A stretch of 64,000 bases of DNA, taken from contig CANNAN010000004.1 of assembly GCA_947502635.1 (NCBI GenBank), positions 1-64,000 of the forward strand, given 5' to 3'. Position numbers and translations under genes: made by a program. Origin of the DNA: an uncultured Flavobacteriaceae bacterium (GTDB taxonomy: Bacteria > Bacteroidota > Bacteroidia > Flavobacteriales > Flavobacteriaceae). Numbering within the stretch: position 1 is the stretch's first letter; the number at the start of each line of letters is the position of its first letter. Under the pieces are notes generated by a model. The model was not told where the DNA came from. It did not search any database and saw only the letters and a list, made by a program, of their open reading frames with translations. Shown one piece after another: positions 1 to 64,000 of this stretch.

Positions 1-567
1 GAAGCCGAATTAAAAGAAAAGCAAAGGATTCAGGATTCTATTGTAAAAGCAAATGAAGTGGCAAAACGACAACAAGAATTATTATTACAAGCGAAAAAGC
101 GTGAAGCCGAATTAAAAGAAAAGCAAAGGCTTCAGGATTCTATTGTAAAAGCAAATGAAGTGGCAAAACGACAACAAGAGTTATTATTACTGGCCAAAAA
201 ACGCGAATCTGAATTAAAAGAAAAGCAAAGGATTCAGGATTCTATTGCTAAAGCTAATGAAGCAGCGAAACGACAACAAGAGTTATTATTACAAGCCAAA
301 AAGCGCGAAGCCGAATTAAAAGAAAAGCAAAGGATTCAGGATTCTATTGCTAAAGCTAATGAAGTAGCAAAACGACAACAAGAATTATTATTACAAGCGA
401 AAAAGCGTGAAGCCGAATTAAAAGAAAAGCAAAGGCTTCAGGATTCTATTGTAAAAGCAAATGAAGTGGCAAAACGACAACAAGAGTTGTTATTGCAAGC
501 CAAAAAGCGAGAAGCCGAATTAGAAGAAAGGCAAAGGGTTCAGGATTCAATTAGTAAGGCTAAGGAA
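1..567 (+). repeat. In-frame 102-bp tandem repeat (34 aa: AKRQQELLLQAKKREAELKEKQRLQDSIVKANEV)
   Basis: Unit starts at 58, 160, 262, 364 and 466 (exact 102-bp period), with a partial unit at 1-57 and a degenerate unit after 568. Confidence 0.95.
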
Positions 568-1161
568 ACGGCAGCTAAACATCTACAGGAACTGTTATTT
601 CAAGCTCAAAAACGCGAAGCCGAATTAAAAGAAAAACTAAGACTTCAGGATTCTATTATTAAAGCTAAGGAAACAACAAAACATCAAGAAGAATTACCAG
701 CAGTAGACACAAATGAAGAAACGGACTTAGAAAGAGTTAAATTTCGAAATACATGCCATTATACTATAAATAGTTATGACGAATTTCATAAAAAAACTCA
801 TATTCGAACCGATCTTTATACAATAAGTGATGATTTAACCGTAGAATTATATAAATATGGACAGCAAGTAAGTATCTTTTTTAATTCTAAAAAAGATTTA
901 GGATGTGTTAGTTATTTTTCTAATAATCGATCTTCTGTAAGAGTTAAACTTGAAAATAATCAGACAATTATATTTTATCATACTTGGAATATGGAATGTG
1001 GTGAGTTTTTATTCAGGGGAAACCTTTCTAAATCACAAATGATACGTTTGGAAAAGTCTCCAATTAAATCAATACTATTAAAAGGAACAGAGGGTACCCT
1101 TGATATTACAGATATAGATTATAAAGAGTTTTTTATTGATAAGTTGAAATGCCTTGAATGA
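1..1161 (+). CDS. Coiled-coil repeat protein (5'-truncated by window edge) with a non-repetitive C-terminal domain
   Basis: Frame is open from base 1 (EAELKEKQRIQDSIVKANEV...), so the GTG at 58 is not the true start. Charged heptad-like 34-aa repeats are followed by about 150 aa of unique sequence. Confidence 0.8.
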   Translation, partial: EAELKEKQRIQDSIVKANEVAKRQQELLLQAKKREAELKEKQRLQDSIVKANEVAKRQQELLLLAKKRESELKEKQRIQDSIAKANEAAKRQQELLLQAKKREAELKEKQRIQDSIAKANEVAKRQQELLLQAKKREAELKEKQRLQDSIVKANEVAKRQQELLLQAKKREAELEERQRVQDSISKAKETAAKHLQELLFQAQKREAELKEKLRLQDSIIKAKETTKHQEELPAVDTNEETDLERVKFRNTCHYTINSYDEFHKKTHIRTDLYTISDDLTVELYKYGQQVSIFFNSKKDLGCVSYFSNNRSSVRVKLENNQTIIFYHTWNMECGEFLFRGNLSKSQMIRLEKSPIKSILLKGTEGTLDITDIDYKEFFIDKLKCLE

Positions 1162-1352
1162 GTGTGACCATGATTGTCGAATACGATCCTAATTATGAAT
1201 CCTATCTGAATTACTAACAATTCAACACACCAAAATTATCATTATGCATAATTAAAAAATATATTGCTTAGAAGCACTTGGACATTGTTTTTTATAGGAC
1301 AAGGACACGTTGTTGGGGGATAGCTTTTTCTAAAATGTTTAACATTTATATT

Positions 1353-1856
1353 TTACTTTAGGTGTTTCTTAATCATATTAGTCCAGTATAATATGATAAA
1401 CAGTATTGATGGTAGAAGAAAAAACATAGCAATTCCAGATGTTAAAAGCGTAGCTCTATTGTCCCCATGCAAACTGTCAAAAGCATCGCCATACGAGAAA
1501 GAAGCTACAATTACTGTAATGATATACATTCCTTGAAATACTGAATAAAGGTATAAACCATTTAATTTTCTCTGTATCATCATAATGGCTCCTACTAATG
1601 TTCCAACCGCCGAACCTGCATAAATCCATCCACGAATATAATTGCTATTTTCATCCATCATAGAAATTATTTCATATAAATAAGCTCTTCCAATTGTAAA
1701 TACAGAACCTATTATAGTTAAGATACACAAAACATTTAAAAAGGTTGTATTGTTTTTTTGATGGTTTATATCATTGACTCTTTGGTCTTCACCACAAGTG
1801 GGGCAGAAATTAGTTTCTTCATCCATTTGCCGATGACATCTTTTACAATTAGTCAT
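1353..1856 (-). CDS. Zinc-ribbon membrane protein
   Basis: N-terminal CKRCHRQ...FCPTCG zinc ribbon, then several hydrophobic segments. Confidence 0.7.
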   Translation of the reverse strand: MTNCKRCHRQMDEETNFCPTCGEDQRVNDINHQKNNTTFLNVLCILTIIGSVFTIGRAYLYEIISMMDENSNYIRGWIYAGSAVGTLVGAIMMIQRKLNGLYLYSVFQGMYIITVIVASFSYGDAFDSLHGDNRATLLTSGIAMFFLLPSILFIILYWTNMIKKHLK

Positions 1857-2065
1857 GTTTTTTTAATATTTTTCTAGTTTAGAAGCCAAATATCTGGGTT
1901 TATTTAATTTTAAATCACCCTGTTTTCAGTGAAAATGGAATGTAGATACGATTCAACTATATACGTTGCGTAAAACGTCCATAGGACTTTTTTGACGCAG
2001 CCCAAAGTTAATAAATAAGCGAGAGTTTCTGTTTAGGAAATCTGTTGCAATGTATTGTAGGTTTT

Positions 2066-2214
2066 GTGACTGTTGCACAATTACCATTTCAAAACTATCA
2101 AGTATTTTATGTATTTAGCTATTTTTTAAGCGACTGATTTACAGTGTTAAGTTTCTTTTGAATTTATGGAAAACAGTCTGGCTTTATCAAAAATAGTTGT
2201 TGCGCAACGGTTAC
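2066..2214. mobile_element. MITE-like element, copy 1 (149 bp)
   Basis: Ends GTGACTGTTGCACAAT / GTTGCGCAACGGTTAC are inverted repeats. TTTT lies directly at both sides (2062-2065 and 2215-2218). About 93% identical to 4908-5056. Confidence 0.8.
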
Positions 2215-2235
2215 TTTTGTTATAGCACTTTTAAT

Positions 2236-3324
2236 TTAATACTTTGCAGCTAATATCGCTAATTCCCTTGTAATTTTGGTTGGTGAATTACAATCGCAGT
2301 TATTCAATCCTATAACATAGATATCTTCTTTAGGAAGATATACTCCCATTGATTTGAAACCAAAAATATGTCCACCATGCTCTCTAGTGGAAATTCCATT
2401 TATTTCTTTAATATGCCATCCATATCCGTAGTTAATATACTTTCCATTATTCAATGTATAATTGGTAAATGCTTTTTGAGTTGATTCCATACTAATCAAA
2501 AGGTTTTTCTTTATAGCTTCTTGCCATTTTAACATATCATCTACGTTAGAAATTAGAGACCCAGCGGCATAAGGTAATGTATAACTGATATACTTATTTT
2601 TAACATAGTCATCTCTTTTATGGTAACCAGAAACTTTGTTTTTGATAACTTTAGTATGAGTCGCATATGAGGACGATGACATGTTTAATTTTTTGAATAT
2701 ATTTTCTTCTACAAAATTGGTGTAATTTTGTCCAGACAGTAATTCTATGATATAGCCTAAAATAATATAGCCAGAATTATTATATTTAAATTCTTCTCCA
2801 GGATTAAAATCCATTGACTCGTTTTTAAAGAAATCGATAAGCTCTAAAGGGGTTAAATCATTTTTGGATATACCTCTAATTTCTTTCATACGCGTATAGT
2901 TCTTTATACCAGATGTATGAGTGAGTAGATGATGAATTGTAATGGTCTTACCATGCGTAGGGTAATCAGGGATAAATTTTGTGATTTCATCATTCAAATC
3001 TAGTTTCCTTCTTTCCATAAGCATTAAAATAGATATTGCAGTAAACTGTTTTGTTATAGAACCTATTTCAAAAATATTTTCTGTTTGCATTGGAACACTC
3101 AATTCCAGATTTGCGAGACCAAATGCTTCTTTGTAAATGATGTTTCCGTTTTTTGAAATTAAGAAGGTTGCACCTGGGCCATTTGGAGGATATTTTTCTT
3201 GCAATAAACTATCAATATTGGATTTTAAATCTTGAGCGTAGCATATAGATTGAGAATTAATGGATAAAACAGTAACAATTATTAATAGATACTTTAAATA
3301 AAGTGCTTTTTTCATTTTTGTCAT
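2236..3324 (-). CDS. Serine hydrolase, class C beta-lactamase-like family
   Basis: SITK (SxxK), YNNSGY (YxN) and HGG motifs; signal peptide. Confidence 0.85.
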   Translation of the reverse strand: MTKMKKALYLKYLLIIVTVLSINSQSICYAQDLKSNIDSLLQEKYPPNGPGATFLISKNGNIIYKEAFGLANLELSVPMQTENIFEIGSITKQFTAISILMLMERRKLDLNDEITKFIPDYPTHGKTITIHHLLTHTSGIKNYTRMKEIRGISKNDLTPLELIDFFKNESMDFNPGEEFKYNNSGYIILGYIIELLSGQNYTNFVEENIFKKLNMSSSSYATHTKVIKNKVSGYHKRDDYVKNKYISYTLPYAAGSLISNVDDMLKWQEAIKKNLLISMESTQKAFTNYTLNNGKYINYGYGWHIKEINGISTREHGGHIFGFKSMGVYLPKEDIYVIGLNNCDCNSPTKITRELAILAAKY

Positions 3325-3543
3325 TTTAAATATTATTTGTTCATTGGACGATGAATAAAATATTTTGGTTACAAAAAATTAAAATAGATATAATTGAAGT
3401 TATAGAATGAAGATCGTTTCTTGCTTATGAGCAGTAAGAGAGCAAACTGACGTTTATAATTATACATCTATGAAAAAGCTGTAAGTCTAGAATCTCTATA
3501 AATCACAAAAAATATGAACACTCAAATTAATGCTCAACCAAAG

Positions 3544-4047
3544 TTATACATTGGGGTCAACATTCACAAGATAATAAAGTAGAACTCCATAAATGATATC
3601 TAACCAAAAAAAATGTAGAATTCTAGCTATATAAATTATGGCTACCAATGGAATACCAACTAAGGCAAGATAATTACCTTTTTTAATTTCAATAATACTA
3701 TTTTTCCATAATAAATCTCCCATTTTTGTGTTGGGAAATGAATGAGCCGCAATCGAAATACCAAGCCATACAAATATAAATTCTATATCTGGAATAAGGT
3801 TTAGTCCTATATAAAATAGTATCAAAGAAATAAATGACATAATAATGAATGGTAGAATTGCAATTCCAAATGTTTTTGAATATTCTTTTGGGATATCATG
3901 AACTACTGGAAGTTCTTCTCCTGTTATGGAAAAATAATTCACTTGAAACAACTCTATTTTTAAATATTCACAACTCTTTTTATTAATAAAAGCATCTAAT
4001 ATTACACCTGGAAAAGTTAGTATTCGAATAAGTAATCCTATTATCAT
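3544..4047 (-). CDS. Hypothetical membrane protein
   Basis: Intact 167-aa ORF with multiple hydrophobic segments. Confidence 0.6.
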   Translation of the reverse strand: MIIGLLIRILTFPGVILDAFINKKSCEYLKIELFQVNYFSITGEELPVVHDIPKEYSKTFGIAILPFIIMSFISLILFYIGLNLIPDIEFIFVWLGISIAAHSFPNTKMGDLLWKNSIIEIKKGNYLALVGIPLVAIIYIARILHFFWLDIIYGVLLYYLVNVDPNV

Positions 4048-4233
4048 AGATTTTTATTTATTGTACATAGTATTTTATTTTTTTCCTTTTGGAATTGTTC
4101 CGCTCATCCATTCTTTCACTTTAAACGTCCCAAACATTAGATTGCCAATATTCTCAACTGAAATCATCAAGTTCACCACTTAATGAAACATATAGCAATT
4201 AACAGTATGGTAAAAATCTTTATTTTCATTTTA

Positions 4234-4697
4234 TTATTTATTTTCAAAAAGTTCCTTTAGCGAATCATTTTTATATTCTGTGTGATGATTAATAGCTGGC
4301 AGTAATACTATAACAAGGTCGACCAAACTTATGAAATCTTTTTCTGTATAAACTAAATAGTCAACTGTTCCTGATCTGGATGCGAAACATCATCTCCAAC
4401 TTTCAATTTTAAATCAGGGTAAGAAACGTTATCACTTGCTCTGATTTTAAAATCTGGATAATTTGATTTTGTTATTATGAAATTTGCTTGACTTTTATTA
4501 GAAGTAACACGGACAGTAAAACCCTCATAACTCATATCACTTCCTATTTTTATTCTAATATCAGGATATGAAACATTGTCTCCAATTTTTACTCGTAAAT
4601 CTGGATAGGAAATATTATCTTCGACCTTAAATGTTGTCTGTGAAAAAGAATAACAGGCGTTTAAAATTATAAGGCTTAAAACTAATTTTAATTTCAT
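4234..4697 (-). pseudogene. Secreted repeat protein with (V/I)SYPDxxhKhG repeats, apparently frame-disrupted near its C-terminus
   Basis: The intact ORF 4353-4727 ends ...DDVSHPDQEQLTI*. A different frame carries a protein-like continuation, SGTVDYLVYTEKDFISLVDLVIVLLPAINHHTEYKNDSLKELFENK*, to a stop at 4234-4236. Met at 4697 precedes a signal peptide. Confidence 0.5.
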
Positions 4698-4907
4698 AAT
4701 TGGATTTTTAAAAATGCGACACAACATTAAATATATGCAATCGTGCGTGCAGAAGTTCGAGGAACTTTAGTTTGACAAAAGCGCATATCTTTTTATTTAT
4801 GGCTAATTTAATTTAAAATGTAATAAATCAAAATTGTATGTGCGGCTTAGCAAAAAAGATACCATATTTCCTTTAGATAACCAAACCTGGTATGACGTAT
4901 ATATAGT

Positions 4908-5056
4908 GTGGCTGTTGCACAACTACCATTTCAAAGCTATCAAGTATTTTTATGTGTTTAGCTATTTTTTAAACGACTGATTTACAGTGTTAATTTTCTT
5001 TTGAATTTATGGAAACAGTCTGGTTTTATCAAAAATAGTTGTTGCGCAACAGTTAC
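4908..5056. mobile_element. MITE-like element, copy 2 (149 bp)
   Basis: Ends GTGGCTGTTGCACAAC / GTTGCGCAACAGTTAC. TAGT lies directly at both sides (4904-4907 and 5057-5060). Aligns end to end with 2066-2214. Confidence 0.8.
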
Positions 5057-5072
5057 TAGTGTTACTAACTGG

Positions 5073-5747
5073 CTATTTTTTAAATGCTATTTCAGGAAAA
5101 TGCGGTTTCCATATCTTATTTATGTCTTTTCTTGTATTGGAAAACATAACATCCGATAATTCATTATCAATAACTTTTTTCCTGAATCTACTAGAGACAT
5201 AAATGCCTGCGGAATAGAAAGGGATTTCAAATAGATCAATTGATGAATCAAAATTCTCATTAAAAACTATTCTATTTGTTTTGAAAGAATAACTCTCGGA
5301 ATAGTCCAATTTACTATTAAGCTCGATAAATTTTAGTCTTTCATCATGAGACTCTAGTTTCTTAAGATCGTTCTTTCCTTTGGTAATAATTATATCACTC
5401 TCTTTAAAATCAATCCAATCATGGAACTGATCAAAACAACTCTTGTCATACTTTAAAAACTTATATGAGTACTTTTTTGTGTAGTTTATTAGATTAAGAA
5501 ATTTTTGCTTACGCTTTACTATTGTATCAATAATCTCATATCTAGGAAGTTTAAGTTGTTTTAATATTTCTAAAGTCTTTTCATTGATAACAAAACCATC
5601 ACTATGTGTAGAAAATAGAATGTCATTTAGGTTATCAAATTCATCATCATCATACATTTCACCAACCCAAATTCTAGATTTATTTTTAATGATCTCTTCT
5701 TCATACTCTAGAGCGCCAGAATCATTAATGTGAAAAGTGTAGTACAT
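5073..5747 (-). CDS. Hypothetical protein, possibly Imm11/Imm43-like immunity family
   Basis: ORF track gives 5073-5801; the likely start is MYYTFHIND at 5747. C-terminal 'SAGIYVSSRFRKKVIDNELSDVMF' resembles the IYVSExhKxxhExxxhTGxxF pattern of these families, judged by eye only. Confidence 0.5.
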   Translation of the reverse strand: MYYTFHINDSGALEYEEEIIKNKSRIWVGEMYDDDEFDNLNDILFSTHSDGFVINEKTLEILKQLKLPRYEIIDTIVKRKQKFLNLINYTKKYSYKFLKYDKSCFDQFHDWIDFKESDIIITKGKNDLKKLESHDERLKFIELNSKLDYSESYSFKTNRIVFNENFDSSIDLFEIPFYSAGIYVSSRFRKKVIDNELSDVMFSNTRKDINKIWKPHFPEIAFKK

Positions 5748-5913
5748 GTTTTTTACTTGTTGCCAACAACGGAATATATCTAAAAGTATACATATATCCA
5801 TTATATTTTCACAAATCTAAGTGATTTCTGACTAACTTAAAGTTAATTAGCAACAACTTAAGTGAAATTCATACTATTTTAATACAGTATATAGGGGAGG
5901 ATAAAGCTCTTTT

Positions 5914-7095
5914 CTAATTCATTTTAGTTGAAACAACCACAATTTTAGTATTATCAACGTCTGTGGTGAAAAATAAATAAAAGTGTCCACCTTCTTTAAT
6001 ATTGAATTTTTTCCGAATTTGTTGAACCGTTTCAGGGAAATTTCTAGTTGTAATATTCGCTTTAGAAATTCCAGTTTTTTTTAATGCCTTTTTATTATAG
6101 GGCATAATGCTTTCAATTTTAAAAGACCTGCCAGGAAATTCAATTAAAATAGTACTCGTATATAAATGAGAATGTTTATTGAGTTTATAAATATTTAGCT
6201 GATTGCTTATAGAATGAAATGCTCCAGCTTTTAAAATGGCACTATTGGGCTCGTATAGATAGGTGAGTGGCTTATGGTATTTTGATTCTGAAGTTTTCTC
6301 TTTTGCTATTGAAAAATTAAAAAGCTCTTTTGTTTCCTTTTTTATATTTACTGTTTCTATATGTATGTCACCTTCAAAACCGCTCTCTAAAATCCAAAGC
6401 AATTCTTTAACCTCATTATTTATGGCAACTGTATGAATTGTTTTTACGTATTTTAATTCATTAATACCAACAGATAAATCAAGTAAAGGAGATGTTTTAA
6501 TCATGATGTTTTTTGAATGACTAAATAGTAACTCAAGATGCTCTGGAACGTTAGGAAGACAATCGTTTAAGAAGAAGACCTTTCCTTTACTATCATGTCT
6601 TCTGGAAGGATCTATATAAATCCAATTAAATTGTTTTTCAGAAGTATTTAAATAATTGATACCATCTATATTTTTAGAGGTTATATTATCAACACCTAAT
6701 TGTTTATAATTATGAATTACAAGGTTTGATAGACTGTCATTAATTTCGCAATGTGTAACCGTATTAAATACTTTTGAAAAATAATAGCAATCGACTCCAA
6801 AACCACCTGTTAGATCTACAATAGATTCACCATTGATTAAACTGGCTTTGTGACGGGCTGTTATTTCAGAAGAAGTTTGTTCTATATTTAGCTTATTAGG
6901 ATAATAGATATTATCGCAAACAAACCAAGTTGGTAATTTTTTTTCACTGCGTTTTTTTGCTTCGATTTGTTCAATAATAGCTTTGGACGAAACAGATGGG
7001 AATGGAATTCCTTTTAGTAGCAATGATGTTATATCAGAATTTAAATGATTATTTATAAATTCTTGTATTTCAGTATTTAAAATAGCGGTATCCAA
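5914..7095 (-). CDS. Class I SAM-dependent methyltransferase (THUMP-like family)
   Basis: DLTGGFGVDCYYFS SAM-binding motif; IYIDPSRR motif. Confidence 0.8.
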   Translation of the reverse strand: MDTAILNTEIQEFINNHLNSDITSLLLKGIPFPSVSSKAIIEQIEAKKRSEKKLPTWFVCDNIYYPNKLNIEQTSSEITARHKASLINGESIVDLTGGFGVDCYYFSKVFNTVTHCEINDSLSNLVIHNYKQLGVDNITSKNIDGINYLNTSEKQFNWIYIDPSRRHDSKGKVFFLNDCLPNVPEHLELLFSHSKNIMIKTSPLLDLSVGINELKYVKTIHTVAINNEVKELLWILESGFEGDIHIETVNIKKETKELFNFSIAKEKTSESKYHKPLTYLYEPNSAILKAGAFHSISNQLNIYKLNKHSHLYTSTILIEFPGRSFKIESIMPYNKKALKKTGISKANITTRNFPETVQQIRKKFNIKEGGHFYLFFTTDVDNTKIVVVSTKMN

Positions 7096-7104
7096 ATAGT
7101 AATA

Positions 7105-8193
7105 TTATAGATCTTTTGTGAGTTTTTTTACAATCTTATTTTCAGATAAAAACTCCTTTAAAATGACTTTTATAGCCGTATAGGCAGGAACAGCGATAAT
7201 TAAACCAATAACGCCAAATAATATACCAGTAATTAAAATCACTAAAAATATTTCTAAGGGATGTGATTTTACGCTTTTTGAAAATATAACAGGCTGACTT
7301 CCGAAGTTATCAACCAATTGTCCAATCATAAATACAATAAATACCCAGAATGTTTTAGGTAAAATAACGTCGCTAAAACTCTCACCAAGATTACTCGTCA
7401 TAGTTAATGTTATCATTAATAAAGCTCCAATTAGTGGGCCTACGTAAGGAATCAGGTTTAATAAGGCACAAAGAAACGCTATAACAATCGCATTTTCTAC
7501 GCCTATAATAAGCAAACCTATTGTATAGATAATGAATAGGATTAATATTTGAAAAATGAGACCTACAAAGTATCTTGAAAGTAAATCTTTAATTTTAGTT
7601 GATGAGTTTTTCCAACGTGATTCTTTGTTGTCTGGAATAAAGGTTAAGAGACCATTTTCAAATAAACGACTATCTTTTAAAAAGAAAAACGAAATAAAAA
7701 GCACAGAAAACAAGCCAATACTAAAACTTCCTAAACCACTGACTACTGAGTTTAAAAAGTTAGGGATTAATGAGTAATCTATTTTAGATAATAGATTAGA
7801 TTCTTTGATAGACTCTTCTAAATCGATCTGGTGTAAATCGAAATAAGTAATGATTTCTGTATACAAATTTTCAATATTAACCTGTAGCTCATCAATATTT
7901 AATAGAGACAAATTTTGACCCTGTTTTATAACCAATGGAATGAATAAACCTACCAACCCTAAAAACAAGCCCAAAAGAACGACCATAGTAACAATTACGG
8001 CAATGGTATTTTTAAACTTTAATCGGTGTTCTAAAAATAAAACAATAGGTCGCCCTATTAGAGAAATCACAGCTGCAATTGCTACATAACCAATAACGGA
8101 TTGTATTTGATATAAAAAGTAAAGAGCTACGGCTATGCCTAAAATAATAGCGATAGCTTTTAAAATACCATTAGAAATTGTATTAGAATTCAA
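7105..8193 (-). CDS. AI-2E family transporter
   Basis: Multi-TM protein with ALLNLIPYVGPLIGALL and PVIFSKSVKSHPLEIFLVIL signatures. Confidence 0.9.
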   Translation of the reverse strand: MNSNTISNGILKAIAIILGIAVALYFLYQIQSVIGYVAIAAVISLIGRPIVLFLEHRLKFKNTIAVIVTMVVLLGLFLGLVGLFIPLVIKQGQNLSLLNIDELQVNIENLYTEIITYFDLHQIDLEESIKESNLLSKIDYSLIPNFLNSVVSGLGSFSIGLFSVLFISFFFLKDSRLFENGLLTFIPDNKESRWKNSSTKIKDLLSRYFVGLIFQILILFIIYTIGLLIIGVENAIVIAFLCALLNLIPYVGPLIGALLMITLTMTSNLGESFSDVILPKTFWVFIVFMIGQLVDNFGSQPVIFSKSVKSHPLEIFLVILITGILFGVIGLIIAVPAYTAIKVILKEFLSENKIVKKLTKDL

Positions 8194-8288
8194 TTGATCA
8201 AGTTTTGAATAGTAAATCTAGTCATTTCGAACCAAAAGGAGAAATTGCATTCACTAATTTATGAGTTGTTATATTAATTCGATATGAT

Positions 8289-8789
8289 TTATAACAATTG
8301 TTTTGTTATTTCATATAGAGCAATATTAGTTGCTTGTACCACATTCATACTACTATTTTGACCGAACATATCTATATGAATAATGGCATCAGACATGTTT
8401 AAAATAGTTTCTGATACGCCAAAATTCTCATCGCCAATAACCAAAGCAATGGGTTTATCTATAGGAAATTGGAATTCATGAATAGGTTTGCTTATCTCAG
8501 CAATTTCTAATGAAAATATTTGATAGTTATTACTTTTTAAGGCCTCAACTATTGAAACAGCAGATTTAACTATTTCAAAATCAACTACTTTTTCTGTAGC
8601 TCTTGAGGTTTTAGTCATTTTCCTTCCAAGCGGTATATGGTCGCCACAAAGTATGAGTTTCTCAATTCCAAAAGCATCTGAAATTCTAAATAAACTACCA
8701 ATATTTGGAGCATTTGTAACATTATCACAAACTAAAGTAATGGGGAAGGACCTTTTAGTAAAGTTTGTATTATAGTGGGTGAGTTGCAT
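8289..8789 (-). CDS. TrmH/SpoU family RNA methyltransferase
   Basis: NIGSLFRISDAFG, ALVIGDENFGV and SMNVVQATNIALYE motifs. Confidence 0.9.
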   Translation of the reverse strand: MQLTHYNTNFTKRSFPITLVCDNVTNAPNIGSLFRISDAFGIEKLILCGDHIPLGRKMTKTSRATEKVVDFEIVKSAVSIVEALKSNNYQIFSLEIAEISKPIHEFQFPIDKPIALVIGDENFGVSETILNMSDAIIHIDMFGQNSSMNVVQATNIALYEITKQLL

Positions 8790-8792
8790 TTT

Positions 8793-8863
8793 TCAGTGTT
8801 TGGTGTTCAGTGTTCAGTGTTTGGTGTTCAGTGTTTCGGTGTTCAGTATTCAGTGTTTGGTCT
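8793..8863. repeat. Degenerate heptamer tandem array (TCAGTGT / TTGGTGT)
   Basis: tcagtgt-ttggtgt-tcagtgt-tcagtgt-ttggtgt-tcagtgt-ttcggtgt-tcagtat-tcagtgt-ttggtct read directly. Confidence 0.85.
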
Positions 8864-8905
8864 CAGTTAGCAGTCTTTGGTATTTAGGAACGGTGTATGG
8901 TAAAT

Positions 8906-9054
8906 CTATTTTATTAACAACCAAATAATAATTGAAATAACGAGTAAGAATATTAGTACTTTACGAGCTATAACACTTGTTTTCTTTAATATATTTCATC
9001 ATCAGGATCTACATGAAAAATAAACTCTATAATCATTAATAAAAGGTCTTTCAT
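8906..9054 (-). pseudogene. Possible frameshifted small membrane protein
   Basis: MKDLLLMIIEFIFHVDPDDEIY* (8986-9054) is followed in the -1 frame by LKKTSVIARKVLIFLLVISIIIWLLIK* ending at 8906. Confidence 0.35.
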
Positions 9055-9075
9055 GACATTTTAACACCAAATTAA

Positions 9076-9408
9076 TTATTTTACCATAGATCTATTGAAT
9101 AGGCTTGTTTTTTTATTTTGATCCATCCAGATTCCTATGGGAACAGCTCCACTTAGCGTGCTAACAAAACCAAAATCCCATAGTAAGATGGTTCCTATAA
9201 TTGCAATTAAGGCACCACCAATAAGAATAAATTTGTTCGGTTCAGCGTGCAATCTATTAATATGTCTCTTAGTATGATTTCCACAATGTTTACAACGTTC
9301 ATTGATTTCATTTTTACCATATTCTTGTAAAAAAGCATACCTGTCTGGCGCCGACGTTTTTAAATAATTTTCTTTTTTACAAGAACTGCAATAGTAACTT
9401 AATTTCAT
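9076..9408 (-). CDS. Zinc-ribbon small membrane protein
   Basis: YYCSSCKKEN...CKHCGNH and a TM segment. Confidence 0.65.
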   Translation of the reverse strand: MKLSYYCSSCKKENYLKTSAPDRYAFLQEYGKNEINERCKHCGNHTKRHINRLHAEPNKFILIGGALIAIIGTILLWDFGFVSTLSGAVPIGIWMDQNKKTSLFNRSMVK

Positions 9409-9414
9409 ATTAAC

Positions 9415-10086
9415 TCAATTTTCAAAAGCATACTTAACAATATTAGCTCCCATTTTAAGTGCCTTTTCTCTAACATCTGCAGGATCATTGTGCACATCGG
9501 TATCTTCCCATCCATCGCCTAAATCACTTTCGTAAGTAAATAACAATAATAATCGGTCTTTTTGAAAGATTCCAAAGGCTTGTGGACGTTTACCATTATG
9601 TTCATGAATTTTTGGTAAGCCTTTTGGAAACTTATAGGGCATATTAAATATTTTGTGATTTGCAGACAGTTCAATCAAATCCTTGTCAGGAAATACTTTT
9701 TTTAGCTCTTTGGTTATAAAAGGTTCCATGCCGTAGTTATCGTCTATATGCAAAAAACCGCCAGAAATTAAATAGTTTCTTAAGTTTTCGGCATCCGATT
9801 CACTAAAAAACACATTGCCATGCCCTGTCATATGCAATAAAGGATATTGAAAGATATCCGTACTACCAACTTCTACAGTTTGCGGCTTAGGAGTTATTTT
9901 AGTATTTATATTTTGATTACAAAATGCAATCAAATTTGGTAATGCAGTTGGGTTGCCATACCAATCACCACCACCTTTATATTTTAAAATTGCTAATTCT
10001 TGAGCTATGCTGCTAGCTGTCAATAAAGACATGCTTAATACAAGAATTTTTGTAAGATTTTTGATTTTCACCCAACTAAGTATCAT
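9415..10086 (-). CDS. DUF4159 domain protein
   Basis: LKYKGGGDWYGNPTALPNL...MTGHGNVFFSESDAENLRNYLISGGFLHIDDNYG pattern typical of the family. Confidence 0.8.
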   Translation of the reverse strand: MILSWVKIKNLTKILVLSMSLLTASSIAQELAILKYKGGGDWYGNPTALPNLIAFCNQNINTKITPKPQTVEVGSTDIFQYPLLHMTGHGNVFFSESDAENLRNYLISGGFLHIDDNYGMEPFITKELKKVFPDKDLIELSANHKIFNMPYKFPKGLPKIHEHNGKRPQAFGIFQKDRLLLLFTYESDLGDGWEDTDVHNDPADVREKALKMGANIVKYAFEN

Positions 10087-10111
10087 AGATTCAAAAATAA
10101 AAAGAATTGCT

Positions 10112-10840
10112 ATGCAAAAGTTACTTTTTACTATAATTATATCATCATTTTTATTTCAACCAGAAAAAGTAGCCATATCTAAACCCATTGTTGTTTTAGA
10201 ATTGTTTACATCTCAAGGTTGTTCTAGCTGCCCTTTGGCAGATGATTTATTAAATGAGGTTAAAAATAAATATTCTGATAATGAAGTGATTACTTTGTCA
10301 TATCATGTAGATTATTGGAATTACATTGGTTGGAAGGATCCTTTTAGCAAGAAAATATTTAGTAATAAACAGCGTGATTATGGGCGCAAATTTAATAGCA
10401 GTTCCATTTATACGCCACAGATTGTTGTGAATGGAAAAGAACATTTTGTTGGCTCTAATAGGAGTATTATGAATATTAAACTTGAGAAATATTTAAAGAA
10501 CACTCCTGTAAATGCAGTAACACTTAGTAATATTAAAAAAGAAAACAATATAATTTCTTTAAATTATCAAGTGGCAGGTACTATTGGGAAAAAGAAGTTA
10601 AAAGTCGTTTTAGTTATTGATGAAAGAATCACTTCAATCAAGCGTGGTGAAAACAAAAATAAAACACTTAAAAATACAAATATTGTCGTTGAAGAAATTT
10701 CCCTGAATTTGGATTCTGCCACTGGAAAAGCAAGTATTGTTATCCCAGATATGGTCACTCAAAGCGATGACTTATCTATAGTAGCATTAATACAAACTGA
10801 AAGCTTAGATATTACGGGAGGGAGTCAGACAAGACTATAA
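10112..10840 (+). CDS. DUF1223 family (thioredoxin-like) secreted protein
   Basis: VVLELFTSQGCSSCPLADDLL motif. Start set at Met 10112 (signal peptide) rather than ORF start 10007. Confidence 0.85.
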   Translation: MQKLLFTIIISSFLFQPEKVAISKPIVVLELFTSQGCSSCPLADDLLNEVKNKYSDNEVITLSYHVDYWNYIGWKDPFSKKIFSNKQRDYGRKFNSSSIYTPQIVVNGKEHFVGSNRSIMNIKLEKYLKNTPVNAVTLSNIKKENNIISLNYQVAGTIGKKKLKVVLVIDERITSIKRGENKNKTLKNTNIVVEEISLNLDSATGKASIVIPDMVTQSDDLSIVALIQTESLDITGGSQTRL

Positions 10841-11542
10841 TTCATTAATAAAAGCGACTGAATGACTGGCTACTATTGCAGCTGTCTCAGTACGTAATCT
10901 GGTTTCTCCCAAGGTTACAGGAATAAAGTCGTTTTGAAGTGCTAGCTCAATTTCTTTAAGAGAAAAATCACCTTCGGGACCAATTAAAATAGTAATATTC
11001 TGTTTAGCGTTTAGTTCTTGTTTTAAAGATTTTCTATCAGTTTCTTCACAATGTGCAATAAACAAATCACCATCAAAATCTTGATTAAAGAAAGCTTTAA
11101 AAGAAATAGCATCGTTTAATTTAGGTAAATAACAATTCAAGGATTGTTTCATGGCCGATTGTAAAATACGTTCGAAACGTTCTGGTTTGATGATTTTGCG
11201 TTCACTATGATCGCAAATAATTGGTGTGATGCTATCGATACCAATTTCGGTAGCTTTTTCTAAAAACCACTCATAACGATCATTCATTTTTGTAGGAGCA
11301 ACAGCTAAGTGTAAATGGTAATCTCTTTTGGGCTGTAATGATTTAGACACTACAGTGGCCATACACTTATTAATATTTGGTATGGAAATTTCGGCAGTAA
11401 ACAACCACCCGTTACCATTAGTGATGTGTAACGTATCCCCAACGTTTTTACGTAACACTTTTACAATATGCTTGCTTTCTTCTTTGGGAAAAGAAAATTG
11501 TTCTGTACGCTCTGTAATACCTGAATTATAAAATAATTGCAT
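10835..11542 (-). CDS. rsmE: 16S rRNA (uracil(1498)-N(3))-methyltransferase
   Basis: ILIGPEGDFSLKEIELA and VTLGETRLRTETAAI motifs. Confidence 0.95.
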   Translation of the reverse strand: MQLFYNSGITERTEQFSFPKEESKHIVKVLRKNVGDTLHITNGNGWLFTAEISIPNINKCMATVVSKSLQPKRDYHLHLAVAPTKMNDRYEWFLEKATEIGIDSITPIICDHSERKIIKPERFERILQSAMKQSLNCYLPKLNDAISFKAFFNQDFDGDLFIAHCEETDRKSLKQELNAKQNITILIGPEGDFSLKEIELALQNDFIPVTLGETRLRTETAAIVASHSVAFINEL

Positions 11543-11636
11543 AAAGCGAAGATAAAAATGATTTATGATTTACAATTGGGGATTTATGATTTTTAAACTG
11601 ACTATACTGCTAACTGCCATTGAACACTACTAACTA

Positions 11637-12659
11637 TTATATTTTCAACCTAGCTGAAGCCGTAACATTTTGCTCAGAAAAATCACCTTTTAAATATTTT
11701 AAGTACCCTACAATTACTATCATAGCAGCATTATCTGTGGTAAATTCAAATTTTGGAACGTAAGTGATCCAACCAAATTTTTGTTCACCATCTTTTAAAG
11801 CTTGACGAATACCAGAATTTGCAGAAACACCGCCTCCAATAGCAATTTGTTTTATACCTGTTTGTTTGGTAGCCAATTTTAATTTATCAATTAGAATACC
11901 AATAATAGTGTATTGTATCGAAGCACAAATATCATTTAGGTTTTCTTCAATAAAATTGGGGTTTGCTTTTACTTCTCGCTGAACAAAATAAAGAATAGCT
12001 GTTTTTAACCCAGAAAAGCTAAAATTTAGCCCATCTACCTTAGGCTTCGTAAATTGATATGCTTTTGGATTCCCTTTTTGCGCACGTTTATCAATTTCGG
12101 GACCTGCAGGATATCCCAGACCAAGAATTTTTCCACTTTTATCATAAGCTTCTCCTACAGCATCATCAATAGTTTCCCCAATAACCGTCATATCAAAATG
12201 ATTTTTTACTTCAACAATTTGAGTATGTCCGCCAGAAATGGTCATCGCTATAAATGGGAACGATGGTTTATTAAAACCCTCTTCATCTATAAAATGGGCT
12301 AAAATATGGGCTTGCATATGGTTGACATCAATTAAAGGAATGTTTAAACCATAAGCAAAAGATTTAGCAAAAGAGGTACCTACTAATAAAGAACCCATTA
12401 AGCCTGGGCCACGGGTAAATGCAATAGCATGCAATTTATCTTTGGTAATCCCCGCCTTTTCAAGAGCTTGGTGTACTACAGGAACAATGTTTTGCTGGTG
12501 TGCTCTGGATGCTAATTCTGGCACGACACCACCATATTCTTCATGTATTTTTTGACTAGCTATAACATTGCTTAAAATTTTCCCGTTGTAGATTACAGAA
12601 GCCGCAGTATCATCGCATGAAGACTCAATTCCCAGAATGTAAATATTTTGTGAAGACAT
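11637..12659 (-). CDS. tsaD: tRNA N6-adenosine threonylcarbamoyltransferase
   Basis: GIESSCDDTAASV, VPELASRAHQQNIVPVV, HMQAHILAH, IAIGGGVSANSGIR. Confidence 0.97.
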   Translation of the reverse strand: MSSQNIYILGIESSCDDTAASVIYNGKILSNVIASQKIHEEYGGVVPELASRAHQQNIVPVVHQALEKAGITKDKLHAIAFTRGPGLMGSLLVGTSFAKSFAYGLNIPLIDVNHMQAHILAHFIDEEGFNKPSFPFIAMTISGGHTQIVEVKNHFDMTVIGETIDDAVGEAYDKSGKILGLGYPAGPEIDKRAQKGNPKAYQFTKPKVDGLNFSFSGLKTAILYFVQREVKANPNFIEENLNDICASIQYTIIGILIDKLKLATKQTGIKQIAIGGGVSANSGIRQALKDGEQKFGWITYVPKFEFTTDNAAMIVIVGYLKYLKGDFSEQNVTASARLKI

Positions 12660-12735
12660 TAGTAAATATTAGGCACAATAATTGTTAATTTTGAAACAGA
12701 ATAAAAATCTAATACGTAATTTTTGTTCGTAAGTA

Positions 12736-12743
12736 CAAAAGTA
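12736..12743 (-). promoter_or_regulatory. Candidate Bacteroidota -7 box TACTTTTG upstream of tsaD
   Basis: Exact TAnnTTTG match on the minus strand; no clear -33 TTG. Confidence 0.3.
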
Positions 12744-12823
12744 GGGTATTCTTAATTTAAATTATAATTAAAAACGGTATCAAAAAGATCCTAAAAATAG
12801 TATCAAAGATTGTAGGCATTATT

Positions 12824-15800
12824 TTGCTGCTTTTCATCATCTTGGTGCTGGTACTTTCTATACCTTTTGTTCAAACAAGTTTAGGGAATTATGCTACAAA
12901 AAAAATAAATGAAGATTTTGGAACTAATATAAGTATTGGAAAGGTTGGTTTGCAGTTTAATGGTGATGTTGAGTTTAAAGATATTTATATTGAAGATTAC
13001 AAGCATGAAGCCCTTATAATTATAGCCGAATTAAATACCTCCATTCTAAATTTTAGAAACCTGTCTAATGGTAAATTAGAATTTGGAGATATTGATGTTA
13101 TAGATTTGTTTTTTAATATAAGAACCTATAAAGGAACAAAAGATACTAATCTGGATGTTTTTGTTGCTAAATTAGAGGGAGATAATCCAACAAAAGGTGA
13201 TGGTAGCTTTTTGTTATCATCTAGTGATGTATCTATTTACAATAGTGTTTTTAAGTTATCTGATGAAAATAGAGAAAAAACAGATGTCTTTCGTTTTAAT
13301 AATTTAAATATTAATGCCACTAACTTTTTAATTAAAGGAAGTGATGTAAGTGCTAGAATCAATACATTATCTTTTGTAGATGAACGAGGACTGGTTATGC
13401 AAAATCTTATGACGAATTTTGCATATACACTTACAGATATGACGTTCGCAAATCTTCAAATAGAAACGCCTCATTCTGTTTTAAAAGGCGATCTGAAATT
13501 TTCTTATGATAGAAAAGATCTACAATACTTTACAGATAAAGTTTTGGTTTCAGCGAGTTTTAAAGACTCTGAAGTACAGTTAGATGAGCTCAATACATTC
13601 TATAATGAGTTTGGTAAAAACCTGTCTGCCAAATTTAGTGTTAATTTATCTGGTACTTTAAATAATTTAAAAACCACTAATTTAAAATTAAATACCAGCA
13701 GAAATACGAGGGTTTATGGTGATATTAATTTTAAAAACTTGTTTAATAAAGAAGCGGATAATTTTTATATGAATGGGTATTTTAGAAATCTATCTTCTAC
13801 ATATAAAGACTTAAAAGGTTTATTGCCTAATGTTTTAGGAGAAGCGATACCCACTTCGTTCGACAGGTTAGGCATGTTTATTATTGTTGGAAACTCTCAA
13901 GTAACCTCCTCGAAAGTCATCGCAGATATTGAAATAATTACAGAACTGGGTTTCATTGACTCTAACTTAGAAATAGCAAAAATTAATGATATTGATAATG
14001 CCTCTTACAAAGGAAATATCATTTTTGAAGAATTTGACTTTGGAACATTTCTTGATGATCCTGCGGTTGGAAATGCTTCTTTAAATTTTGATGTAAATGG
14101 TAAAGGGTTTGTTGCAGAAAATATTAATACGCAAGTAAAAGGAGATGTTTTTAAAGTTGATTATAACGATTATAATTATGAAGGTGTTAAAGTTGCAGGA
14201 AACGTTAGAAATAAAATTTTTGATGGAAACCTGACTGTTAATGATAAAAACTTAAAACTAAACTTTGCAGGACTTGTAGATTTTTCTGAAACCGTTAAGA
14301 AGTACGATTTCGATGCTAATGTTGATTATGCAAATTTAAAGGCGTTGAACTTTGTAAAAAAAGACAGTCTTTCCATTTTTAGAAGTCGTGTTAAAATGAA
14401 TATGAATGCCAGTGATTATGATGATGCTCACGGTAAAATTTCTTTTAGGAGAACTTCTTATAAAAATCAAAATGACAATTATTATTTTAATAAACTAGAT
14501 GTACTATCTCGGTTTGAAGGAGATACTCGATTCATAGAATTTAATTCCCCAGATATTATTGAAGGTGATTTACAAGGGCGTTTTGTTTTTAAAGATTTAA
14601 AGAAGTTATTTGAAAACTCATTAGGACATATTTACACCAATTACGTTCCGCATGAAGTAGCCACAAATCAGAGTATAGATTTTAACTTTAAAATTTATAA
14701 TAAAATCATTGAAGTGGTTTATCCAGATGTTGAACTTGGTAAAAATACATTTATCCGCGGACGTGTCGAAAGTGACGAAAAAAACTTTAAACTCACATTT
14801 AAATCACCAAAGATTAGATTGTTGGATAATTTTGCTACTCATATAGATTTGCAAGTTGATAATAGCAATCCGCTTTTCAATACTTACATAGAAGTCGATA
14901 GTTTAAAGACCAAATATTATAATATTTCTAAATTCAATTTGATTAATGTAACAGTAAATGATACTTTATTTATGCGTTCCGAATTTAAAGGCGGTAAACG
15001 TAATAACGATAGTTATAATTTGAGTTTTTATCATACAATTAATGAGGCTAATGAATCTGTTGTAGGCTTTAAGAAATCAGATATAACCATAAAAAACAAT
15101 AAATGGTTTATTAATGAAAACAAAGATAGATTTAATAAAGTGTCATTTAATAAGGATTTTACCAAGTTCGATATCGATAAGTTTAAAATTAATCATAAAA
15201 ATGAAGAAATTAAACTTTCTGGTTTTTTAAGAGATTCTACAGAAAAGGATTTAAAACTGGATTTTAAAAATGTGGATTTAGCCAAAATAACGCCAGATAT
15301 AGATAGTTTAGCCTTAGCAGGTAATGTAAATGGTAAACTGGATATTATTCAGAAAAGTGGAAATTATTTACCAAACTCTTCAATTATTATTGACGATTTT
15401 AAGGTTAATGATTTTTTATTAGGCTCATTTGACGCCGCTATTACAGGTAATAAAACACTTACTAATTATAAAATGGATGTCGTTATTAAAAATGATACTT
15501 CAAAATCGTTTAGTGCAATAGGAGACATAAATGTTGCAGGAAAGCAAGCTACCATAGATGCCAATTTAAACTTTAATGATTTTAATCTCGTGCCTTTAAA
15601 CCCATTATTAGAAGATGTTTTAACTAATATTCGTGGAGAAGCATCAGGAGATGTACATGTTATAGGTAAACTTAACCACCCAGATATTAATGGGAATTTG
15701 ACTTTAAATAAAGCGGGGCTTGGTATTCCGTATCTTAACGTTGATTACGATTTTAATAATAAGGCATCCGTTACTCTAAATGAACAGAGTTTTATTTTTA

Positions 15801-17221
15801 ATAAAGTGCAATTAAAAGATATTAAATATAATTCAAAAGGAGAACTTAATGGATCATTAGACCATGTGAATTTTTCGAACTGGAGTTTAGATTTAGATCT
15901 AAAAACGCCTCGATTATTGGTTTTAGATACCAAAGAAACAGAAGATGCTTTATACTATGGAACTGGTTTTATAGGAGGTACAGCAAGTATTGTGGGCCCA
16001 ACGGAGCAATTGGTTATTGATGTTACAGGAGAAACCAAGCGTGGTACTGTTTTTAAAATTCCTCTTAGTGATGCAGAATCGTTTGGGGATAATTCTTTTA
16101 TTCATTTTATAACAAAAGAGGAAAAAGAAGCTAGAAAAAAAGGAGAGGAAGTTACTTTTAATGAAATAAAAGGATTAGAGTTAGATTTTGATTTAGATCT
16201 TACCGAAGAGGCCGAAGTTGAAATTATAATAGATAAAAATACGGGGCATTCATTAAAAGGACGTGGACGAGGAGGTTTATTAGTTGAAATTAATACAAAT
16301 GGTAAATTTAAGATGTGGGGAGATTTCTCTGTATTTGAAGGGGTTTACAATTTTGCTTATGGTGGGTTAATTCAAAAAGAATTTATAGTACAACCAGGAG
16401 GAACTTTAGCATGGAATGGAGATCCGTTAAATGCCATAATGAATATGAATGCTATTTATAAAACGCAAGCAAACCCTTCACCATTACTAGATAACCCAAT
16501 AAATAGAAGCATTCCTGTTGAATTGAATATTAGCTTAAAAGGAGATTTGGAAAAACCCGATCCAGATTTTAGTTTTGAGTTTCCTAATGTGAATTCAACC
16601 ATTAAATCAGAGCTCCAATATAGATTAGAGTCTGCAGACGATAGGCAAAACCAAGCATTATACTTAATATCTACAGGTGCTTTCTCCAGAGGATTAAATG
16701 AATTAAATTTCTCAGGAACTATTTCAGAACGACTAAACGGTATTATTGGCGATATTTTTACAAATAGTGATAATAAACTCAATTTAGGAGTAAACTATGA
16801 AGCAGGTCAGAACAGGCCCGATTATCAAACTGATGACAGGGTCGTTGCAACCATACAAACACAAATTAGTGATCGTGTACTTATAAATGGTAAAGTTGGT
16901 GTGCCAGTAGGAGGAGCAGGAGCTAGCGAAACCGTTATTGCTGGAGACGTAGAAATTGATTTTCTATTAAATGAAGAGGGAACACTAACAGCCAAAGTAT
17001 TTAATAGAGAAAATAGTATTAGAAATTTTGGTGAAGCGATAGGGTATACGCAAGGTGTTGGACTTTCATATAGTGTCGATTTTGATACTTTTAAAGAATT
17101 GCTTAAAAATTTCTTTAAAAAAGCTAAAAAAGAGGATGTAGCTCCAGAAGAAAAAACAGATGATGTAGATGCTAGTTCTTTACCGAATTTCATTAAAGTG
17201 AAACCTTCTACACAAAAATAA
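12824..17221 (+). CDS. TamB-like translocation/assembly module protein (DUF490)
   Basis: 1465 aa, N-terminal TM, AsmA-like N-terminus, C-terminal TamB domain (GRGGLLVEINTNGKFKMWGDFSVFEGVYNF...QYRLESADDRQNQALYLIS). True start uncertain (see finding). Confidence 0.9.
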   Translation: MLLFIILVLVLSIPFVQTSLGNYATKKINEDFGTNISIGKVGLQFNGDVEFKDIYIEDYKHEALIIIAELNTSILNFRNLSNGKLEFGDIDVIDLFFNIRTYKGTKDTNLDVFVAKLEGDNPTKGDGSFLLSSSDVSIYNSVFKLSDENREKTDVFRFNNLNINATNFLIKGSDVSARINTLSFVDERGLVMQNLMTNFAYTLTDMTFANLQIETPHSVLKGDLKFSYDRKDLQYFTDKVLVSASFKDSEVQLDELNTFYNEFGKNLSAKFSVNLSGTLNNLKTTNLKLNTSRNTRVYGDINFKNLFNKEADNFYMNGYFRNLSSTYKDLKGLLPNVLGEAIPTSFDRLGMFIIVGNSQVTSSKVIADIEIITELGFIDSNLEIAKINDIDNASYKGNIIFEEFDFGTFLDDPAVGNASLNFDVNGKGFVAENINTQVKGDVFKVDYNDYNYEGVKVAGNVRNKIFDGNLTVNDKNLKLNFAGLVDFSETVKKYDFDANVDYANLKALNFVKKDSLSIFRSRVKMNMNASDYDDAHGKISFRRTSYKNQNDNYYFNKLDVLSRFEGDTRFIEFNSPDIIEGDLQGRFVFKDLKKLFENSLGHIYTNYVPHEVATNQSIDFNFKIYNKIIEVVYPDVELGKNTFIRGRVESDEKNFKLTFKSPKIRLLDNFATHIDLQVDNSNPLFNTYIEVDSLKTKYYNISKFNLINVTVNDTLFMRSEFKGGKRNNDSYNLSFYHTINEANESVVGFKKSDITIKNNKWFINENKDRFNKVSFNKDFTKFDIDKFKINHKNEEIKLSGFLRDSTEKDLKLDFKNVDLAKITPDIDSLALAGNVNGKLDIIQKSGNYLPNSSIIIDDFKVNDFLLGSFDAAITGNKTLTNYKMDVVIKNDTSKSFSAIGDINVAGKQATIDANLNFNDFNLVPLNPLLEDVLTNIRGEASGDVHVIGKLNHPDINGNLTLNKAGLGIPYLNVDYDFNNKASVTLNEQSFIFNKVQLKDIKYNSKGELNGSLDHVNFSNWSLDLDLKTPRLLVLDTKETEDALYYGTGFIGGTASIVGPTEQLVIDVTGETKRGTVFKIPLSDAESFGDNSFIHFITKEEKEARKKGEEVTFNEIKGLELDFDLDLTEEAEVEIIIDKNTGHSLKGRGRGGLLVEINTNGKFKMWGDFSVFEGVYNFAYGGLIQKEFIVQPGGTLAWNGDPLNAIMNMNAIYKTQANPSPLLDNPINRSIPVELNISLKGDLEKPDPDFSFEFPNVNSTIKSELQYRLESADDRQNQALYLISTGAFSRGLNELNFSGTISERLNGIIGDIFTNSDNKLNLGVNYEAGQNRPDYQTDDRVVATIQTQISDRVLINGKVGVPVGGAGASETVIAGDVEIDFLLNEEGTLTAKVFNRENSIRNFGEAIGYTQGVGLSYSVDFDTFKELLKNFFKKAKKEDVAPEEKTDDVDASSLPNFIKVKPSTQK

Positions 17222-17379
17222 AACATCATTTTCCGCCTTATTTATAGCCGTTTTCATAATAAAACAAGTTTTTTTATTAACTAAAACGTTATAGTTCAAC
17301 AACTAAAATTAAAATAAGATAAATGCTTATAGATATGTGCGTTTAGTTTACTAATTTTACGTATAAATTATAAAGTTTA

Positions 17380-19385
<2,006 letters not shown>

Positions 19386-19398
19386 ATTGTTAATTTAG

Positions 19399-19445
19399 TC
19401 CACAGAATTACTTTTTATTTATGAAGTAATTCTGTGGATTTTTTT
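19399..19445 (+). terminator. Rho-independent terminator after gap
   Basis: 15-bp perfect stem TCCACAGAATTACTT...AAGTAATTCTGTGGA followed by T7. Confidence 0.9.
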
Positions 19446-19457
19446 ATTTATAAACTT

Positions 19458-20318
19458 ATGATTTTAATTATTGATAGTGGTTCTACAAAGTCTGATTGGA
19501 TAGCAGTAGATAGTAATGGTAATCAATTACTGGAAAAAATACGTACTAAAGGTCTTAATCCAGCTATTTTACCCGAAAAAAAATTAAAAAAAATAATTAA
19601 ATCTAACAGTTTATTAAAAGAGCATAAAAACAGCGTAACACATATTTTCTTCTATGGAGCTGGTTGTGGTACAGAAAAACCTGTAGCTCTTTTAAAAGAG
19701 GTCTTAGAATCTATATTTGTCAATGCTCATATTGAAGTAAACGAAGATACTATGGCCGCGATTTATTCTACAATTAATCATGATAAAGAAGCCGCAGTTG
19801 TTTGTATCATGGGAACAGGGTCTAATTGTAGTTACTATAATGGTGAGCAATTAGAGCAACGTGTTGTATCCTTAGGGTATTCTGTTATGGATGATGCTTC
19901 TGGTAATTATTATGGTCGCCAATTAATCAGGGATTACTACTTCAATCATATGCCAGAAGATGTTAAAATAGCTTTTGGTAGTAAATTTAATATGGAGTCC
20001 GATTATATAAAGTATAATTTGTACAAACAACCCAATCCAAATGCCTACCTAGCTAATTTTGCTGAGTTTATGTTTTTGCATAAAGATTCAGAATACACCA
20101 TCAACCTTATCAAAAAAGGTCTCAGATTGTTTGCTACTAACATGATTATGCAATTTAAAGAAGAACTAAAAACTGTTCCTGTGCATTTTGCAGGATCTAT
20201 TGCATACTTTTCACAAGACGAAATAAAAGAAGTTGCTCAAGAAATGGGCTTTATAGTTGGTAACTTTGAACGTAGACCTATTGAGGGGCTAGTGTCTTTT
20301 CATACTAAAAATCTATAG
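19458..20318 (+). CDS. BadF/BadG/BcrA/BcrD-type ATPase, N-acetylglucosamine kinase-like
   Basis: MILIIDSGSTKSDWIAVD, ICIMGTGSNCSYY. The ORF start at 19434 lies inside the gap terminator, so 19458 is preferred. Confidence 0.85.
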   Translation: MILIIDSGSTKSDWIAVDSNGNQLLEKIRTKGLNPAILPEKKLKKIIKSNSLLKEHKNSVTHIFFYGAGCGTEKPVALLKEVLESIFVNAHIEVNEDTMAAIYSTINHDKEAAVVCIMGTGSNCSYYNGEQLEQRVVSLGYSVMDDASGNYYGRQLIRDYYFNHMPEDVKIAFGSKFNMESDYIKYNLYKQPNPNAYLANFAEFMFLHKDSEYTINLIKKGLRLFATNMIMQFKEELKTVPVHFAGSIAYFSQDEIKEVAQEMGFIVGNFERRPIEGLVSFHTKNL

Positions 20319-20485
20319 TATAACCTACACTCGTAATTATAACAGGAGCTAAAAGGTTTAGCCTAAACTGCTAGATCTATTAGATTTAGTTTTTTGACTC
20401 GACTATTTAATAGGCTTGTTGCGAAAATAATTACTCATTTTTATTCTATTTATCATATATTTAGTGTGCTGCTGTATATAAGAAA

Positions 20486-21061
20486 ATGAACAACCCTATC
20501 TACAAAAACATAAAAGAAAAAATTAATATTTCTGAGCAAGATTTTAATAATTTTCTTAGTCTTACTAAAAACAGTCAAGTTAAGAAACATGATTTTTTTA
20601 TACACGAAGGAGATGTTACAAAGTATATCGCCTTTGTAAAATCAGGAGTTTTGTATTCTTATACAGTTGACAAAAAAGGTGATAAACATGTTGTTCAAAT
20701 TGCGGTAAAGAATCACTGGATATCCGATTTATTTAGCTTTTTCTCTCAAGAAGTTTCTGTTTTTAATATTCAAGCTATTGAAGATTCAGAAATCACAATA
20801 TTAAGCAAGGATAATTTTGAAAAAGCATGCAATACGATTCCTGCTTTTGAAAAGTTTTTTAGAATTTTAATTCAGAATGCTTATGTAGATTCTCTAAGGC
20901 GCGTTTCAAGAATTTATGGAAATTCTGCTGAAGAGCGCTATCTGAAATTAGTAAAAACGAATCCTCAAATAATTCAAAGTGTCCCACAACATTATATAGC
21001 TTCCTATTTAGGTATAAAACCTCAATCATTGAGTAGAATTAGGAAAAAATTATACAATTAG
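20486..21061 (+). CDS. Crp/Fnr family cyclic-nucleotide-binding-domain transcriptional regulator
   Basis: cNMP-binding-like N-terminus; C-terminal YIASYLGIKPQSLSRIRKKL helix-turn-helix. Confidence 0.88.
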   Translation: MNNPIYKNIKEKINISEQDFNNFLSLTKNSQVKKHDFFIHEGDVTKYIAFVKSGVLYSYTVDKKGDKHVVQIAVKNHWISDLFSFFSQEVSVFNIQAIEDSEITILSKDNFEKACNTIPAFEKFFRILIQNAYVDSLRRVSRIYGNSAEERYLKLVKTNPQIIQSVPQHYIASYLGIKPQSLSRIRKKLYN

Positions 21062-21082
21062 TAGACTAAAAAGACAATTTCC

Positions 21083-21115
21083 AAGAGCCATTTTATTAAA
21101 AATGGCTCTTTTTTT
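21083..21115 (+). terminator. Rho-independent terminator after the Crp-family gene
   Basis: AAGAGCCATTTTATTAAAAATGGCTCTT followed by a T tract. Confidence 0.88.
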
Positions 21116-21206
21116 ATCCTTTTTTCATTAGTTAACCTAGGTGAATGCAAGACATTATAACACTTAACATCTTTGTAGTGTAAATAATTTATAAAACAAT
21201 TTTAAA

Positions 21207-21794
21207 ATGAAAAAAGCAATCACATTATTTTTTACAGCGGCGTTAAGTCTAGCAACATATGCACAATCAGCAACCTGGGTTGTTGACCCAAGTCATTCAA
21301 ACGTTAATTTTTCGGTAAGTCACTTAGTTATCTCTGAAGTTGATGGCATATTTAAATCTTTCAAGGGAAATTTAACGTCTAAGTCAGAGGACTTTTCTAA
21401 TGCAAAAATCAATTTTGAAATAGATGCTAACTCTATTGATACTAAAAATGAAAAAAGAGATGGGCATTTAAAATCTGAAGATTTTTTCTATACAGAAAAA
21501 CATTCAAAAATAAGTTTCAAGAGTACTTCTTTTAAGAAACAGAAAAAGAATAAATATATTTTAAAAGGAGACCTAACTATGCGTGGTGTAACCAAAAGTA
21601 TCACTTTAAATGTAAAATATGGTGGTACCATTGCAAATGATGGTTATGGAAATATAAAAGCAGGCTTTATCATCACAGGAGCACTTAACAGAATTGATTA
21701 TGGTGTTGCTTGGAATGCAAAAACAGAACATGGTGGTTTAACTGTTGGAGAAGAAATAAATCTTGTAGTTAAGCTGGAGGTTGTAAAGCAATAA
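21207..21794 (+). CDS. YceI family protein
   Basis: WVVDPSHSNVNFSVSHLVIS..., MRGVTKSITLNV, signal peptide. Confidence 0.93.
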   Translation: MKKAITLFFTAALSLATYAQSATWVVDPSHSNVNFSVSHLVISEVDGIFKSFKGNLTSKSEDFSNAKINFEIDANSIDTKNEKRDGHLKSEDFFYTEKHSKISFKSTSFKKQKKNKYILKGDLTMRGVTKSITLNVKYGGTIANDGYGNIKAGFIITGALNRIDYGVAWNAKTEHGGLTVGEEINLVVKLEVVKQ

Positions 21795-21847
21795 TGATTT
21801 TTCAGTCTATTGATTTTTTTAATAGACTGAATTTAACATCAATTACG

Positions 21848-22720
21848 ATGAAAAGAAAAGACTTTTTAAAATCTACGGGACTCACTGCTTTATCCTTACC
21901 TCTTATGAAACTTAATGCTTTTTCTACACTGTCAAGTAACTTGAAATCATCACAGAAAATGCCTTTGATGTTTGTTGGTCATGGAAGTCCAATGAATGCT
22001 ATTGTACAAAACGATTTTCATAAAAAATGGCAAAGTTTAGGTCTGTCGTTACCCGAGCCGCAAGCCATTCTTGTAATTTCTGCACATTGGCTTACCAACA
22101 AATCTACAAAGGTTACTGCGATGTCTACACCTGAAACAATTCATGATTTTGGTGGATTTCCTAATGAGTTATTTCAACAACAATACCCTGCACCTGGTAG
22201 TCCAGAGATGGCAAAATTAACAATCAACCAAATTCATTCTACCATCGTTCATCAAGATATGGAATGGGGGTTAGATCATGGTACCTGGAGTGTTTTAAAA
22301 CCTATGTTTCCACAAGCAAAAACACCTGTTTATCAGTTAAGTATTGATATGTCTAAGCCCATTCAATTTCATTTTGATCTAGGTAAGGAGCTTAAAGCGC
22401 TACGAAGCAAAGGCGTATTAATTATTGGAAGCGGTAACATAGTACATAATCTAATGCAGTTAAGAAGGCATGTTACTTATGATTGGGCCGAAAGTTTTGA
22501 CCATAGTATAAAAACATTTATTGATAAACGTGATTTTAAATCCGTAATAGGCTTTCAAAAACTTGGAAAAGTAGCTGAATTAGCCCATCCTAGTTATGAT
22601 CACCTTTTACCTTTGATGTATACTTTAGGAGCTATGGATAAAAACGAATCCATAGAGTACTTTAATGATAGTTTCGATTTAGGAGCTATTTCTATGCGCT
22701 CTTTATTAATAAGCTCTTAG
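21848..22720 (+). CDS. 4,5-DOPA dioxygenase extradiol / LigB-like (YgiD-type)
   Basis: MFVGHGSPMNAI, VISAHWLT, IIGSGNIVHNL; start at MKRKDFLKSTG (21848). Confidence 0.88.
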   Translation: MKRKDFLKSTGLTALSLPLMKLNAFSTLSSNLKSSQKMPLMFVGHGSPMNAIVQNDFHKKWQSLGLSLPEPQAILVISAHWLTNKSTKVTAMSTPETIHDFGGFPNELFQQQYPAPGSPEMAKLTINQIHSTIVHQDMEWGLDHGTWSVLKPMFPQAKTPVYQLSIDMSKPIQFHFDLGKELKALRSKGVLIIGSGNIVHNLMQLRRHVTYDWAESFDHSIKTFIDKRDFKSVIGFQKLGKVAELAHPSYDHLLPLMYTLGAMDKNESIEYFNDSFDLGAISMRSLLISS

Positions 22721-22721
22721 T

Positions 22722-23624
22722 ATGTCACATTTCGGGATAAAGAGGTATATCATCACTGTTACTTCTTTTTTTATAGGACAATTTTTTATTTATGCACAAA
22801 CCGCGAATGATCTAAACTCAAAAAAAATGATAAAATTAATTCATGTAAATGGTCCTGTATACAGTATAGAAGGACAAGGAGGCAATATAGGAATTCTTAT
22901 AGGAAAAGATGGTATATTACTTATAGACGATCAATTTGCTCATTTACACGATGCTATAGTAGAAAGTATCTCTAAAATAAGCAAAGAAGAAGTTACATAC
23001 GTTATCAATACACACTGGCATGTAGATCATACCAATGGTAATGAGAAGTTTGGAGCGAAAGGAAGTACAATTATCGCTCAAAGAAATAGTGCTCTTCGGA
23101 TGCAATCCTCTCAAACGATAGCTGTATTTAATCACCAACAAAAGCCTTATGCAGAAATTGGATTGCCCAAAATAAAATTTGATGAACACTATGAATTACA
23201 ATTCAACGAGCAGCATATAGATTTAATAGCAGTAAATCATGCACATACCGATGGAGATTTAATCGTTCATTTCAATGAGGCAAATGTCATCCATACAGGA
23301 GATGTTTTTGTGACCTACGGTTACCCATTCATTGATACGCCCAATGGAGGAAGTATCCAGGGCGTAATTCAAGCTCTAGATAAAATACTAAGCTTATGTG
23401 ACGCTAATACAAAGATTATTCCAGGGCATGGATACATAGCAAGTAAAAAAGATCTAGTCCTTTACAAGGAGATGCTAGAAGTTATTTTAGAACGAGTAAA
23501 AATAGAGAAAAGCAAAGGGAGGACAGTCAATGAAATCCTTTTAACAAACCCAACTAGGGGTTTTAAAAGTGAAAAAATAAATGAAGCTATTTTTGTGAAT
23601 ATTATTTTATCTACATTAAAATAA
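22722..23624 (+). CDS. MBL-fold metallo-hydrolase
   Basis: NTHWHVDHTNGNEKFG (HxHxDH), HAHTDGDLIVHF, IIPGHG. Confidence 0.92.
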   Translation: MSHFGIKRYIITVTSFFIGQFFIYAQTANDLNSKKMIKLIHVNGPVYSIEGQGGNIGILIGKDGILLIDDQFAHLHDAIVESISKISKEEVTYVINTHWHVDHTNGNEKFGAKGSTIIAQRNSALRMQSSQTIAVFNHQQKPYAEIGLPKIKFDEHYELQFNEQHIDLIAVNHAHTDGDLIVHFNEANVIHTGDVFVTYGYPFIDTPNGGSIQGVIQALDKILSLCDANTKIIPGHGYIASKKDLVLYKEMLEVILERVKIEKSKGRTVNEILLTNPTRGFKSEKINEAIFVNIILSTLK

Positions 23625-23625
23625 T

Positions 23626-24032
23626 ATGCTTAAAGCTTATTTAATGCTAATTGGTTCTATGTTTTTTTTGGGTCTGAGTAATCTTTTTTTCAAAGAAGTA
23701 GTATTTCTATAGGAGCATCATTAACGACAGTTTGGTATTATATAATTGGTACTATTCTTACTTTGGTTGGTTTTACTTTCAGTAAAGAAAAATTGTTTTT
23801 TAATTTATATGAATTAAAATGGGTTATTCTTTTATCTATCAGCACTTCTCTTAGCGTTTTTCTATTTTCGAAATCAATACAAAGTATTCCTATTTCAATA
23901 GCCTCTACAATTCGATCTATGCCTTTCATAGTAACTATTATTATAGTTTTACTTCTTGGTGATCATGCTTTAAGCTTAAAAAATGGGCTAGGTGTTTTCT
24001 TTGCAATATTGGCCGTTTATTGTATAAAATAA
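23626..24032 (+). pseudogene. EamA/DMT-family transporter (single domain), frame interrupted at a T7 run
   Basis: MLKAYLMLIGSMFFLGLSNLFFKEVVFL* (23626-23712). The -1 frame continues QRSSISIGASLTTVWYYIIGTILTLVGF...LGVFFAILAVYCIK* to 24032. Confidence 0.7.
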
Positions 24033-24160
24033 AAGTCTTTACTAAACCAAATAGAAATCAATGGTAAAAGCTTCAGATTTTGATAATTATCTAGCTTTTT
24101 ATTATAATACTATGATTAAAAAAGTATAATAAATACTCTACTTCGAGTTGGCAAACAAAA

Positions 24161-24223
24161 ATACCCTATGGAAATTCACTTTGAAATGTAAAAGTGGCAA
24201 ATCAAATAAACACATTAGGGTAT
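24161..24223. other. Nested inverted repeat (candidate structured RNA or regulatory DNA)
   Basis: Outer arms ATACCCTATG / CATTAGGGTAT (10 bp, one bulge); inner hairpin CACTTT-gaaatgta-AAAGTG. Confidence 0.4.
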
Positions 24224-24411
24224 ACTCTATATGTGTGTTGTGATCTTCTGAAATAAAAACACCAGTATTTAACCTAATAGAATACGTCTTATTCTAATCG
24301 TTATATTTCATAAAAAAGAATCTTTTCTATAATAAATTGTAATTACTGTAACAGGCATCTTTTTGCTGTGTCTAAATTATAAAGTAAGTATTAGTAATAA
24401 AAACAAACTTT

Positions 24412-24894
24412 ATGATTTACAAAACACAGTCAAAATTATTATTGGTCATATTATTTAGTATGGTCTCAATTATTAACGCTCAAACAAATAAAACAAAAAA
24501 GATGACCCAAGAACAGCAAGATGTATTAAGTACAATCAATAAAATGACAGAAGCCTTTCAAAACAAGAATATTGATGAAGTTATGACTTGTTATGAACCA
24601 GAAGCAGTCATTGTATTTGAACCAGATTCGCCTATATCAGATTCAAATGCAATACGAGAAATGTTTGAAGCTATGTCAATGATAAATCCGATATTTACAT
24701 TTAGTGGGCATGAAGTGTTTATTATTGGAAATATCGCAACTCATATTACACCTTGGGAAATGACAGGAAAAGCCCCAGACGGAACCGAAATTAAACAAGA
24801 AGGATTATCAATTGCCGTTTTAAGAAAGCAAGAAAATGGAAGATGGTTAATGCTATTAGACAACCCTCACGGACAATTCTTAATGAATCAATAA
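24412..24894 (+). CDS. SnoaL/NTF2-like (DUF4440-type) secreted protein
   Basis: Signal peptide; FQNKNIDEVMTCYEPEAVIVFEP...REMFEAM...ITPWEMTGKAPDGTE. Confidence 0.82.
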   Translation: MIYKTQSKLLLVILFSMVSIINAQTNKTKKMTQEQQDVLSTINKMTEAFQNKNIDEVMTCYEPEAVIVFEPDSPISDSNAIREMFEAMSMINPIFTFSGHEVFIIGNIATHITPWEMTGKAPDGTEIKQEGLSIAVLRKQENGRWLMLLDNPHGQFLMNQ

Positions 24895-24902
24895 TATAAT
24901 TC

Positions 24903-24945
24903 TAGCACTATTTTGTCCTTGCAAAACAAAGGCAAAATAGTGCTA
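24903..24945. terminator. Hairpin between the NTF2-like gene and the sigma factor gene (possible attenuator or weak terminator)
   Basis: 13-bp perfect stem TAGCACTATTTTG / CAAAATAGTGCTA; poor T tract. Confidence 0.5.
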
Positions 24946-24960
24946 TATTAAAAGTATAAA

Positions 24961-25833
24961 ATGAGCAAAAAATCAATTAATACCACAACTTTAGATACGA
25001 CTTTAATAGAAGAATCTCTTTTAGGAAATAAGGAGGCACTAGAATGTCTTATTAAAAAGCATCAAGACTGGATTTATAATATAGCCTTAACTTTTGTAGG
25101 AGACAAAGATGAATCGGCTGATTTAACACAAGAAGTTTTAATAAAAATTGTTACTAAGTTAGGTTCATTCAAACAAAAGAGCAGTTTTAAAACTTGGGTA
25201 TATCGTATTGTAAAAAACCATTTTTTGAATATGAAAAGAGGGAAATATGAAACTAATGCTCCAACATTCGAGCAATTCGGAGACGGGTTAGATCAATTGA
25301 CTAATGAATCCCTCTCTGATTATTCTTATGATATAGAAGATAAACTTTTAATAAAAGAAGCAAAAATAAGCTGTATGAAGGGCATGTTGTTATGTTTTAA
25401 CAGAGAACAACGAATGATTTATATAATAGGTGAGTTGTTTGGCTTTTCAGATGCTATTGGTAGTGAGATAATGGAAATTTCAAAAGAGAATTTTAGAATT
25501 AAACTACACAGATCAAAAAAGCAATTATATAATTTTATGGATAATAAATGTGGGCTTGTAAATAAAAGTAACCCTTGTCGTTGTGCCAGAAAAACTGCAG
25601 GGTTTATAAAAATGGGATTTGTTGACCCAATCCACCTGCATTTTCAGAAAAATACCATTGCAAATATCAATAAGGTCATTGACAAAAAAATAGAAACATA
25701 TCAAGGAGATGTCATGTCTGAATATCAAAAAATATTTCAAGAACATCCTTTTTTACAAAGTCCAGACAAGTTAGAATCCATAAAGAATTTACTTTCTTCA
25801 AAAACAATAAAGGAGACTTTTAATTTCGATTAA
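24961..25833 (+). CDS. ECF RNA polymerase sigma factor with Cys-rich C-terminal extension
   Basis: LLGNKEALECLIKKHQDWIYNIAL...ADLTQEVLIKI...FKTWVYRIVKNHFLN; C-terminal CGLVNKSNPCRCARKTAGF. Confidence 0.88.
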   Translation: MSKKSINTTTLDTTLIEESLLGNKEALECLIKKHQDWIYNIALTFVGDKDESADLTQEVLIKIVTKLGSFKQKSSFKTWVYRIVKNHFLNMKRGKYETNAPTFEQFGDGLDQLTNESLSDYSYDIEDKLLIKEAKISCMKGMLLCFNREQRMIYIIGELFGFSDAIGSEIMEISKENFRIKLHRSKKQLYNFMDNKCGLVNKSNPCRCARKTAGFIKMGFVDPIHLHFQKNTIANINKVIDKKIETYQGDVMSEYQKIFQEHPFLQSPDKLESIKNLLSSKTIKETFNFD

Positions 25834-25875
25834 ACCACGTACAAAAGTGTTCGCAGTATATAAAATAATAGTCGG

Positions 25876-26919
25876 TTATTGTTCGGTATAAATTCTATTT
25901 TCCTGTTCATTAACCCTAATAAACGTTGTGCGCTTAGTGAGCTCTTTTAGTCGTTGCGCACCAACATACGTACATGTACTACGTAAACCTCCTAAAATGT
26001 CTTGCAATGTATTTTCTACATCACCCTTGTACGGCACTTCAACCGTTTTACCCTCACTAGCTCTATATTCTGCAACACCACCAACATGCTTGTCCATAGC
26101 AGTGAAGGAACTCATTCCATAAAATTTTCTATAAGATTTTCCTTGTTTCTCAATAACCTCGCCGCCACTTTGGTTATGCCCCGCTAGCATACCTCCAAGC
26201 ATTACAAAATCTGCTCCAGCTCCAAATGCTTTAGCGATATCCCCTGGTGTTGTACAACCGCCATCACTAATTATTTGACCGCTTAAACCATGAGCAGCAT
26301 CTGCACATTCAATAATTGCTGAAAGTTGTGGGTAACCCACGCCAGTTTTAACACGCGTAGTACAAACAGAACCAGGGCCAATACCTACTTTTATAACATC
26401 GGCGCCAGATAGTAAAAGCTCTTCAACCATTTCGCCAGTAACAACGTTACCAGCAATAATAACTTTATCAGGATATTGTTCGCGTGTTTTTTTAACAAAG
26501 TCTACAAAATGCTCTGAATAGCCATTGGCCACATCAATACAGATAAAATTTAGATGTGGGCTAAACTTAAAAATTTCTGCTAATTTTTCAGAATCTTGTT
26601 TACCTATTCCAGTACTTACAGCCACATAATTTTCTTTATTTTGAGGTAAGTTTGATAAAAATAAGTTCCAATCAGAAATGGAATAATGTTTATGAATGGC
26701 AGTGAATAATTTTTTATCAGATAAAGCTTTAGCCATTTCAAAAGTGCCTACGGTATCCATATTTGCTCCCATAATAGGAATACCTGTCCATGTTAACGGG
26801 CTATGTAAAAACTTAAATTCGCGTTCTAAATTAACTTCCGATCTACTTTTTAATGTGGAACGCTTGGGACGAATCATCACATCTTTAAAACCAAGTTTTA
26901 TATCGTATTCTATTCGCAT
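25876..26919 (-). CDS. guaC: GMP reductase
   Basis: [57 protein letters not shown]. Confidence 0.95.
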
Positions 26920-27032
26920 CTACAATCAGATTAATAATTAAGATTATCTTTACTTTAAAAGTACAATTTTTTGAACTTTTAAATGAAACAAATTGATGAT
27001 AAATTACAAGAATTAAATACACTACAATAGTT

Positions 27033-27063
27033 TTGCTAATTAATTTAATTATAAATAAGTTTG
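27033..27063 (+). promoter_or_regulatory. Candidate Bacteroidota promoter TTG-N20-TAAGTTTG upstream of the hybrid kinase gene
   Basis: TTG at 27033-27035 and an exact TAnnTTTG at 27056-27063, 18 bp before the ATG. Confidence 0.45.
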
Positions 27064-27080
27064 TTTAAACGTACTAATAA

Positions 27081-28499
27081 ATGAGTTTTATCCCACGGTC
27101 AATTAAATCTATTAAAAAAAGAAAAGTCTTATCCTTTTTTATTTTTATTTCTATTGTCACAATTCTATTGGGGGGGTATTTATTTCTTGAAAAGAAAATT
27201 AGTTTAGAGACCATAGCATTATTCTTGTTTTCTCTTACTATAATTCAAGTTTTTGTATTACAATATTTTTTTAAAAATCAATTAAAGAATGATACCAGAC
27301 AGTCAAATTTGTATACACGAATTAATGAGCTAAAAGTGAGTCTTGAAGAGTCTGATAAAATAGCTGAGTATAAATCAATTTATTTAGCAAACATGAGTTA
27401 TGAGGTTCGTACATTACTCAGTACCGTTTTAGGGATGTTAAATATGTTAAAACAAACAGAACTTGATGATGATCAGAAAGCGCAAGTAGAAATTGCAGAA
27501 TATTCTTCAAGGCATCTCGTGCAATTGGTAAATATGGTGACCAATAATGCCAATGTAGAATCGGGAGATATTAAATTAGAATTATTAGCAATCGATTTAA
27601 GATCGGATTTATCTCATCTTTTTAAAGTTTTTGAATACCAAGCTTGGGAAAAAGGTTTAGACTTCGATTTTAAGTTTTTATATGAAGAAAAAGATACCTT
27701 TTCTGTTTTAGGAGATTCGTCTAGGATTAGACAAGTACTAATCAATTTAATTAGCAATGCTATAAAGTTTACGAACTCAGGTAAAGTATCAGTAATAGTT
27801 GATCAAACAGTTAGTATTGACGACGATCTTATAGTAACATTTTATATCAAAGATACTGGTATTGGTATGAAACAAGAAGAAGTTGAATTGATTTTCGATA
27901 ATGCTTCTAGCCCATATAATGCTTCTATAATAAGAGATTATAGGGGAGGAGGTATCGGACTGTCTATTTCTCATCAGTTAGTTAAACTAATGGGAGGTGA
28001 GCTAAAATTAGAAAGTAAAGAAAATGAAGGGTCTACCTTCTATTTTAGTTTACAGTTAAAAAAGACATTAAATATTAAAGCAGAAAGTGTTGAAATAAAA
28101 CCGATTATTCTGAATAAGTTTAACGTTTTGGTAGCGGAAGATAATCGAATGAATCAAAAAGTGATTAAGTTTTTACTAGAACGTCAAGGCGCCGATTGTA
28201 CTTTTGTGAAAAATGGTATTGAAGCTGTTGAACTATATAAAATTTTAGATTTTGATATGGTATTTATGGATATTTATATGCCAGACATGGATGGTTATCA
28301 AGCAACCAAGGCCATTCAGAAAACCGAAAAGTATGCGAATAAAAGCACCCCAATAATTGCTGTATCTGCTAGTGCTTTTGAGGAAGATATTGCTAATGCT
28401 AAATTAGCTGGAATTGATGAGTTTTTAGCAAAACCAATACAAACAGAAGAGCTAAAAGCGTTATTAAGTAAATATGCTAATAAAAATATATCTGATTAA
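27081..28499 (+). CDS. Hybrid histidine kinase-like protein (2 TM, degenerate HisKA, HATPase_c, receiver domain)
   Basis: NLISNAIKFTNSG (N box), DTGIGM, GGGIGLSIS; receiver VLVAEDN...VFMDIYMPDMDG...AKPI. The H box reads NMSYEVRTLLS. Confidence 0.92.
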   Translation: MSFIPRSIKSIKKRKVLSFFIFISIVTILLGGYLFLEKKISLETIALFLFSLTIIQVFVLQYFFKNQLKNDTRQSNLYTRINELKVSLEESDKIAEYKSIYLANMSYEVRTLLSTVLGMLNMLKQTELDDDQKAQVEIAEYSSRHLVQLVNMVTNNANVESGDIKLELLAIDLRSDLSHLFKVFEYQAWEKGLDFDFKFLYEEKDTFSVLGDSSRIRQVLINLISNAIKFTNSGKVSVIVDQTVSIDDDLIVTFYIKDTGIGMKQEEVELIFDNASSPYNASIIRDYRGGGIGLSISHQLVKLMGGELKLESKENEGSTFYFSLQLKKTLNIKAESVEIKPIILNKFNVLVAEDNRMNQKVIKFLLERQGADCTFVKNGIEAVELYKILDFDMVFMDIYMPDMDGYQATKAIQKTEKYANKSTPIIAVSASAFEEDIANAKLAGIDEFLAKPIQTEELKALLSKYANKNISD

Positions 28500-28642
28500 G
28501 TTTTGAATTTCATTTATATATGTGACATTTAAGGGACAAATTGCTACAAAAGCTTTCTTTTGACACGAATTTCACGAACTCAATTCTCTGTTCAGTGGTG
28601 AGTTAATAAGTATTACATCTAATAGCGAAGTAGTTTTTTTTC

Positions 28643-29023
28643 TTATTTAACAGCGATCATGCTAATCTCTACATTAACATTTTTAGGTAGCCTGGCAACT
28701 TGTACTGTTTCACGAGCTGGAGCTGTATCATCATTAAAATAATTACCATATACTTCATTTATTTGAGTAAAATCATCCATATTACTAATGAAAATAGATG
28801 TTTTTATAACATGCTCAAAAGTCATATTTGCTGCTTCTAAAACTGCTTTAAGGTTTTGCATAATTTGAGCAGTCTCCGTTTTTATATCTTCTAAAACAAG
28901 TTCTCCTGTTTCTGGGTTAAAGGCAATTTGTCCAGAAGTATATAAGGTATTACCACTTAATACGGCTTGATTATATGGACCAATAGGAGCAGGAGCTTTA
29001 GATGTTGTAATTATTTTTTTCAT
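28643..29023 (-). CDS. RidA family protein
   Basis: APAPIGPYNQAVLSGNTLYTSGQI...ETVQVARLPKNVNVEISMIA. Confidence 0.95.
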   Translation of the reverse strand: MKKIITTSKAPAPIGPYNQAVLSGNTLYTSGQIAFNPETGELVLEDIKTETAQIMQNLKAVLEAANMTFEHVIKTSIFISNMDDFTQINEVYGNYFNDDTAPARETVQVARLPKNVNVEISMIAVK

Positions 29024-29049
29024 AGTATAACGCGTTTATTTTTAGCGAA

Positions 29050-31800
29050 TTATAGCGTAATATCTGGTTGTCTTCGCTTTTCATATTTTAAATCTTTTAA
29101 AATACTCGATTTAATACCAATAAAGAAATTCCATGAGCTTCTTGAGCTAAAAGGAACCCAACTAAAATTCATACGCCAACTTAATAAATCACGTTCAAAA
29201 CGCAGCTGTGTATATGTAAAGCCAGCATTTTTTAAATCGTATCCAGATGATGCTCCAAGAGACCATTTAGGCGATAATTCTATATCTCCAGAAAACATAA
29301 GTGAGTGCGATGAAATTTCTTTTTGTCGCCTAGAATTAGAATAGTTTACAGCATAGGCTAAACGCAAATTCCAAGGTATCTTATAATTATAATGTTCACT
29401 TGGAGGTTTATCTTCTTCGTCGTCTTTTTTATCATCGATCTGTTGATTAGCAAAATCTTCAGAAACTCCAAAAAGATCATCGGCGCGACCTCCACTACGT
29501 AAATTCTCTTCAAGATTTTTATCTTTTTCTTTATTATCACCCTTTTTACTTGATAAAGACCAACTGGTAGTTAGGTTTGCACTTGTTAATCTGAAAAGAC
29601 TTCCGCCATTATCAATATTGAATTTGTTGATTTTTTTGTTATTGTTATCTAATGCATAAGGATCCAGAGTAGCACCAAAATTCACACTCATTTTATTATC
29701 GAAAAGCTGTGTACCACCACTCATTCTAACAGGGCTCCACTGTAACGAATCGCCAGCAAAATTATAAGAAGTAGAAAAATTTAAATTATTTAATAAGATG
29801 ACTTTTTTAGGTTCTGTTGCGGTACTGTCTTTATCACGAACTTTTGCTTCTATATTATTAGATACAGAGATACCCATTGAACTTGAAAAGTTTTTACTTG
29901 GTGTTCCAAAAATGCCTCCTTCAAATCTGGTGAATTCAACATCACTCGTAGTTTGCCCGTCTGCACTAACAACTTCGTAACTATCATAATACTTATCAAA
30001 AGCAGGATTTATATTATAACTAATTGAAGGTCTTATAACATGTCTTATAGCTTTTATTTTAGGGTCTTTTCCTTCTTTTTCAAAATTAAACATTCCATAA
30101 ACAGTAGTTCCTACACTGGTGCTAAAATTATAAGTTCTAAAAGAGTCAAAACCATTTATCTCTTCAGTGACAGCTTCACGTTCTATAGGATCAAAAGTTT
30201 TGTTTATCGTTTTAAACGTCCAAATTTCGTTATAATTAGTGCTGGCACTAAGGCTGAAATATTTAAATACTTTAAAATTAGTACTTAATGGGATGGTATG
30301 TTGGAAACCTGCTTTAGCATCTTCAAACATTTCTTTTTTAAAGAAAAGAGAATCCGTTGTTTGAATTCTATTTTCGGCTCTCATATTATACTGTAAATTT
30401 ACATTTTGAATAATGCCTTTTTTAGATCCAGATTTTGTAGCAAAAGGATACATTCTGCCAACACTACCTTGAAATGTTGGAAGCGTCATGTTTATTGTCT
30501 CAGTATTCGTGTTTTGAGAATGTGTTGCTGTGAGACTAAAATTCACCTGAGGCTCTCCTTGAAATGTCTTTGAGTAGGATACAGAAGACGATAATGAATT
30601 ATTTAAAAAAGCGCCTGTATTAACTTGATTTACAGACGAACGGTAATAGGTGCTACTGCCTAGGTTAACCGAAGCTGAAAACCGTGAATTAGGATTCGCT
30701 TTAGAATCTTGACTATGAGACCAACGTAAGTTATAAATAGTGTTTCTAGAATAATCTGGAAAACCACGTTCACTATTAATTAAATTCTCATATCGAAAAC
30801 CTAAATTCCCTCTAAACTTATAACGCTTAGCATAAGTATTTTCTATTCGTAGACCATAACTACCATTGGTATAGTAATCACCAATAACCGCCAAATCCAC
30901 ATAATCGCTTATTGCGAAATAATAGCCGCCATTCTGTAAAAAGAATCCACGATCGTTTTGTTCACCAAAAGAGGGTATGATTAGCCCAGATGTTTGCGTC
31001 TCACTTTGTGGGAAAAAAGCAAAAGGAACACCAATAGGAGTAGGGACGTCATATATAAATAAATTGGCTAACCCCGTAACTATTTTTTTACCAGGTACAA
31101 TTTTTGCTTTCCGAAGCTTGATATAGTACTCAGGATCTTCGAGGTCTTCCGCAGTTGTATATTTAGCATTTTTTAAGAAGTAAACAGAATCATTTTCCTT
31201 CTTAGTAATTTGAGCAATTACTGTACCTTCACCTTGCTCTGTTTTAGAGTTAAAAATAAGTGCTTTTTTTGTCTCAGTATTAAAAATAATAGAATCGGGT
31301 TCTACAACATTTTTTCCTTGAGTAAAAACAGGCTTTTGAGTATAACCTTCAATAGAATCAGTTATTCCTTTCGCATAAATCGTGTTTTTAGTGTAATCAA
31401 TAACGATACTACCAGAAACAATATTCATATCGCCATAGTCAATCTTAGCTTGGTTGTACAAGTAAAGTTTTTGCTTTTTTTGATTGAATTTAGTGTAATC
31501 TTCGGCGTGATAGACAACGATATTTTCTAAAAGATCTTTTTTGGGAGCAATGGAATCTGTTAATGTAGAATCTTGACTTTTTTCAGAGGTTTCAGGAATA
31601 AGAAGACTGTCAGAACTAACAATAACACTATCCTTAACACTTTTGCTAATAGTTCTACCCTTTTTAGGAATATCTTGAGCAAAGCTTAACGTGTTAATAA
31701 ACACTGTAAAACTTAATGCAAAAAGTATTTTAAAGTTGTTTGTATGCAACGCTTTTAAATGTATTTTTGTAAAAGTATGGCTCGGTTTTTGAAAAGCCAA
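29050..31800 (-). CDS. LPS-assembly protein LptD-like
   Basis: 916 aa; OstA-like N-terminal domain (AKIDYGDMNIVSGSIVIDYTKNTIYAKG) and large C-terminal beta-barrel (PFAFFPQSETQTSGLIIPSFGEQNDRGFFLQNGGYYFAISDYVDLAVIGDYYTNGSYGL). Confidence 0.85.
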   Translation of the reverse strand: MAFQKPSHTFTKIHLKALHTNNFKILFALSFTVFINTLSFAQDIPKKGRTISKSVKDSVIVSSDSLLIPETSEKSQDSTLTDSIAPKKDLLENIVVYHAEDYTKFNQKKQKLYLYNQAKIDYGDMNIVSGSIVIDYTKNTIYAKGITDSIEGYTQKPVFTQGKNVVEPDSIIFNTETKKALIFNSKTEQGEGTVIAQITKKENDSVYFLKNAKYTTAEDLEDPEYYIKLRKAKIVPGKKIVTGLANLFIYDVPTPIGVPFAFFPQSETQTSGLIIPSFGEQNDRGFFLQNGGYYFAISDYVDLAVIGDYYTNGSYGLRIENTYAKRYKFRGNLGFRYENLINSERGFPDYSRNTIYNLRWSHSQDSKANPNSRFSASVNLGSSTYYRSSVNQVNTGAFLNNSLSSSVSYSKTFQGEPQVNFSLTATHSQNTNTETINMTLPTFQGSVGRMYPFATKSGSKKGIIQNVNLQYNMRAENRIQTTDSLFFKKEMFEDAKAGFQHTIPLSTNFKVFKYFSLSASTNYNEIWTFKTINKTFDPIEREAVTEEINGFDSFRTYNFSTSVGTTVYGMFNFEKEGKDPKIKAIRHVIRPSISYNINPAFDKYYDSYEVVSADGQTTSDVEFTRFEGGIFGTPSKNFSSSMGISVSNNIEAKVRDKDSTATEPKKVILLNNLNFSTSYNFAGDSLQWSPVRMSGGTQLFDNKMSVNFGATLDPYALDNNNKKINKFNIDNGGSLFRLTSANLTTSWSLSSKKGDNKEKDKNLEENLRSGGRADDLFGVSEDFANQQIDDKKDDEEDKPPSEHYNYKIPWNLRLAYAVNYSNSRRQKEISSHSLMFSGDIELSPKWSLGASSGYDLKNAGFTYTQLRFERDLLSWRMNFSWVPFSSRSSWNFFIGIKSSILKDLKYEKRRQPDITL

Positions 31801-31967
31801 AATTACATATATTTTTCTGTGATTGATTTAATAATCAATTAAAAATTTAAAATTAAAATAAACCGAGTTTTTTAATCGATGAAACACTTAGAAATTATCC
31901 TTGCTAAAGCAATAAATATAAATTAAAGTGTTACATGCTTTCGATTAAAAATAAATCTATATACCAC

Positions 31968-33074
31968 ATGAAAACGCACAGAGTATTACTTTTCGTATCC
32001 TTTATAATAGTATTAACATTTTCTTCATTTACAAAAACAGATGAGAATCTAAATAAAGATAAATTTGTTGTTGTGTTAGATGCAGGTCATGGTGGTCATG
32101 ACCCAGGTAATTTAGGGAATGGCTATAAAGAAAAGGATATTGCCTTAAAAATAGTTTTAGAAGTAGGGAAACAACTTCAGAAAAACCCTAATATAAAAGT
32201 TGTTTATACACGAAAAAAGGATGTGTTTATCGATTTGTTTGTTAGAGGGCAAATAGCGAATAAAGCGAATGCAGATTTATTCGTATCTGTACATTGTAAT
32301 TCCCACAGTTCTCAGGCTCATGGAACAGAAACCTTTGTATTAGGAACCCATAGAAATAAGACGAATTTTGAAGTAGCCAAAAAGGAAAACTCAGTGATTT
32401 TTCTTGAAAATGATTATGAAAAAAATTATGCAGGATTCGACCCAAATTCACCAGAATCTGTTATGAGTATACTATTGAGTCAAGAAGAATATCTAGATCA
32501 AAGTATTATGTTGGCGAGTTTAATACAAAAAAAATTCACCAATACATTAAAACGTAAAAACAGAGGCGTTAAACAGGCAGGATTCATCGTTTTGCATCAA
32601 ACGGTTATGCCAAGTGTTTTAGTTGAAACAGGTTTTTTATCATATAAAAGAGAAGGTTCTTATTTAAATTCCAAAAAAGGACAACAACAAATCTCTAATT
32701 CTATTGCTAAAGCTATTTTGGAATACAAAAAGAGCTTAGATAAAAATGTAAATGATTTTTCAGTAGTAAATAATGATGACACATTAGAATCCGTTGAAAC
32801 AACCTTAAGCGATATTGTTTTTAAAGTTCAAATTGCTGCAGGTTCAACACCGCTTGAAACGGAGCCTTATAATTTTAAAGGGTTACATGGGATATCTCGT
32901 TTAAAAGATGGACTTGTTTATAAATATTTTTATGGAGCTACATCAAGTTACGATAAAATAAAAGAACTAGAAGAAGAAGCTACAGAAAAGGGGTATACAT
33001 CAAGTTTCATTGTCGCTTTCAAAGACGGAAAAAAAATAGCATTAATAGATGCTTTAAAAACAACCGCTAATTAA
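31968..33074 (+). CDS. N-acetylmuramoyl-L-alanine amidase
   Basis: VVLDAGHGGHDPGNLG, SVHCNSHS, VLVETGFLSY. Start could also be 31935. Confidence 0.95.
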   Translation: MKTHRVLLFVSFIIVLTFSSFTKTDENLNKDKFVVVLDAGHGGHDPGNLGNGYKEKDIALKIVLEVGKQLQKNPNIKVVYTRKKDVFIDLFVRGQIANKANADLFVSVHCNSHSSQAHGTETFVLGTHRNKTNFEVAKKENSVIFLENDYEKNYAGFDPNSPESVMSILLSQEEYLDQSIMLASLIQKKFTNTLKRKNRGVKQAGFIVLHQTVMPSVLVETGFLSYKREGSYLNSKKGQQQISNSIAKAILEYKKSLDKNVNDFSVVNNDDTLESVETTLSDIVFKVQIAAGSTPLETEPYNFKGLHGISRLKDGLVYKYFYGATSSYDKIKELEEEATEKGYTSSFIVAFKDGKKIALIDALKTTAN

Positions 33075-33124
33075 GCGGTTTCTTTCAAATTTATTTTAAA
33101 TTTGTTTTCTAATACATTTTTAGT

Positions 33125-34057
33125 TTGAAAATATCAAAAGAAGTTAAAACAGGCATATTAGTAATTTTAGGGGTCATCCTATTTATTTTTGGATTTAATT
33201 ATTTAAAAGGTCAAAATTTATTCGATTCTAATAATGTTTATTATACAGAGTTTGATTATAATGCCTTAACCCAATCGTCGTTAGTTACAGTTAAAGGGAA
33301 TGCTGTTGGGAAAATAAAAGACATCACTTATGATTATAAAACAGGAAAAACCAGAGTCTCATTTTTTATAAATGAAGAATTGAAGTTTTCGAAAAATAGT
33401 GTCGTTAGACTCTATGAAACCAGTTTAATGGGAGGCAATGCGATAGCTATAATATTAGCTGAAGATGGCGATATTGCAAAACCTGGAGCTGTTTTAAAAT
33501 CTGAAGTAGAAACAGGATTGGTATCCAGTCTTTCAAAGAATTTTTCTGGAATTAGTAATGAATTAAACTCAACACTAAGAGCGACAGATACGTTATTTAC
33601 GAGTTTAAATACGTTTGTTAATGATCAATCTGAAGCAGGACTTAAAAGTACTATTAAAGAGCTAAATGAAACTCTGAGATCCTTTAAAACGACATCTAAT
33701 AAAGTTAATAGTGTACTCACTAAAAATGATAAGAATATTGCTGGTATTCTAGAAAAGTTTAAAGCAACTAGTGATGGCTTAGCAGCGTTAACAGCAGAAT
33801 TAAAAAATGCTAATGTTGGTGCAACAGTACAAAACTTAAACAAAACGCTTAGTAATTTAAATGGCATATTAGCAACTATTGATAAAGGAGAAGGTTCTAT
33901 AGGAAAGCTTCTTAAAGATGAAACCTTGTATAATAATTTAGAAGGTGCTACTAAAGAAATGGAAGCGTTATTAAAAGATATCAAGCTACATCCAAAGCGT
34001 TATTTCAGAATTTTGTCAAAAAAAGAAATTCCATATAAAGAAGAGGAAACTAAATAA
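33125..34057 (+). CDS. MCE/MlaD family protein
   Basis: KISKEVKTGILVILGVILFIFGFNYLKGQNLF; single TM plus MCE domain. TTG start. Confidence 0.9.
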   Translation: MKISKEVKTGILVILGVILFIFGFNYLKGQNLFDSNNVYYTEFDYNALTQSSLVTVKGNAVGKIKDITYDYKTGKTRVSFFINEELKFSKNSVVRLYETSLMGGNAIAIILAEDGDIAKPGAVLKSEVETGLVSSLSKNFSGISNELNSTLRATDTLFTSLNTFVNDQSEAGLKSTIKELNETLRSFKTTSNKVNSVLTKNDKNIAGILEKFKATSDGLAALTAELKNANVGATVQNLNKTLSNLNGILATIDKGEGSIGKLLKDETLYNNLEGATKEMEALLKDIKLHPKRYFRILSKKEIPYKEEETK

Positions 34058-34062
34058 ACTTT

Positions 34063-35367
34063 ATGCAATATTTACCTAACATTCTTTTTGCTATACTTCT
34101 AATAATAGGTATTGGTTATTTTATTAAAAATGTAAAAAAACTGACTCGAAATATTAAGTTAGGGCGCGACATAGATGTTAATGATAATAAGTCGCAGCGC
34201 TGGAAAAACATGAGCATGATTGCGTTAGGTCAAAGTAAAATGGTACGTCGTCCCGTTGCAGGCTTTTTACATGTTGTTGTATATGTTGGTTTTATAATAA
34301 TTAATATTGAAGTTTTAGAAATTATTATAGATGGCTTATTTGGCAAACACCGTATTTTTTCTTTTCTAGGAAGCTTGTATGGAACATTAATAGGAGCTTT
34401 TGAAGTGTTAGCACTTTTGGTTTTTGCATCCATAATCCTTTTTTGGATTAGAAGAAACATCATAAAATTAAAACGTTTTTGGAAATCAGAAATGACGAGT
34501 TGGCCAAAAAATGATGCGAATTACATTTTGTATTTTGAAATGGTGCTTATGACCCTGTTTATTGTTATGAATGCTACAGATATTCATTTCCAAGAGATGA
34601 ACTCAGGTAATGTGATCAGTCAATTTATAACACCTTGGTTTAGTGGTTTATCTAGTAATACATTGCATTTTATTGAAAGAGGCGCATGGTGGCTACATAT
34701 TATAGGTATACTAGTTTTCTTAAATTATCTTTATTTTTCAAAACATTTACACATATTATTAGCATTTCCGAATACATATTACGGTAAATTACAACCTAAA
34801 GGACAACTGGATAATTTAGAAGCTGTTACAAAAGAGGTGAAAATGATGATGGATCCTAACATCGATCCATTTGCAACACCAGAAGAAGAGGAAAGTGAAG
34901 CTCCTGCTAAATTTGGAGCTAGTGATGTGCAAGATTTAAACTGGGTACAATTATTAAATGCCTATACATGTACTGAGTGTGGCCGTTGTACGAGTGAATG
35001 TCCTGCTAATCAAACAGGTAAAAAGTTATCGCCACGAAAAATCATGATGGATACCAGAGACCGTTTAGAGGAAGTTGGTAAAAATATAGATACTAATAAA
35101 GGTGAATTTAAGGATGACGGAAAACAGTTATTAGACAATTATATCACAAGAGAAGAGCTTTGGGCATGTACTTCATGTAATGCTTGTGTAGAAGCTTGTC
35201 CAGTAAGTATAGATCCATTATCAATCATTCTAGAGATGCGTCGTTATTTAGTTATGGAGCAGTCTGCTGCTCCTGTAGAATTAAATAATATGATGACTAA
35301 TATTGAAAACAATGGCGCACCGTGGCCATACAATCAAATGGATCGATTAAATTGGAAAAACGAATAG
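34063..35367 (+). CDS. Membrane-bound 4Fe-4S protein (heterodisulfide-reductase-like)
   Basis: Two CxxCxxCxxxC clusters (CTECGRCTSECP, CTSCNACVEACP) after a multi-TM N-terminus. Confidence 0.88.
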   Translation: MQYLPNILFAILLIIGIGYFIKNVKKLTRNIKLGRDIDVNDNKSQRWKNMSMIALGQSKMVRRPVAGFLHVVVYVGFIIINIEVLEIIIDGLFGKHRIFSFLGSLYGTLIGAFEVLALLVFASIILFWIRRNIIKLKRFWKSEMTSWPKNDANYILYFEMVLMTLFIVMNATDIHFQEMNSGNVISQFITPWFSGLSSNTLHFIERGAWWLHIIGILVFLNYLYFSKHLHILLAFPNTYYGKLQPKGQLDNLEAVTKEVKMMMDPNIDPFATPEEEESEAPAKFGASDVQDLNWVQLLNAYTCTECGRCTSECPANQTGKKLSPRKIMMDTRDRLEEVGKNIDTNKGEFKDDGKQLLDNYITREELWACTSCNACVEACPVSIDPLSIILEMRRYLVMEQSAAPVELNNMMTNIENNGAPWPYNQMDRLNWKNE

Positions 35368-35408
35368 TTTATTATATAAATTATAAAATCAAAAAATCAA
35401 AATAAGGA

Positions 35409-36200
35409 ATGAGCGAATTACTAAAAGTGCCAACTATGGCAGAATTTATGGCTCAAGGCAAACAACCTGAAGTATTATTTTGGGTTGGTTGTGCTGGTAG
35501 TTTTGATGATAGAGCAAAAAAAATAACAAAGGCCTTTGTTAAATTATTAAACAAATCTAATGTTGAATTTGCAGTATTAGGAACCGAAGAAAGTTGTACA
35601 GGAGATCCAGCAAAGCGATCAGGAAACGAATTTTTATTTCAAATGCAGGCGGTAACCAATATAGAAGTACTAAATGCGTATGAAGTAAAAAAAATAGTAA
35701 CAGCCTGTCCGCATTGTTTTAACACTATTAAAAATGAATACCCAGAATTAGGTGGTAAATATGAGGTGGTGCACCATACGCAGTTTTTAAAAAGCTTACT
35801 TGATGATGGGCGCTTAACTATAGAAGGTGGTCAATTTAAAGGAAAACGTATTACGTTTCACGATCCTTGTTATTTAGGAAGAGCTAATAATGTCTATGAG
35901 GCACCAAGAGAACTTATACAAAAATTAGAAGCAGAACTGGTTGAAATGAAAAACTGTAGGCGCAATGGTTTATGTTGTGGAGCAGGTGGTGCGCAAATGT
36001 TTAAGGATGCAGAAAAAGGGGATAAAGAAGTTAATGTAGAAAGAACAGAACAAGCATTAGATGTTAAACCAGAAATCATTGCAGCAGGCTGCCCATTTTG
36101 TAACACGATGATGACAGATGGTGTTAAGGCTAAGGAAAAAGAAGCTGATGTAGCTGTGATGGATATAGCAGAATTGATTGCCAATGCACAGGATTTGTAA
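35409..36200 (+). CDS. (Fe-S)-binding protein with CCG (cysteine-rich) domains, HdrB-like
   Basis: VGCAGSFDDRAKK...GDPAKRSGNEF...CCGAGGAQMFK...CPFCNTMM. Confidence 0.9.
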   Translation: MSELLKVPTMAEFMAQGKQPEVLFWVGCAGSFDDRAKKITKAFVKLLNKSNVEFAVLGTEESCTGDPAKRSGNEFLFQMQAVTNIEVLNAYEVKKIVTACPHCFNTIKNEYPELGGKYEVVHHTQFLKSLLDDGRLTIEGGQFKGKRITFHDPCYLGRANNVYEAPRELIQKLEAELVEMKNCRRNGLCCGAGGAQMFKDAEKGDKEVNVERTEQALDVKPEIIAAGCPFCNTMMTDGVKAKEKEADVAVMDIAELIANAQDL

Positions 36201-36703
36201 TGGAAAGTAACGTATGTCCAGCTTGTAAAAACGATAATGATTCTAATATAAATTTATGTGTTAAATGTGAATTTCCTTTTAATGGAACCGAAAAAGAAAA
36301 GTCAATTCACATAGGTAGGTTTATAGGAAAGAAAGGAATTATTTTTGACGCCGAAGATTCTTTAACAAAAAGTCAAAACTTACTTTATCTAGCAGCAGGA
36401 TTTTATATTTTAGGCCTTATAGTAAATTTTTCAATATTGTTGAATCATTTAATTGCCCTAGTCTTTAATATAGTAGTTATTATAGTAATTGCGTTAAGTG
36501 GTTTTCTTTTAAAAAAATCACCACTACTTTTCTTAATTATTCCTTTAACTGTTCTTTTAATGGTCTATTTTTTAAACTACCTTGTAGACCCTAATAGTAT
36601 TTTAAGAGGTATTCTTTTTAAGTTTTTAATTTTAGGAAGTTTAATCTTTAGTATTTATAATTATTTAGTATCCGAAAAGTTTAAGAAAAAATATAATTTT
36701 TAG
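36200..36703 (+). CDS. Zinc-ribbon multi-TM membrane protein
   Basis: CPACKNDNDSNINLCVKCEFPF followed by hydrophobic segments. Confidence 0.7.
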   Translation: MESNVCPACKNDNDSNINLCVKCEFPFNGTEKEKSIHIGRFIGKKGIIFDAEDSLTKSQNLLYLAAGFYILGLIVNFSILLNHLIALVFNIVVIIVIALSGFLLKKSPLLFLIIPLTVLLMVYFLNYLVDPNSILRGILFKFLILGSLIFSIYNYLVSEKFKKKYNF

Positions 36704-36712
36704 AATAGAATC

Positions 36713-37198
36713 ATGTTAGTAGATTTTAACATATTACCAGAAGAATCCCGGGTTTGGATTTATCAAGCAAATCGCTCATTTACCGAGCAAGAAATAGAAG
36801 AAATTCAATCAAAACTAAATATCTTTATTGAAAATTGGACAGCCCATGGAAGCGATTTACAAGCTGGACATTTAATTAAATATAAACGTTTTATCGTTAT
36901 AGGTTTGAATCAAAATCTAAATACAGCAACAGGCTGTTCTATCGATGCTTCAGTTCATTTTATTCAACAATTAGAAAAAGAATATCATGTTGATTTAATG
37001 GATAAAATGAATGTATCTTACAAACAAGGCGAATATATCGCTTATAAACCACTTGTTGATTTCAAGAAAATGGCTAAAGATAAAGCCGTTTCAAAAAATA
37101 CCATTGTCTTCAATAATTTAGTAACCAATATTTCAGAATTCAAAGAAAATTGGGAAGTTCCAGCAAGTGAGAGTTGGCATAGTAGGTTTGTTAAATAG
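36713..37198 (+). CDS. Conserved Bacteroidota protein of unknown function (often labelled 'ABC transporter ATPase' without a Walker motif)
   Basis: ILPEESRVWIYQANRSFTEQEIEEI...AHGSDLQAGHLIKYKRFIVIGLNQ...ATGCSIDASVHFI. No P-loop visible. Confidence 0.75.
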   Translation: MLVDFNILPEESRVWIYQANRSFTEQEIEEIQSKLNIFIENWTAHGSDLQAGHLIKYKRFIVIGLNQNLNTATGCSIDASVHFIQQLEKEYHVDLMDKMNVSYKQGEYIAYKPLVDFKKMAKDKAVSKNTIVFNNLVTNISEFKENWEVPASESWHSRFVK

Positions 37199-37404
37199 TT
37201 TATTTGTAATTAAAAACTTCAAATTATCCATTCTTAACAATACCTCATTTAACAAGATAGCGTTCTAGTGAATTATGGCTGATCATAATATTTCGTTTTA
37301 CTTTAAAAATTTTATAAAATTACGAGGTATTTACCTTAAAAAAACTTTTATATATCAAATAGAATAATGATTTTTACAGCTTTCAAAAGAGTAAACATGA
37401 AATT

Positions 37405-38628
37405 ATGGCGAACGATATTATCTTATTAAATATTTCAGGACAAGATAAACCAGGATTAACCTCTAGTTTAACTTCTGTTTTAGCAGAATATGGAGCTAAA
37501 GTATTAGATATTGGACAAGCAAATATTCATGATACACTATCCCTAGGGATATTATTTGAAATTAAATCTGGGGCAAAATCGGCAGCTGTATTAAAAGATA
37601 TACTTTTTAAGGCTTACGAATTAGGCATTACAGCAAAGTTTACACCAATTACACTCGAAAATTATGAGAAATGGGTAAGTTCACAAGGAAAAGATAGATA
37701 TATTGTTACCATTTTAGGAGAGAAATTAGCAGCTGAGCAAATATCTGAAGTTACTAAAGTAATATCAGAAAAGAATTTAAATATAGATTCGATAAAAAGG
37801 CTTACTGGACGTTTATCTTTAGTTAAACCTGTTGAATATCCCAGAGCGTCTATCCAACTATCCATTCGAGGAGTTATTGATGATAAAGCAGAAATGACAG
37901 CTAAATTCATGGAAATTTCCAGAGAATTGGATGTTGATATCGCTTTTCAAGAAGATAATATTTATAGAAGAAATAGACGTTTGGTTTGTTTTGATATGGA
38001 TTCTACGCTAATACAAACTGAGGTTATTGATGAATTAGCTGAATTGGCTGGTGTGGGTGATGAAGTAAAAGCAATTACAGAATCTGCTATGCAGGGAGAA
38101 ATTGACTTTACAGAGAGCTTTAAAAGACGCATGAAATTACTCAAAGGCTTAAGTGAAGATGTGCTTCATGATGTTGCCATTAATTTACCTATAACTAAAG
38201 GAGCCAAAAGGCTTATAGATACTTTAAAAAGTTATGGATTTAAAACAGCTATTCTATCTGGTGGGTTTACTTATTTTGGACATTATTTAAAAGAAGAATT
38301 GGGTATGGATTATGTCTATGCTAACCAATTAGAAATTAAAGATGGCGTTTTAACAGGGGGGTATCTTGGAGATATTGTCGATGGCAATAAAAAAGCAGAA
38401 TATCTTAAAGAAATTGCCAGAAATGAAGAAATAGATATAAGTCAAACTATTGCAGTTGGTGATGGTGCAAATGATCTTCCAATGCTTAACCTTGCTGGTT
38501 TAGGGATTGCTTTTCATGCAAAACCAACAGTAAAAGATAATGCGCAAAGTTCAATATCAAGTATAGGGCTAGATGGTGTGTTATATTTATTAGGTTACCA
38601 TGATAGGCACATCGATTTAATAGAATAA
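37405..38628 (+). CDS. serB: Phosphoserine phosphatase with N-terminal ACT domains
   Basis: CFDMDSTLIQTEVIDELAELAGV, AILSGGFTYF, VGDGANDLPML. Confidence 0.95.
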   Translation: MANDIILLNISGQDKPGLTSSLTSVLAEYGAKVLDIGQANIHDTLSLGILFEIKSGAKSAAVLKDILFKAYELGITAKFTPITLENYEKWVSSQGKDRYIVTILGEKLAAEQISEVTKVISEKNLNIDSIKRLTGRLSLVKPVEYPRASIQLSIRGVIDDKAEMTAKFMEISRELDVDIAFQEDNIYRRNRRLVCFDMDSTLIQTEVIDELAELAGVGDEVKAITESAMQGEIDFTESFKRRMKLLKGLSEDVLHDVAINLPITKGAKRLIDTLKSYGFKTAILSGGFTYFGHYLKEELGMDYVYANQLEIKDGVLTGGYLGDIVDGNKKAEYLKEIARNEEIDISQTIAVGDGANDLPMLNLAGLGIAFHAKPTVKDNAQSSISSIGLDGVLYLLGYHDRHIDLIE

Positions 38629-38951
38629 TTGAACGCCCAAATTTAAGTATAACCTTGTCTGCTACAGATATTATTCGTTTTCTATATTTGAATAGTCTGT
38701 AAAATACTTTCTGATTATAGGAAAACATTAAAAAGCATACCTATTTCAAGGATTACAATAGTCTTCAATACTTTAGCTAAAACTGTCAGAGCATTAATAA
38801 AACAGATAATTAACAGATAGTGATAGTTAATATTGTTGGTTTTTGAAATAGTAGTTAGTTATTTCTTTAAAAATCTACCTTAAAGTCTTTTTATCTTCTC
38901 TTTAAAAGTGTTAATTTGGCATTATTATTAGTATAAATTTAATAACTATTA

Positions 38952-41891
38952 ATGCCTCTAATTCTTTCTTTTATGCGCCATATTTTTTTTATAGGAATAT
39001 CCTTTTTTACAATCTTTTCTATGTTCAGTCAAGTGACTAAAAATCCATTATTAGCTGATGATGCAGTAGCTCAGCAAAAATGGGTAGATAGTATCTACGA
39101 CTCTATGACTTTAGCAGAAAAAGTGGGACAACTATATATGGTACAAGTTATGTCTGAGCAGGACGCCGTTTCAAAAAATAAAATCGTTCAGTTAATTAAA
39201 GATTATCATATTGGTGGTTTAATTTATTCGAATGGTGGACCAGTTAGGCAAGCTCAATTAAATAATGAATTGCAATCCTTTTCAAAAACACCATTGTTAG
39301 TTGGAATGGATGCAGAGTGGGGGCTTAGCATGCGATTAGATTCTACGTATGCTTTTCCGTGGAATATGACGCTAGGTGCTATAAAAGATAATGATCTTAT
39401 AGAGCAAACAGGAAAAAAGATAGGCGAACATTGTAAGCGTTTAGGGGTTCATTTTAATTTTGCTCCTGTAGTAGATATTAATACAAATCCTAAAAATCCT
39501 ATTATAGGAAATCGATCTTTTGGTGAAGATCGTGATAATGTCACTGAAAAAGCCTTAGCTTTTATGCGGGGTATGCAAGGAGCAGGCGTTTTAGCTAATG
39601 CAAAGCATTTTCCTGGCCATGGAGATACAGACCAAGATTCGCACGAAACATTACCAACTATAAATTTTAATGAAAAACGCATCGACTCTATTGAGTTGTA
39701 TCCTTATAAAAAGCTTATTAAAGAGGGGGTGTCTAGTGTTATGGTGGCACATTTAAATGTACCTAGTTTAGAATCTCGCTTAGGGTATCCATCTTCATTA
39801 TCAAAACATATCGTTACAGATATTTTAAAAGATTCTCTAGGATTTCAAGGGCTTATATTTACAGACGCACTAACCATGAAAGGTGCGGCGAACTTTAGTG
39901 AAACAGGCGCTATAGATTTAGCAGCTTTTAATGCTGGGAATGATGTCATGTTAATGTCTGAAGATGTTGGTATAGGTGTTTCTAAAATTATAGAAGCTTG
40001 TAATAAAGGAGATATTACAGAAGAACGTTTAGCATATTCGGTTAAAAAGATATTACAGGCTAAATATAAAGTAGGATTACATAATTATGAACCTATTGGG
40101 CTCTATAATTTACCTAAAGATTTAAATAGACTTGAAGACGATATTTTATATGAAGAATTGATTGAAAATGCTATAACTATTGTAAAGAATGATAAACAGT
40201 TTATACCTTTAAGGCAATTAGAAACGAAAACGGTTGCCTATATAAATATGGGAGATGATAGTGGTTCCGTGTTTTTTAATGAATTAAAAAAATATACGAA
40301 GGTACATCATATTACAGCAAATAATTTAGACGAATTAATTAAAAAACTTCAAGTATATAACACGGTCATTGTTGGATTGCATCGCTCAAATGATAGTCCG
40401 TGGAAAGACTATAAATTCACCAATAAAGAAATCGTTTGGTTACAAGAAATAGCCCGAACGCATACTGTAATTTTAGATGCTTTTGTTAAGCCGTATGCGC
40501 TTTCAGAATTAAAAAGTATTGAGAATATAGATGGAATTGTAGTCAGTTATCAAAATAGTGATATAGCACAACGAAAATCGGCACAACTTATTTTTGGTGC
40601 TATTGCAGCCAAAGGGCATTTACCTGTATCAGTTGGAGAATTTTTTAAAGTTAATGATGGGTATCATGTTAATGCAATCAAAAGATTAGGCTATACTATT
40701 CCAGAACGTGTTGGGATGGATTCTAAAAAGCTAAAACGTGTAGATTCGGTTGCACAATATGCCGTAAAACATAAAATGACACCTGGTATTCAATTATTAA
40801 TTGCAAGAAAAGGACAAGTTATTTACAATAAGAACTTTGGTAAACATACCTACAAAGGAAAAAACAAAGTAGAATTTGATGATATATACGATGTCGCATC
40901 TTTAACCAAGATATTAGCAACATTACCATTAATGATGGAATTGGAAGAGACAGGTATTGTATCATTAAATACTAAGCTTTCAAAAATGTTACCTGAATAT
41001 AAAGGCTCTAATAAAGAGGATATAACAATTAAAAGTATGCTATCTCACTATGCTAGATTAAGACCATGGGAGCCATTTTACTACCATACTTTAGATACAG
41101 TGACTAAACGTCCAAGTAAAAAATATTATAGAGGTAAAAAAATTGGTAAATTTAATATAGAAGTTACCAAGAATTTGTTTTTACGTTCTGATTATAAGGA
41201 TTCTATAAATGGTATTATTAAGGATTCAGAATTATTAGATAGACTGCGATATAGATATAGTGACTTTCCATATTATATTTTAAAGAAATTTATAGAAACT
41301 CATTACGACAAAACACTTGATAAATTAGTGCAAGATCATTTTTATCAATCATTAGGAGCTAATAATACATTGTATAATCCATATCATAAAATAAGTAATA
41401 AAAAGATCGTTCCTACAGAAGAGGATGATTATTATAGATACCAAAAAGTACATGGTTATGTCCATGACATGGGAGCAGCAATGCAAAATGGAATTGGAGG
41501 CCATGCAGGTATTTTTAGTAATGCAAATGATGTAGCAAAAATTTTGCAGATGTATTTGCAAAAAGGGTTTTATGGTGGTAAGCGCTATTTAAAATCAGAA
41601 ACTATTGATAAATTTAATACTTGCTATTATTGTGGAAAAGGAAATAGGAGAGGGGTCGGATTTGACAAACCACAATTAGGAGAAGCAGGACCAACATGTG
41701 GGTGTATTTCTAGAACAAGTTTTGGACATTCGGGGTTTACGGGAACATATGCTTGGGCAGATCCTGAAGAAGAGATCGTTTATATCTTTTTAGCCAATAG
41801 AACTTATCCTAAAGCAGGTAAAAATTTATTGTTAAAGGAGAATATTAGAACAGAAATACAGCGCTTAATTTACGAAGCGATAATTGAATAA
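38952..41891 (+). CDS. Glycoside hydrolase family 3 (NagZ-like) fused to a C-terminal beta-lactamase-like serine hydrolase domain
   Basis: KHFPGHGDTDQDSHETLP, GLIFTDALTMKGA; C-terminal SLTK and HSGFTGT. Confidence 0.93.
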   Translation: MPLILSFMRHIFFIGISFFTIFSMFSQVTKNPLLADDAVAQQKWVDSIYDSMTLAEKVGQLYMVQVMSEQDAVSKNKIVQLIKDYHIGGLIYSNGGPVRQAQLNNELQSFSKTPLLVGMDAEWGLSMRLDSTYAFPWNMTLGAIKDNDLIEQTGKKIGEHCKRLGVHFNFAPVVDINTNPKNPIIGNRSFGEDRDNVTEKALAFMRGMQGAGVLANAKHFPGHGDTDQDSHETLPTINFNEKRIDSIELYPYKKLIKEGVSSVMVAHLNVPSLESRLGYPSSLSKHIVTDILKDSLGFQGLIFTDALTMKGAANFSETGAIDLAAFNAGNDVMLMSEDVGIGVSKIIEACNKGDITEERLAYSVKKILQAKYKVGLHNYEPIGLYNLPKDLNRLEDDILYEELIENAITIVKNDKQFIPLRQLETKTVAYINMGDDSGSVFFNELKKYTKVHHITANNLDELIKKLQVYNTVIVGLHRSNDSPWKDYKFTNKEIVWLQEIARTHTVILDAFVKPYALSELKSIENIDGIVVSYQNSDIAQRKSAQLIFGAIAAKGHLPVSVGEFFKVNDGYHVNAIKRLGYTIPERVGMDSKKLKRVDSVAQYAVKHKMTPGIQLLIARKGQVIYNKNFGKHTYKGKNKVEFDDIYDVASLTKILATLPLMMELEETGIVSLNTKLSKMLPEYKGSNKEDITIKSMLSHYARLRPWEPFYYHTLDTVTKRPSKKYYRGKKIGKFNIEVTKNLFLRSDYKDSINGIIKDSELLDRLRYRYSDFPYYILKKFIETHYDKTLDKLVQDHFYQSLGANNTLYNPYHKISNKKIVPTEEDDYYRYQKVHGYVHDMGAAMQNGIGGHAGIFSNANDVAKILQMYLQKGFYGGKRYLKSETIDKFNTCYYCGKGNRRGVGFDKPQLGEAGPTCGCISRTSFGHSGFTGTYAWADPEEEIVYIFLANRTYPKAGKNLLLKENIRTEIQRLIYEAIIE

Positions 41892-41990
41892 AGAGAGAAG
41901 AATAAAGATAAAAGAGAAACCTGATGTTTAGAGCATGAAGTATTTTCTTTTGTCTATAACCGATTCTCTTAAATTTAGAATAAATTTAGA

Positions 41991-43127
41991 ATGAAAATAG
42001 GAATTGTTTGCTATCCAACATTTGGAGGAAGTGGTGTTGTAGCCACAGAGCTTGGTTTAGAATTGTCTAAACGCGGGCATGAAGTACACTTTATTACATA
42101 CAATCAACCCGTGCGATTGGAATTGCTAAGTAATAATGTACATTACCATGAGGTAAATGTTCCAGAATATCCATTGTTCCACTATCAACCCTATGAATTG
42201 GCTTTGTCTAGTAAACTTGTAGATATGGTGAAGCTTCATAAAATAGAGATTCTTCATGTGCATTATGCAATTCCTCATGCTTATGCTGCTTATATGGCTA
42301 AAAAAATGTTGCAAGAAGAAGGTATTTATGTACCCATAGTAACCACCTTACATGGTACAGATATCACTCTTGTAGGTAGCCATCCCTTTTATAAACCAGC
42401 AGTCGCATTTAGTATTAATAAATCGGATGCAGTAACAGCAGTGTCACAAAGTTTAAAAGACGATACCTTGCGATTGTTTGATATTAAAAATGATATCCAT
42501 GTAGTACCTAATTTTATCGATTTGGATAAATATAAACATGATTTTACAGATTGTCAGCGCGCGATGATGGCCAATGATAATGAAAGGATCATAACGCATA
42601 TTAGTAACTTACGCCCTGTAAAACGCGCACAGGATGTTATCTCTATTTTTTATAATATTCAAAAAGAAATGCCCGCAAAACTTATGCTAGTAGGAGAAGG
42701 TCCTGAGCGTGAAAAAATAGAGTCTCGTTGTCAGGAATTAGGAATTTTGGATAAAGTCGTATTCTTCGGAAAAAGTAATGAGATAGACAAAATATTATGT
42801 TTTAGCGATTTGTTCTTACTACCTTCACAAACAGAGAGTTTTGGATTGGCAGCATTAGAAGCTATGGCATCTTGTGTCCCAGTTATATCAAGTAATACAG
42901 GAGGTATTCCAGAGGTGAATTCTCATGGAGTTTCTGGGTTTTTAAGCCATGTAGGCGATGTAGAGGATATGACTAAAAATGCACTTCATATTTTAAGTGA
43001 TGAAGATCGTTTGCAGACCTTTAAAGATAATGCGAGGAAAGAAGCTTTAAAATTCGATTTGCATGCCATTGTACCGCAGTATGAAGCTATTTATGAAGAT
43101 ACTTTAACTAAGTGTTTGGTGTTGTAA
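41991..43127 (+). CDS. bshA: N-acetyl-alpha-D-glucosaminyl L-malate synthase (bacillithiol biosynthesis)
   Basis: MKIGIVCYPTFGGSGVVATELGLELSKRGHEVHFITY, TTLHGTDITLVG, PSQTESFGLAALEAMA. Confidence 0.95.
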   Translation: MKIGIVCYPTFGGSGVVATELGLELSKRGHEVHFITYNQPVRLELLSNNVHYHEVNVPEYPLFHYQPYELALSSKLVDMVKLHKIEILHVHYAIPHAYAAYMAKKMLQEEGIYVPIVTTLHGTDITLVGSHPFYKPAVAFSINKSDAVTAVSQSLKDDTLRLFDIKNDIHVVPNFIDLDKYKHDFTDCQRAMMANDNERIITHISNLRPVKRAQDVISIFYNIQKEMPAKLMLVGEGPEREKIESRCQELGILDKVVFFGKSNEIDKILCFSDLFLLPSQTESFGLAALEAMASCVPVISSNTGGIPEVNSHGVSGFLSHVGDVEDMTKNALHILSDEDRLQTFKDNARKEALKFDLHAIVPQYEAIYEDTLTKCLVL

Positions 43128-43189
43128 TGTGCACTAGTTATTGTTTACTCTCATTAATTTCATTTTAGAACGGTAAAATAATTTCACAA

Positions 43190-43213
43190 AAAAAGCGCCT
43201 ATTAGGCGCTTTA
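43190..43213. terminator. Bidirectional terminator between convergent bshA and outer-membrane-protein gene
   Basis: AAAAGCGCCTATTAGGCGCTTTA stem with flanking A/T tracts. Confidence 0.8.
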
Positions 43214-43231
43214 TATATATGTTTTTATAGT

Positions 43232-43723
43232 TTAGAATTGATAACGAATACCTAAAGCAATATCAAAATCTAAGTCGTTATTGTTGTAAACGTCATCTCC
43301 AAAACCAATTTCTGGTCTGAAGTCTAACGATATTAATAATGGAATTTCAAAATTATATTCAATACCAATATCACCAGCAGCAAAAACAAATGTGTCAGAG
43401 ACCTTTCTTCCACCTGGAAGATCAAAACTAAAAGAACCTATGCCTCCACCAGCACCTACATACCAGTTAAAAGACCCATCTAAAGGAAATAGCCATTGGT
43501 ACAGTCCTGCAAGTTTAAAGCCATCATAATTATCTCCATCTCTCCAACCTAAGTCAAATTCTAGCCTATTGTTGTCACCTAAAGCACGTTGATAAGATAC
43601 TTCTGCACCAAATCCGTCGCTGTCACCAAGCCGCAATCCAATAGCATTATCTGAAATACTTTGAGCACTTGAGGTAAAAGTAAATCCTAAAATAGCAACT
43701 GATAATAAAAATAATTTCTTCAT
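43232..43723 (-). CDS. Outer membrane beta-barrel protein
   Basis: Signal peptide, alternating amphipathic strands, C-terminal aromatic residue (GIRYQF). Confidence 0.8.
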   Translation of the reverse strand: MKKLFLLSVAILGFTFTSSAQSISDNAIGLRLGDSDGFGAEVSYQRALGDNNRLEFDLGWRDGDNYDGFKLAGLYQWLFPLDGSFNWYVGAGGGIGSFSFDLPGGRKVSDTFVFAAGDIGIEYNFEIPLLISLDFRPEIGFGDDVYNNNDLDFDIALGIRYQF

Positions 43724-43870
43724 AAGTTTAAAGTTTAGTTTGATTAATGATATACGATATTTTTCGTAAAAAAGATTTTTCTATTAATATTTGATTCGTT
43801 AAACAAAAATAACGCCAAAATTGTATTTATATTTAACAACTTTTTAGATTTATAAACATAATTATTAAAC

Positions 43871-46798
43871 ATGAGGCTGACTCCACATTTTCAGGTATTA
43901 AAAGAAAAGCTTTCAGGCGAGCTATATTATGACGATTTAATAAAGTCTATATATGCTACAGATGCTTCTGTATATAGAATATTGCCATTGGCTGTAGCGT
44001 ACCCTAAAAATGGAGAAGATATAAAGCTACTAGTTGCTTTTGCTAAAACGCATAAAACGTCTTTAATTCCAAGAACAGCGGGGACGTCTCTAGCAGGTCA
44101 ATGCGTCGGGGAAGGTATCGTGGTAGATGTGTCCAAATATTTTACTAAGATTTTAGACCTTAATGAAAAAGAACAAACGGTTACTGTTCAACCTGGCGTT
44201 GTAAGAGATGGATTAAATAACTATTTAAAACCTTTTGGTTTATTTTTTGGTCCCAATACATCCACTTCTAATCGGTGTATGATAGGAGGGATGGTTGGCA
44301 ATAACTCTTCGGGAACGACGTCCATACAATATGGTGTAACACGAGATAAAGTTCTAGCCTTAGAAACTGTTTTAAGCGATGGTAGCCATGCTGTTTTTGG
44401 TGAAGTAACTTCAGAAGAGTTTATTGATAAAACAAAGGAAAATTCATTAGAAGGCCATATTTATAAAACTATGCATTCAGAGCTTATTTCTGAATCTGTT
44501 CAAAAAAACATTATTGATAATTTCCCAAAGCCTGAGATTCATAGAAGAAATACAGGCTATGCTATAGATGAATTGATCAAATCTGATGTATTTACTAATA
44601 CTACAGAAAAGTTTAATATGTGTAAATTGCTTTCAGGAAGTGAAGGAACTTTGGCTTTTACTACACAAATTACTTTAAAATTGGACAAACTTCCTCCCCA
44701 GGAAGTTGCCATGGTAGCAGCACATTTTGATAGTATAGAAAAATGCTTAAAAGCAGTTGAACCTGTTATGAAACATAATTTGTACACCTGTGAGATGATG
44801 GATAAGACCATTTTAGATTGTACAAAGCATAATAAAACACAGCAAGAAAACAGACTTTTTATAGAAGGTGATCCTAAAGCTATTTTAATGTGTGAGGTTA
44901 GGGCGGATAATGAGAATGATGTAGATGGTTTAGTTAAAAGCCTACAGAAAGAAATAATGTCTTCGGGTTTAAGTTATGCATTCCCAATTCTTAATGGTGA
45001 AGATATTGGCAAAGCAAATAATTTACGAAGTGCTGGATTAGGGCTTTTAGGAAATATTGTTGGAGATAAAAAAGGAGTGGCTTGTATTGAAGATACAGCA
45101 ATCGCATTACCAGATTTATCCAATTACATTATGGATTTTGAAAAACTCATGACAGGTTATAATCAAGAGGCTATATATTACGCACATGCTGGTGCTGGTG
45201 AAATTCATTTACGTCCAATTTTAGATTTAAAAAAACAAACAGATGTTGCCTTGTTTAGAAAAATAACAACAGATGTAGCGCATTTGGTGAAGAGATATAA
45301 AGGGGCCATGAGTGGAGAGCATGGAGATGGTATTGTACGTTCTGAGTTTATTTCAATGATGATTGGTGATGAAAATTATAGTATACTAAAACGAATAAAA
45401 AAAGCTTTCGATCCTGATGCTATTTTCAATCCAGACAAGATTGTTGATCCGCTTCCAATGGATGCCTCATTACGTTATGTTCCTAACAGAAAAGAACCAG
45501 AAATAGATACCTTACTCGATTTTTCAAAATCGCAAGGTATATTACGCGAAGCTGAAAAGTGCAACGGTTCTGGAGATTGTAGAAAACTTCCTGAATTTGG
45601 GGGAACTATGTGTCCGAGTTATCGAGCTACCAGAAATGAAAAGGATACCACGCGGGCCAGAGCCAATGCCTTACGTGAGTTTTTAACGAATTCTGATAAA
45701 ACAAATAAATTTGATCATAAGGAATTGAAAACCGTTTTCGATTTATGTTTAAGTTGCAAAGCATGTGCTAGTGAATGTCCTAGTAGTGTAGATGTTGCAA
45801 GTTTAAAGGCCGAATTTCAATACCAATATCAAAAAGCAAATGGGATATCGCTAAGAACAAGACTGTTTGCTTATAATAATAAATTAAATAGGTTGGGAAG
45901 TAAGCTTCCTAAACTTACTAATTTTATGTTTTCTAATGGTATGACTTCTTCTGCTTTAAAAAAATCCCTTGGGATTGCTAAGGAAAGAAGCTTACCTTTA
46001 ATTTCAAAGCGTAGTTTGAATTTTTATTATAAAAATTTCAAAGCAACAAATGATAGAGATAATTATATTAAAAGCGTGTATTTGTTTAATGATGAATTTA
46101 CCAATCATATGGATACTCAAATAGGCATGGATGCACTGGAGCTTTTAAAAGGACTCAATTACTTTGTAGAAGTGATTGATAATGTTGAATCTGGGCGTGC
46201 ATTTTTATCTAAAGGTTTATTGGAACAAGCTAAAGGTTTTGCCAATAAAAACGTAGCAATTTTTAAAGATAAGATTTCAGAAAAGACACCATTAATAGGG
46301 ATTGAGCCGTCTGCTATTTTTACTTTTAAAGATGAATATTTAAAATTGGCAGACGATAAAATCTCCGCAGAAAATATAGCCAAATCTACTTTTTTAATAG
46401 AAGAATTCATTCAGCAAGAAATAGATTTAGGTAATATAACACAAGAACAATTTACGTTACAAGAAAAGACTATTAAGTTTCATGGGCATTGTTATCAAAA
46501 GGCAATGAGTAACCAATTATCCAGTTTTGCTGTTTTAAACTTGCCAAAAAATTATAAAGTCACTATTATACCGAGTGGCTGTTGTGGTATGGCAGGAAGT
46601 TTTGGTTACGAAAAAGAACATTATAAAGTAAGTATGCAAATAGGAGGGCAAACCTTATTCCCAGCAGTTAAAAAAGCGCCAGAAGACACCGTTATTTCGG
46701 CAAATGGAACCAGTTGCAGACACCAAATAAAAGATGGGACACAACGAGAAGCAAAACATCCTATTACTATTTTAAAAGAAGCCTTAAAAGAGGCTTAG
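43871..46798 (+). CDS. FAD-binding and (Fe-S)-binding oxidoreductase (D-lactate/2-hydroxyacid dehydrogenase-like)
   Basis: FAD-binding PRTAGTSLAGQCVGEGIVVD, IGGMVGNNSSGTTSIQYG; HAGAGEIHLRP; 4Fe-4S CLSCKACASECP; C-terminal CCGMAGSFGYE. Confidence 0.93.
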   Translation: MRLTPHFQVLKEKLSGELYYDDLIKSIYATDASVYRILPLAVAYPKNGEDIKLLVAFAKTHKTSLIPRTAGTSLAGQCVGEGIVVDVSKYFTKILDLNEKEQTVTVQPGVVRDGLNNYLKPFGLFFGPNTSTSNRCMIGGMVGNNSSGTTSIQYGVTRDKVLALETVLSDGSHAVFGEVTSEEFIDKTKENSLEGHIYKTMHSELISESVQKNIIDNFPKPEIHRRNTGYAIDELIKSDVFTNTTEKFNMCKLLSGSEGTLAFTTQITLKLDKLPPQEVAMVAAHFDSIEKCLKAVEPVMKHNLYTCEMMDKTILDCTKHNKTQQENRLFIEGDPKAILMCEVRADNENDVDGLVKSLQKEIMSSGLSYAFPILNGEDIGKANNLRSAGLGLLGNIVGDKKGVACIEDTAIALPDLSNYIMDFEKLMTGYNQEAIYYAHAGAGEIHLRPILDLKKQTDVALFRKITTDVAHLVKRYKGAMSGEHGDGIVRSEFISMMIGDENYSILKRIKKAFDPDAIFNPDKIVDPLPMDASLRYVPNRKEPEIDTLLDFSKSQGILREAEKCNGSGDCRKLPEFGGTMCPSYRATRNEKDTTRARANALREFLTNSDKTNKFDHKELKTVFDLCLSCKACASECPSSVDVASLKAEFQYQYQKANGISLRTRLFAYNNKLNRLGSKLPKLTNFMFSNGMTSSALKKSLGIAKERSLPLISKRSLNFYYKNFKATNDRDNYIKSVYLFNDEFTNHMDTQIGMDALELLKGLNYFVEVIDNVESGRAFLSKGLLEQAKGFANKNVAIFKDKISEKTPLIGIEPSAIFTFKDEYLKLADDKISAENIAKSTFLIEEFIQQEIDLGNITQEQFTLQEKTIKFHGHCYQKAMSNQLSSFAVLNLPKNYKVTIIPSGCCGMAGSFGYEKEHYKVSMQIGGQTLFPAVKKAPEDTVISANGTSCRHQIKDGTQREAKHPITILKEALKEA

Positions 46799-46884
46799 CA
46801 TTGTAAGTAAAAGAGGAAAGTGTTCTATTTTGTCACATAGAACGCAATGGTATTGGACTCTTAGCACTTGTTTCTGCGACATTT

Positions 46885-47991
46885 TTATTTAATAAGCTCA
46901 AAACCCAATATATCCAACTCTTTGCCATTTATAATAATAGAAACTTGATGACTTCCAATATGAAACTTACGAGTTGTAATAACTTTAAATGATTGTTTTC
47001 TATTAATAACCGTAGTTGAGTTTTCAGGATAGTCCCTTTCGCTTATTTTAAAGACCTTTCTCGATAAAGAACCATTCGCTTTTTGATAGTAAAGCCCGTA
47101 TTCTAATCGAATTTTAGATGTCTTTTGGCTCGTATTGGCGAGTTTAAAAGTGAATTCTACAGCATCTCCAATTTTAACTTTTGGTGTCAGGATTATAAAA
47201 TCGGTTATTTTTATATTATCAATGTTTTCAAACCCAAATAATGTCATCGCTTCTGTATTACCTTGTTTTAAAAGTGTTCTGCAAGCATGTTTAATTAACC
47301 AATTGGTCTCATTGGTTTTACCGTGCCATTTTTTAACAAGGTTGATAACGGTTTCTGGATTATCTTTAGAGATATCGTTTAAATTATTTGCAACACTTCT
47401 TCGTACGTACTCAGAAGGATCATTTTTCAATTTTTTAAGAATAGGGATAATAGGGTTGGGGTTGATTTTTAATGAAGGAATTGCCATTACCCAAGGAAGT
47501 CTTGGTCTACACCCTTCTGTTGCCAGTCGTCTAACAGAAGGATGTTTGTGATTTGACCAAAGTAGCATCTGTTTTATCGTATTATCCTGATATTTTATTA
47601 TAAAAGGTCTAATAGCAAATTCGCAACTCACAAATTGTGTTATAGTTTCAATTGCTTTTATGGACACTTCATAATGATCTAAACCGAAAATTTCCACAAA
47701 ATCTGGAAGAAATATATATTCCAAATTATCTGGCTTAACACCGTTTTTTTCTAATACAGGGATAAGTTTTAATATCGTTTCGATATTTAGATTGAAATTA
47801 TCTGACAAATGATTTTTAAGTACCATTGTAATATGACGCATGCGCTGTTTTAGCGCTTTGTTTCCCCATTCATTATCATATACATCCTTTAAGAAAGCTG
47901 CTTCGTTAAAATTAGGAACAACTTCTTGAACAGAAGTCGTAAAGCAATCAAAGAATTTAGTATTGTATATATTTTTGAGTAATTCTGCCAT
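46885..47991 (-). CDS. DNA alkylation repair (AlkD-like HEAT repeat) protein
   Basis: HPSVRRLATEGCRPRLPW...DPSEYVRRSVANNLNDISKDNPE. Confidence 0.92.
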   Translation of the reverse strand: MAELLKNIYNTKFFDCFTTSVQEVVPNFNEAAFLKDVYDNEWGNKALKQRMRHITMVLKNHLSDNFNLNIETILKLIPVLEKNGVKPDNLEYIFLPDFVEIFGLDHYEVSIKAIETITQFVSCEFAIRPFIIKYQDNTIKQMLLWSNHKHPSVRRLATEGCRPRLPWVMAIPSLKINPNPIIPILKKLKNDPSEYVRRSVANNLNDISKDNPETVINLVKKWHGKTNETNWLIKHACRTLLKQGNTEAMTLFGFENIDNIKITDFIILTPKVKIGDAVEFTFKLANTSQKTSKIRLEYGLYYQKANGSLSRKVFKISERDYPENSTTVINRKQSFKVITTRKFHIGSHQVSIIINGKELDILGFELIK

Positions 47992-48015
47992 TTTGTTTTT
48001 TATATTTTACAGATA

Positions 48016-48231
48016 TTAGACTAAGTTTTGACAATAAACATTGATTTCATTTAGCAAATCTATAATATTTGATTCCAACATATTTTCTGTGGCCTCGATT
48101 CTTAAAACTTTATCTATATCTTCCATGTCAATAGACCAACGATCTATTTCTGGTATTTCAGAAAAAAAGTTGTTTACAGTGGCTAGTTTTTGGTGGTTAT
48201 TAATGTTTGTTTTAAAGACTAAAATATTCAT
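48016..48231 (-). CDS. Small hypothetical protein (71 aa)
   Basis: MNILVFKTNINNHQKLATVNNFFSEIPEIDRWSIDMEDIDKVLRIEATENM; plausible compact ferredoxin-like alpha/beta protein. Confidence 0.6.
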   Translation of the reverse strand: MNILVFKTNINNHQKLATVNNFFSEIPEIDRWSIDMEDIDKVLRIEATENMLESNIIDLLNEINVYCQNLV

Positions 48232-48371
48232 TTTGTATTACTATTAGTTGATACTTTTAAAAGATTTTTTAGTTAGGGCGCAATCGAGATGTATAGTTAA
48301 CACTACCTAAAAGAATACACGATTGCGCTCAAACAGACTTGAGGATTATTTATAAATTTCTGTTTATAATA

Positions 48372-49091
48372 TTATCTTTCTGTATCTATCACTACATTTA
48401 AATGGGAAAATGCCATCGTGGCTTCGTCTATCATTGCAAAATATTTTTGAGCCACTGTGTCTTCTAAAATCTGCTTAGATGCTTTTTCCGCACTTTCCAA
48501 ATCGGCCCAATAAACGACATCCATCCATTGTCCATCCTCCGTTATGGAAAGTTTTCTTGAAATATATCCGTTATGTTTTTCTAGTACTGGGTTTATGTTC
48601 TTTGCCGCATTAACAACGTCATCTCTTGTAAATTCAGGTTTTGTTTTAAAAAGAACTAATTCAACAACTTTAGTATCTCCTTGTTTGGGAGTAGTCATTA
48701 TTAAAGGTGATGTAATGAGCATTTTACTTGTTTCTGGATCGGGAATCATAGTGGCAAAAAATGTTTGACATGTTTCACTCTTCATTTCAATTTCCGAAGC
48801 ATCTTCAAAAGCCTTTACGTTAGTATAATAGACAAGGTCTGCCAATATATCTGGTTCTTTATTGGAAAATGACATTTTTCGTCCCAAATAGCCGTCAAAC
48901 TTATCCACCATTGGGTCTATGGCTCTAGAAAGTTCTATAATTTTATCTCTGGAGTATTCGGGTTGAGTTTTGGCCATTACAAGCACTATAGTTCCAATTT
49001 CTTCTCTTTTTTCTATTTGCATTTTTTCTTTTTTTTGAGCACTACAGCCAAAAATGAGAAAGAAGGCTGATAGCATAGATAATTGTTTCAT
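48372..49091 (-). CDS. Lipoprotein with two tandem antibiotic-biosynthesis-monooxygenase-like (dimeric alpha/beta barrel) domains
   Basis: Signal with lipobox-like FGCSA; duplicated 'PEYSRDKIIELSRAIDPMVDKFDGYLGRKMS' / 'PEFTRDDVVNAAKNINPVLEKHNGYISRKLS'. Confidence 0.7.
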   Translation of the reverse strand: MKQLSMLSAFFLIFGCSAQKKEKMQIEKREEIGTIVLVMAKTQPEYSRDKIIELSRAIDPMVDKFDGYLGRKMSFSNKEPDILADLVYYTNVKAFEDASEIEMKSETCQTFFATMIPDPETSKMLITSPLIMTTPKQGDTKVVELVLFKTKPEFTRDDVVNAAKNINPVLEKHNGYISRKLSITEDGQWMDVVYWADLESAEKASKQILEDTVAQKYFAMIDEATMAFSHLNVVIDTER

Positions 49092-49135
49092 TATTTAAAT
49101 TTGTTTTTTGTGCATTACAAAATGTTGTTGCATGA

Positions 49136-49513
49136 TTAGAGAATACTTTGCCATAGAATTTTATCTATTAACCAAGTATCTTCTTTAATAAGAAAGAGAT
49201 AGTCGCAGCCTTTTCTATTTGGAGCCCAGTCCATTTCAAGTTTTACAACAGCAATTTTTTCTTGTAAGTCAAGAATTTGAACTTTTACTTCAGAATTAGG
49301 CATGATGCCCTTTTTATTGTAACCTGCGACCCAGTTTTTGAGTTCTGAAATTCCAGTAGTAGAGACATCTGTCCAATTGCTGGATTCATAATCATACATA
49401 AACCCAGTTTTTGATGCGTTTTCTGTAAAGAAACGATCAATTAAATTCAAATCCATATCCTTAAATGCCTGAGGGTACTTTTTAGAAATTTGAATTATTT
49501 CATTTTGTTCCAT
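49136..49513 (-). CDS. NTF2-like / putative lumazine-binding family protein
   Basis: YPQAFKDMDLNLIDRFFTENASKTGFMYD...WLIDKILWQ. Confidence 0.72.
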   Translation of the reverse strand: MEQNEIIQISKKYPQAFKDMDLNLIDRFFTENASKTGFMYDYESSNWTDVSTTGISELKNWVAGYNKKGIMPNSEVKVQILDLQEKIAVVKLEMDWAPNRKGCDYLFLIKEDTWLIDKILWQSIL

Positions 49514-49573
49514 ATTATTTATTTTATAATTAATAATAGAACAAAAGTAAAATGGAGGAGTGACAGCCCTATG

Positions 49574-50263
49574 TCAACTAGGTTCTGTAAATCTGCTAAA
49601 ATATTTAGAGAGACTAAAATCTTGTTGATAATCAAAGGATTGAGAAGTCAATTTTATTTTTAAAATTCGATCCAACCTAAATTCTCTTATTTCATTTCTT
49701 AATCTGCAATGTGCAATCATTACCCAGGCTTTATCTGTATAATAAACACCTAAGGGATCAATTTTTCTTAGTGTTTGCTCATCTTTATAAATTGAGTGGT
49801 AAACAATCTCTAGTACTTCTGTGTTTGTAATTGATTTTTGAATGGTTGATAACCAATTGCTTTTAAAGATTTCTTTTTTAAAAGATGGGGTTATTCTGTT
49901 TTCTAATTTGGCAATATTCTCTTTTTCAAAATTCCTTAGAATGGATTTGATTTTTATAAGTACGGAATTAAAATCTTTTATAAGCGAAGCATCACCTTGA
50001 TTAGAAATAAGTTTTTCGGAAACAATTAATGCGTTAGCTTCTTCTTCTGTTATCATTATAGGTGGTAACGAATAGCCATCAACAATAAAATACCCGATAC
50101 CATTTTCCGAACCAATGGGAATACCTGCCTCTTGAAGTGTTTTAATATCGCGATAAACAGTTCGTAAGCTAATTTCGAATCTATCGGCAACTTCTTTAGC
50201 TGTTACCACTTTTTTAGATTGTAATTGAATTAAGATTGATGTTATTCTGGTGAGTCTGTTCAT
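49574..50263 (-). CDS. YafY-family HTH/WYL-domain transcriptional regulator
   Basis: VVTAKEVADRFEISLRTVYRDIKTLQEAGIPIGSENGIGYF; WYL-type RKIDPLGVYYTDKAWVMIAHCRLRNEIREFRLDRI. Start at Met 50263 preferred over TTG 50278. Confidence 0.92.
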   Translation of the reverse strand: MNRLTRITSILIQLQSKKVVTAKEVADRFEISLRTVYRDIKTLQEAGIPIGSENGIGYFIVDGYSLPPIMITEEEANALIVSEKLISNQGDASLIKDFNSVLIKIKSILRNFEKENIAKLENRITPSFKKEIFKSNWLSTIQKSITNTEVLEIVYHSIYKDEQTLRKIDPLGVYYTDKAWVMIAHCRLRNEIREFRLDRILKIKLTSQSFDYQQDFSLSKYFSRFTEPS

Positions 50264-50267
50264 TAAA

Positions 50268-50296
50268 TTAGTTAACAATAATTATTGCTTAACTAA
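50268..50296. promoter_or_regulatory. 29-bp near-perfect palindrome, candidate operator of the YafY/WYL regulator
   Basis: Minus strand TTAGTTAA-G-CAATAA|TTATTG-TTAACTAA: 14-bp arms perfectly complementary with one bulged G. Confidence 0.6.
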
Positions 50297-50304
50297 CAAA
50301 ATTA
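50297..50304 (-). promoter_or_regulatory. Candidate -7 box TAATTTTG for the YafY-family gene
   Basis: Exact TAnnTTTG match directly upstream of the palindrome; -33 TTG not obvious. Confidence 0.4.
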
Positions 50305-50353
50305 ATAGAATTTTATGACTAAAACAGTATTAGATATATAAATAGTAAAGAAA

Positions 50354-51202
50354 CTATTTAGTCTTTTTTTTCTGCTGGTCTACTATAGTAATGGCAGCAA
50401 TTAAATCCTTGACTTCAATGTCTTCAATGTCTTCATCAACATAAAAGGGTGCAAACTTATCTTTATTGTAATTGTATATTTTCCAACGGTTAAATTGATA
50501 TTCAAGGGCTGTAAAGTTTTCAATCCAATCTCCCGAATTTAAATACAAAGTCTTACCATACTTATTTTCTTTGTATTCCATTTTTGGCTGGTGAATATGT
50601 CCGCAAACCACATAATCATAACCATTTTCAATAGCTAAATCAGAAATAACTTTTTCGTAATCACTAATAAACTTGATAGCGCCTTTAACACCATTTTTTA
50701 CTTTTTTAGATAATGAATAACGCTCTTTGCCTCGTTTTTCTAAATACCAATTTACCAAACGGTTAAGAAGCGTTAGTAGGTCGTAACCGTAACCACCTAA
50801 TTTTGCAAGCCATTTTGCATTTTGTATAGAAACATCGAAAACATCCCCATGAAAAAACCAAGCCTTTTTGCCATTTAATTCTAAAACAAGTTTGTCTACA
50901 ATAGAAATTTTGCCAATAGTTGTATTGCTAAATTTGCGTAACATTTCATCATGGTTTCCTGTAATGTAGATAATGTCAACACCATCTGAAGCCATATCCA
51001 TAATCTTTTTAATAACTTTTAAGTGCGATTTAGGGAAGTAACGTTTACTAAATTGCCAGATATCAATAATATCACCATTTAAAACCAGTTTTTTTGGTTC
51101 TATACTATTCAAATAGGTGAGTAGGTGCTTAGCATGGCAACCGTAAGTTCCAAGATGAACATCCGAGATTACTGCGATTTCTATTTTGCGTTTAATTTTC
51201 AA
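50354..51202 (-). CDS. UDP-2,3-diacylglucosamine diphosphatase-like metallophosphoesterase
   Basis: AVISDVHLGTYGCHAKHLL, LNGDIIDIW, ITGNHDEMLR, VVCGHIHQPKM. Confidence 0.92.
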   Translation of the reverse strand: MKIKRKIEIAVISDVHLGTYGCHAKHLLTYLNSIEPKKLVLNGDIIDIWQFSKRYFPKSHLKVIKKIMDMASDGVDIIYITGNHDEMLRKFSNTTIGKISIVDKLVLELNGKKAWFFHGDVFDVSIQNAKWLAKLGGYGYDLLTLLNRLVNWYLEKRGKERYSLSKKVKNGVKGAIKFISDYEKVISDLAIENGYDYVVCGHIHQPKMEYKENKYGKTLYLNSGDWIENFTALEYQFNRWKIYNYNKDKFAPFYVDEDIEDIEVKDLIAAITIVDQQKKKTK

Positions 51203-51394
51203 TCAATATTGTCTTAGAATTATAGTTACAAATAAAAGGTTTTTATATTATGTAAATATTATCTTATAATTATTTAAATATCAGTATTGTGTTAAACTAT
51301 TGTTAGGTTATTAATTACAATAAATTATGGTCTTTATGCTATTTCACTTTCGTATCTCTGAGAATAGATTTATTTTAGCAGCAAAATTTTATAT

Positions 51395-52456
51395 ATGGCA
51401 GGTAATTCCTTTGGAAAACTATTTAATTTAACAACATATGGAGAATCTCATGGACCCGCCTTAGGAGGAGTGATTGATGGTTGTCCTTCTGGTATTGAAT
51501 TAGATTTAGAGGCAATTCAAAACGAGCTTAACAGAAGAAAACCAGGGCAGTCTACTATCGTTACACAACGTAAGGAACCAGATACTGTTAAATTTCATTC
51601 GGGTATTTTTGAAGGTATAACCACAGGAACCTCTATTGGTTTTGTGATTGAAAATACCAATCAAAAATCTCATGATTACACCCATATTAAAGATAGTTAT
51701 AGACCAAGTCATGCAGATTATGTATACGACAAAAAATACGGCTTTAGAGACTATCGTGGTGGTGGACGAAGTTCTGCAAGAGAAACGGCATGCCGTGTAG
51801 TTGCTGGCGCCATTGCTAAACAGATGTTAAAAGGCATTGAAATTACAGCTTATGTTTCTGGTGTTGGTATGATGAAACTTGGTAAGCCATATACAGAATT
51901 AGACTTGACAAAAATAGAATCTAATATTGTAAGGTGTCCAGATCAGGTTATGGCAACTAATATGGAGTCATATATAAAGGAAGTTCGAAGTAAAGGGGAT
52001 ACCGTAGGAGGTATTGTTAGCTGTGTGATTAAAAACGTGCCTGTAGGTTTAGGCGAACCCGTATTCGATAAATTACATGCAGAATTAGGCAAAGCAATGC
52101 TTTCTATTAATGCTGTAAAAGGATTTGAATATGGTAGTGGATTTGAAGGTAGCACCATGTATGGTAGCGATCATAATGACGCGTTTAACAACGATGGCAC
52201 AACAAAAACGAATTTCTCTGGTGGTATTCAAGGAGGAATAAGTAACGGTATGGATATCTATTTCAATGTTGCTTTTAAACCTGTAGCAACACTTATTCAA
52301 AAATACGAGACCATAGATAAGGCAGGAAATACTGTAGAAATGCAAGGTAAAGGGCGTCATGATCCATGTGTGGTTCCAAGAGCTGTGCCCATTGTAGAAG
52401 CTATGGCTGCATTGGTTTTAGCCGATTTTTACTTGATTAATAAGATGCATAGTTAG
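51395..52456 (+). CDS. aroC: Chorismate synthase
   Basis: [73 protein letters not shown]. Confidence 0.98.
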
Positions 52457-52674
52457 GCAAACATGTTCCGCTTTTTATTCTATTTTTAGCTCTGAATTTG
52501 GTTTCGTTGTTAAACATATGTTTGCTAATGCCTTAACCTAAGTTCTAACGAAACAGATTTCTGTACACAAAAAAGATAAATTTATCTTGACTATAGTCGA
52601 AGGCTATATTCGGGCTGAAAATACTTATCTTGCTTTTGAAAATTTACATTCGGTTATATAGAATTATATATTAT

Positions 52675-53997
52675 ATGAAAAAACTAGCATTACATTGGAA
52701 GATAATTATAGGAATGATTTTAGGTATCATTTTCGGTTTTATTATGAATTCTGTAGGAGGAAAAGGTTTTGTAAGTGATTGGATCGCGCCTTTTGGAACG
52801 ATCTTTATTAATCTACTTAAACTTATTGCAGTACCATTAATCTTGGCATCATTAATAAAAGGGATTTCAGATTTAAAAGATATTTCTAAAATTAAAACCA
52901 TGGGGTTGCGTACCATTGGTATTTATATAACAACCACCTTGGTTGCTATAATCATTGGTTTAAGTATTGTAAACATTATAAAGCCAGGAGAAGGTATGCC
53001 ACAAAATACCATTGAAAAAATTAAATCTAAATATGAAAATGATGCTGGTGTTGCAGATAAACTCTCAAAAGCATCCGCACAACAAGATGCTGGACCGCTA
53101 CAAGCTTTAGTTGATATCTTTCCAAGTAATATATTTAAAGCTTTAGGTAATGCCAAGATGCTTCAAGTTATTTTCTTTGCGTTATTTGTTGGTATTTGCT
53201 TGTTGTTAATCCCAGAGAAGAAAGCAAAACCTTTGGTAGATTTTTTCGATTCCTTAAATGAGGTCGTCATGAAAATGGTGGATTTAATTATGCTTTTTGC
53301 ACCTTATGCAGTATTTGCTTTGATGGCTAATGTTATTATTGCTTTTGATGATACTGAAATTCTTCTAAAACTGTTAAATTACGCACTGTGTGTTGTAGGT
53401 GGTTTAATTTTAATGATTGGTTTTTATCTTATTTTAGTAAAAGTATATACCAAAAAATCGCCTTTATGGTTTTTAAAAGAAATAAGTCCAGCACAATTGT
53501 TAGCTTTTTCAACAAGTAGTAGTGCTGCTACTTTACCAGTCACTATGGAGCGTGTAGAAGAGCACCTTGGGGTAGACAAAGAAGTCTCTGGGTTTGTTTT
53601 ACCAGTTGGAGCTACTGTTAATATGGACGGGACAAGTTTATATCAAGGAATTGCAGCAGTATTTATTATGCAAGTTATTTGGCCAGAGGGTTTAACTTTT
53701 ACAAATCAATTAGTTATAATTGCAACGGCTTTGTTAGCTTCTATAGGAAGTGCAGCAGTACCAAGTGCTGGTATGGTTATGTTAGTTATTGTTTTGGAAT
53801 CCATTGGCTTTCCTGCAGAGTTATTGCCTATAGGCTTGGCGCTTATTTTTGCTGTAGACAGACCATTGGATATGTGTAGAACTGTAGTCAATGTAACTGG
53901 AGATGCTACTGTTTCTATGATGGTTGCCAAATCTTTAGGTAAACTGCATAAACCTAAGCCTAAAGCATGGGATGATAATTATGAAAAAGTAAAATAA
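52675..53997 (+). CDS. Dicarboxylate/amino acid:cation symporter
   Basis: LAFSTSSSAATLPVTMERVEEHLGV, LPVGATVNMDGTSLYQGIAAVFI; start at MKKLALHWK (52675). Confidence 0.95.
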   Translation: MKKLALHWKIIIGMILGIIFGFIMNSVGGKGFVSDWIAPFGTIFINLLKLIAVPLILASLIKGISDLKDISKIKTMGLRTIGIYITTTLVAIIIGLSIVNIIKPGEGMPQNTIEKIKSKYENDAGVADKLSKASAQQDAGPLQALVDIFPSNIFKALGNAKMLQVIFFALFVGICLLLIPEKKAKPLVDFFDSLNEVVMKMVDLIMLFAPYAVFALMANVIIAFDDTEILLKLLNYALCVVGGLILMIGFYLILVKVYTKKSPLWFLKEISPAQLLAFSTSSSAATLPVTMERVEEHLGVDKEVSGFVLPVGATVNMDGTSLYQGIAAVFIMQVIWPEGLTFTNQLVIIATALLASIGSAAVPSAGMVMLVIVLESIGFPAELLPIGLALIFAVDRPLDMCRTVVNVTGDATVSMMVAKSLGKLHKPKPKAWDDNYEKVK

Positions 53998-54048
53998 TAT
54001 ATTTCATTTTATAATGAAATACTTGTTTTTAAAATAAAACAGTGTAAG

Positions 54049-54561
54049 ATGCTTAAGTATAAAAAAATACAAATTATTATTTATAGTTTATTAGTAGTTG
54101 TAATGAGTTCTTGTTATTCAAATTCTAAAAATAGTGATGAGCTTATTAAGATTGTCGAGAAACTTAAAATAGACGAAAATCATACATTCTTTAAAGAATT
54201 GGAACCAACAGAGATAGATTGCAAAGCTATTTTCTCGAACACATGGAATGCTTCTAAAGGATATGAGTTTTCGAAAAACAGATGGGAAGGATTAGAGATG
54301 GTTCCTGATAATGCTATGAAGCCAGAAAGTATGGATGCAGAGGTGCTAATTTTATCAGCAACTGTCGAAGAGTTGAAAAAGGGGGAAACAAATGGGTTGC
54401 CAATAGAGTATGTTAATATAGCTAGCAGGTTTAAGGAAGATGTAACTGTTTACGGAATTCAATATTTAAATGAAGATAAAACCGTTCAAAAGACCCGAAC
54501 TGCATTTTTTAAAATAAAAGATAGATGGGTTATGTTTCCTAGAGTTTATATTGCTTTTTAA
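54049..54561 (+). CDS. Hypothetical lipoprotein
   Basis: Signal peptide with lipobox-like VVMSSC. Confidence 0.6.
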   Translation: MLKYKKIQIIIYSLLVVVMSSCYSNSKNSDELIKIVEKLKIDENHTFFKELEPTEIDCKAIFSNTWNASKGYEFSKNRWEGLEMVPDNAMKPESMDAEVLILSATVEELKKGETNGLPIEYVNIASRFKEDVTVYGIQYLNEDKTVQKTRTAFFKIKDRWVMFPRVYIAF

Positions 54562-54572
54562 TTATATTTATA

Positions 54573-55388
54573 ATGAAAATTTCAATGACTTCCCCAATAG
54601 TATCTGTTGAATGGCTTCATGAGAATTTGGAAGCCGATAATTTAATTGTTCTGGATGGAACGATAAATAAAATATTTGATACTTCTCAAAATCAAATACC
54701 CAATGCACGATTTTTTGATATCAAAAAGAAATTTAGTGAAGCTAATGCACCGTTTCCTAGTACATTTCCATCTCAAGATCAATTTGAAAAAGAAGCCAGG
54801 GTTTTAGGGATAAATAAAAACAGTGCAATTGTTGTTTATGATGATAAGGGGATTTACTCAAGTGCCCGCGTGTGGTGGTTGTTTAAAGCTTTTGGGTATC
54901 ATAATATAGCGGTATTAAATGGCGGATTTCCAGCTTGGAAAAAAGCTGATTATGAAACTGAGTCCATGAAAAAGTATACAGGTAAATCGGGTGATTTTGA
55001 AGCTAATTATAATCAGGAATACATGATCTTTTTTGATGATGTAAAAAACGTTTCAAAAAATAAAACACATCATATAATTGATGCACGATCGGAAGGTAGA
55101 TTCAGGAGTCTTGAGCCAGAACCTAGAGAAGGTTTACGAATGGGTAATATTCCTAATTCGGTGAATTTACCTTTTACAGACCTTTTGGATAATGGCAAAT
55201 TAAGATCTAAAGAAACTATAAATAAAACTCTAAAAGAATTAGCGAACAAAGAAGATAATATTGTGTTTTCATGTGGTTCTGGTATCACAGCATGTGTATT
55301 AGCTTTAGGAGCGAGTATTTCGGGGTATGAAAATATATCGGTTTACGATGGTTCTTGGACTGAATGGGGGAGTTTAGTTAATGAGTAG
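54573..55388 (+). CDS. Sulfurtransferase (two rhodanese domains, thiosulfate/3-mercaptopyruvate type)
   Basis: VSVEWLHENLEADNLIVLDG, ARVWWLFKAFGYHNIAVLNGGFPAWK, VFSCGSGITACVLAL. Confidence 0.95.
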   Translation: MKISMTSPIVSVEWLHENLEADNLIVLDGTINKIFDTSQNQIPNARFFDIKKKFSEANAPFPSTFPSQDQFEKEARVLGINKNSAIVVYDDKGIYSSARVWWLFKAFGYHNIAVLNGGFPAWKKADYETESMKKYTGKSGDFEANYNQEYMIFFDDVKNVSKNKTHHIIDARSEGRFRSLEPEPREGLRMGNIPNSVNLPFTDLLDNGKLRSKETINKTLKELANKEDNIVFSCGSGITACVLALGASISGYENISVYDGSWTEWGSLVNE

Positions 55389-55413
55389 GCAGTGAAAGTT
55401 TTTACATAAATTA

Positions 55414-55827
55414 CTACAAAAACTTACTCTTTAATTCGGGCGTCGGAATCATACAAGCATCCTTTTTTCCATACCATTTGTAACGATTTTTTGCAATATA
55501 ATCGTAAACCCAATTTCGAATAAAAGGAGGGATAATAAAGAATACACTCATTAAGCTTTGAGGAAATCCTAGATGTTTTGCAATTTTTAAAGCAGCGGTA
55601 GATTTTGAAACAAGACTACTTTCTGGAGTGTATAATAATATAGAATCCGTTTTTTTAGTATCAATATTAAAGCGCTCAATAAGGTCTTTACCAATCTCGC
55701 TTTGCAAAGGAGCAAACAAGAATATATTCTTTTTGTCATGTTTTATAACATATTGCACACTACTGTTGCAAAGGTTACAAACACCATCAAACAAAATAAT
55801 TTTTTTATGTTTTGGTAAATCAATCAT
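55414..55827 (-). CDS. DCC family thiol-disulfide oxidoreductase (DUF393)
   Basis: IILFDGVCNLCNSSVQYVIKHDKK...KNRYKWYGKKDACMIP. Confidence 0.93.
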   Translation of the reverse strand: MIDLPKHKKIILFDGVCNLCNSSVQYVIKHDKKNIFLFAPLQSEIGKDLIERFNIDTKKTDSILLYTPESSLVSKSTAALKIAKHLGFPQSLMSVFFIIPPFIRNWVYDYIAKNRYKWYGKKDACMIPTPELKSKFL

Positions 55828-55875
55828 AATTTATCAAGGAGACTTTAATTGTAAAGTTTTCTTATTAATTTTATT

Positions 55876-55929
55876 ACTGAACACTGAACACTGAACACTG
55901 AACACTGAACACAGAACACTGAACACTGA
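55876..55929. repeat. Heptamer tandem repeat (ACACTGA)n, about 7.7 copies
   Basis: actga-(acactga)x4-acacaga-(acactga)x2, ending at the base before the mutS2 stop codon. Confidence 0.95.
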
Positions 55930-58128
55930 TTACTTCTTCCCAGCTTCAACAAGCTCTAATTGTTCAATACTTACATTAGTCGTAAAAATACCATAATTTA
56001 CTACAGCTTTATTTTTTTCAATTTTATCAATACTACCAACAGCACGCCCATCTTCCATGCGTACTCGATCTCCAACTTTTAGGGTGGGTCTGGGTTTTGG
56101 AGTTTCAATAGCTTTTTTCTTTGCTTCTTTTTTCTTTTTGCGTATAACAGTTACTACTTTTTCAACTTCTTTTTTTACTTGTTCCTCTTTTGCTTTTATG
56201 ACTTTTTTCTGTTTGATTGTCACTTTTTTTCGTTTGGAATTTTCAATTTGAACGACTTTAAAAAGTTCGTCCATAAGTTGGCGTTTTTGCTTATTATCGA
56301 AGTATTTTTCGGCAATATCGTTCACTTTCTGACCTAAATAAATAAGACGCTGGTTGCTATCGTATAGTTCTTGGTAGCTTTCTAATTTCTTTTGAACTTT
56401 GGCATTAATCTCTTCAAGCTTATCAGCTTCTTCTATTTTTTTCTTTTCGTTCAGTTTTAGGGATTGTCCTGTTTTTTCTAAACGAGAACGCTCTTTTTGT
56501 AATTTGGCAATGGTTGCGTCAAAACGGACTTTACTGCGTTCAATTTTCTTTTTAGCACGATTTATTAAACTATAAGGAATTCCATTTTTCTGTGCCACTT
56601 CAAAAGTAAAAGAACTTCCTGCTTGCCCTATAACCAATTTAAAAAGAGGTTCTAGTGTACGTTCATCAAAAAGCATATTCGCATTGAGCATGTTGGGTAG
56701 TTCGTTTGCTAATATTTTTAAATTAGAATAATGAGTCGTTATTATACCAAATGCTTCTCTATGATAAAACTCTTCTAAAAAAGTTTCAGCTAAGGCTCCA
56801 CCAAGTTCTGGATCACTTCCCGTTCCAAACTCATCAATTAAAAAGAGCGTATTCTTATTACACTTCTTTAAAAAATAATTCATTTGTTTTAAACGGTAGC
56901 TATAAGTGCTTAGATGATTCTCTATGGATTGATTGTCTCCAATATCACTTAGTATTCTATCGAATAAACAAACTTTACTACGCTCATGAACAGGAATTAG
57001 TAAACCGCTTTGTAGCATGACTTGTAATAAACCAACTGTTTTAAGAGTAATACTTTTTCCACCAGCATTAGGGCCCGAAATGACTATGATCCTACTATCT
57101 TGCTTTAATTCTATGGTTTGCGGAAAAGTTGTTTCTTTCTTTTCTAAGTTATTTAAATATAAAAGAGGATGATACGCATCTCTCAAAAACATACTTCTAC
57201 CTTCCGAAATTTCAGGAAGAATAGCATTCATAGATCGTGCATACTTCGCTTTTGCCGAAATAACATCAATATCAATTAAAAAAGCCTGATAGTTTTCTAA
57301 TAAAGGTAAAAACGGACGAATAAAATTGGTCAGGTCTTTTAAAATACGAATAACCTCTTCTTGTTCTTCATACTCCAAATTATTAAGTTCTCTGGAGTAT
57401 TGTAAAGTAGTTTCTGGTTCAATATAAACAATACTACCTGTTTTACTACCACCCATAATAGCGCCCTTTACTTTACGGCGATACATGGCTTTTACTGCGA
57501 GAACACGTTTGTTATCGACTACAGATTCACGAATATCATCTAAATATTCAAGATTGTGGTAGGTGTTAAGTGCTGTCGAAAAACTGGCATTTATTTTACC
57601 TTTTATCTTATTAATAGATTGACGTAGTTCAAAAAGTAAGCTGGATGCATTATCCTTTATATCTCCAAAACGATCTACAATGGCATCTACTTTTTCAATA
57701 ATTACTTTGGTAACTTCAATATGTGACGCAAATTCGTTAAGTTTCGGGTAGTACTCATTAAACTTTTTTAAATAAGTAACAATGTCATTTGTAGTTAATG
57801 ACATGGAGACTATTTTTTTTAAAGCATGTACTTCCAGATAAGTGTTTTCAATGCGTAATAACTTAATTTCCTTAGATATAGAGTCAAATCCATGATTTGG
57901 AATACGGTTGTCGTTATAAAACGATGATAGGTACTCATTCGTTAACTGTAAAGCACTAATAAGTGAGTCCTTAGTATTGTAAGGGCTTGTTAATAATGCT
58001 TTTTCGTTGCCTAAAGGTGTTACGCAGTGCTCGCTTACTTGTTGCAGAACCGTTGCAAATTCTAGGTCTTTTAATGTTTTATCATGAATATTTATCATTC
58101 GCTTTCTCATCAAGAAATAAGTGAACAA
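55930..58128 (-). CDS. mutS2: Endonuclease MutS2
   Basis: VISGPNAGGKSITLKTVGLLQVMLQSGLLIP, LIDEFGTGSDPELGGALAE; C-terminus too short for an obvious Smr domain. Start may be 58098. Confidence 0.93.
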   Translation of the reverse strand: MFTYFLMRKRMINIHDKTLKDLEFATVLQQVSEHCVTPLGNEKALLTSPYNTKDSLISALQLTNEYLSSFYNDNRIPNHGFDSISKEIKLLRIENTYLEVHALKKIVSMSLTTNDIVTYLKKFNEYYPKLNEFASHIEVTKVIIEKVDAIVDRFGDIKDNASSLLFELRQSINKIKGKINASFSTALNTYHNLEYLDDIRESVVDNKRVLAVKAMYRRKVKGAIMGGSKTGSIVYIEPETTLQYSRELNNLEYEEQEEVIRILKDLTNFIRPFLPLLENYQAFLIDIDVISAKAKYARSMNAILPEISEGRSMFLRDAYHPLLYLNNLEKKETTFPQTIELKQDSRIIVISGPNAGGKSITLKTVGLLQVMLQSGLLIPVHERSKVCLFDRILSDIGDNQSIENHLSTYSYRLKQMNYFLKKCNKNTLFLIDEFGTGSDPELGGALAETFLEEFYHREAFGIITTHYSNLKILANELPNMLNANMLFDERTLEPLFKLVIGQAGSSFTFEVAQKNGIPYSLINRAKKKIERSKVRFDATIAKLQKERSRLEKTGQSLKLNEKKKIEEADKLEEINAKVQKKLESYQELYDSNQRLIYLGQKVNDIAEKYFDNKQKRQLMDELFKVVQIENSKRKKVTIKQKKVIKAKEEQVKKEVEKVVTVIRKKKKEAKKKAIETPKPRPTLKVGDRVRMEDGRAVGSIDKIEKNKAVVNYGIFTTNVSIEQLELVEAGKK

Positions 58129-58250
58129 AGTTAAAAATTCTATTTAATTAAGGTGCTGTTTTATCAATAACTAAATAAAAGATCAAAATCCTTAAAATAT
58201 GTTAATTAACAGTTAATTGTAATTCTTTAACATAACGCTAACATCTGTGG

Positions 58251-59390
58251 ATGAGATTTGTACATACCTTGAAAACGCAATCAAAAAATATGACTAAAAT
58301 GAAAACTAACAACCTTACCACATTATTTGTGTGTTTATTACTCATTTTGAGTTTTAACACATTTGCGCAAGTAAATACGCCTCGAGGAAGTCAACAAGCT
58401 ACGATGTCCCAACGAGTAGGTATTTCAGATGTTTCAATAACATATTCCAGACCAAGTGTAAAAGATAGAGAGGTATGGGGAAAATTGGTTCCTTATGGAA
58501 TGACTAATTTAGGGTTTGGAACCGCTACGGCAGCGCCTTGGAGAGCAGGGGCAAACGAGAATACAATCATTACTTTTAGTCATGATGCTAAATTAGAAGG
58601 AAAAGCTATTAAAGCTGGAACTTATGGACTTCATGTAGAATTGAAAGATGCAGATCATGCAACTATCATTTTGTCTCGTGATGCGAATGCTTGGGGAAGT
58701 TATTTTTATGATGCTTCTAAAGATGCATTACGAGCAGATGTTAAAACAAAGTCTGTGGCACATAAAGAGCTGTTAACTTATGAAGTTAATGAAATACAGC
58801 CAACCTACGCAATAGTTTCTTTGGTGTGGGAGAAAAAAGAAATTCCTTTTAAAGTAGAATTTGATGTTACTAATATCGTTTTAAACGAGTTTAGAGCCAA
58901 ATCTATAGGTAGTTTAGGATTTAATAGACAAAACTGGGAAAATATGGCACGCTTTTCATTAAATAATAGTGGTGATTTAGATGAAGCTTTAGGATGGATA
59001 AATGGTGCTATAGAAGGTAATTTTTACAGCCAAAAAACCTTTAATAATCTCGCAATTAAAGGCCAGATATTAAATAAGCTTGGTAGAACTCAAGAGTATG
59101 GAGCATTAATGGATGAAGCCTCGACCATGGCGAATAAAAACCAAATGAATAATATCGGTTATCAAATGTTGGCAATAAAAGATTATGATCGGGCACTTAA
59201 ATACTTTAAGTTGAATGTAGCTAATAATCCTAAAGATGCTAATTCTCATGACAGTTTGGGAGAGTGCTACAAAACCATGGGAGATAAGAAAAATGCCATT
59301 AAATACTTAAAAAAGGCATTATCATTAAACCCTCCAGCTAATGTAAAAGCAAATTCAGAAAAGCTCTTAGGAGAGTTAGGAGCTTTATAA
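58251..59390 (+). CDS. DUF2911 protein with C-terminal TPR repeats
   Basis: QATMSQRVGISDVSITYSRPSVKDREVWGKLVPYG; TPR-like DYDRALKYFKLNVANNPKDANSHDSLGECYK. True start may be the internal Met near 58290-58300. Confidence 0.88.
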   Translation: MRFVHTLKTQSKNMTKMKTNNLTTLFVCLLLILSFNTFAQVNTPRGSQQATMSQRVGISDVSITYSRPSVKDREVWGKLVPYGMTNLGFGTATAAPWRAGANENTIITFSHDAKLEGKAIKAGTYGLHVELKDADHATIILSRDANAWGSYFYDASKDALRADVKTKSVAHKELLTYEVNEIQPTYAIVSLVWEKKEIPFKVEFDVTNIVLNEFRAKSIGSLGFNRQNWENMARFSLNNSGDLDEALGWINGAIEGNFYSQKTFNNLAIKGQILNKLGRTQEYGALMDEASTMANKNQMNNIGYQMLAIKDYDRALKYFKLNVANNPKDANSHDSLGECYKTMGDKKNAIKYLKKALSLNPPANVKANSEKLLGELGAL

Positions 59391-59428
59391 GAAGTCATCA
59401 ATCAAACTACAAATATAACTGTGTGATT

Positions 59429-59460
59429 AAAAGCTCAACTCTAAAAGGGTTGAGCTTTTT
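59429..59460. terminator. Terminator between convergent DUF2911 gene and miaE
   Basis: AAAAGCTCAACTCTAAAAGGGTTGAGCTTTT stem with T tract. Confidence 0.85.
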
Positions 59461-60042
59461 TTAACCATGTACGGTTTCGGTTTTACCGTAGTTTTTTATT
59501 ACTATACTTTCAAACTCTATGAGTTCTTTCCAACGTTTATCTACATCAACATCTTTTCCGTATTTACGTGCAAACCCTATGAAAGTTGTATAATGCCCTG
59601 CTTCACTAATCATTAAATCATGATAAAATTTAGAAAGTTCAGGGTCTTTTATTTCTTTTGATAATAGTTTAAAACGTTCGCAGCTTCTGGCTTCGATCAT
59701 AGCAGAAAATAAAAGTCTGTCTACCATGCATTGCAGTCTGTTTCCACCTTTATTCATGAATTTATACAGTTCATTAACATAACTGTCTTTACGCTCTCTA
59801 CCTAGTTTATAACCACGCTTTTTTATAATATCATGAACCATTTGGAAGTGTTCTAATTCTTCTTGAGCTAATACTAGCAAATCAGTAACCAAGTCGGTAT
59901 ACTCAGAATTTAAAGTAATTATAGTAATGGCATTAGTGGCTGCTTTTTGCTCACACCAAGCATGATCGGTTAAGATCTCTTCAATATTTGATTCTACAAT
60001 ATTTACCCAGCGCGGGTCTGTTTCTAGTTTTAAACCAAGCAT
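59461..60042 (-). CDS. miaE: tRNA-(ms[2]io[6]A)-hydroxylase
   Basis: MLGLKLETDPRWVNIVESNIEEILTDHAWCEQKAATNA...EELEHFQMVH...EARSCERFKLL...SEAGHYTTFI. Start at 60042. Confidence 0.95.
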   Translation of the reverse strand: MLGLKLETDPRWVNIVESNIEEILTDHAWCEQKAATNAITIITLNSEYTDLVTDLLVLAQEELEHFQMVHDIIKKRGYKLGRERKDSYVNELYKFMNKGGNRLQCMVDRLLFSAMIEARSCERFKLLSKEIKDPELSKFYHDLMISEAGHYTTFIGFARKYGKDVDVDKRWKELIEFESIVIKNYGKTETVHG

Positions 60043-60089
60043 ATTCGTTTTTTTTTGTAAAAGTAAGATTATATAGTTAGCCACTAAAA

Positions 60090-62192
60090 TCACGAGATGT
60101 AATTCCAGATATTTTTATATTTTCCTAATGCTATATAGGTGTCTAAAACCACTTTGTTGCTTGCGGAAGCGAGGGTAGGATCATTTTTAAGCATATTTTT
60201 GGCGTGGTGTCTTGCTAATTTTAGAATGTCGTTATCTTTTATAATATCTGCAATTTTAAGATTTAAAACACCGCTTTGTTGTGTGCCCATAATATCACCA
60301 GGACCACGCAAGCGTAAATCGACTTCAGCAATTTCAAAGCCATCACTGGTTTTTACCATGGTTTCTAAACGCGTCTTACTATCATTACTAAGTTTATGGC
60401 CTGTCATTAAAATACAATAACTCTGTTCGGCACCACGTCCTACGCGACCACGAAGTTGATGTAATTGTGATAAACCAAAACGTTCTGCACTTTCAATAAT
60501 CATAACTGAAGCATTGGGTACATTGACGCCAACTTCAATAACAGTAGTCGCTACCATAATTTGAGTTTCCCCTTTTATAAAGCGTTGCATCTCGTAATCT
60601 TTATCTGCAGGTTTCATTTTTCCATGAACAATGGATATCTGATAATCTGGTAAAGGAAAATCTCTTGAGATACTTTCATAACCATCCATTAAATCTTTAT
60701 AATCCATTTTTTCATTTTCTTGAATTAATGGATATACAATATAAATTTGTCGTCCTTTAGTGATTTCATCTCGAATAAACTTGAAAACATTTAATCGGTT
60801 TTTATCATAGCGATGCACTGTTTTTATGGACTGTCTTCCTGGAGGTAATTCATCAATAATTGAGATGTCTAAATCTCCATAAACCGACATGGCTAAGGTT
60901 CTGGGAATTGGCGTCGCAGTCATTACCAAAATGTGCGGAGGCGACGTGTTTTTCTTCCATAATTTGCTTCTTTGAGCAACCCCAAATCGATGTTGTTCAT
61001 CAATGATTGCAAGCCCTAAATTTTTAAACTTCACCTTATCTTCAAGTAGGGCATGTGTGCCAATAAGGATTTGTAAATCGCCACTTTCTAAACGCTCATG
61101 AATTTTTTTTCTTTCTGAAGTTTTAGTTGAACCAGTAAGCTTTCCAATTCTGATATTCAATTTGTTACACTGTTCAAGTAATCCGTTATAGTGCTGGACT
61201 GACAAAATTTCAGTCGGTGCCATTAAACAAGCTTGAAAACCGTTGTCAAGCGCTATTAACATTGACATGAGTGCTACTATAGTCTTGCCAGAGCCTACAT
61301 CGCCTTGTAGAAGCCTATTCATTTGTGCATTGCTACCCATATCGGCACGAATTTCTTTTAAAACACGCTTCTGCGCATTCGTTAATTCGAAGGGTAAATG
61401 CGCTTTAAAAAAAGTGTTGAAATAGCTGCCGACTTTTTCAAAAGGAAAGCCTTTTATTTTTGATTTATGGACTAAATTTTTGATAATAAGTTGCAGCTGA
61501 ATATAAAATAATTCTTCAAATTTTAATCGAAATTGAGCTTTAGAAAGCAACTCTTGACTCATCGGGAAATGCACATTAAAAAGTGCTTCGCTTTTGGAAA
61601 TTAATTTGAGTTCGGTAAGTAGATTTTCAGAAAGTGTTTCAGTAAACCTTTTCCCTGTTTCTAAAAATAGTTGTTGCATGATTTTGCTAACCACACGATT
61701 TGTAATACCTCTATTAGATAGTTTTTCTGTTGAAGGATATACTGGTTGCATGACAGAGCGTAAATTTTCTTTATGCTCATCCAATCCCTCTACATCGGGG
61801 TGTGGCATATTAAACTTCCCGCTAAACCAGTTGATTTTTCCAAAAATAACATAGGGCTTATTGAGCTTTAAGCTGTCTCGAATCCATTTTTGTCCTCGAA
61901 ACCAAACGAGTTCCATAGTACCGGTATCATCTTGAAAAGTGGCAACTAAACGCTTACCACGCTTTTGAGCTACTTCTTTGAAGGTGGTAATTTTTCCAAT
62001 TATTTGAACATCTGCATTGCTACGTTGTAGTTGATTGATTTTATAGTATTGTGTGCGATCTATATATCTATTTGGAAATAAGTTGATTAAATCCTGATAG
62101 GTGTGAATGCCTAACTCCTTGCGCAATAAATCAGCACGATTTGGACCGACGCCTTTTAAATAATCTATAGGGGTTTGAAGTTTTACAGACAT
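60090..62192 (-). CDS. recG: ATP-dependent DNA helicase RecG
   Basis: LLQGDVGSGKTIVALMSM, IIDEQHRFGVAQR, VMTATPIPRTLAM, QLHQLRGRVGRG. Confidence 0.97.
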   Translation of the reverse strand: MSVKLQTPIDYLKGVGPNRADLLRKELGIHTYQDLINLFPNRYIDRTQYYKINQLQRSNADVQIIGKITTFKEVAQKRGKRLVATFQDDTGTMELVWFRGQKWIRDSLKLNKPYVIFGKINWFSGKFNMPHPDVEGLDEHKENLRSVMQPVYPSTEKLSNRGITNRVVSKIMQQLFLETGKRFTETLSENLLTELKLISKSEALFNVHFPMSQELLSKAQFRLKFEELFYIQLQLIIKNLVHKSKIKGFPFEKVGSYFNTFFKAHLPFELTNAQKRVLKEIRADMGSNAQMNRLLQGDVGSGKTIVALMSMLIALDNGFQACLMAPTEILSVQHYNGLLEQCNKLNIRIGKLTGSTKTSERKKIHERLESGDLQILIGTHALLEDKVKFKNLGLAIIDEQHRFGVAQRSKLWKKNTSPPHILVMTATPIPRTLAMSVYGDLDISIIDELPPGRQSIKTVHRYDKNRLNVFKFIRDEITKGRQIYIVYPLIQENEKMDYKDLMDGYESISRDFPLPDYQISIVHGKMKPADKDYEMQRFIKGETQIMVATTVIEVGVNVPNASVMIIESAERFGLSQLHQLRGRVGRGAEQSYCILMTGHKLSNDSKTRLETMVKTSDGFEIAEVDLRLRGPGDIMGTQQSGVLNLKIADIIKDNDILKLARHHAKNMLKNDPTLASASNKVVLDTYIALGKYKNIWNYIS

Positions 62193-62264
62193 AAAAGCGA
62201 ATTTAAGTTATTTCATTTAAGATTAAAAGTACTATTTTGGTCTAATCCTTGTTATTGTTTATAT

Positions 62265-64000
62265 ATGAAAAACCTAGCACTTCTTTTCTTTTTGTTTGTT
62301 ACTTGTTTTATAAGCTCTCAGCAGGCTGATTATGTCGATTTTAAAAGGGCTAAGGTGGAACTTGTTTTTAAAGATTTGTCAAAAAAAGAAATTAAAGGAT
62401 TAGTTACTTATGAATTTGAAATTTTAAAAGATTCAGACTCTATTTTTGTTGATGCAAGAAATTTTAATAAAATTAAGTATAAGTTAGATGGACAACTAGA
62501 GGGTAGTTTGTATAATGGAAGACAACTTATAGTAAAACACGCTTTTAAAGCCAATAGCAAACATAAATTGGATATTATTTGGGAAACTACCCCGAAAAAA
62601 GCACTGTATTTTATAGACTGGAATAATGAAGGAGATAATAAACAGGTTTGGACTCAGGGACAAGGTAAATACACGAGTAATTGGTTGCCTTCTATTGATG
62701 ATATGAATGATAAAATAGAGTTTGATCTAAATGTCGTTTTTCAAGAAGATTATGAAGTCATCAGCAATGGAAAGTTAGTTGATAAAAAATTATATCCTAA
62801 TGTCACAGAATGGCATTACGATATGCAAAACCCTATGCCGAGTTACTTGGTGGCGTTAGCTATTGGTAAATATGCAAAAAAGACTGAGATTTCTAAAAGC
62901 GGTATTCCGTTGGAGATGTATTATTATCCAAAAGATTCTTTGAAAGTTGAACCTACATATCGTTACACCAAACACATGTTCGATTTTTTAGAAGAAGAAA
63001 TCGGTGTGCCATACCCGTGGCAGAATTACAAGCAAGTACCAGTAAAGGATTTTTTATATGCGGGGATGGAAAATACAAGTGCAACCATTTTTTCTGATGC
63101 TTTTGTGGTTGATTCTATTGCTTTTGTAGATAAAAACTATGTAAATGTTAATGCGCATGAAATGGCGCATCAATGGTTTGGTGATTTGGTTACAGAAAGT
63201 TCTGGGACACATCATTGGTTGCAGGAAGGTTTTGCTACTTATTATGCCTTGTTAGCCGAACGTGACATATTTGGAGATGATTATTACTACTGGAGGCTTT
63301 ACGAATATGCTCAAGAATTATTAGAACAACACAAAGCAAGGCGAAGTACATCGCTTTTGGATCCTAAATCGAGCAGCACGACATTTTATAAAAAGGGAGC
63401 CTGGGTATTGCATATGTTGCGCGAAAAACTAGGTGATATCGCTTTTAAAACAGCTATTAAAAACTATCTGAACAAAAACCAATTCAAAAACGTAGAGACT
63501 AACGACTTTATAATTGAAGTAGAGCAGGCGAGTGGTCAGGATTTAGATGTATTTGTAGGGGCTTGGTTAAAAGCTAAGAAATTTAATTATGATGATGCTT
63601 TGGAGAGTCTTAAGAAATCTGTTTTTATACAGGAATATTTAATGGTTGATTGTGAGGCTTATACATCGAAATGTAAAAACTATATGACCTCTGGAATTTC
63701 GGATGAAGCTAAAATAAAGATCATCTCACAAATGCCAGACAAGTTACAAAAAGAGGACTTTAAGAATCCTGTGAAAGTGCGTCAGGCGATTGCTAAAGTG
63801 CTCTCTAAGATTCCAGAAGCTTTTAAAGAAGATTACGAAACGCTTCTTGATGATAAATCGTATAGAACCATAGAAGCTGCTTTGTTTGGGTTGTGGAATA
63901 GTTTTCCTAAAGAACAAAATAAATATTTAGAAAAAACTAGAGGTGTTCAAGGGTTTAATGATAAAAATATTAGAACACTTTGGTTAACACTAGCTTTGGC
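62265..64000 (+). CDS. M1 family metallopeptidase (aminopeptidase), 3'-truncated by window end
   Basis: Start ATG 62265, signal peptide; VNAHEMAHQWFGDLVTESSGTHHWLQEGFATYYALLAE (HExxH-x18-E, HEMAH codons 63156-63170); frame open to 64000. Absent from the ORF track because no stop lies in the window. Confidence 0.92.
   Translation, partial: MKNLALLFFLFVTCFISSQQADYVDFKRAKVELVFKDLSKKEIKGLVTYEFEILKDSDSIFVDARNFNKIKYKLDGQLEGSLYNGRQLIVKHAFKANSKHKLDIIWETTPKKALYFIDWNNEGDNKQVWTQGQGKYTSNWLPSIDDMNDKIEFDLNVVFQEDYEVISNGKLVDKKLYPNVTEWHYDMQNPMPSYLVALAIGKYAKKTEISKSGIPLEMYYYPKDSLKVEPTYRYTKHMFDFLEEEIGVPYPWQNYKQVPVKDFLYAGMENTSATIFSDAFVVDSIAFVDKNYVNVNAHEMAHQWFGDLVTESSGTHHWLQEGFATYYALLAERDIFGDDYYYWRLYEYAQELLEQHKARRSTSLLDPKSSSTTFYKKGAWVLHMLREKLGDIAFKTAIKNYLNKNQFKNVETNDFIIEVEQASGQDLDVFVGAWLKAKKFNYDDALESLKKSVFIQEYLMVDCEAYTSKCKNYMTSGISDEAKIKIISQMPDKLQKEDFKNPVKVRQAIAKVLSKIPEAFKEDYETLLDDKSYRTIEAALFGLWNSFPKEQNKYLEKTRGVQGFNDKNIRTLWLTLAL

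Follow-up and report, generated by a model that had tools for sequence, protein, structure and literature searches.

The window, the whole stretch of 64,000 nt analysed here from an uncultured Flavobacteriaceae bacterium, carries near its left end two minus-strand cassette genes, each with a 149-bp repeat just beyond its 3' end. Both repeats interrupt sites that resemble the attC sites of integrons. An integron attC site closes a gene cassette at its 3' end, forms a hairpin and is recombined by the integrase as a folded single strand. It consists of R'', L'', L' and R', with an unpaired spacer and an extrahelical base, and these names are used for the parts of the sites in the window as well.

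1957-1970, no strand: L' arm CTATATACGTTGCG of the copy 1 site, forming a duplex with 2045-2061
2045-2061, no strand: L'' arm TTGCAATGTATTGTAGG of the copy 1 site, pairing with 1957-1970 (duplex -15.0 kcal/mol)
2062-2065, no strand: left 4-bp target duplication TTTT of copy 1
2066-2214, plus strand: MITE copy 1, 149 bp, 93% identical to the other copies
2215-2218, no strand: right 4-bp target duplication TTTT of copy 1
2219-2228, minus strand: R'' box of the copy 1 site (GTTATAGCAC on the plus strand), placed by analogy with the survey consensus
2236-3324, minus strand: cassette gene for a serine beta-lactamase-like protein (PF00144)
4716-4745, no strand: R' box GCGACACAAC (as read on the plus strand) and L' arm of the copy 2 site
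4891-4903, no strand: L'' arm TATGACGTATATA of the copy 2 site (duplex with the upstream arm, -13.9 kcal/mol)
4904-4907, no strand: left 4-bp target duplication TAGT of copy 2
4908-5056, plus strand: MITE copy 2, 149 bp, identical to the copy at C28:10563-10711
5057-5060, no strand: right 4-bp target duplication TAGT of copy 2
5061-5070, minus strand: R'' box of the copy 2 site (GTTACTAACT on the plus strand), end of the cassette that holds the gene at 5073-5801
5073-5801, minus strand: cassette gene for a 242-aa protein with no Pfam family

Elsewhere in this region, a gene at window positions 1-720 contains tandem repeats of ~84 bp that encode the charged repeat KEKQRIQDSIAKANEVAKRQQELLLQAKKREAEL.

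Realignment bears out the report in the initial annotation of two 149-bp copies whose alignment spans their full length with a single compensating pair of 1-nt gaps; the number of substitutions, given there as about nine, is eight. The inverted repeats described at the ends are real in both copies, 16 bp long and imperfect (GTGACTGTTGCACAAT and GTAACCGTTGCGCAAC in copy 1, GTGGCTGTTGCACAAC and GTAACTGTTGCGCAAC in copy 2). The perfect palindrome seen at the right end, GTTGCGCAAC, lies at 2199-2208 and 5041-5050, and the 4-bp duplications TTTT/TTTT and TAGT/TAGT are indeed present. The motif GTTGYRCAAY occurs 10 times in the window, where 0.65 occurrences are expected by chance. The MITE folds better than shuffled sequence (z -3.0), as its terminal inverted repeats (TIRs) would cause, and no Rfam family was found in the window.

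The genome-wide search that the initial annotation had proposed (5.44 Mb, 81 contigs) yielded five full-length copies, 93-100% identical, at C4:2066 and C4:4908 (the window), C28:10563, C33:3555 and C2:25822. Four of these are 99-100% identical to one another and window copy 1 is only 93% identical, which suggests that it is probably older than the rest. The 4-bp flanks are TTTT/TTTT, TAGT/TAGT, TAGT/TAGT, TATT/TATT and CATT/CGTT, exact duplications in four of five cases, with a difference at one base in the fifth. In all five, GTT directly follows the right-hand duplication, a feature that the first reading missed and that is present because the R'' box of an attC-like site starts there. None of the five contains a transposase ORF, as had been stated for the two in the window. 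The repeat is thus short and non-coding, has TIRs in common with an autonomous element elsewhere in its genome, and occurs in several dispersed copies with target duplications, all as in a MITE. The original interpretation as a non-autonomous element holds; what it overlooked is that the copies occupy a fixed attC-like target, not random accessory DNA. No match to the MITE was found in plasmids, nor, outside the genus, in the 300 family genomes searched, apart from one partial match. A congener has a 70%-identical MITE in three copies, likewise inside attC-like sites.

An autonomous IS had been predicted elsewhere in the genome, and such an element is present. Several partial matches to the MITE, limited to its positions 1-33, are the left ends of an IS of ~1.7 kb whose first 16 bases, GTGGCTGTTGCACAAC, are the same as those of the MITE, whose right end, CTTGTGCAACGATTAC, is closely similar to the MITE's, and which is flanked by the duplication CGGT/CGGT. 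Two copies on C27 contain an intact 525-aa transposase ORF; the other copies are decayed. IS1182 elements are single-ORF insertion sequences of about 1.3-2 kb with TIRs. The 1666-1772 bp between the TIRs of complete IS loci fit this size, and the transposase belongs to the IS1182 family, scoring 344 bits on the NCBIfam model NF033551 (cut-off 270), with the Pfam domains PF13751 (DDE_Tnp_1_6) and PF05598. Residues D143, D315 and E442 are invariant in ten homologues and likely form the catalytic triad. This IS1182 element is the most likely mobiliser of the MITE.

The sites that receive these elements are parts of gene cassettes. Read along the genes, a cassette starts with GTTNNNNNNN, usually contains a single gene, and is closed by the reverse complement of that start, NNNNNNNAAC. 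After this come ANN, the L'' arm, a middle part that varies, the L' arm, a spacer of 5-6 nt and the next GTT. Start and end boxes match perfectly over 10 nt in 118 cassettes, so that the R''/R' complementarity of attC sites is found at the cassette ends; the R boxes match within a unit and differ between units, and the units run in one orientation. Complete empty sites fall mainly at 136-141 nt (32 of 59) and 195-206 nt (11 of 59). In the 32 shorter ones, L'' and L' pair despite variation in the sequence of the arms: the summed duplex energy is -442 kcal/mol for a site's own arms and -234 ± 14 kcal/mol for swapped arms, and none of 20000 swapped-arm permutations was as low as the own arms. In the duplexes drawn, the L' arm keeps an unpaired base at a roughly constant position. 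Uninterrupted sites lie between genes on small contigs, e.g. C28, C27 and C18, in constant orientation to the neighbouring genes. Three 'sites' of 125-131 nt from C13, which have the common end TTTTATACGTCATGTTGAATGAG, were not counted as a size class. The box order of integron attC sites has been described (PMC7923331), and by analogy with it the anatomy of the flavobacterial sites is that of an integron attC. Unlike integron R boxes, with the consensus GTTRRRY / RYYYAAC, the flavobacterial R box is 10 nt long and conserves only GTT and, in part, the following R. Because of this reduced GTT(A/G) box and a non-canonical recombinase, the sites are called 'attC-like' here. A 207-aa protein (motif HNHPSGE, RadC/JAB-like by eye) is the cassette gene at least three times in the genome (L125:5576-6199, L125:7404-8027 and L126:5434-6057).

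In the window, the copy 2 site (4716-5070) measures 202 nt once the MITE and one TAGT are removed and so belongs to the 200-205 nt class; its arms are ATTAAATATATGCAATCG and GTATGACGTATATA, and its R'' box matches a candidate cassette start near 5843 at 8 of 10 positions, as read from the sequence. The copy 1 site measures about 128 nt without the MITE, and its arms still pair. No cassette start matching its R'' box was found, and for that reason the site looks degenerate. The placement of both copies just 3' of minus-strand genes, correctly noted in the initial annotation, is accounted for by the target: the elements enter the 3' end of a cassette, where attC sits.

Throughout the genome, all MITE and IS ends are bordered alike, by TATA-CNNT to the left and by NNNT-GTT to the right. 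Position and orientation within an attC-like site are the same for all MITE copies and for nearly all related IS elements: they lie in the spacer that separates the L'' arm from the R'' box, and the consensus of the duplication is CNNT. Filled and empty homologous left flanks in the same genome are at least 85% identical right up to the insertion point (the MITE on C28 against C27:2077, the MITE on C2 against C18:1987, and the IS at C27:2956 against C18:208). Homologous empty sites thus exist elsewhere in the genome. For the window loci themselves, empty sites in relatives, which had been proposed as a check, could not be demonstrated, since the window cassettes lack good orthologues: among 60 relatives, no orthologue of the gene at 5073-5801 was found, and the beta-lactamase-like gene had only partial matches of ~70%. 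Neither of two patterns served as a diagnostic of the target: the strict pattern TATACNNTGTTRNNNAAC occurs 27 times in the genome and its reversed control 37 times, with no excess, and the short motif TTTWTAYNNTGTTR occurs 73 times against 65. The diagnostic features are the arms and cassette boxes, not the short motif alone. The right end of the IS, GCAACGGTTAC, is vaguely like the L'' arm GCAATNANTTATA that it replaces beside CNNT-GTT. The resemblance may be accidental, or it may point to the way in which the transposase finds the site.

A close homologue of the transposase is encoded in 17 of 201 family genomes, and the flanks there show the same target. In a wider survey, ~85,000 species genomes were scanned with an alignment of ten transposase sequences, and the best 80 of 271 relatives were kept (loci L182-L261). 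These loci were picked by transposase similarity only and their ends were found by working outwards from the transposase, so the flanks are unselected; both ends were located in 69, of which 67 could be scored. The hosts are mostly marine Bacteroidota, including Maribacter, Zobellia, Arenibacter, Aquimarina, Kordia, Leeuwenhoekiella, Mesonia, Psychroflexus, Aequorivita, Cellulophaga, Formosa and others, as well as Marinifilum and Labilibaculum. Among the 67 scorable loci from these best 80 relatives, the left motif is present in 61 and NNNTGTT on the right in 64. Exceptions to the left motif include L201 (TATA/TATA, then GTT), which is not attC-like in appearance, and L203 and L240, which have R''-like sequence on the left. 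Identical 4-bp flanks occur in 32 of the 67, compared with 7.6 expected after shuffling (maximum 18 in 5000), and this excess confirms the flanks as target duplications. In about half of the IS copies the 4-bp flanks are unequal though the motif is kept, a difference that presumably arose after insertion, when copies or arrays recombined or cassettes were exchanged.

Two further properties of the interrupted sites were measured. The L'' arm adjoining the IS pairs with an arm either about 112 or about 178 nt upstream, which corresponds to the two size classes of the empty sites, and the energy sum over own pairs is -871, versus -552 ± 16 for swapped arms (n=74). In addition, the box on the right flank is the reverse complement of the start of its own cassette in 26 of 60 loci when no more than one mismatch in 11 is allowed and the partner is sought downstream, which is true of about 1% of box-swapped controls. 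Two viral contigs encode only transposase relatives of 39-46% identity, and no comparable target was worked out there.

A recombinase accompanies some of the arrays. In three congeners (L272, G005:C24; L271, G006:C6; L270, G008:C42), a tyrosine recombinase gene heads the cassette array and is co-oriented with its cassettes; the recombinases at L270 and L272 are 289 and 375 aa long. In G009 and G010, too, the recombinase gene is followed by attC-like boxes. The array-head proteins score 180-209 bits on the integron-integrase model TIGR02249, below its cut-off of 265, and leave about 60 of its positions (~180-240) unmatched between two matched stretches. They match best the XerA-like model NF040815 ('site-specific tyrosine recombinase/integron integrase'), and a sequence comparison with solved structures places the integron integrase 2a3v in the top three. 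An adjacent IntI with the IntI-specific additional domain was not found; judging from the model alignment, the array-head recombinase appears to do without that domain. In the genome of the window, the recombinase is present only as a broken remnant (C27:823-1089), and its arrays may lack a dedicated integrase, or an assembly gap may hide the gene; the draft is broken up by the arrays into small contigs. Integron-like arrays headed by a XerA-like recombinase are apparently widespread in Flavobacteriaceae.

The 149-bp element is very probably a MITE that arose from an IS1182-family IS and is mobilised in trans, and its lineage inserts at a fixed point and in a fixed orientation in attC-like sites with duplication of CNNT. 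Points against this reading are the unequal 4-bp flanks of about half of the IS copies, the degenerate copy 1 site and the exceptions to the left motif. What is observed directly is the structure of the element, the intact partner IS, the target position across many species, and the organisation of the sites as cassette ends and hairpins. In the mechanism that these features suggest, IS1182 transposase supplied by an intact copy of the IS would bind the TIRs of the IS or of the MITE and would recognise an attC-like site by the sequence TATANCNNT-GTT, by its hairpin, or by both. The element would then be joined across the 4-nt spacer between L'' and R'', with its left end (GTGG/GTGC) towards L'' and its right end towards the R'' box, followed by NNNT-GTT, and repair would duplicate CNNT. 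The cassette would keep its gene, and with R'' now 149 bp or 1.7 kb from L'', recombination at the site should stop or weaken, so that insertion would impair the site. The idea that the MITE preserves the attC-like stem by folding on itself found no support, as the pairs kept averaged 77%, compared with 70% for shuffled inserts.

It might be argued that this is an ordinary IS-derived MITE with a weak target preference, and that the common flanks merely reflect AT-rich intergenic sites. The short motif TTTWTAYNNTGTTR means little by itself, being no commoner than its reversed control (73 versus 65), but in 64 of 67 IS loci that were chosen independently the right end is followed by NNNTGTT, the left arm has its pairing partner upstream at either of two set distances, and base composition cannot yield the match to the cassette start; this explanation is regarded as refuted and as very improbable. 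Even less credible is the proposal that the repeat is immobile, being either an integral component of certain cassette sites or a small RNA under conservation. Its constant location within a site and its folding (z -3.0) would fit such a role. However, it belongs to no Rfam family, its ends match those of an autonomous IS, and 4-bp duplications flank it, and the element-free homologous sites, together with IS copies at the same point, refute the proposal.

A more serious possibility, though still an unlikely one, is that the target is a REP- or terminator-like palindromic repeat which resembles attC, is unrelated to integrons, and is hit through a general IS1182 taste for palindromes. A passage of PMC5678879, citing Siguier et al., has IS1182 members targeting palindromic or stem-loop sequences, and a 54%-identical IS1182 relative (L164, in G130) sits in the perfect palindrome AAACGGCCGTTT with the duplication GGCC. 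The recombinases beside the arrays are not canonical IntI, and recombination at the sites is itself a prediction. Against this, the R boxes match within single-gene units and differ between them, as in integron cassettes, the units share one orientation, and a tyrosine recombinase gene heads the array in several congeners. The L164 case agrees with the taste for palindromes reported for the family (PMC5678879), and it looks as though specialisation on attC-like sites derived from a general liking of IS1182 elements for palindromes.

IS1111-attC elements insert at integron attC sites by means of an IS110-type DEDD transposase; their choice of target is RNA-guided, and they have no true TIRs or target duplications of the kind described here. 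The flavobacterial element resembles them in being inserted at attC(-like) sites and differs in being a DDE IS with TIRs and 4-bp duplications, whose IS1182 transposase is unrelated to theirs. A passage of PMC11187229 cites the IS1111-attC elements as an attC-targeting group. Group IIC-attC introns are likewise mobile elements with attC(-like) sites as a target, and use attC in integrase-less clusters as well (PMC7923331). The flavobacterial IS has a transposase that passes the NCBIfam equivalog cut-off for the IS1182 family, e.g. IS1272, a family with reported targets in palindromes or stem-loops (PMC5678879). In IS1272 the element takes the place of the stem-loop that it targets and no duplication results (PMC5678879). 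The flavobacterial element differs in that it makes a 4-bp duplication, keeps the stem, and inserts at the edge of one specific class of site. As far as could be found, a DDE IS and its MITE homing to the attC-like spacer would be a third kind of attC-targeting element, and the palindrome taste reported for IS1182 would gain a concrete, testable target.

The arrays themselves are like those of integrons in their single-gene units, single orientation, terminal hairpin site, order R''-spacer-L''...L'-spacer-R' and complementary end boxes, and unlike them in the R box and in an adjacent recombinase that falls below the integron-integrase cut-off and apparently lacks the IntI-specific domain. In a published survey made with IntegronFinder 2.0, Salinibacter ruber was the one member of the Bacteroidetes in which a complete integron was reported (PMC9024848). 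In the literature searched, in which subscription papers and preprints are poorly covered, no description was found of IS1182 elements or MITEs at attC, of these flavobacterial arrays, or of integrons in Flavobacteria or Bacteroidota, and novelty is therefore provisional. The MITE as such is a fresh member of a familiar kind, and the arrays may be the larger discovery. It is an evenly balanced question whether Flavobacteriia and some other Bacteroidota possess a widespread and largely unrecognised integron-like system, with attC-like sites of two fixed sizes and a XerA-like recombinase without the IntI domain, on whose sites an IS1182 lineage and its MITEs have specialised, marking and freezing the cassettes. 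The insertions act as pointers that expose cassette arrays across many flavobacterial genera. If active, these arrays would give marine bacteria an extensive pool of mobile genes, served by a recombinase that can dispense with the domain regarded as defining for integron integrases.

Recombinase genes were also met in two other settings. One cassette array (L264/L265, G007:C29:205000-244999) contains at least four near-identical 113-aa C-terminal recombinase fragments, as well as shorter ones, spaced 1.4-4 kb apart. The 15474-bp contig G000:C26 (L140) contains the same sequence twice at a distance of 7706 bp, and each copy encodes a 321-aa tyrosine recombinase; the contig is possibly a circular replicon of ~7.7 kb assembled as a dimer.
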